24,754 bases of DNA, from positions 1-24,754 of the IMG/VR virus record IMGVR_UViG_3300024346_000481, one strand, 5' to 3'. The DNA comes from a virus. Numbering within the stretch: position 1 is the stretch's first letter; each line of letters begins with the position of its first letter. Shown here piece by piece: positions 1 to 24,754 of this stretch. The position numbers were made by a program, and so were the translations under genes. Below the pieces are notes generated by a model. The model was not told the origin of the DNA. It saw only the letters and a list, made by a program, of their open reading frames with translations, and did no database searches.

Positions 1-26
1 AGTCTTGGAAAGGGAGCCCCAAAATA

Positions 27-185
27 ATGAAGATGAATATTAAAAAATCTAGGTTAAAAAAGATCATAAGCGAAGAAATTGATTTATTTGTAGAGAATAT
101 TAAGAAAGAAAAGACAATACAGAGCAGCGAAGATGAATTAAGAAATCTCGTTAGGAAGGAGATCTTAAAAGCTCTCGATGAATAA
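27..185 (+). CDS. Small leader protein with basic amphipathic N-terminus (52 aa), unknown function
   Basis: A 52-residue reading frame that begins MKMNIKKSRLKKIISEEI and ends in ALDE, stopping 8 bases before the terminase start. It is almost entirely charged and helix-forming, with no Cys and no membrane segment. The start at 27 has a GGGAG-like ribosome site (about 12-16) upstream; a second ATG lies two codons in. The terminase start downstream has only a poor ribosome site, so translation of this frame may feed ribosomes into it (inference). The opening pattern K-x-x-L-K-x-I-I-x-E-E-I is like the start of the protein at 7553 and less clearly that at 6862. In T4 the small terminase (gp16) precedes gp17, but this frame is far too short and shows no gp16 feature. 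Function unknown; the compact spacing supports a real gene. Confidence 0.6.
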   Translation: MKMNIKKSRLKKIISEEIDLFVENIKKEKTIQSSEDELRNLVRKEILKALDE

Positions 186-193
186 ACAGACTT

Positions 194-1765
194 ATGGCAT
201 TAACAAAAAAAGAAATGATGCGGGAATTAAAACAGTGTGGGAAAGACCCATTTTATTTCCTGAATAATTATGCAAAAATCGAGCACGCTGAGAAGGGGCT
301 AATCCCTTTCAAGACTTTCGATTACCAAGAACAACTCCTAAAAGATTTTCATGACCACAGATATAATATAATTTTGAAAGCGCGTCAATTAGGTATAACC
401 ACAATTTCTGCGGGGTATATAGCTTGGATGATGTTCTTTCAGAGGAATAAGTATGTCCTTGTTATGGCAACGAAATTTGATGTAGCGACTACGTTGGTGC
501 AGAAAGTCAAAGCGATCATCAATCATCTTCCCCCTTTTTTCAAACAATTAACAAATGTTGATCTGAACAACAGAACTTTTTTCTCACTAAAAAATGGATC
601 AAAAATTCAAGCGTCTTCTACCTCCTCTGACGCAGGCCGTTCTAAGTCGGCATCGTTGTTAGTCATAGATGAAGCAGCTCATATAGAAAAGTTTGAAGAT
701 TTGTGGACAGGTTTACAACAAACCCTTGCAACTGGAGGTCGATGTATTGCTTTATCAACTCCGAACGGCGTTGGCAATTGGTTTCATAAGACTTGGGTTT
801 CTGCGGAGAGCGGCAACAGCAATTTTAAACCAACCGAACTGATGTGGGATGTTCACCCTGACCGGGACCTAGAGTGGTTTAGACAAAACACAAAAGATCT
901 CACAAAAAGACAAATCGCTCAGGAATTACAGTGTAATTTTAATGCCTCTGGAGATACAGTCTTTACGCCGGAAGATATTGGAGCAATATTTAACTCAACC
1001 AAGGAGCCGGAGTATAAAACTCAATTTGATAGAAACTATTGGATCTGGGAGACCTTTAACAAAGACTTCACCTATATGATCTCTGCTGATGTTGCCAGAG
1101 GCGACGGGGCAGATTATTCAGTTTTTCATGTTTTGAAGTTAGAAACAATGGAAATCATTGCCGAATATCAAGGAAAGGTGGCACCAGATATATTCGCAGA
1201 GATCTTATATAGCGCTGGGTCTGAATACGGCAATTGTATGATTGTTGTCGAAAACAATACAATTGGGTTCTCTACACTAGAAAAACTAAAAGAGAAGAAG
1301 TACCCTAATATATATCATTCAATAAAGTCAACTCACGAGTATATCGAGGAGTATCTGGCCGAGAACAGAGGAGGCGCTGTAGCGGGGTTTACGACTTCTT
1401 CAAAAACTCGGCCATTGATTATCGCCAAGCTTGAGCAATTTATTAGAAATAGAGTGATTACCATATATTCCTCAAGGTTGGCAAACGAAATGAAGACTTT
1501 TATATGGCATAACGGCAAGGCAACTGCCCAAAGGGGATATCACGATGATCTTATTATGGCGCTAGCTATTGGCTGCTGGGTCAGAGATACAGCTATCATT
1601 GAAAACAGGCGAGACGTGGAATACACAAAGGCAGCCTTGACTGCGATAACGACATACAACTCAACATTAAATACTTCAATCGATGGGATGCCCGAACATC
1701 GCTCTATAAATAACAGTGGTAAGATTAATCAGCAAAGAGAACTTCTCTGGCTATACAAAGGTTAA
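194..1765 (+). CDS. gp17: Large terminase subunit: packaging ATPase and nuclease (gp17)
   Basis: A 523-residue DNA packaging motor protein, shorter than T4 gp17 (about 610). The N-terminal ATPase has an adenine-region YQEQLL near 44-49, a Walker A variant KARQLGITT at 62-70, Walker B LLVIDEAAH at 155-163 with catalytic Glu160, and the coupling motif STPNG at 188-192. The C-terminal RNase H-like nuclease shows its acidic residues in order: ISADVARGDGADYS (Asp299), VVENN (Glu353) and GYHDDLIMAL (Asp451 or Asp452). It cuts concatemeric DNA and pumps it into the prohead through the portal encoded 8 bases downstream. No gp16 small subunit is visible before it. The missing length relative to T4 is mostly at the N-terminus and between motifs; all key residues are present. 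The start at 194 has little Shine-Dalgarno match and may depend on coupling with the upstream small frame. Confidence 0.97.
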   Translation: MALTKKEMMRELKQCGKDPFYFLNNYAKIEHAEKGLIPFKTFDYQEQLLKDFHDHRYNIILKARQLGITTISAGYIAWMMFFQRNKYVLVMATKFDVATTLVQKVKAIINHLPPFFKQLTNVDLNNRTFFSLKNGSKIQASSTSSDAGRSKSASLLVIDEAAHIEKFEDLWTGLQQTLATGGRCIALSTPNGVGNWFHKTWVSAESGNSNFKPTELMWDVHPDRDLEWFRQNTKDLTKRQIAQELQCNFNASGDTVFTPEDIGAIFNSTKEPEYKTQFDRNYWIWETFNKDFTYMISADVARGDGADYSVFHVLKLETMEIIAEYQGKVAPDIFAEILYSAGSEYGNCMIVVENNTIGFSTLEKLKEKKYPNIYHSIKSTHEYIEEYLAENRGGAVAGFTTSSKTRPLIIAKLEQFIRNRVITIYSSRLANEMKTFIWHNGKATAQRGYHDDLIMALAIGCWVRDTAIIENRRDVEYTKAALTAITTYNSTLNTSIDGMPEHRSINNSGKINQQRELLWLYKG

Positions 1766-1773
1766 AATAATAC

Positions 1774-3765
1774 ATGTCGAGTAAAAAAAGAAAAATATCT
1801 CCTTTATATCGAAGATTAACTAAATTGTTTTCAGGGCCGTTGGTTAATTATCGGTCACAAACTGAGAAGCAGCTAAAAAGAAGATACCTTGATAAATATA
1901 ATTTTAAGTCCCTTAGTGGGCAAACTTTCAAGAAGACTGCGTACAATCCTTTAGAAAACTTGACGTCTGAATTAATGTCTTCTCAAGAGAGAGTCGGCAG
2001 ATATAGTGACTTTAATCAAATGGAGCACAGACCTGAGTTGGCTTCGGCGCTTGATATTTATGCAGATGAAATGACAACATCGAGTGGACTCTCTAAAATG
2101 TTGAAAATCGATTGTCCCAATGAAGAGATTAAATCTATTCTAGAAGCCCTCTATACGAACATCCTTAATGTCGAACAAAATTTACATGGTTGGTGTCGTG
2201 CTATGTGCAAATATGGTGACTTTTATCTTTATCTTGATATAGACGAAGATTTTGGGATCAAATATGTCCACGGACTACCAGTCGGAGAAATAGAGCGGAT
2301 GGAGGGTAAGGATCAGACAAACCCAAATTATATTCAATATCAATGGAATACTGGCGGAATAACCTTCGAAAGCTGGCAAGTAGCACATTTTCGGGCCCTT
2401 GGCAACGATAAATTCGCCCCATATGGAACCTCAGTACTCGATCCCGCCCGTAGAATATGGAGGCAGTTAAACCTGCTTGAAGACGCGATGATGGCTTATA
2501 GAATTGTTAGATCGCCCGAACGTAGAGTTTTTTATATAGATATTGGTAATATGGGCCCGGAAGATGTAGAGCAATATATTGAAAAAGTAAAAACACAAAT
2601 GAAGCGTAATCAAGTTGTTAACACTAATACAGGCCGGGTTGACTTGAGGTACAATCCTCTTTCTATAGATGAAGATTATTTTATACCAACTAGATCGGGG
2701 AATACTTCAAGGATTGAGACCCTACCCGGAGGTTCCTACACTGGCGATATAGATGATGTTAAATATATGCAAAACAATCTATACGCCGCCATCAAAGTCC
2801 CTCAGGCATATATAAGCAGGGGAGAAGGAGCGAATGAGGATAAATCAACCCTCGCCCAAAAAGATATTAGGTTTGCGAGAACAGTCCAAAGACTACAAAG
2901 AAATATTATTTCAGAGATGGAAAAAATTGGAATCATTCACCTTTATACTCTTGGGTTCAAAGGCAGAGATCTCATAAATTTTAGGTTGTCTTTAAATAAT
3001 CCCTCTAAGATTGCCGAGATGCAGGAGCTGGAGCATTGGCGGACAAAATTTGATGTTGCTTCTACTGCGACAGATGGGTTTTTTAGCAAGAGATGGGTAG
3101 CTAAGAATATTTTTAACCTGTCAGAAGAAGAATTTGTTAGGATACAACGAGAAATGTATCATGATGCAAAATTTAGAGCATCTCTTGAGAAAGTCGCAGA
3201 GATCGCGCAACAAGAATCTGGAGGGGACTTCATGGGAACCAGTGTGCCTGCCTCCGAAGCGACGCCTCCCGACGGAGGCGAAGATGGGCCGGTAGATCTA
3301 GCTGGTGAGAGCCCGGGGGATGATCCTGCGGGAGGCGGAGCCAGCAGCGCCGAACCAGAGTCGGGAGATTCCCCTGACTCTGAAGACTCCGCAGTTGACT
3401 CACTACTGGCTGTTCCTGAAGCTGGCGCAGGAAAGCGTGATGATAGATGGTATATGTCTCACCGGAAAAAAGGAGTGGCTGGACCAAAAGATAAAGGCAA
3501 GAAATATAATCCGGTTGCAAGTGATTCACGGTCAATGGGGGCCAGAAAAAGAAGCTACTTTGCCGCAGACGGCGAATCAACCAATACAGTGAGGAGTACG
3601 TTTAAAGGATTAAGTGATCTTCGAAGGTATTCTAGGGGTATTTACGAAGAGGGGCAAACTAGTTATGTTAATGAGGAAGAGAACCTTTTGTTTGAAATGA
3701 AAAGGGAAGTAGCCGACTTGATCAAGGGTATGGAGTTAAAGAAAAATGAGAATGAAACACAATAA
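1774..3765 (+). CDS. gp20: Portal vertex protein with extra C-terminal extension (gp20)
   Basis: A 663-residue portal protein, longer than T4 gp20 (about 524). Residues 1-480 carry the T4-type portal core: a stretch around PELASALDIYADEMTT, the wing segment with GTSVLDPARRIWRQL, MAYRIVRSPERRVFYID, a stem and tunnel part with LPGGSYTGDIDDVKYMQ, and KVPQAYISRGEGANEDKSTL. The dodecamer forms the DNA channel, nucleates prohead assembly and docks gp17. From about residue 485 to 547 the protein turns into a Gly/Pro/Asp/Glu/Ser-rich linker, then a basic Tyr-containing tail (550-663) that ends in an acidic helix. This extension is not in T4 gp20. It lies right after the terminase gene and its end overlaps the next gene by 20 bases. 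A TATAAATA sequence at 1705-1712, inside gp17, is a possible late promoter for it. Confidence 0.95.
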   Translation: MSSKKRKISPLYRRLTKLFSGPLVNYRSQTEKQLKRRYLDKYNFKSLSGQTFKKTAYNPLENLTSELMSSQERVGRYSDFNQMEHRPELASALDIYADEMTTSSGLSKMLKIDCPNEEIKSILEALYTNILNVEQNLHGWCRAMCKYGDFYLYLDIDEDFGIKYVHGLPVGEIERMEGKDQTNPNYIQYQWNTGGITFESWQVAHFRALGNDKFAPYGTSVLDPARRIWRQLNLLEDAMMAYRIVRSPERRVFYIDIGNMGPEDVEQYIEKVKTQMKRNQVVNTNTGRVDLRYNPLSIDEDYFIPTRSGNTSRIETLPGGSYTGDIDDVKYMQNNLYAAIKVPQAYISRGEGANEDKSTLAQKDIRFARTVQRLQRNIISEMEKIGIIHLYTLGFKGRDLINFRLSLNNPSKIAEMQELEHWRTKFDVASTATDGFFSKRWVAKNIFNLSEEEFVRIQREMYHDAKFRASLEKVAEIAQQESGGDFMGTSVPASEATPPDGGEDGPVDLAGESPGDDPAGGGASSAEPESGDSPDSEDSAVDSLLAVPEAGAGKRDDRWYMSHRKKGVAGPKDKGKKYNPVASDSRSMGARKRSYFAADGESTNTVRSTFKGLSDLRRYSRGIYEEGQTSYVNEEENLLFEMKREVADLIKGMELKKNENETQ

Positions 3766-4576
3766 AAAAAGAAATATTGCTTTTATATATGAGGCTTTGA
3801 TTAGAGAGGCGACTAAGGCAGTTATCAATAAAGAGTCTTCTCAAAAGATAAAGGTCTTCTCAATTTTGAAAGAGTTTTTCTCGAAAGACAAGATACTTGC
3901 CAAAGAACTACGGACGTACAAGGCCATCTACGAAACCGACTCTGTTGACAAAAAAATAGCAGATAAAATTATTCAAGAGGCCAAGATAGAATATCTTAGA
4001 TTGGATAAAGAAAAAATATTCCAAGAACAAACAAAGTTGATTGACACCATCAATACCGAACTTTCTCCGAAAATTTACAATAATTTTATCCCAAACTATA
4101 AAGATCTGGCTACAATTCATCAAATATTCAACTCTTCTACCTCTATTAAGTCTAGAGTTATCCTTGAGGAATCAATCGCGAAAAATATATCGATGAGGGC
4201 GGGGTCGCTTAAGTCTATGAAGACTGTCGATAATTTAACGATGAAGACCTTCCTTAAAAAATATAATAAGAAGTATGGAGATCTTCTAGAAGAACAGAAA
4301 AATTTACTTGGTTGGTTCATTACTTCTTTCGATGACAAAGGAACTTCATTAAAGCTTTATCTTAATGATGAAATCTCAAGGCTAAGAGATGAACTGAAAG
4401 AGTCGAAGAATGTTAAAGGCATTTCCGACGACGACATGATTATGAAAAAAATAGGGCTTGTCCTTGAGACTCTCGACTCTTATAGCGAGAGAGAAATTGA
4501 TCGTTCAATGCTACAACAAATATTGAAGATACAAAATTTAGTTGGAGATCTTAAAGAAAATGTCAATAACGATTAA
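3746..4576 (+). CDS. Unknown helical protein in the prohead-core position (276 aa)
   Basis: A 276-residue protein rich in Lys, Glu, Ile and Leu that is predicted by eye to be almost all helix, with no signal peptide and no membrane segment. It opens with a basic stretch RMKHNKKRNIAFIYEALIRE; the IAFIYEAL pattern is a likely conserved element. The chosen start at 3746 has GGAG at 3732-3735 with 10 bases of spacing; an ATG two codons later is an alternative. It overlaps the portal gene by 20 bases and the next frame by about 17, so it is translated as part of one operon. In T4 the genes between 20 and 21 (67 and 68) encode prohead core proteins, so a core or portal-associated role is a reasonable inference from position and helical character. 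No catalytic motif is visible. Confidence 0.8.
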   Translation: MRMKHNKKRNIAFIYEALIREATKAVINKESSQKIKVFSILKEFFSKDKILAKELRTYKAIYETDSVDKKIADKIIQEAKIEYLRLDKEKIFQEQTKLIDTINTELSPKIYNNFIPNYKDLATIHQIFNSSTSIKSRVILEESIAKNISMRAGSLKSMKTVDNLTMKTFLKKYNKKYGDLLEEQKNLLGWFITSFDDKGTSLKLYLNDEISRLRDELKESKNVKGISDDDMIMKKIGLVLETLDSYSEREIDRSMLQQILKIQNLVGDLKENVNND

Positions 4577-5093
4577 GGTAGGGCCAGAGGCTCACAAAAA
4601 AACCGTAACCCTACACGCCAGAAAGTCGGTTAACGGTGATATTATTTTATATGACCACCCGGAAGTCGATATAGTAGTGGCCCCGAGGAAGAAGAGGATA
4701 ACAATCATCGCGAAAGAGCGAATAACCGACGATGTTTACGATGTGCAGGATAGAATCTTCTCATATCTTGCAAAAAAAGGGATTGTCGCGCTGGATTCTA
4801 TTCAAGGTGGCAACGTTTATGGGACGATGGAAGCAAAGTATCAAATCAACGATAACCTTAACGGCTTAAATTTGCTTCTTATAGAACTGGAGAGGTACAT
4901 CAGCAGCGATAAACAGGGCTATATTTATAACGATTATTTTGAGAAAATGGAAGAATCTTTTGTAGACCCCGATGAGGAAAACTCAACTGAATTGGGCGAA
5001 GTTCCTCATGAAGAGTCACAAGGGTCTCTCCGCCCCGGATACCTTCTTTACCCATATGGATCGGTTGGATCCATGAGCTTACATAGGATGTAA
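4560..5093 (+). CDS. Unknown conserved-looking head-module protein (177 aa)
   Basis: A 177-residue protein of unknown function. The ATG at 4560 is preferred over an in-frame TTG at 4542 because GGAG at 4544-4547 gives it a ribosome site and the preceding gene still ends only 17 bases inside it. Residues 1-110 look like a compact mixed alpha/beta domain (alternating strands SITIKVG, KTVTLHA, DIILYDH, KRITIIAKER), with a well-defined segment GIVALDSIQGGNVYGTMEAK followed by a Leu-rich helix NLNGLNLLLIELERYI. The C-terminal 55 residues are acidic and end in a Gly/Tyr/Ser-rich tail (LRPGYLLYPYGSVGSM). It follows the 3746 gene by overlap and precedes a small membrane protein. Location suggests a prohead core or portal accessory role, but the sequence does not prove it. 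Confidence 0.8.
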   Translation: MSITIKVGPEAHKKTVTLHARKSVNGDIILYDHPEVDIVVAPRKKRITIIAKERITDDVYDVQDRIFSYLAKKGIVALDSIQGGNVYGTMEAKYQINDNLNGLNLLLIELERYISSDKQGYIYNDYFEKMEESFVDPDEENSTELGEVPHEESQGSLRPGYLLYPYGSVGSMSLHRM

Positions 5094-5094
5094 A

Positions 5095-5394
5095 ATGGAA
5101 CTATTAACTTTTGTCTTGGTCGCGTATGGAATGACTCTGATTCTTGCTTATGGTAAGGTGCTAGATAAAATTAGACCTGATTACTATTTTTTTAGATGTC
5201 CAATGTGTCTAGGATTTTGGGTTGGAGTATTTCTCTGTGCTATTAACTCGTGGACAGGACTATTTACTTTCGATTGCTCTTTTGTGACTGCTTTTTTACT
5301 CGGCTGTCTTTCGTCTGGAACTTCGTATGCCCTTACGATGTTGTTCGATGATTATGGAGTAAATATTAATTTAACGGGAGGTGATAAAACATGA
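5095..5394 (+). CDS. Small membrane protein with CPMCLGFW motif (DUF1360-like)
   Basis: A 99-residue protein with three hydrophobic segments by eye: residues 3-19 (LLTFVLVAYGMTLILAY), 40-57 around the motif FRCPMCLGFWVGVFLCAIN, and 62-82. The motif C-P-x-C-L-G-F-W-V-G resembles the C-P-x-C-x-G-x-W signature I associate with DUF1360 proteins, a poorly characterised family of small membrane proteins. The two Cys could bind metal or be redox active. It is odd in a head-morphogenesis operon. Prohead assembly in T4 starts at the inner membrane, with help from the membrane protein gp40, so a membrane anchor or initiator for portal assembly is one possible role (inference). It starts one base after the stop of the previous gene, and its stop overlaps the start of a mini-ORF (ATGA at 5391-5394). 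Confidence 0.8.
   Translation: MELLTFVLVAYGMTLILAYGKVLDKIRPDYYFFRCPMCLGFWVGVFLCAINSWTGLFTFDCSFVTAFLLGCLSSGTSYALTMLFDDYGVNINLTGGDKT
5376..5383 (+). promoter_or_regulatory. Near-perfect Shine-Dalgarno site before mini-ORF
   Basis: GGGAGGTGAT starting at 5376 matches almost the whole anti-Shine-Dalgarno tail of 16S rRNA and sits 7-8 bases before the ATG at 5391. It lies within the last codons of the membrane protein gene, and its only obvious client is the 22-codon frame at 5391. It is one of the strongest ribosome sites in the window, which argues that the short frame is translated. Confidence 0.6.
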
Positions 5395-5459
5395 TGAAGC
5401 GTTATATGTTACGTGGAGTTAGGCGTTGTAGATCTGGGTGTATACCCGTGCCGGGGTGA
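5391..5459 (+). CDS. Possible mini-gene, 22-residue Arg/Cys-rich peptide
   Basis: A 22-codon frame reading MMKRYMLRGVRRCRSGCIPVPG with TGA at 5457-5459. Evidence for translation is the ATGA overlap with the preceding gene and a near-perfect Shine-Dalgarno sequence 7-8 bases upstream. The peptide is strongly basic (five Arg and one Lys) and has a C-x-x-x-C pair. Its stop codon falls in the loop of a GC-rich hairpin (5450-5466) that lies just before the ribosome site of the gene at 5484. It could be a real small protein, or a leader peptide whose translation opens or closes the hairpin and so tunes the next gene (inference). I recognise no family; it is the main occupant of the 89-base gap between 5394 and 5484. 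Confidence 0.45.
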   Translation: MMKRYMLRGVRRCRSGCIPVPG

Positions 5460-5466
5460 GCCCGGC
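5450..5466 (+). promoter_or_regulatory. GC-rich hairpin before the gene at 5484
   Basis: GCCGGG (5450-5455) pairs with CCCGGC (5461-5466) around a five-base loop GTGAG. Only three T follow, so it is a weak candidate for an intrinsic terminator. It overlaps the end of the mini-ORF and ends 4 bases before the GAGG ribosome site of the next gene, which fits an RNA structure acting on translation or RNA stability. Confidence 0.45.
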
Positions 5467-5483
5467 TTTAGAGGAAAAGGCTA

Positions 5484-6272
5484 GTGAATAAACGAAATAA
5501 AAAAACGACTGTACTACTAGAAGACGTAACTCACGAAGATTTTAAAACCGAAGAGGCGTGGGAAAAATTTCTTCGCCTATGGTATTTAACAAAAGGTACG
5601 TTTCATCCGAATGAGGATCGCCAAGCTGGGCTGAAAGCCCAAGACGAAAAAGAATATCAGGCAAGAAACGACAAGCGCCAAGTTGTGACTGGTGCAGTGG
5701 AGAACAAGAAAGTGGTTGATTCAAATGACAAACCCACCAAAGATATTAATAAGGTCCCTAGCGACGATATCAAAAAAATATATAATCATATTGATAAGAT
5801 AACGGATTATGTTACAACATTAAATATCAGAACAATAAAACGGGAAGATTTTAAACAGATGAGAATGCGTGTTGACGATCTGGAAAGGGGGCTGGCCGTG
5901 AAACTCGGTAAGATGGCTGTTGATATTGATAAAATAAATAAAGCTCCAGAGATACGAGCAGCTAGAGAAGAGAATGAAAGGGGAAGCCGAGGGCCCGCAA
6001 GATACCTGAGAAGAAAACAAACAAAAGAAGTGAAGAATTGGATGAAGTCCGAATACCCAGCCTTCTGGGGACCCCTGCCCCAAAAACAAAAAACCTATCT
6101 TATTGATAAATTTATAGAGGGCGGGACCCCGAGACTTCAAGCGGCAATTGTTGATCTGCAAAAAAAGCTCGCGTTGACCGAGCGGGTGGATCCTTTAGAA
6201 GAAATTCGAATAAATAAACTAAACGAAAAAACAGCCAATTGGCAATACTTAGCAGGAATAAAGAAAAGATGA
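5484..6272 (+). CDS. Unknown charged helical protein in head module (262 aa)
   Basis: A 262-residue protein that starts at a GTG (5484) behind GAGG at 5471-5474. An N-terminal part (1-45) with VLLEDVTHEDFKTEEAWEKFL and a lone WYLTKGTFHP segment is followed by a Lys/Asp-rich linker, then a coiled-coil-like helix (about 95-160, heptads in IYNHIDKITDYVTTLNIRT and DDLERGLAVKLGKM). The C-terminal third has a Trp-containing segment NWMKSEYPAFWGPLPQKQK and a final charged helix. The stop overlaps the protease start by an ATGA junction at 6269-6272. No enzyme motif, signal peptide or membrane segment is visible. Coiled coil plus position just before the prohead protease makes a scaffold or core protein plausible, but I do not recognise the family. 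Confidence 0.75.
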   Translation: MNKRNKKTTVLLEDVTHEDFKTEEAWEKFLRLWYLTKGTFHPNEDRQAGLKAQDEKEYQARNDKRQVVTGAVENKKVVDSNDKPTKDINKVPSDDIKKIYNHIDKITDYVTTLNIRTIKREDFKQMRMRVDDLERGLAVKLGKMAVDIDKINKAPEIRAAREENERGSRGPARYLRRKQTKEVKNWMKSEYPAFWGPLPQKQKTYLIDKFIEGGTPRLQAAIVDLQKKLALTERVDPLEEIRINKLNEKTANWQYLAGIKKR

Positions 6273-6865
6273 GTAAGTATGTTTTAAGAGAGTATTATGA
6301 ACTTTGTGCAGATGGTATCTGCATGGATGTTTTAAATGAAGAAGAAAAACGAAAAGCGGCAACCGGTGTTGTTTATCTTTCTGGGAAACTTCAAGAGGCT
6401 GACTGCAGAAACGGCAATGGTCGAAAATATCCGCAAATGATCCTTGAGCGTGAAGTTAAAAACTACCAAAATTTAATCAAAGAACGAAGAGCACTGGGAG
6501 AATTAGATCACCCCGATGACTCAGTAATCAATCTTAAAAATGTCTCTCATCTAGTTACACAGGTGTGGTGGAGCGGTCCCTCAGTAATGGGGAAGATTGA
6601 AGTCTTAAACACCCCATCGGGCAAAGTTCTTCAAGAATTAATCAATGCGAATGTGAAAATTGGAATATCATCAAGGGGTTTAGGGTCGGTCAGACAGCAG
6701 GGTCAGGATACCATTGTTGAAGATGACTTTCAGCTAATTTGTTTTGATATTGTTTCGGAACCTTCCACTCCTAACGCCTTCATGCTTAAAGAATGGAAAC
6801 AAAGAACTTCAGGAAACAACATCATATCTAAACTAAACAAAACTTTGGACGATATATTAAGATGA
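6269..6865 (+). CDS. gp21: Prohead core serine protease (gp21)
   Basis: A 198-residue prohead maturation protease, close to the T4 gp21 length of 212. The ATG at 6269 is preferred over an upstream TTG at 6239 because it forms the ATGA junction with the previous gene and starts the family-like segment. The catalytic His is in LGELDHPDD (His81) and the Ser in KIGISSRGLG (Ser134 or Ser135); the pattern GRKYP (51-55), the downstream D-F-Q-L-I-C-F-D-I-V-S-E-P-S strand and PNAFM are typical. The enzyme sits in the prohead core, activates itself, and cuts scaffold, internal proteins and the capsid N-terminus after sites of the type (L/I)-x-E. Targets in this window would include gp22 and gp23 and perhaps the unknown core proteins. 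It overlaps the following gene by 4 bases. Confidence 0.94.
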   Translation: MSKYVLREYYELCADGICMDVLNEEEKRKAATGVVYLSGKLQEADCRNGNGRKYPQMILEREVKNYQNLIKERRALGELDHPDDSVINLKNVSHLVTQVWWSGPSVMGKIEVLNTPSGKVLQELINANVKIGISSRGLGSVRQQGQDTIVEDDFQLICFDIVSEPSTPNAFMLKEWKQRTSGNNIISKLNKTLDDILR

Positions 6866-7560
6866 AATTGACAAAAAAACTTTTAGAATCAATGATTTAT
6901 AACGTGATGGAAGCCGGAACCAAGGTAGAGCTGGATAACCAGTCGAATACTACCCATGTACATGGACGCATCGGAGCTCTCGCTGGAGATACAGTGATAG
7001 AACCGGGACACCAACCTGCTAACTATCCATCTTCCAAGCCTATTGATATGAAAAACGAAGAAAAAGATTGGCTTGAATTCATAAGAGCGAATTTTAAACA
7101 ATTCCGCACACTACCTCAACTCCTTTATATTATAGAGTCTCTTCTCTATATTGAAAAACATCTGGGCAGGCCAGCAAGATTAAATCCCAACAATAACTTA
7201 CAAGAGAACTTGGAAGGAGTAGTGGGTATTAGAGCCAGAGTCCTTACCCGAGCTTTGAGCGACATATTAGCAGAAGACCACGGAATAGATTCTGCTGTCG
7301 AGAATAAAGACGGGATAGCAATATATATTATGAAGACCTCTTTGACTAGCATACTTAACTTTTACGAAAATTTTAATATAGCATATGGCCGTCCGCCTGC
7401 GGTTAAGTACGCAGACCTACCAAAAAATGTCAGTGAAGAATATAGTGCTGAGCGGATGAAAGAGTATGCTAGAGGTACAAAGCAGATGGCCTCAAATCTT
7501 TTGGCTTCTCTCAAAACAGCGATAGAAAACCACACACCTTCAGAGAGAAAGAATGAATAA
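6862..7560 (+). CDS. Unknown protein downstream of prohead protease (232 aa)
   Basis: A 232-residue protein joined to the protease by an ATGA overlap (6862-6865). It opens with an amphipathic helix MKLTKKLLESMIYNVMEAGT, similar in style to other small proteins in this operon. The segment VMEAG resembles a prohead-protease cleavage site (x-x-E before a small residue). A loop with His/Gly (TTHVHGRIGALAGDT, about residues 30-44) is followed by a mainly helical domain from about 65 to 225 with WLEFIRANFKQFRTLPQLLY and a repeated Ala/Leu-rich helix at the end (YARGTKQMASNLLASLKTAIE). No membrane segment and no catalytic motif stand out. Its place between gp21 and gp22 suggests a capsid-internal or head assembly role; I cannot name a family. 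Confidence 0.78.
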   Translation: MKLTKKLLESMIYNVMEAGTKVELDNQSNTTHVHGRIGALAGDTVIEPGHQPANYPSSKPIDMKNEEKDWLEFIRANFKQFRTLPQLLYIIESLLYIEKHLGRPARLNPNNNLQENLEGVVGIRARVLTRALSDILAEDHGIDSAVENKDGIAIYIMKTSLTSILNFYENFNIAYGRPPAVKYADLPKNVSEEYSAERMKEYARGTKQMASNLLASLKTAIENHTPSERKNE

Positions 7561-7975
7561 GAGAGAACTAAAACACATATTAAAACCTTTAATCAAAGAA
7601 TGTATTAAAGAAGTTATTTTTGAAGATGGGGTTTTATCTAATATTATTTCAGAAGTTGTTATAGGAACAGAATTAATAAAAGAAAATAATAAAAGCTCTT
7701 CAGGCATTATACCTAGATCTAAAAACTTGTCAAGGAAAAAAACAACACAACCTAAAAAACAAAAAATTGAAATGCAGAGCAATCGCAATAAGATTTTAGA
7801 ATCTTTAGGTAAAACAGCATATGGTGGGGTTGACATATTTGAAGGAACTGCTCCCCTCTCAAGGGGAGGTGTACCATCTAACCCATCAGTAGTAAGCACT
7901 TCCTCAGAGGGAGCACCTATGTTTGACGACCTTGATCCTTCGGATCCCGGCGTTGATATCTCCAAATTTTTTTAA
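7553..7975 (+). CDS. Unknown small protein, candidate prohead core or internal head protein (140 aa)
   Basis: A 140-residue protein that overlaps the previous gene by 8 bases. Residues 1-42 form a strongly amphipathic helix (MNKRELKHILKPLIKECIKE and following Val/Ile/Leu positions). Next comes a basic Lys/Asn/Ser-rich linker (45-78), then a defined segment ILESLGKTAYGGVDIFEGT, a Gly/Ser/Pro-rich part (PLSRGGVPSNPSVVSTSS) and an acidic end DDLDPSDPGVDISKFF. Two conserved-looking ends around a low-complexity middle are typical of core proteins in T4-like heads. The sequence L-G-K-T-A-Y-G-G-V-D-I-F-E is distinctive and would make a good search seed. No enzyme motif is present. Function inferred only from location. 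Confidence 0.75.
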   Translation: MNKRELKHILKPLIKECIKEVIFEDGVLSNIISEVVIGTELIKENNKSSSGIIPRSKNLSRKKTTQPKKQKIEMQSNRNKILESLGKTAYGGVDIFEGTAPLSRGGVPSNPSVVSTSSEGAPMFDDLDPSDPGVDISKFF

Positions 7976-7987
7976 TAAGGAAAACAA

Positions 7988-8254
7988 ATGGCTAAAAGAG
8001 TTAACTTAGAGGTAAAAGTTCGTCATGGCGATTCTTTAGAGCGAGCAATCAAGAAGTTTATGAGGAAGTTAAAGAAAGAAAGAATCGTTGAAGAATATAT
8101 AGCGAAGCAACGATATGAAAAGCCGTCAGCGGTTAGGCACAGAAAGAAAAGATTATCTGAGAAAAAGAGAAAACAAGAGTTAGAGGCTGAGAAAGAAAAA
8201 GAGAAAACTATTTATACTAGCGGCGGAAGGCCTCCAAAAAAGACCAAGAGGTAA
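7988..8254 (+). CDS. rpsU: Ribosomal protein bS21 homologue
   Basis: An 88-residue, very basic protein that aligns by eye with bacterial ribosomal protein bS21 (E. coli, 71 residues) over residues 6-60. Both have K-V-R near the start, an A-(I/L)-(K/R)-(K/R)-F helix (here ERAIKKFMRKLKK), a second helix start V-x-E, and the hallmark Y-E-K-P (here RYEKPSAVRHRKKR) followed by a Lys/Arg-rich helix. The C-terminal part is extended to KEKTIYTSGGRPPKKTKR. In bacteria bS21 sits on the 30S platform near the anti-Shine-Dalgarno sequence and helps initiation. Phage-encoded S21 is known from some marine and large phages, where replacing host S21 to favour phage mRNA is a proposed role. It has its own AAGGA ribosome site at 7977-7981 and lies inside the head operon, 12 bases after the previous gene. 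Confidence 0.85.
   Translation: MAKRVNLEVKVRHGDSLERAIKKFMRKLKKERIVEEYIAKQRYEKPSAVRHRKKRLSEKKRKQELEAEKEKEKTIYTSGGRPPKKTKR
8208..8219 (+). promoter_or_regulatory. Candidate late promoter element (ACTATTTATACT)
   Basis: ACTATTTATACT near the 3' end of the S21 gene, 42 bases before the start of the next structural gene. It resembles the ACTATTTAYTRA element found in three inter-gene gaps of this window. Promoter function is inferred only from position and recurrence. Confidence 0.2.
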
Positions 8255-8261
8255 ATGAGTC

Positions 8262-8693
8262 ATGTCAACATTTAAATATCACAAACCGGGACTTCAAAAC
8301 GTTGGATCATATCAGGCGTCTGCAATCCCATACGTTACGTCATCCTTAACTGTGGCAGCGTCTGGAACAACTGGGCCTACTGTTGTTTCCCTCCCCCAGA
8401 TTTCAAGATTTGTCACGGTAAAGAACACTGTTGATGAAGCCTCCACGACAGGCTCGATGAGGGTCGGGTTTTCTTCGCAGGGTACCGTGGCTTCATCTTC
8501 CTTGGGGCACCCGAACAATTATTTTATTCTTGACCCCGGTGAGAGTTATACTGGTGAATGGCGCGTTAGAGATATCTATCTCATGGGTCACGCCGAACAT
8601 GAAGCTTCCGCTTCAATAATAGCAGGTCTTACGCCGATCTCCACATCTTCACTAGCCTTTGATAACTGGTCTGGTTCACTCGGCATCGGCTAA
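8262..8693 (+). CDS. Small beta-rich virion-type protein (143 aa), unknown
   Basis: A 143-residue protein rich in Ser, Thr, Gly and Val with almost no Lys, the style of a capsid surface or tail protein. Alternating strands are clear: TSSLTVAAS, TVVSLPQIS, RFVTVKNTV, SMRVGFSSQG, then NNYFILDPGESYTGEWRVRDIYLMG and a final strand ASASIIAGLT. This reads as a single beta-sandwich. It has its own ribosome site (GAGG just before the upstream stop) and is the first of three small beta-rich genes that sit between S21 and the scaffold gene. T4-like phages often carry decoration proteins (Hoc, Soc) elsewhere; similarity to them cannot be claimed here. Capsid decoration or head fibre is the best guess. 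Confidence 0.75.
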   Translation: MSTFKYHKPGLQNVGSYQASAIPYVTSSLTVAASGTTGPTVVSLPQISRFVTVKNTVDEASTTGSMRVGFSSQGTVASSSLGHPNNYFILDPGESYTGEWRVRDIYLMGHAEHEASASIIAGLTPISTSSLAFDNWSGSLGIG

Positions 8694-8707
8694 TACAGGG
8701 GGTCACG

Positions 8708-9214
8708 ATGGCAGGTAGAGGGTCTTGGAGTTCTGATCATACCTTGCAAACTTATGCAAGGGTACACGACGAGCAATCCAAAAAGTCTGGCGTCGAAGTG
8801 ACCCCTTTGGTGCTGGGTTCAACAGGTGTCGTTCAGAATATCTTCCCCAGAATATTTGGCCCTGCTGATAGCGGCCCGTTGGTGTTGGCCACAACTGCGG
8901 TTGACGGAAACACATACACTGCGTCCTGTGATGATGATTTAATCTTTTTTAGAATAAATACCGCAGTTTCAACCGTGCAGAGGGTATTACTACCTTCTGC
9001 GGCGTCTTGCGCTGGAGGTTTTTTTATAATCAAGGACGATTTGGGCGTAGCTGGAACCCCCAACCCTCACAACCCCGGTGTGAATTATTATATATATGTT
9101 AGAGATTCTACGAGTACAATAGATGGCGAGAGTAATTATATTATAGAAAATCAATATGGCGCAGTGTGGCTCCTTTCAGATGGAACAGACTACCACTTAT
9201 TAGAGGTGTTTTGA
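8708..9214 (+). CDS. Beta-rich virion-type protein, paralogue-like to next gene (168 aa)
   Basis: A 168-residue protein whose first 65 residues (SWSSDHTLQTYARVHDEQSK and a Gly/Pro segment with NIFPRIFGPAD) form a distinct N-terminus, while residues 66-168 are beta-rich. The second part contains VLLPSAAS-x-GGFFIIKDDLG, a strand NYYIYVRD, then TIDGESNYIIENQYGAVWLLSDGTDYHLLE. The order strand, L-P-x-A-S, G-x-x-x-I-x-K-D, a glycine-rich turn, T-(I/V)-x-G, I-x-x-x-Y-G-(A/S) and final strand is repeated in the next gene, so the two probably share a fold. This pattern is common in fibre-like or decoration proteins of phages. The start at 8708 has GGGGG at 8698-8702 as a ribosome site; there is no signal peptide. 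Confidence 0.75.
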   Translation: MAGRGSWSSDHTLQTYARVHDEQSKKSGVEVTPLVLGSTGVVQNIFPRIFGPADSGPLVLATTAVDGNTYTASCDDDLIFFRINTAVSTVQRVLLPSAASCAGGFFIIKDDLGVAGTPNPHNPGVNYYIYVRDSTSTIDGESNYIIENQYGAVWLLSDGTDYHLLEVF

Positions 9215-9215
9215 T

Positions 9216-9536
9216 ATGTCACTTAAATTAGATTATAACGTTATCACTTCAGATTATTCTTGTAGTTCCGGAGATACAACAATTATCGTTGATACAACAA
9301 CAGCCGCTATACAGGTTACACTTCCCCTTGCAAGCACCGAGAATGGGAGAATTATAATTGTAAAAGACTCAGAGGGGAGTGCCTCGGTTAATAATATTAC
9401 AGTGGAATCCCAAGGATCAGAAACAGTAGAAGGTGCTACAAGTCTATTAATACAGTCTGATTATGGCTCAATTATTCTCGCATCATCTGGAAGTGAAGGT
9501 TCCTATCCGGGTTGGGCTTTTGTATCAACAAACTAA
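9216..9536 (+). CDS. Beta-rich virion-type protein, paralogue-like to previous gene (106 aa)
   Basis: A 106-residue protein that starts one base after the previous stop, with AGGTG as ribosome site. It is essentially one beta-rich domain: TTIIVDTTTAAIQVTLPLAS, ENGRIIIVKDSEGSAS, NNITVESQGSETVEGATS, LLIQSDYGSIILASSGSE and a final GWAFVSTN. These elements line up with the C-terminal 100 residues of the protein at 8708, which has the same L-P-x-A-S, I-x-K-D and x-I-x-x-x-Y-G-x landmarks. It lacks that protein's N-terminal domain, which suggests duplication with loss or gain of an N-terminal anchor. A role as head fibre or decoration component is inferred from composition and from its position before gp22 and gp23. 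Confidence 0.75.
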   Translation: MSLKLDYNVITSDYSCSSGDTTIIVDTTTAAIQVTLPLASTENGRIIIVKDSEGSASVNNITVESQGSETVEGATSLLIQSDYGSIILASSGSEGSYPGWAFVSTN

Positions 9537-9572
9537 CCTATAATAATTATTTTTCTTTTAAGGACGAAGAAT

Positions 9573-9584
9573 ACTATTTATTGA
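9573..9584 (+). promoter_or_regulatory. Candidate late promoter element before scaffold gene
   Basis: ACTATTTATTGA lies in the 75-base gap between the small beta-rich genes and gp22, 27 bases before the gp22 start. Near-identical sequences occur in the gaps before the genes at 12550 and 15242. The gap is otherwise AT-rich with no terminator visible. The role as promoter is inferred. Confidence 0.3.
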
Positions 9585-9611
9585 TAGATAAAAATGATCG
9601 GGAGATATAAT

Positions 9612-10676
9612 ATGTCTGATATGCTGAATGATGCAATCGTCGACGCCGAGGCGTTGAAAGTTGCTGCTTTAAAAAACGCAGAAGCACTTTTTCTGGAAAA
9701 ACACTCATCTGAGATTAAAGAAGCTGTCGAAATGCTTCTCGAACAAGATGATCTGGATATGCTTGGTCTCTCTGGTGGGGGGTCAGCTGGAGATAGTCTT
9801 GAAGTAGGACCTCAGACTGATGTTTCCCCTGAAGAAGAGGCAACCCTGAGCGATATCCCTTACGTCGGGAGTCACCACCTTGATACAGTACCCGGAGTGA
9901 TCGAGGAAGACGAGCTGGTAGAGATTGATCTCGACATATCAGACCTCGCAGGGGAACTTAATGATGATCCCGCTCCTCCCCCCACGGGAGAAGAAGAATT
10001 GGGTGATGGCATGAACCTTGATTTTTTAGATGACTCCGATCTCCCCCCAACAGGAGACCCTAGCTCTGAGATGGAGATAAACGAAAACCTTCTTCAGGGG
10101 ATACTCGAAGAGCTTGAGCTTGATTATGAATCAAAACCTCAAGGGTTCGCGCCACGCGGAGCAATGCCAACCAAAGAGCTGGAAAGAAAACTGGAGCTTC
10201 TTGATTCGATTGAAGAACTTGAAGCCGAGAATGGCAAAATTAAAGATGAAAATGAAAACCTAAAAGAATCTCTCGATCTTCTTGAAAAGATCCTTGAGGA
10301 CCAAAAGAATACAAATAAGAAGTATGTTCGAGGAGTCAGCGCCCTCGAACAAAAACTTAATGAAGTCATGCTTTCGAATGCAAGACTTCTATATACCAAC
10401 AAGGCCTTGAATAGTATCTCCTTGAATGAGCGACAAAAACAAAAAGTTGTCGAATCTATTTCAAGAGCCTCAACTGTCGAAGAAGCTAAGGTTATTTTTG
10501 AAACCCTTGAAAGCGCAGTGGGAGCCCTTTCTACCAGAAAGAGAACTCCAAAATCACTTAGCGAGGTTGTTAGCCGAAATTCTTCACCCTTTTATTCACA
10601 GAGAAAAGAGTCAAAATCAATGGAAGAATCTTTTGCTCAACGAATGAGAGAAATTGCTGGAATTAAAAAATCATAG
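9612..10676 (+). CDS. gp22: Prohead core scaffold protein (gp22)
   Basis: A 354-residue scaffold protein directly upstream of the capsid gene, as in T4. The ATG at 9612 (GGAG at 9601-9604, spacing 7) is preferred to one at 9594 that has no ribosome site. Residues 1-45 are an amphipathic Ala/Glu-rich helix (MLNDAIVDAEALKVAALKNA); 50-160 are acidic and Pro/Gly-rich; 186-257 form a long charged coiled coil (LEKILEDQ, LEAENGKIKDENENLKESLD); 258-305 hold LLYTNKALNSISLNERQKQK and STVEEAKVIFETLE, a segment typical of marine gp22 homologues; and the end is FAQRMREIAGIKKS. The protein fills the prohead core and is later cut up by the protease encoded at 6269. Multiple L-x-E sites are present. It is longer than T4 gp22 (about 269), mainly through the acidic part. 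Confidence 0.92.
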   Translation: MSDMLNDAIVDAEALKVAALKNAEALFLEKHSSEIKEAVEMLLEQDDLDMLGLSGGGSAGDSLEVGPQTDVSPEEEATLSDIPYVGSHHLDTVPGVIEEDELVEIDLDISDLAGELNDDPAPPPTGEEELGDGMNLDFLDDSDLPPTGDPSSEMEINENLLQGILEELELDYESKPQGFAPRGAMPTKELERKLELLDSIEELEAENGKIKDENENLKESLDLLEKILEDQKNTNKKYVRGVSALEQKLNEVMLSNARLLYTNKALNSISLNERQKQKVVESISRASTVEEAKVIFETLESAVGALSTRKRTPKSLSEVVSRNSSPFYSQRKESKSMEESFAQRMREIAGIKKS

Positions 10677-10688
10677 GAGGATATCTAA

Positions 10689-12455
10689 ATGTCTGTTTAT
10701 AAAAAATTAACAGAAGGCCTTGTCGACCGCAATTTGCGGAAAGAAGGTGCTGCTGTACTTGACAAATGGGAGAGTACCGGACTTCTTGAAGGTCTCGACT
10801 CTCCCCAGAAAAAGCGATCGATGGCTCGGTTGCTTGAGAACGAAGCGAAAGAAGTTCTTCGCTTGACAGAATCTTCTTCAATGGCCGGTGGTGACGTTGA
10901 AGGCTTTGCAGCCGTTGCATTTCCAATGGTTCGAAGAATCTTTGGATCACTCGTTGCAAACGATCTGGTCTCTGTCCAACCAATGTCACTCCCCTCAGGG
11001 CTGATTTTCTTCTTGGATTTCACCCATAGTGATAGCACAGCGAGTCGCCTTGGTGGAGTTGCTGATGCATCAATTTATGGTGGCGGAGTTGTGGCAAGCG
11101 AACTGACCGGTGGTGTCTCTGACATCAAAGAAACTGGCGGTGGTTTTTATAACCTCGCAAACGCTTATTCTTCACCAACTGGCTCTGTTCCTGTCGCCGG
11201 TAATGCATCTACATTATCTCTTAATACGGCTCAATTCCAGATTTCATCAGCTACAGATGCACAGCTTAAGACTATTCAGTATGACCCTGATCTTGTCGGA
11301 ACTTCTGATCATGTTCTGGTTCTTACTTTGGCTTCTTCTGCTTTGACTTCTTTGAACAAAGACTTGGTTACAGCCGTTGGGGTCACTGTTGGTGGCGACA
11401 CTGATGCTACTCTTGTCCGAAGATTGACCAGAATTGATGTTCGAACTGGAGATATTACCCTTGTTCTTAAAAAATCAAGTGCGTTTACCGACACCGCTGC
11501 AGATGATACATACGACGCCGACAACGCCGAGGTTTTACACTCTGGTGCAAGCCACGTATTTACTTATCCAAAAGCTGACGCCTTCGCAGAGGCAGGTCTC
11601 GGTGCTGTTGTTGGTACTGATAACTGGGGACTTGAAGGTGCAAATGATACCGGAGGCGCGTTCAATGGCAAACCAGTCGATCAGATCCCTGAGATCGACA
11701 TCAAGGTTGACTCTATCGCAGTGTCAGCAATGACCAAAAAGCTCAAGGCAAAATGGACCCCAGAACTGGGCCAAGACCTTCAGGCTTACCATAACCTCGA
11801 TGCTGAAGTTGAGCTTACCGGTATTCTCTCCGAGCAGATTGCTCTTGAGATCGACCGAGAAATCCTCAACGACCTCATCCAAGGTGCAACCGCCGGTACT
11901 TACTACTGGTCACGTCGTCCCGGTCGATTCGTTGATCGCGGCACAGGTAGTGATATCAGCTCTTTCTCTAACGAGTCACTGCTTGGTGCGGACTTCACGG
12001 GTACCGTCAGCGAATGGTATGAGACTCTTCTCGAAACCGTCAATGACATCTCGGCTCAGATCCACCGCAAGGTGCTCCGAGGTGGCGCTAACTTCATCGT
12101 CATCGGTCCTGAAACCGCTAACATCCTTGAGTTCACCTCTGGCTTCCGAGCTTCCGTGACTCATGATTCGGTTACTGGTACCACCGGTGCGGTCAAGATT
12201 GGTTCAATGTCGAAGAAATTCGACGTCTATGTCGATCCTTACTTCCCTCGTAATCTCGTCCTCGTTGGTCGTAACGGAGGCAGCTTCTTGGAAAGCGGAT
12301 ATGTGTATGCTCCATATGTCCCACTCCAGACTACTCCCACGATCTTCGGAGTCGAAGACTTCGTGCCAAGAAAAGGCGTCATGACTCGATATGCGAAGAA
12401 AATGGTTCGTCCTGATATGTATGGCCTCGTTGTCATCAAGGACTTCCTCGGTTAA
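10689..12455 (+). CDS. gp23: Major capsid protein precursor (gp23)
   Basis: A 588-residue capsid protein, slightly longer than T4 gp23 (521). An N-terminal propeptide is followed by the family segment GGDVEGFAAVAFPMVRRIFG, then VSVQPMSLPSGLIFFLDF (HK97-fold N-arm and strand). The middle holds an inserted Gly/Ser/Asp-rich region; the C-terminal half has KLKAKWTPELGQDLQAYHNL, the spine helix segment ILSEQIALEIDREILNDLI, and RGGANFIVIGPETANILE, with FVPRKGVMTRYAKKMVRPDM near the end. The best processing site is LTE61 before SSS at 62, close to T4's cleavage after residue 65. Ribosome site AGGAGG at 10675-10680 is excellent, in keeping with the highest expression of the window. A strong terminator follows the gene. 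Confidence 0.97.
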   Translation: MSVYKKLTEGLVDRNLRKEGAAVLDKWESTGLLEGLDSPQKKRSMARLLENEAKEVLRLTESSSMAGGDVEGFAAVAFPMVRRIFGSLVANDLVSVQPMSLPSGLIFFLDFTHSDSTASRLGGVADASIYGGGVVASELTGGVSDIKETGGGFYNLANAYSSPTGSVPVAGNASTLSLNTAQFQISSATDAQLKTIQYDPDLVGTSDHVLVLTLASSALTSLNKDLVTAVGVTVGGDTDATLVRRLTRIDVRTGDITLVLKKSSAFTDTAADDTYDADNAEVLHSGASHVFTYPKADAFAEAGLGAVVGTDNWGLEGANDTGGAFNGKPVDQIPEIDIKVDSIAVSAMTKKLKAKWTPELGQDLQAYHNLDAEVELTGILSEQIALEIDREILNDLIQGATAGTYYWSRRPGRFVDRGTGSDISSFSNESLLGADFTGTVSEWYETLLETVNDISAQIHRKVLRGGANFIVIGPETANILEFTSGFRASVTHDSVTGTTGAVKIGSMSKKFDVYVDPYFPRNLVLVGRNGGSFLESGYVYAPYVPLQTTPTIFGVEDFVPRKGVMTRYAKKMVRPDMYGLVVIKDFLG

Positions 12456-12476
12456 TTCGTTTAATTGATTTGGCTT

Positions 12477-12511
12477 AAAACCCCACCTTGACTAGTTTGA
12501 GGTGGGGTTTT
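12477..12511 (+). terminator. Strong intrinsic terminator after the capsid gene
   Basis: AAAACCCCACCT (12477-12488) pairs perfectly over 12 bases with AGGTGGGGTTTT (12500-12511), with an 11-base loop and the T run at the end of the right arm. It starts 21 bases after the gp23 stop and separates the capsid operon from the neck genes. Confidence 0.92.
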
Positions 12512-12522
12512 GTATATCTTGG

Positions 12523-12534
12523 ACTATTTACTGA
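12523..12534 (+). promoter_or_regulatory. Candidate late promoter element after the capsid terminator
   Basis: ACTATTTACTGA lies between the gp23 terminator and the next start (12550), so a fresh transcription start here would make sense. It partly abuts the GAGGAGG ribosome site (12535-12541), leaving almost no leader; that weakens the case. Inferred from recurrence of the motif. Confidence 0.25.
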
Positions 12535-12549
12535 GAGGAGGGTTTATTA

Positions 12550-13824
12550 ATGGCAATTCCCACACTTACCCCTGAAAGTCAATTGGTCGCCGTTGCTTTA
12601 CCCTCGGGCAGCTCGGATACCGCAGCACAAGTTATCGATGCTTTACCGCATAAAATCTACACAAGCCAAGAATTTGTGACAGGAGCATTAACTCAAGTCG
12701 CATTTACTTTTGTAAAGCTTGGTGGAAATGTCCTAGATATCGAATTAAATAAAAAAGATATATATGCGAATTATGAAGAAGCCTGTTCTGAATATTCTTA
12801 TCTAGTTAATATTCATCAAGCAAAAAATGCTCTACCTAGTCTGCTTGGAAACACGACAGCCTCTTTTGATCATAAAGGCGAGGTCGAAGCTGGAGGACCC
12901 GAGGGTATTGAGCTAAAATATCCCCGTCTTCGTTTTGAATATGCAGCAAGGGTCGCCGACGCTGTTGAGACCAAGATAGGGATCGGAGGGTCTCAGACTA
13001 TTTACTCTGCATCCTTCGATACAGAGGTCAACAGACAGGATTATGACCTGCAAGAGATCATTACAACCTCTGCTGCGTCTGACCCAGACCTGCCTTATTC
13101 AGACGTAAATCTCGGTGCAGGAAAAGTCGGGAACAAAAGAATTGAAATCAAAAAAGTGTTCTTTAAAACTCCTCAAGCAATGTGGAGATTCTTTGGGTAT
13201 TATGGTGGCCTGAACGTTGTTGGTAATATGTTCTCATATGGTCAATATACGGACGACTCAACCTTTGAAGTAATCCCCGCTTGGCAAAATAAATTGCAAG
13301 CCATGGCCTTTGAGGATTCAATGAAGACAAGAGTATCCCATTATTCCTATGAATTAAAGAACAACAAGATAAGAATATTCCCTGCCACTGCCCTTATTCA
13401 GCCACGAAAAATGTGGTTTGAATTTACGGTTCAAGAAGACGCTTGGGCCGAGAGTACAGACAGAACCTCGGGTGTCAGTGGAATAAATAACATGAATACA
13501 CTTCCATATGGTAACATACCATACGAGAGTATAAACTCAATGGGTAAACAATGGATCAGACGTTTTGCTTTAGCCTTATCTAAGGGTGTTTTAGGTAAAA
13601 TTAGGGGAAAATTCCAAACTTTGCCAATCCCGGGTGAGTCTGTAACACTCGACCACGCTGTTTTGGTCACGGAAAGCAAAGAAGAACAAGAAAAACTCAG
13701 AGAAGAGCTAAAAACTGTCTTGGCAGAGATGACTTACGATAAATTAGCGGAGATAGACGCTTCAACAATGGAATCAGCGTCAAAAGTCCATCAACAGATG
13801 CCTAATTTGATCTATGTTGGCTAA
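12550..13824 (+). CDS. Probable neck or head-completion protein (gp13-like)
   Basis: A 424-residue protein following the capsid gene. Residues 35-100 carry a pattern seen in head-tail connector proteins: QEFVTGALTQVAFTFVKLGG, then VLDIELNKKDIYANYEEACS and EYSYLVNIHQAKN. The second half has VFFKTPQAMWRFFGYYGGLN and a beta-rich part (FEFTVQEDAWAE), ending in a charged helix (EEQEKLREELKTVLAEMTYD). T4 gp13 is 309 residues and works with gp14 to close the packaged head. Here the next genes look like gp14 and gp15, so position strongly suggests gp13, but the sequence match is by pattern only. A very strong GAGGAGG ribosome site precedes it. Alternative: another neck-associated virion protein. Confidence 0.85.
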   Translation: MAIPTLTPESQLVAVALPSGSSDTAAQVIDALPHKIYTSQEFVTGALTQVAFTFVKLGGNVLDIELNKKDIYANYEEACSEYSYLVNIHQAKNALPSLLGNTTASFDHKGEVEAGGPEGIELKYPRLRFEYAARVADAVETKIGIGGSQTIYSASFDTEVNRQDYDLQEIITTSAASDPDLPYSDVNLGAGKVGNKRIEIKKVFFKTPQAMWRFFGYYGGLNVVGNMFSYGQYTDDSTFEVIPAWQNKLQAMAFEDSMKTRVSHYSYELKNNKIRIFPATALIQPRKMWFEFTVQEDAWAESTDRTSGVSGINNMNTLPYGNIPYESINSMGKQWIRRFALALSKGVLGKIRGKFQTLPIPGESVTLDHAVLVTESKEEQEKLREELKTVLAEMTYDKLAEIDASTMESASKVHQQMPNLIYVG

Positions 13825-13841
13825 TTTAGGAGAAATTTGAT

Positions 13842-14327
13842 ATGTCCGAATGGGAACAACCAAAATCACCACCTGCCCCACTATTTTTGAATAAAAAAGA
13901 GCGCGATCTCGTCAAACAAGTAAATGATGAACTGATCGAGAGAGTAATCGGACAGCAGATTCTTTATTATTCAATAGATTTGGAACATACAAACTTTCAT
14001 CCTATATATGGGGAGGCGATGCATAAAACTTTCTTACCACCAGTGAGAGTTTATGCGCTAGTTAATCTAGATTTATTTGAAACCTCCTTCCTTCAGGGCG
14101 GAGCATTAGACAAAAAGAAAGAGATAACTGTAAAATTTCATAAAAGACGACTGACAGATGACCAAAACCTCTTCGTAAGCGAAGGAGACTTTGTGTTATA
14201 TAGTGACTTGTTTTTTGAGATAGTGACTTTGACAGAACCAAAACAATTGTTCGGACAGATGGATCACAGATTTGAGATAGCCGCAAAATGCATATATTCA
14301 AGGAAGGGGTTGTTTGATGGAAGATAA
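13842..14327 (+). CDS. Probable neck protein (gp14-like)
   Basis: A 161-residue protein, shorter than T4 gp14 (256). It begins with a basic helix (LNKKERDLVKQVNDELIERV), then IGQQILYYSIDLEHTNFHPI, which corresponds to the part of gp14 around a Tyr-rich strand, then YGEAMHKTFLPPVRVYALVN, a strand region, and SEGDFVLYSDLFFEIVTLTE. The E-G-D-x-(I/V)-x-x-x-x-x-L-F-E-I pattern is typical of T4-type neck proteins, where a flat sheet completes the head connector. It is 17 bases after the upstream gene with AGGAG as ribosome site and overlaps the next gene by 11 bases. Assignment rests on this pattern and on order 13-14-15, which is the same as in T4. Confidence 0.85.
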   Translation: MSEWEQPKSPPAPLFLNKKERDLVKQVNDELIERVIGQQILYYSIDLEHTNFHPIYGEAMHKTFLPPVRVYALVNLDLFETSFLQGGALDKKKEITVKFHKRRLTDDQNLFVSEGDFVLYSDLFFEIVTLTEPKQLFGQMDHRFEIAAKCIYSRKGLFDGR

Positions 14328-15156
14328 TCTAAGAGAGATACCGTTTCAGCCTTCGACGATAGAAGGGATCGACGAAACACTTTTTGAATGGTTGAGAGAC
14401 ACTGCTGATGTCCGATGTACAACTGCTGATGGGTTTAAAAAAGTCCCCACCCTTTGGATCTCTGCGGAGAGGCCGTTTCAAAGGAAGCACAACCAAGACC
14501 TTATGACCTCTTCTGGGTCTTTGAATCTCCCGATAATAACTCTCCAAAGAGATGGTATCTCAAAAGATAATGCAAAAAAAGGGTCTATATGGGGAAATAT
14601 GCCAGCAGTTGCTGACGCGAAGGGTGGGTCAATAGTAATAGCAAGAAAGATAAATCAAATTAAGACTTCTAATTTTGCAAACGCAGATGCCAAAAGAACA
14701 TATGGGCAGATGAACTATAGGAATAGGAGAAAGAATAAGAAGGTCGTATATCAGACTATCTCCATACCTCAGCCAGTTTATATAGAGATTTCATATAAGA
14801 TAACTCTGATAAGCCAATACCAGCAACAAATAAACGAAATGGTTACTCCTTTCATAACTAAACCGGGTAACATGAATTATTTTGTGCTTAATAAAGATGG
14901 GCACTCTTATGAGGTATTCCCGGATACGGATTATTCACAAGACAACACCGTTGAAGACATGTCCTCGGAAGAGAGAAGATATAAGACAACGATCGGGTTA
15001 AAGGTTCTGGCCTACTTAATAGGGGAGGATAAGAATCAAGAAACGCCAAAGTTTGTTGTTAGGGAAAACGCAGTTGAAGTAAAAATCCCGAGAGAACATG
15101 TCGTGCTGGGGGACCCTCTAGAACAAATAGATAAGAAGGGGTCTTATAGGGAATAA
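14317..15156 (+). CDS. Probable tail terminator or sheath stabiliser (gp15-like)
   Basis: A 279-residue protein, about the size of T4 gp15 (272). The ATG at 14317 is chosen over the in-frame TTG just before it, with AAGGAAGGGG at 14300-14309 as ribosome site. Recognisable features are VPTLWISAERPFQRKHNQDL (a strand followed by a basic loop), ITLQRDGISKDNAKK, and IPQPVYIEISYKITLISQYQ followed by QQINEMVTPFIT, which matches the P-x-x-(Y/L)-x-(L/I)-x-(Y/F)-x-(L/I) core of tail terminator proteins. T4 gp15 caps the tail tube and sheath and joins the neck. The sheath gene is next, with an 85-base gap between. A different tail-completion role is possible. Confidence 0.85.
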   Translation: MEDNLREIPFQPSTIEGIDETLFEWLRDTADVRCTTADGFKKVPTLWISAERPFQRKHNQDLMTSSGSLNLPIITLQRDGISKDNAKKGSIWGNMPAVADAKGGSIVIARKINQIKTSNFANADAKRTYGQMNYRNRRKNKKVVYQTISIPQPVYIEISYKITLISQYQQQINEMVTPFITKPGNMNYFVLNKDGHSYEVFPDTDYSQDNTVEDMSSEERRYKTTIGLKVLAYLIGEDKNQETPKFVVRENAVEVKIPREHVVLGDPLEQIDKKGSYRE

Positions 15157-15185
15157 TAAATAAAATGACTTTGCTGTTAACTGTA

Positions 15186-15197
15186 ACTATTTATTAA
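15186..15197 (+). promoter_or_regulatory. Candidate late promoter element before sheath gene
   Basis: ACTATTTATTAA lies in the 85-base gap between the gp15-like gene and the sheath gene, 44 bases before the ATG at 15242. It is the same sequence seen before gp22 with one or two changes. The gap has no terminator, so transcription may also read through. Promoter role inferred. Confidence 0.3.
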
Positions 15198-15241
15198 GAC
15201 GAAAACGTTGTGCATTAGTGCTCGATAGGAGACGATAACAT

Positions 15242-18184
15242 ATGACATCCAGAAGTTTTAAATTTTTATCACCGGGAATCTTTTTAAACGAGATTGATAA
15301 TTCCCAATTAACAAATTTTCCTGCCGGTATAGGCCCAGTTGTTATAGGGCGAACTAGTTATGGGCCCGGGCTCAGACCAACAGTTGTAGAATCTTTTGAT
15401 GACTATGCTGCTGCATACGGGTTACCTAACCCCGGCGTTGGCGGGGGCGATCAATGGAGAGATGGAAACTCATCAGGCCCAACATATGCTGCTTATGCTG
15501 CCCAAGCTTATCTTCGCGCTAATGGCCCAGTAACAATGATTAGGCTTCTCGGTGAAGAATCTCCCTCTGCATCAACCGAAGGAAAAGCCGGGTGGGTTAC
15601 AAGGAAGCCCTCTACTTCTGAGTCCGCTCTGCTTACTTCAACTGGAGGTGGTGCTTATGGCTTGTTTATATGTAATTCTAGTTCCGCCGGGAGTGAGGTG
15701 CACGGAACTGGATCTCTTGCGGCAGTTTTCTATTGTGGGCAGGGAGTCCCAATGCTCAAGGGTAAAATCGCAGGCACATCCACTGTAACTTCATCTGCAG
15801 GAGTATTTGTCGACTCGACCGACAAACAGGAATTTACTATCAGAATAATATCGGGTTCAAATCCTGACACCACAGCCGAACTTGGTGAAACTTTCGTATG
15901 CAACTTTACACCATCCAGTAAAAAATTTATTAGAAAGGTGTTCAACACAAACCCATCGCTCACTAACGGGGTCACCAATGACCCCAGTGTCGCTAAGACT
16001 TATTGGCTTGGTGAGACCTTTGAAAACGATGTCCTTACCACTTGCGATGAAGGAACTCAGATTGGCATAATTTTGGCACTTAACGCATCTGGTTCTACGG
16101 CCCCTACTGCAGAGCAAGCAGATTTTAGAATGCCAAACCTTGAAGCAAAAACTCCATGGGTTGTCAGCCAACATCAGGGTGCCCCCACTGATTTCGTTGG
16201 TGAATTCAGCTCTCAAGAGGTAGAGAAATTATTTAGGCTTGTGTCGATCAAAGGTGGCGAATGGCCTTCGAAAAATCTCAAAGTCTCAATAACAAATATT
16301 AAAGCCTCAAGAAACGTTTTTGATTCATATGGTACGTTTGATCTCCTTGTGAGGAAATCTAATGATACCGATATGAATATTCAAGTAGTTGAGAGATTCT
16401 CGGGTTTATCGTTAAACCCTAAATCACCGACTTTCGTTTCGAAACGGATCGGAGATCAATACCTTAAGTGGGATGAAACTAATGGCAACTACAGAATTAT
16501 TGGTAACAACCCAAATCTTTCAAATTATTTTAGAGTAGAAGTGTCCTCTAGGCTCTTAGCGGGCGGCCTTAACAAAGATCTAATACCCTTCGGATTCTAT
16601 GGGGCCCCCAAACACAAGGCTTTCTCTATTATTGGAGGTTCGGGTCGAGGAACTGCACCATATAATCCCGCCCGCCCTGACGATTATCTTGACAGCTCTT
16701 ATGTCGATGGCCGTTTGGGCCTTCCTTTTGTCGAAGACACCGACACGAACGGACATTTTGTTAATATATTAGATGAACAAATCGCATCTGACGACGGGAC
16801 CTTCAACGCATCGTTCGGATTTCCAGAGATTCCCCTTAGGCTTGACACAAAGCACGTCAGCACGTCAAGGCCTGAAAATGTTTACTTTGGTATAGACCTC
16901 GAAGTCACTGGTACGACGCTATATAACCACGGCTACGCTGACCTCACACGACCAGCAGCCAGAAATATCGGAACAAACGAAGATAAGACTGAAATCGACT
17001 CTGATGGGTTGCTTATTTACTCTTATTGGTTCACCTTGGACAATGTAAGTGCTAGCTCCCAAACTGCACCTTACCACGCTGTGTACGTTTCCGGTTCTAG
17101 GCAGGGTGGACTTTCCCTTACTGCCGATCCTCTGTATGGTATTGTCGAATTACTTGACCGAGGTCATAATAAATTTACTATGCCCGTTTTGGGGGGTCAC
17201 GACGGACTGAATGTTCTTGAGCGAGAGCCTTTTGGACAACATGTCTTGAGCGAAACAGCGACTGAAGAGAATAACTATGCTTATTACACTATTAACAGGG
17301 CACTCACTTCGGTAGATGACAAAGAGATGGTTGAGATGAACATTCTGTGTGCTCCCGGTGTAGTAAATCCTCGGCTCACAAAAAAGATGATTGACATTTG
17401 TGAGACACGCGGTGATGCTATTGCTGTTATCGATATCGAGGATGATTATATTCCTGCAACCGACAGTAGGCTTCCAGAGGCAGATAGGATTTATTCAGTA
17501 AAAGACGCGGTGGCGTCTTTGGACGCCCGAGGTATCAATTCTTCTTTCGGCTGCGCCTATTATCCTTGGGTTCAGATTGCAGACGCATTCAGCGGGGATT
17601 CTGTTTGGGTTCCCCCGTCAACGATCGCCCTCGGGGTCCTTGGGAGTTCAGAGGCTCGGTCGGAGCTCTGGTTCGCACCTGCAGGGTTCACTAGGGGTGG
17701 GCTGACAAATGGCGCAGCGGGGCTTAACACACTTTCAGCAAGGCAACGCCTTACTTCAAAAGACAGAGACGTTCTTTACGAATCGAATATTAACCCTATT
17801 GCCAGTTTTCCCTCTGAAGGCTTGGTTATCTTCGGCCAGAAGACTCTGCAGGTAACACCATCTGCTCTTGATAGGATTAACGTCCGCCGTCTGATGATCT
17901 TTATCAAGCGAGAAATCTCTTTGTTTGCAAGAGATATTCTATTTGATCAGAATGTTCAGTCAACTTGGCAGAGATTTTTATCTAGGGTTAATCCATTTTT
18001 GACTAGTGTTAAACTTAGGTTTGGATTGACGGATTTCTTAGTCGTTTTGGATGAAACTACGACGACGCCCGACCTGATCGACAGAAATATCATGTATGCC
18101 AAGGTATTTGTGAAGCCTGCTCGATCAATTGAGTTTATTGCGGTTGACTTCATGATTACTAACACCGGCGCAGAATTTCTGTAA
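15242..18184 (+). CDS. gp18: Tail sheath protein, unusually long (gp18)
   Basis: A 980-residue contractile sheath protein; T4 gp18 has 659. The N-terminus SPGIFLNEIDNSQLTNFPAG and VVIGRTSYGPGLRPTVVESF and the C-terminal third (about 690-980) are the conserved sheath core: MVEMNILCAPGVVNPRLTKK, AVIDIEDDYIPA, VPPSTIALGVLGSSEARSEL, then NVRRLMIFIKREISLFARDI, STWQRFLSRVNPFL and KPARSIEFIAVDFM. The middle (about 130-690) is expanded and Gly/Ser/Asp-rich, and probably forms surface domains that point outward in the extended tail, as the T4 gp18 variable domains do. The protein forms hexameric rings around the tube and contracts on infection. Start at 15242 with AGGAG at 15227-15231. Confidence 0.95.
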   Translation: MTSRSFKFLSPGIFLNEIDNSQLTNFPAGIGPVVIGRTSYGPGLRPTVVESFDDYAAAYGLPNPGVGGGDQWRDGNSSGPTYAAYAAQAYLRANGPVTMIRLLGEESPSASTEGKAGWVTRKPSTSESALLTSTGGGAYGLFICNSSSAGSEVHGTGSLAAVFYCGQGVPMLKGKIAGTSTVTSSAGVFVDSTDKQEFTIRIISGSNPDTTAELGETFVCNFTPSSKKFIRKVFNTNPSLTNGVTNDPSVAKTYWLGETFENDVLTTCDEGTQIGIILALNASGSTAPTAEQADFRMPNLEAKTPWVVSQHQGAPTDFVGEFSSQEVEKLFRLVSIKGGEWPSKNLKVSITNIKASRNVFDSYGTFDLLVRKSNDTDMNIQVVERFSGLSLNPKSPTFVSKRIGDQYLKWDETNGNYRIIGNNPNLSNYFRVEVSSRLLAGGLNKDLIPFGFYGAPKHKAFSIIGGSGRGTAPYNPARPDDYLDSSYVDGRLGLPFVEDTDTNGHFVNILDEQIASDDGTFNASFGFPEIPLRLDTKHVSTSRPENVYFGIDLEVTGTTLYNHGYADLTRPAARNIGTNEDKTEIDSDGLLIYSYWFTLDNVSASSQTAPYHAVYVSGSRQGGLSLTADPLYGIVELLDRGHNKFTMPVLGGHDGLNVLEREPFGQHVLSETATEENNYAYYTINRALTSVDDKEMVEMNILCAPGVVNPRLTKKMIDICETRGDAIAVIDIEDDYIPATDSRLPEADRIYSVKDAVASLDARGINSSFGCAYYPWVQIADAFSGDSVWVPPSTIALGVLGSSEARSELWFAPAGFTRGGLTNGAAGLNTLSARQRLTSKDRDVLYESNINPIASFPSEGLVIFGQKTLQVTPSALDRINVRRLMIFIKREISLFARDILFDQNVQSTWQRFLSRVNPFLTSVKLRFGLTDFLVVLDETTTTPDLIDRNIMYAKVFVKPARSIEFIAVDFMITNTGAEFL

Positions 18185-18241
18185 TTTAAATTTTAAAAAC
18201 TATATATGGTAACGGGCAGTTATCAATAGGAGAAAATAACA

Positions 18242-18751
18242 ATGGCAACAAATTTCTGGGCCAATCCATCAACCGAACCAAAGAGACAACACCGCTTTAT
18301 TGTACATGTCGATAGCTTTGAGCCGTGGCTTGCCGTCAAGGTTACTCGCCCTTCTTTTACTGTCGGTACTGCGACACATCCGTATCTTAATCATAATTTC
18401 CATTACCCGGGTAAAGTAGAGTGGCAACCGGTTAACTTGACGATAGTAGACGCAGGTCCGACTATCGACACTACAAATACCTTATATGATATTCTTATAA
18501 ACTCGGGTTATGTCTTCCCGGAAGACCCAGAGGAGAGATCAACAATCAGCAAGGCTGGCGCAGTTGGATCGATGGGTGTGGTGGTCATAAAGGAACTTGA
18601 TGCCTCTGGTGCAACTACTAGTAACTTTTCACTTATAAACGCTTGGATTGAATCGGTCACTTTGGGTGAGTTTGATTACGGTGCGGACGGCATCCTCCAA
18701 ATGAGTTTAACTCTCAAATATGATTACGCAAAGTACGCAGTCGGCGGCTAA
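18242..18751 (+). CDS. gp19: Tail tube protein (gp19)
   Basis: A 169-residue tail tube protein, close to T4 gp19 (163). It starts MATNFWANPSTEPKRQHRFI and shows the tube-protein fold: PWLAVKVTRPSFTVGTATHP, then HNFHYPGKVEWQPVNLTIVD, a short helix DTTNTLYDILINSGYVFP, and the closing strands ASGATTSNFSLINAWIESVT and LGEFDYGADGILQMSLTLKY. Hexameric rings stack to form the tube through which DNA leaves. It follows the sheath gene after 57 bases with AGGAG (18229-18233) as ribosome site; ACTATATATG at 18199-18208 in the gap could be a promoter element but is weak. Confidence 0.95.
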   Translation: MATNFWANPSTEPKRQHRFIVHVDSFEPWLAVKVTRPSFTVGTATHPYLNHNFHYPGKVEWQPVNLTIVDAGPTIDTTNTLYDILINSGYVFPEDPEERSTISKAGAVGSMGVVVIKELDASGATTSNFSLINAWIESVTLGEFDYGADGILQMSLTLKYDYAKYAVGG

Positions 18752-18771
18752 ATTTAACTTAAGAGGTATAT

Positions 18772-19617
18772 ATGGGTAAGAGAAACAATGAGTTAAGAGT
18801 TGGCTCCAAACACAACTCATCCAGTTCGGAAGTCCAACCTGTGGACCAGACCTTTTCCTTCTCATCTCCAACCGAAATAGTGGACTTACCCTCTCAGGGA
18901 AGACACTACGGGGAGGAACACCCTCTTCATGGCGTGAACAGTATTGAAATAAGGTTTATGACAGCGAAGGACGAAGACATTTTGACCTCGAAAACCCTGC
19001 TAAACAAGGGCCTCGCGTTAGACAGGTTTTTGAGCAACGTTATCGTTGACAAGAACATCAACCTCGCTGACCTTCTCGTCGGTGATAAGAATGCCCTACT
19101 AATTGCCGCAAGGAAAACTGGATATGGCTCAGCTTATGACACTAAAGTTCGGTGCCCAAGTTGTGGCGAGACTAGCGAATATTCGTTTAATCTAGATTTT
19201 TGTGGGATAGACAGAGGCGCTGATTGTGAAGAGTTAGACGTTGTCCCTGCCGAAACTGGCTATTTTTACGTAAATCTTCCGATTAGTAAAGTTCGCGTAA
19301 AAATAAAATTAATGGATGGAAGAGATGAAGCAAGGTTAGTTCATCTTATGAAAATCTCAAAGAAAACAAAGAAAAACGAAGCATCTATTACCGATATGTT
19401 TAAGGTTATGATAATCGAAGTAAACGAAACCACAAAAAAGGTCGCAATAAACGACTTTGTTGAATCAATGCCAGCTATGGACTCTAGGTATCTTAGGAAA
19501 GTATATGAAAGGATAATGCCTAAAATTGATATGTCACACAACTTTGTTTGTGAAAACTGTGGCTCCGAGACGTATATGGAGGTTCCGCTTAATGCGGAAT
19601 TCTTTTGGCCTAGATGA
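18772..19617 (+). CDS. gp26: gp26-like baseplate protein with zinc ribbon
   Basis: A 281-residue protein of the T4 baseplate gp26 type. The family part starts around residue 34 (EIVDLPSQGRHYGEEHPLHG) and includes IEIRFMTAKDEDILTSKTLL, ALDRFLSNVIVDKNI and GDKNALLIAARKTGYGS. Two C-x-x-C pairs, RCPSCGE (Cys128, Cys131) and VCENCGS (Cys260, Cys263), bracket a 130-residue segment and should bind one zinc. T4 gp26 is a small component (208 residues) of the baseplate hub; this homologue is longer, in line with marine T4-like relatives. It is 20 bases after the tube gene with AGAGG as ribosome site. Its final codons contain the ribosome site and start of the next small gene. Confidence 0.82.
   Translation: MGKRNNELRVGSKHNSSSSEVQPVDQTFSFSSPTEIVDLPSQGRHYGEEHPLHGVNSIEIRFMTAKDEDILTSKTLLNKGLALDRFLSNVIVDKNINLADLLVGDKNALLIAARKTGYGSAYDTKVRCPSCGETSEYSFNLDFCGIDRGADCEELDVVPAETGYFYVNLPISKVRVKIKLMDGRDEARLVHLMKISKKTKKNEASITDMFKVMIIEVNETTKKVAINDFVESMPAMDSRYLRKVYERIMPKIDMSHNFVCENCGSETYMEVPLNAEFFWPR
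19578..19582 (+). promoter_or_regulatory. Ribosome site inside upstream gene that sets the 19592 start
   Basis: GGAGG within the 3' end of the gp26-like gene, 9 bases before the ATG at 19592. It supports that ATG as the true start of the small downstream gene rather than the ATG at 19526, which has no such site. Confidence 0.7.
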
Positions 19618-19801
19618 TAAATATATAGAATCTGTATATGAAGAATTTTTCATATTAAAATATTATGGCAACTGGAGCTTAACAGAAGCTTATAATTTAC
19701 CAGTTGTTATCCGAAGGTGGTTTTTAAAAAGACTGTCAAAACAAATAGAAGATGAAAATGATGCAGTTAACAACGCACAAGCTTCTTCTAAGAAAAGGTA
19801 G
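19592..19801 (+). CDS. Small tail assembly protein, possibly gp51-like (69 aa)
   Basis: A 69-residue protein overlapping the gp26-like gene by 26 bases in another frame. The ATG at 19592 has GGAGG at 19578-19582. Residues 10-55 hold a compact pattern: YIESVYEEFFILKYYGNWSL, then TEAYNLPVVIRRWFLKRLSK, with a trailing acidic and Ser/Lys tail. Y-x-G-x-W-S-(F/L)-x-E-A-x-x-L-P-x-x-x-R-x-W-F is a pattern I associate with a small gene that sits between gp26 and the tape measure in marine T4-like phages, sometimes described as gp51-like (hub assembly) or a tail assembly chaperone. Position before the tape measure gene fits either. A strong terminator follows. Confidence 0.7.
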   Translation: MRNSFGLDDKYIESVYEEFFILKYYGNWSLTEAYNLPVVIRRWFLKRLSKQIEDENDAVNNAQASSKKR

Positions 19802-19807
19802 TCATTA

Positions 19808-19833
19808 AAAAGCCGGATACTAATCCGGCTTTT
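19808..19833 (+). terminator. Intrinsic terminator before the tape measure gene
   Basis: AAAAGCCGGAT (19808-19818) pairs perfectly over 11 bases with ATCCGGCTTTT (19823-19833) around a 4-base ACTA loop, followed by A and six T. It lies 7 bases after the small gene's stop and ends the tube-gp26 transcript. Confidence 0.92.
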
Positions 19834-19892
19834 ATTTTTTGTTTTAGACTAGTTATATTGAGAAATACCCTATCCCCACTTGGAGGCCTGCC

Positions 19893-22325
19893 ATGACGGA
19901 ACCAACAGACGCTGCCAAAGCAAGTCAACTTGCCAGTCAATATATTAAAATGCAGCAGGAAACGAGTGCACTTAACCGAGCCTCGGAGGATCATGGTGTA
20001 CTTCTTGACAGCTCTGTAGAAAAATTAAAAGAAGCAATCCGATTGGAAAAAGATAGGATAAAACTCCTTAATAGGTCTAACGGGTATCTGCTTACCATCG
20101 CCGAAACTGCTCAAAAAAACCTCGCAATCGCCCGAGACCAAGAAGCTCACGACGAGGAGAAGATAGCGCGATTAACAAAAGAATCCGAGCTTCTCCTTGA
20201 AATGATAAATATATCCGAAAACAAAAGGAAAATTGCCGCCGAGCAGGCAGAGCAAGACAACGAGCGTCGCGAAAAGGCTATAGCCGGTCAAAAAGAATTA
20301 AATGAAACTGTTGAAAAATTCTCTAGTAGTGTAAAAGATATTGGGAAAAGCCTGTTGAATATTTTTAAAGGCAATGGATTCAAATCAATGCTCCCTTCTC
20401 TTAAGAATTTTCTAGGATCTATGGGACAACTAATAACAAAGTCTGGTTCGGTAGGGAAGGCAATAAAGAATGTTTTTAGCCAAAATGCTATAAAAGGGTT
20501 TGGCAGCGCCTTGTCGAGCGTTTCTGCTGGTGCAGTAGACAAGATGGTTCAGAAAACAAAAGAAATGGTCTTGGCGCTTGATGCCGCAAGCACTTCCATG
20601 GCGAAACTTACAGGTGGAGGCGAGAATTATAATGATAACCTGCAAAAAGTATATGGAAGTCAACAAACACTCATGCACTCTGTTAGCCAACTGGGAAAGG
20701 CGCAAGAAGGCTTATTTCGGAACATGACAGTTTTCTCAAGTCTGTCTAAAGAAAGTCAAAAGGGTTTCTTGGACGTTAACGCCAGTATGGAGAAAATTGG
20801 CGTAACTAACTTTCCAGAGACTGTAGATGTTATGACCAGAGCAATGGGACGAAATGTAGAACAGGCTAAAAAAACTGGCGTAGCGATGGTTTCGTTTGCA
20901 AAAGATCTTGGTGTGCCAGCATCGGTGATTATGAAGGATTTCCAAGCAGCAGCAGGCAATTTGGCAAAATATGGAAACCAAATGACCAGCCAATTCAAGA
21001 AGCTTGCTGCAGTTTCGAAGACAACAGGGGTGAGCGTCCAAGCTATGTTGGGAATAACCGGAAAGTTTGATACGTATGAATCGGGTGCCCAATCGGTAGC
21101 GAAATTAAATGCGGTAATGGGTGGGCCATATTTAAATACCGTCAACCTTATGAAAATGTCAGACGACGAAAGAATCAAACAACTTGTCAAACAAGTAAAA
21201 TTGTCAGGGCTTTTGACCAAGAAAGGAGATAGATTTACGAAGATGGCGCTCACTCAGGCTATCGGAGCTTCTAGCGCGGAGGCGGCGATGAGATTATTAA
21301 ATATGTCTCAAGCAGAACAACTTAAAAACCAGCAGAAGGCAGCAAAAGAAGAATCAATGCAAAAAGCGATGGCGAACCTCAGAGAGGCGGCATATAAAAC
21401 AATACCGGTGATGGAAAAAATTGGTTTAATAATGCTGAATATTTTCTCAGAGAGCGGTAGTGCCTCTGAAGTATTAAAATTTATTGAGAAAAGTTTGATC
21501 CCCGGCCTTGAGACTTTCGCGAGAGTCGCACGATCGGTTTGGGAAGTTCTTGGCCTATGGATCTTCGCCATTCCAATAATGCTTAAATTAGTTGGAGTAT
21601 TTATAACTATGTTACCTGCCCTCGCTAATATGACTGCCGCTATTGCCGCATCTGGTGCTGCTATTGCCGGTGGGGGTGCCGCAGGTGGCGTAGGATTGAC
21701 GGCAGCCCTGACGGCGGCCATGCCCCTTATCCTTAAGATAACCTTGGTAGCAGCTGGATTCGCTGCCGTCCTTCTCCTTATTGCTAGCGCATCGACTCTC
21801 TTTTTTGACGCACTAGGAGACAATATACCGAAGCTCGCAGAACATGGCACAGAGATGTTTGTGGTTGCTGGTGGTATAGTGGCGATTGGATATGCTTTGG
21901 CAGCAGTGGGTATTGCAGCCTTACCGGCAATAGCAGGGATTGGAGTTATAACTGCTGGCGTCGTCGCTCTCGGCTCGGCAATGAAAGATTTGCCTCAAGC
22001 AATCTTAAACCCTGAAAACGGTTTCACGAGATTCGTCGAGGTTTCAACAGAATTGACAACCGATAACGTTGATAATGTTAGACAAATAGTAGAAAAGGCA
22101 AATGCTTACCACAAAGGGGTGATTGAAGTTCAAAACAAGACGACCCTTGGACCCGTTACTGATCTTATGGGAGGACAACAGTCAGCAGCTCAATCCGGTC
22201 ACACACAGTTGCAGCCGCACTATCAAGTTATCTTGGAAGTTGACGGCGACGCGCTAGCTTCTGGTGTGTTCAAGGCGATGGATAAAACAATAACAATGCA
22301 GACCGTGGCGAACATGGTATCATAA
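19893..22325 (+). CDS. Tape measure or hub protein (gp29-like)
   Basis: An 810-residue protein with tape measure features. Residues 1-160 are a charged coiled coil (EEKIARLTKESELLLEMINI, RREKAIAGQKELNETVEKFS). The middle is amphipathic helix with Gly/Ser turns (LPSLKNFLGSMGQLITKSGS, GVPASVIMKDFQAAAGNLAK). Residues about 545-705 are strongly hydrophobic with Ala/Gly-rich segments (WIFAIPIMLKLVGVFITMLP, ALTAAMPLILKITLVAAGFA, GIVAIGYALAAVGIAALPAI), as in proteins that enter the host membrane with the DNA. T4 gp29 has 590 residues; if length sets tail length, this tail is longer. It is the first gene after the terminator and has GGAGG at 19881-19885, 7 bases before the ATG. No lysozyme motif seen. 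Confidence 0.82.
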   Translation: MTEPTDAAKASQLASQYIKMQQETSALNRASEDHGVLLDSSVEKLKEAIRLEKDRIKLLNRSNGYLLTIAETAQKNLAIARDQEAHDEEKIARLTKESELLLEMINISENKRKIAAEQAEQDNERREKAIAGQKELNETVEKFSSSVKDIGKSLLNIFKGNGFKSMLPSLKNFLGSMGQLITKSGSVGKAIKNVFSQNAIKGFGSALSSVSAGAVDKMVQKTKEMVLALDAASTSMAKLTGGGENYNDNLQKVYGSQQTLMHSVSQLGKAQEGLFRNMTVFSSLSKESQKGFLDVNASMEKIGVTNFPETVDVMTRAMGRNVEQAKKTGVAMVSFAKDLGVPASVIMKDFQAAAGNLAKYGNQMTSQFKKLAAVSKTTGVSVQAMLGITGKFDTYESGAQSVAKLNAVMGGPYLNTVNLMKMSDDERIKQLVKQVKLSGLLTKKGDRFTKMALTQAIGASSAEAAMRLLNMSQAEQLKNQQKAAKEESMQKAMANLREAAYKTIPVMEKIGLIMLNIFSESGSASEVLKFIEKSLIPGLETFARVARSVWEVLGLWIFAIPIMLKLVGVFITMLPALANMTAAIAASGAAIAGGGAAGGVGLTAALTAAMPLILKITLVAAGFAAVLLLIASASTLFFDALGDNIPKLAEHGTEMFVVAGGIVAIGYALAAVGIAALPAIAGIGVITAGVVALGSAMKDLPQAILNPENGFTRFVEVSTELTTDNVDNVRQIVEKANAYHKGVIEVQNKTTLGPVTDLMGGQQSAAQSGHTQLQPHYQVILEVDGDALASGVFKAMDKTITMQTVANMVS

Positions 22326-22345
22326 CACTGGGAGTGATTAGCGCG

Positions 22346-23821
22346 ATGTCTGAGACTAAAGAGGAAAGAGAGGCCAAGTGGAAGGCCATTCGGGAAAAAA
22401 GGGCCGCCGACGCAAAGGCCGCTCAGGAGAAAAGGGCCGAAGTCGCGGCTGCTCGGAAGAAAAAAAGGGCCGAAGACGCGGCCGCTCGGAAGGAAAAGAA
22501 TGCCAAGCGGCAGGCCGAGCGGAAGAAAAAAAGGGCCGAAAAGAGAAAGGAAAAAGAATGGGAGAAGTCCCTGAAAAAAGCCAAAGCCGAAGGCGGACGG
22601 TTAATAGCTAAGGAGAAACAAAAGGAAAAAAGGGCCGCTAAGGAGGAGAAGGCTTATAAGAAGCGTCAAGCATTAGGCAGGATAAGTCGCGGCATCGACG
22701 CCACCTGTAAAACTGAAGAAGGCTACAAAGGAATCTGCAGAGACGCTGGCGAAAAGCTGACCAATGGAACATATTTTCCGAACTATTGTAAGGGAGCAGG
22801 ACATGTTAAGTGTTTTGTACCCAACCGTATAATCGAAGAAGCAAAAGCACTTGAGAAAATTAAAGTCCTCAAAAATAACTTAGATAAGACAAACAAAAAA
22901 TTAAGAGGATTTGAGCAAACTAAACAATTTGACAAATTTATGGATAAACTGGATAGAAAAGATAGAGCTCCAACTCACAAGGGATATGTCCCTGCCCACG
23001 CTAGATTTTCAAATGAAGACCCTCATAAAGCAACTAACGGAAAAGATGTCACGCCTTCAATTGGCTATGTCACAGTTCAACATGTCCCCTCTGGAAGACT
23101 CGCCACGTTTCCAGCGTTCGTAAAAAGCTTTTCTGATACTTTTTCTCTCAACTGGAATGAAGAGCCGGTATACGGAAGAATGGACCCGTTGTATACCTAT
23201 TCGAACACTAAGAGAAACCTTAACCTGTCTTTTGTAATAGTCGCAGAAAGACATTATGAAGCCGCAAAAAACATGCAAAACCTAGACCAATTAATCCAAA
23301 ACCTCTATCCTGCATACGAATCTGGTGGAGGCACATCTGCGACACGGCTCGCCGCTGCCCCTTTGTTGAAAATCTCGTGGGGCAACCTAATTAATGGAGG
23401 AGGGGGCAGAGGGATGCTCGTTGCCTGCAATAATGTAGCGATCGTACACAATGTTGAGGCAGGCTTCTTCGAATACGGTGGCTCCAGCACCAGAAAACAG
23501 CACATAATCCCGAAAGAAATCGATGTTACTTTGTCCTGCAACGTATTGCATGATTTTAACTTAGGGTTTAAGACTAACGGTAAAGCACTTGAAAAGGGTG
23601 GGAAAAAATCAAATAGTTTTTATAATTTTCCATATGGGTTTGAAACTGCAAACATTTCTGGCGCGGACCTCAAGATACCACCTAACAAACGCCCACCCGA
23701 AGACACAGATGAAACGACAGAACTGGAGGAAAAAAGAAAAAACTTAAAAGACGAGATCGCCCAAATTAAAAAAATGCGGGCAGCGGAGCACTTGCGCCGC
23801 GCCTTGAAAATGGACTTCTAA
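22346..23821 (+). CDS. Baseplate or tail-tube initiator protein with Lys-rich and Cys-bearing N-terminus (491 aa)
   Basis: A 491-residue protein. The ATG at 22346 has GGAG at 22331-22334 and is preferred over an upstream GTG. Residues 7-106 are Lys/Arg/Ala/Glu-only coil built from imperfect KKRA repeats. Residues 116-160 form a small four-Cys module (Cys121, 131, 148, 156: GICRDAGEKLTNGT, NYCKGAGHVKCFV). After a charged helix (165-205), residues 238-405 are beta-rich with YVTVQHVPSGRLATFPAFVK, SFSDTFSLNWNEEPVYGRMD, PLYTYSNTKRNLNLSFVIVA and VEAGFFEYGG, a pattern I associate with baseplate or tube-initiator proteins of contractile tails (T4 gp48/gp54 position). The C-terminus is a charged helix. 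It lies between tape measure and gp53-like genes, which fits a baseplate place. The exact T4 counterpart is uncertain. Confidence 0.85.
   Translation: MSETKEEREAKWKAIREKRAADAKAAQEKRAEVAAARKKKRAEDAAARKEKNAKRQAERKKKRAEKRKEKEWEKSLKKAKAEGGRLIAKEKQKEKRAAKEEKAYKKRQALGRISRGIDATCKTEEGYKGICRDAGEKLTNGTYFPNYCKGAGHVKCFVPNRIIEEAKALEKIKVLKNNLDKTNKKLRGFEQTKQFDKFMDKLDRKDRAPTHKGYVPAHARFSNEDPHKATNGKDVTPSIGYVTVQHVPSGRLATFPAFVKSFSDTFSLNWNEEPVYGRMDPLYTYSNTKRNLNLSFVIVAERHYEAAKNMQNLDQLIQNLYPAYESGGGTSATRLAAAPLLKISWGNLINGGGGRGMLVACNNVAIVHNVEAGFFEYGGSSTRKQHIIPKEIDVTLSCNVLHDFNLGFKTNGKALEKGGKKSNSFYNFPYGFETANISGADLKIPPNKRPPEDTDETTELEEKRKNLKDEIAQIKKMRAAEHLRRALKMDF
22364..22663 (+). repeat. Imperfect coding repeat (KKRA-type) in baseplate gene
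   Basis: A stretch rich in AAAAAGGGCCG-like units, at least five copies, which encode Lys-Lys/Lys-Arg-Ala(-Glu). The units are imperfect and unevenly spaced, and the protein stays in frame. The region gives residues 7-106 a very high charge and helical coiled-coil character. A-runs of six or seven bases recur at the units. Confidence 0.7.
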
Positions 23822-23832
23822 AGGAGAACAAC

Positions 23833-24183
23833 ATGCCCAGAGATTATAACTTTTCTACAGATACGATGGACATCGATTTTTTAGAAGGCCCTCAGAAAAT
23901 ATATTATAATTATCTTCGTAGGAGAAACATCAAACGGTTGGAGTTCTATACAACACCGGCTCTTGAGTCTCTTACCAATGAAGAAAAAGCCCAGATTGAA
24001 GTAGAGGGCCACTATTGGGCTAGGGGTGACCGATATTATAAAATTGCGCTAGAGTATTATAGCGATGCCTCTTATTGGTGGGTTATCGCTTGGTTCAACC
24101 GAAGACCAACAGAGGGTCACATCAAAATAGGTGATTATATCGAAATACCTATAAATCTTCAAGATATCCTAGAATACACTTAA
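23833..24183 (+). CDS. gp53: Baseplate wedge protein (gp53-like, LysM-type fold)
   Basis: A 116-residue protein resembling the T4 baseplate wedge protein gp53, whose C-terminal part has a LysM-like fold. The key run is YWARGDRYYKIALEYYSDAS, then YWWVIAWFNRRPTEGHIKIG and DYIEIPINLQDIL: Y-G/D-D-x-S-Y-W-W-V-I-A-W, then a loop, I-x-x-G-D-x-I-x-I-P. T4 gp53 has 196 residues, so this one is essentially the core domain with a short N-terminus (MPRDYNFSTDTMDIDFLEGP). In T4 it joins neighbouring wedges to form the baseplate ring. It starts 11 bases after the previous stop with AAGGAG (23821-23826) as ribosome site. Confidence 0.85.
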   Translation: MPRDYNFSTDTMDIDFLEGPQKIYYNYLRRRNIKRLEFYTTPALESLTNEEKAQIEVEGHYWARGDRYYKIALEYYSDASYWWVIAWFNRRPTEGHIKIGDYIEIPINLQDILEYT

Positions 24184-24194
24184 TTGGAGTTTAC

Positions 24195-24754
24195 ATGACT
24201 GAAACAACAAATAGCACATTCAACCCAACCAGCGCTGGCGGTTATACAGAGGCAAAAGATCCTATAATCTTTGACGAACAATGTTATTTGATGTTGTTTT
24301 GGAAAGACTTCGTTGATTACTCGAAAGCTTTCAGCCTTTGTTCGATGGAGAGCACCGAAAACCGGTCAAAAAATAAGTTTTTTGATTTTAGACCCAAGAA
24401 TTTAACACTTTTGGATTCTGAATATCCTGAATTAATACCCTCTTTGTTTCGTAAAAAAAAATATAGCTTCGATTTTTTTAGGATGCTGACACCGAACATT
24501 CAAGCATTATTGGTCCCTAAGATAAGAATTTATAAGTTAATACCTAGTCAAAGCAAGAACTTAAGTGGCAATCCAACTGAGTTTGACGAGATGGAGATGT
24601 TATTTCCAAATATCGAGTCTCCTTTACGAAGCACTAATAAGATCAAAACAAATATTAGTGGGGTCGGCATAAAATCTTTTTCATATGAACTAGAGGGCGG
24701 TCTTCCGAATACTGTTGAACTTTTTATAAAATGTAAATTAAGTATGGTTTTTTC
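24195..24754 (+). CDS. Probable baseplate protein, partial at window end
   Basis: A frame that starts at ATG 24195 (TTGGAG at 24184-24189 as ribosome site) and stays open to the last base, at least 186 residues. The N-terminus MTETTNSTFNPTSAGGYTEA is followed by DPIIFDEQCYLMLFWKDFVD and a charged segment. Near the middle is FFRMLTPNIQALLVPKIRIY, and near the visible end GVGIKSFSYELEGGLPNTVE followed by an I-K-C-K-L-S strand. The phrase T-P-x-I-Q-A-L-L-V-P-K-I-x-(I/L)-Y and the E-G-x-x-P strand pattern look like a structural protein of the baseplate region. I cannot name the T4 counterpart, and the rest of the gene is beyond the window. Position next to gp53-like supports baseplate. Confidence 0.75.
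   Translation, partial: MTETTNSTFNPTSAGGYTEAKDPIIFDEQCYLMLFWKDFVDYSKAFSLCSMESTENRSKNKFFDFRPKNLTLLDSEYPELIPSLFRKKKYSFDFFRMLTPNIQALLVPKIRIYKLIPSQSKNLSGNPTEFDEMEMLFPNIESPLRSTNKIKTNISGVGIKSFSYELEGGLPNTVELFIKCKLSMVF

Follow-up and report, generated by a model that had tools for sequence, protein, structure and literature searches.

What would a small cluster of four cysteines be doing in the helical arm of a phage baseplate protein? The question is raised by a 24,754-base virus record, taken over its whole length and referred to below as the window. In this record, the first-pass annotation had pointed to a Cys-rich stretch between a Lys-rich coil and a beta-domain of a baseplate protein and had suggested that it could be a cell-surface or cell-wall binding element, or else a metal site.

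Gene neighbourhood and identity of the protein

As read from its open reading frames (ORFs), the window appears to lead from terminase- and portal-like genes through those for sheath and tube up to the baseplate. For the 663-aa portal-like protein, IMG/VR contains no fewer than 598 related stretches, and the sheath protein has matches in 2,588 phage records, with Microcystis phage Mel-JY01 as the nearest isolate and Flavobacterium phage immuto just behind. The gene of interest is an ATG-started ORF of 491 aa on the plus strand (22346..23821), with a GTG at 22334 as a possible upstream start. It is preceded by the gene for an 810-aa protein in the tape-measure position, for which no family match was found in Pfam or PHROGs, and is directly followed by the gene for a wedge protein (23833..24183, plus strand), which matches PHROG 7145, a baseplate wedge subunit (E = 1.6e-7), and which we read as gp53/BW4-like. 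Upstream of the immuto homologue, beyond one small intervening gene, lies a gene annotated as coding for a tail tape measure protein. Elsewhere in the window, a T4_baseplate protein (18772-19617; PF12322, E = 1.4e-16), gp26-like, contains six cysteines and two CxxC pairs, which are picked up by zinc-ribbon Pfam models below their cut-offs.

The 491-aa protein has no meaningful match in Pfam, PHROG or NCBIfam. GH17, the sole hydrolase model listed for it, scored E = 0.14, far below the cut-off, and the Lys-rich coil matches TolA in NCBIfam by composition, at E = 0.0019 and 17.3 bits where the cut-off is 213. The ORF is directly supported, and the fold of its product is supported by prediction and fold match. 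In a full-length AlphaFold2 model, for which the alignment had 71 rows, the core at residues 241-400 is confident (pLDDT mostly > 90), and the predicted beta-domain begins near residues 239-241. The matches found by Foldseek come from contractile systems, namely their baseplate and tube proteins, with 39 at E <= 0.001 and a best E of 8.1e-7. VIA-align of the full-length model placed 29 of 993 chains at Z >= 8, a comparison that does not exclude families missing from its list. The putative tube domain, residues 239-403 (23060..23554, plus strand), was aligned with the PVC-type baseplate protein 6j0n_b at Z 11.5 (143 residues aligned, rmsd 3.0), and chains of Mu, P1, AFP, T4 (5iv5_BE, Z 8.4) and Milano (8fqc_U1, Z 8.2) followed at Z 8.2-10.8.

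Ahead of this domain, the model predicts a Lys/Arg/Glu-rich arm formed by one helix at residues 5-112 (22358..22681) and a second arm helix at residues 160-205 (22823..22960), and a C-terminal helix is predicted at residues 456-488 (23711..23809), all on the plus strand. By model and fold match, the protein outside the Cys-rich stretch consists of helical arm and tube domain, and no linked hydrolase domain was found in it. The DNA encoding the arm contains a 33-bp tandem repeat (22430-22540; 3.4 copies, 78% matches), seen as an 11-residue period in the Lys-rich arm, and the GC content of the part encoding residues 1-116 is 52.6%, compared with 33.5-44.1% in the four downstream gene parts measured.

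According to the available text of PMC10811340, the centrepiece of Milano is made up of a tube domain, a helical domain and a gp53/BW4 domain. Because of the tube-domain fold matches, the adjoining wedge gene and this make-up of the Milano centrepiece, the 491-aa protein is, as modelled, a tube-domain baseplate centrepiece and not a gp27/gp5-type hub. The earlier assignment to the baseplate, which the tube-domain match and the adjacent wedge gene support, therefore stands, whereas the comparison with T4 hub proteins has to be abandoned. Known centrepieces (Milano gp25, T4 5iv5_BE, PVC/AFP) share with the window's protein the tube-domain fold, the wedge-gene neighbour and a helical extension. 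In contrast to these, its extension precedes the tube domain, is Lys-rich and bears a four-Cys insert.

The four-cysteine stretch across the homologue family

The four-Cys mini-module (residues 116-160; 22691..22825, plus strand) interrupts the Lys-rich arm between the two predicted helices. By direct reading, its cysteines are at positions 121, 131, 148 and 156 (codons at 22706, 22736, 22787 and 22811), just as first annotated, with the spacing C-x9-C-x16-C-x7-C; the other cysteines of the protein, C361 and C398, are both within the beta-domain. The motif originally given for the stretch is correct except for one slip, in that its last part reads C-x-G-x(3)-V-K-C and not x(2), and the location between a Lys-rich helix and the beta-domain agrees with the AlphaFold2 model and the fold match.

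Homologues were collected through the neighbouring wedge gene (the best 80 of 93) and through the portal-type protein (the best 80 of at least 598), the latter followed by a homology search of 42 records, 21 of which matched at E <= 0.01. In addition, tblastn of the whole protein matched 6 phage records (best E = 0.02), and a search with a two-row alignment matched 44 loci; a peptide pattern for the whole protein retrieved no homologue from viral contigs or genome contigs. The resulting set comprises 135 distinct ORFs, taken stop to stop, at 125 loci; very near records are possibly absent from it, and two of its rows are the same Mel-JY01 protein, one of them a fragment.

Not one of the other 134 homologous ORFs has four cysteines ahead of the core; the maximum is three, in L099, where they fall within the eight residues preceding the core. 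A looser four-Cys expression also matches the homologue at L143, near and after the end of the core. The stretch is thus not a standard part of these proteins, as had been suspected. By the same count, the cysteines are not conserved in homologues, which had been named beforehand as telling against the module; the nearest relative, from IMG/VR (L162/L200), is 48% identical in the core. No Cys conservation in the homologues found means that there is no evolutionary sign of selection. This nearest relative aligns with the Lys-rich coil and again past the module, with gaps across nearly the whole module, which must therefore have been inserted or be a patch that has diverged strongly. The cysteines and this gap are directly supported. 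The relative (L162:1369-3591 and L200:3639-5861) starts with MALICNSYGC and has more than 300 N-terminal residues before the shared coil, and the only thing that Pfam lists for it is a coiled-coil (E = 0.11).

The N-terminal extensions in the family are hypervariable, with 0 to 1,957 residues ahead of the core (stop to stop), and at least 150 residues precede the core in six rows (the window's copy, L162, RM378, immuto and the two Mel-JY01 rows). A long N-terminal extension ahead of the homologous core is common to Rhodothermus phage RM378 (458 aa), Flavobacterium phage immuto (716 aa), Microcystis phage Mel-JY01 (2,255 aa) and L162/L200 (741 aa from the ATG); unlike the window's protein, however, none of the four carries a four-Cys module in the part preceding the core. 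By eye, their extensions are mutually unlike, with the exception of the coil common to the window and L162/L200.

Several members of the family have features of their own. The 2,255-aa protein of Mel-JY01 (L191:272-7036) contains, in its N-terminal extension, 13 DWDG motifs at an exact 44-residue spacing, and Pfam finds a WDGH domain (4.3e-16 over the whole protein). The C-terminal tail of the homologue at L143:2814-4874 includes a Hint/intein-like domain (Pfam Intein_splicing at 2.2e-6, which is below the curated cut-off, and PT-HINT at 0.0026), along with a Pro/Asp tail rich in cysteine. At L106, L179, L201, L206, L233 and L235, there are two tandem centrepiece paralogues, an arrangement that we take to be reminiscent of T4 gp48/gp54.

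Relatives, predicted fold and cysteine spacing of the module

The string YCxGxxxVKC of the module presumably resembles the Cys modules of secreted (M15/GH25-type) hydrolases. Searches with the module alone yielded no tblastn-confirmed locus in IMG/VR, two weak matches in phages (E = 0.9 and 4), the first of which contains a stop and lacks the module, one match in plasmids (E = 4), none at E <= 1 in 50 related phage records, and only noise among PDB sequences (E >= 0.32). The module has no match in Pfam or NCBIfam, where we know of no model for the hydrolase-type module; eukaryotic sequences lay outside the collections searched. A window-specific DNA pattern recurred at one other place, in a 103-aa frame overlapping two longer ORFs, and was discarded.

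Pattern searches gave a similar picture. YCPGxxx[VI][KQ]CC occurs at two places in IMG/VR, both times in the same 49-residue frame, and in L198 this frame overlaps a longer ORF that is read differently. The expression [FY]CxGxxx[VI][KQ]CC matched in 5 of 395 Bacteroidota genomes, compared with 2 in the reversed control; one of the five matches, checked in its context, is antisense to a longer ORF, and the other four are in frames of 24-150 residues. Queries with a consensus of the hydrolase module returned nothing convincing from phages, plasmids or PDB. A consensus composed by hand led to inovirus adsorption proteins in 27 records, at a best E of 0.2; these were rejected, the two that were read having a two-Cys loop only. 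The same hand-composed consensus also touches Pfam CLIP (E = 0.0052, below the cut-off), whereas the window's module does not.

Structure prediction gives a hint, but no proof, of a defined fold for the stretch. Residues 110-165, folded alone by single-sequence AlphaFold, form four strands with moderate confidence (mean pLDDT 69.7, pTM 0.49), and the five models of the isolated module differ, with mean pLDDT going from 69.7 down to 40.4. Nearly the whole module (residues 113-123 and 127-158) falls below pLDDT 50 in the full-length model. Foldseek with the module gave nothing below E = 4.8 (PDB) or 1.7 (viral models), which is noise level. In VIA-align, the low-confidence model of the isolated module reached Z >= 2 with only 2 of 34 chains, helianthamide (Z 3.0, rmsd 2.9, 43 aligned) and APETx1 (Z 2.6, rmsd 2.4, 38 aligned), a Z of 3 being in a range that is possibly meaningless.

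Helianthamide and APETx-like anemone peptides belong to the beta-defensin class, according to the available part of PMC6835510. For beta-defensins, the available text of PMC7304343 gives the consensus C-X5-7-(G/A)-X-C-X3-4-C-X9-13-C-X4-7-CC and the disulfide pairing CI-CV, CII-CIV, CIII-CVI. The four cysteines and Gly129 of the module fit this consensus with CIII and CVI, one bonded pair, missing: X7-G-X is followed by 16 residues from CII to CIV and 7 residues from CIV to CV. The likeness to the beta-/trans-defensin fold thus comprises the spacing of CI, CII, CIV and CV, the Gly before CII, the all-beta model and the weak fold matches. Unlike defensins, however, the module departs from the six-Cys framework, with four cysteines and other residues at CIII and CVI, is embedded in a virion protein and lacks an HMM match (Pfam Defensin_beta and Defensin_big, PF00711 and PF14862: 0 matches at E <= 10 in the window).

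Cysteine clustering by itself is unremarkable: shuffling the 491-aa protein gave at least four Cys in some 36-aa stretch in 322 of 20,000 cases, and shuffling 25 window proteins, hand-picked from the ORF list, did so in 897 of 2,000. Loose motif expressions, counted over all ORFs of at least 50 aa at 186 loci, are near the shuffle level and hardly commoner (6 against 3-8 in ten shuffles, 11 against 5-10, and 6 against 1-6). The Gly/Ala and Cys spacing expression C-x5-7-[GA]-x-C-x13-18-C-x4-7-C was matched by 5 of 200,000 shuffles of the 491-aa protein, by 5 of 3,000 shuffles of the 25 window proteins and, with the outer two Cys fixed and the inside shuffled, by 249 of 100,000, counts that refer to a single framework, picked after the sequence was seen and uncorrected for alternatives. 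Among 1,704 ORFs of at least 150 aa at related loci, four distinct sequences match this expression, compared with 0-1 in ten shuffles. The three apart from the module are two antisense frames in a 489-aa ORF and one match at the start of a 216-aa stop-to-stop frame, and therefore none of them is a second copy of the module. The full six-Cys beta-defensin framework had no match among the same 1,704 ORFs. Overall, the defensin likeness of the modelled module is suggestive, weak and post hoc.

Possible role of the module

Our main reading, to which we assign a probability of roughly 0.45, is that the module forms a two-disulfide beta knob, specific to this lineage, on the arm of the centrepiece, and that this knob would stabilise the baseplate or touch the cell envelope. 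In this lineage, the N-terminus would be a long Lys-rich helical arm, into which the four-Cys module of ~45 residues was inserted. Since the cytoplasm in which virion proteins are synthesised is reducing, disulfides would form after assembly or release. Outside the cytoplasm, the module would fold up as a small knob of beta strands, with C121-C156 and C131-C148 as the two predicted disulfides, the beta-defensin pairing minus the third bond. Present in about six copies, the knob could mediate contacts of the arm, by fastening it to adjacent baseplate proteins up to the moment of contraction or else by making contact with the cell envelope. What we infer here is that disulfides form, which cysteines they join, how many copies are present and what the knob does.

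The cysteines could instead form intermolecular disulfides that crosslink arms with each other or with baseplate neighbours, with no defined module fold, as in Milano, where the available text of PMC10811340 documents tail-wide disulfide crosslinks between tail components. What the two have in common is Cys in a contractile-tail baseplate protein; the bonds of Milano are demonstrated and tail-wide, whereas here they would be confined to one protein. Crosslinking would suit the low confidence of the Cys stretch in the full-length model and the six cysteines of the gp26-like neighbour, but it does not seem likely to us, given that the Gly and Cys spacing is rare in shuffles, that the isolated module is modelled as all-beta and that the 25 window proteins are Cys-poor (46 in 7,914 residues), which would be unexpected for a crosslinked tail. 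The improbability of the Cys spacing by chance also argues against the view that the module is drifting, non-essential filler without a specific function. This view is in line with the hypervariable N-terminal extensions (0 to 1,957 residues), with a module that all 134 of the other homologous ORFs lack and with the 33-bp repeats in the arm DNA, yet we consider it rather doubtful. We find it improbable that the knob is a trans-(beta-)defensin-like mini-domain, cut to two disulfides and set in the helical arm of the centrepiece as an envelope-reading knob of the tail. Trans-defensins are described in the available part of PMC7203481 as having arisen exclusively in animals. In a literature search, none of the matches listed described, going by title and abstract opening, a phage tail protein with a defensin-like module.

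The two roles proposed at the outset fare less well. A wall- or glycan-binding Cys module, borrowed as in secreted hydrolases for binding to the host surface, would fit a baseplate that faces the envelope and the presumed YCxGxxxVKC likeness. However, the module has no Pfam or NCBIfam match, hydrolase-type patterns led to no convincing place in IMG/VR or in the 395 Bacteroidota genomes, and queries with a consensus of the hydrolase module were equally unconvincing in phages, plasmids and PDB, so that we hold such borrowing to be very improbable; cell-wall binding by the module, proposed from the presumed resemblance, is unproven. Judged from the residues present, a metal site is unlikely as well. 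Four Cys and one His (H153) do fall within 36 residues, but the spacing C-x9-C-x16-C-x7-C includes no CxxC or CxxH pair, the ligand pairs of zinc ribbons or knuckles (CxxC or CxxC-x4-H) are not present in the module by direct reading, and no Pfam model recognises it, whereas zinc-ribbon models did detect, below cut-off, the CxxC pairs of the gp26-like neighbour. A disulfide-type module is likelier because there is no CxxC pair, and zinc or another metal is an explanation to which we give hardly any credence.

If the stretch is not a disulfide-held knob, the finding comes down to mere variability of the N-terminal arm. If the main reading is correct and the module is such a folded knob, the centrepiece, usually deemed a fixed structural part, can bear lineage-specific arm modules, and the arm would be a place to seek host-contact or trigger elements in uncultured RM378/immuto-like phages.
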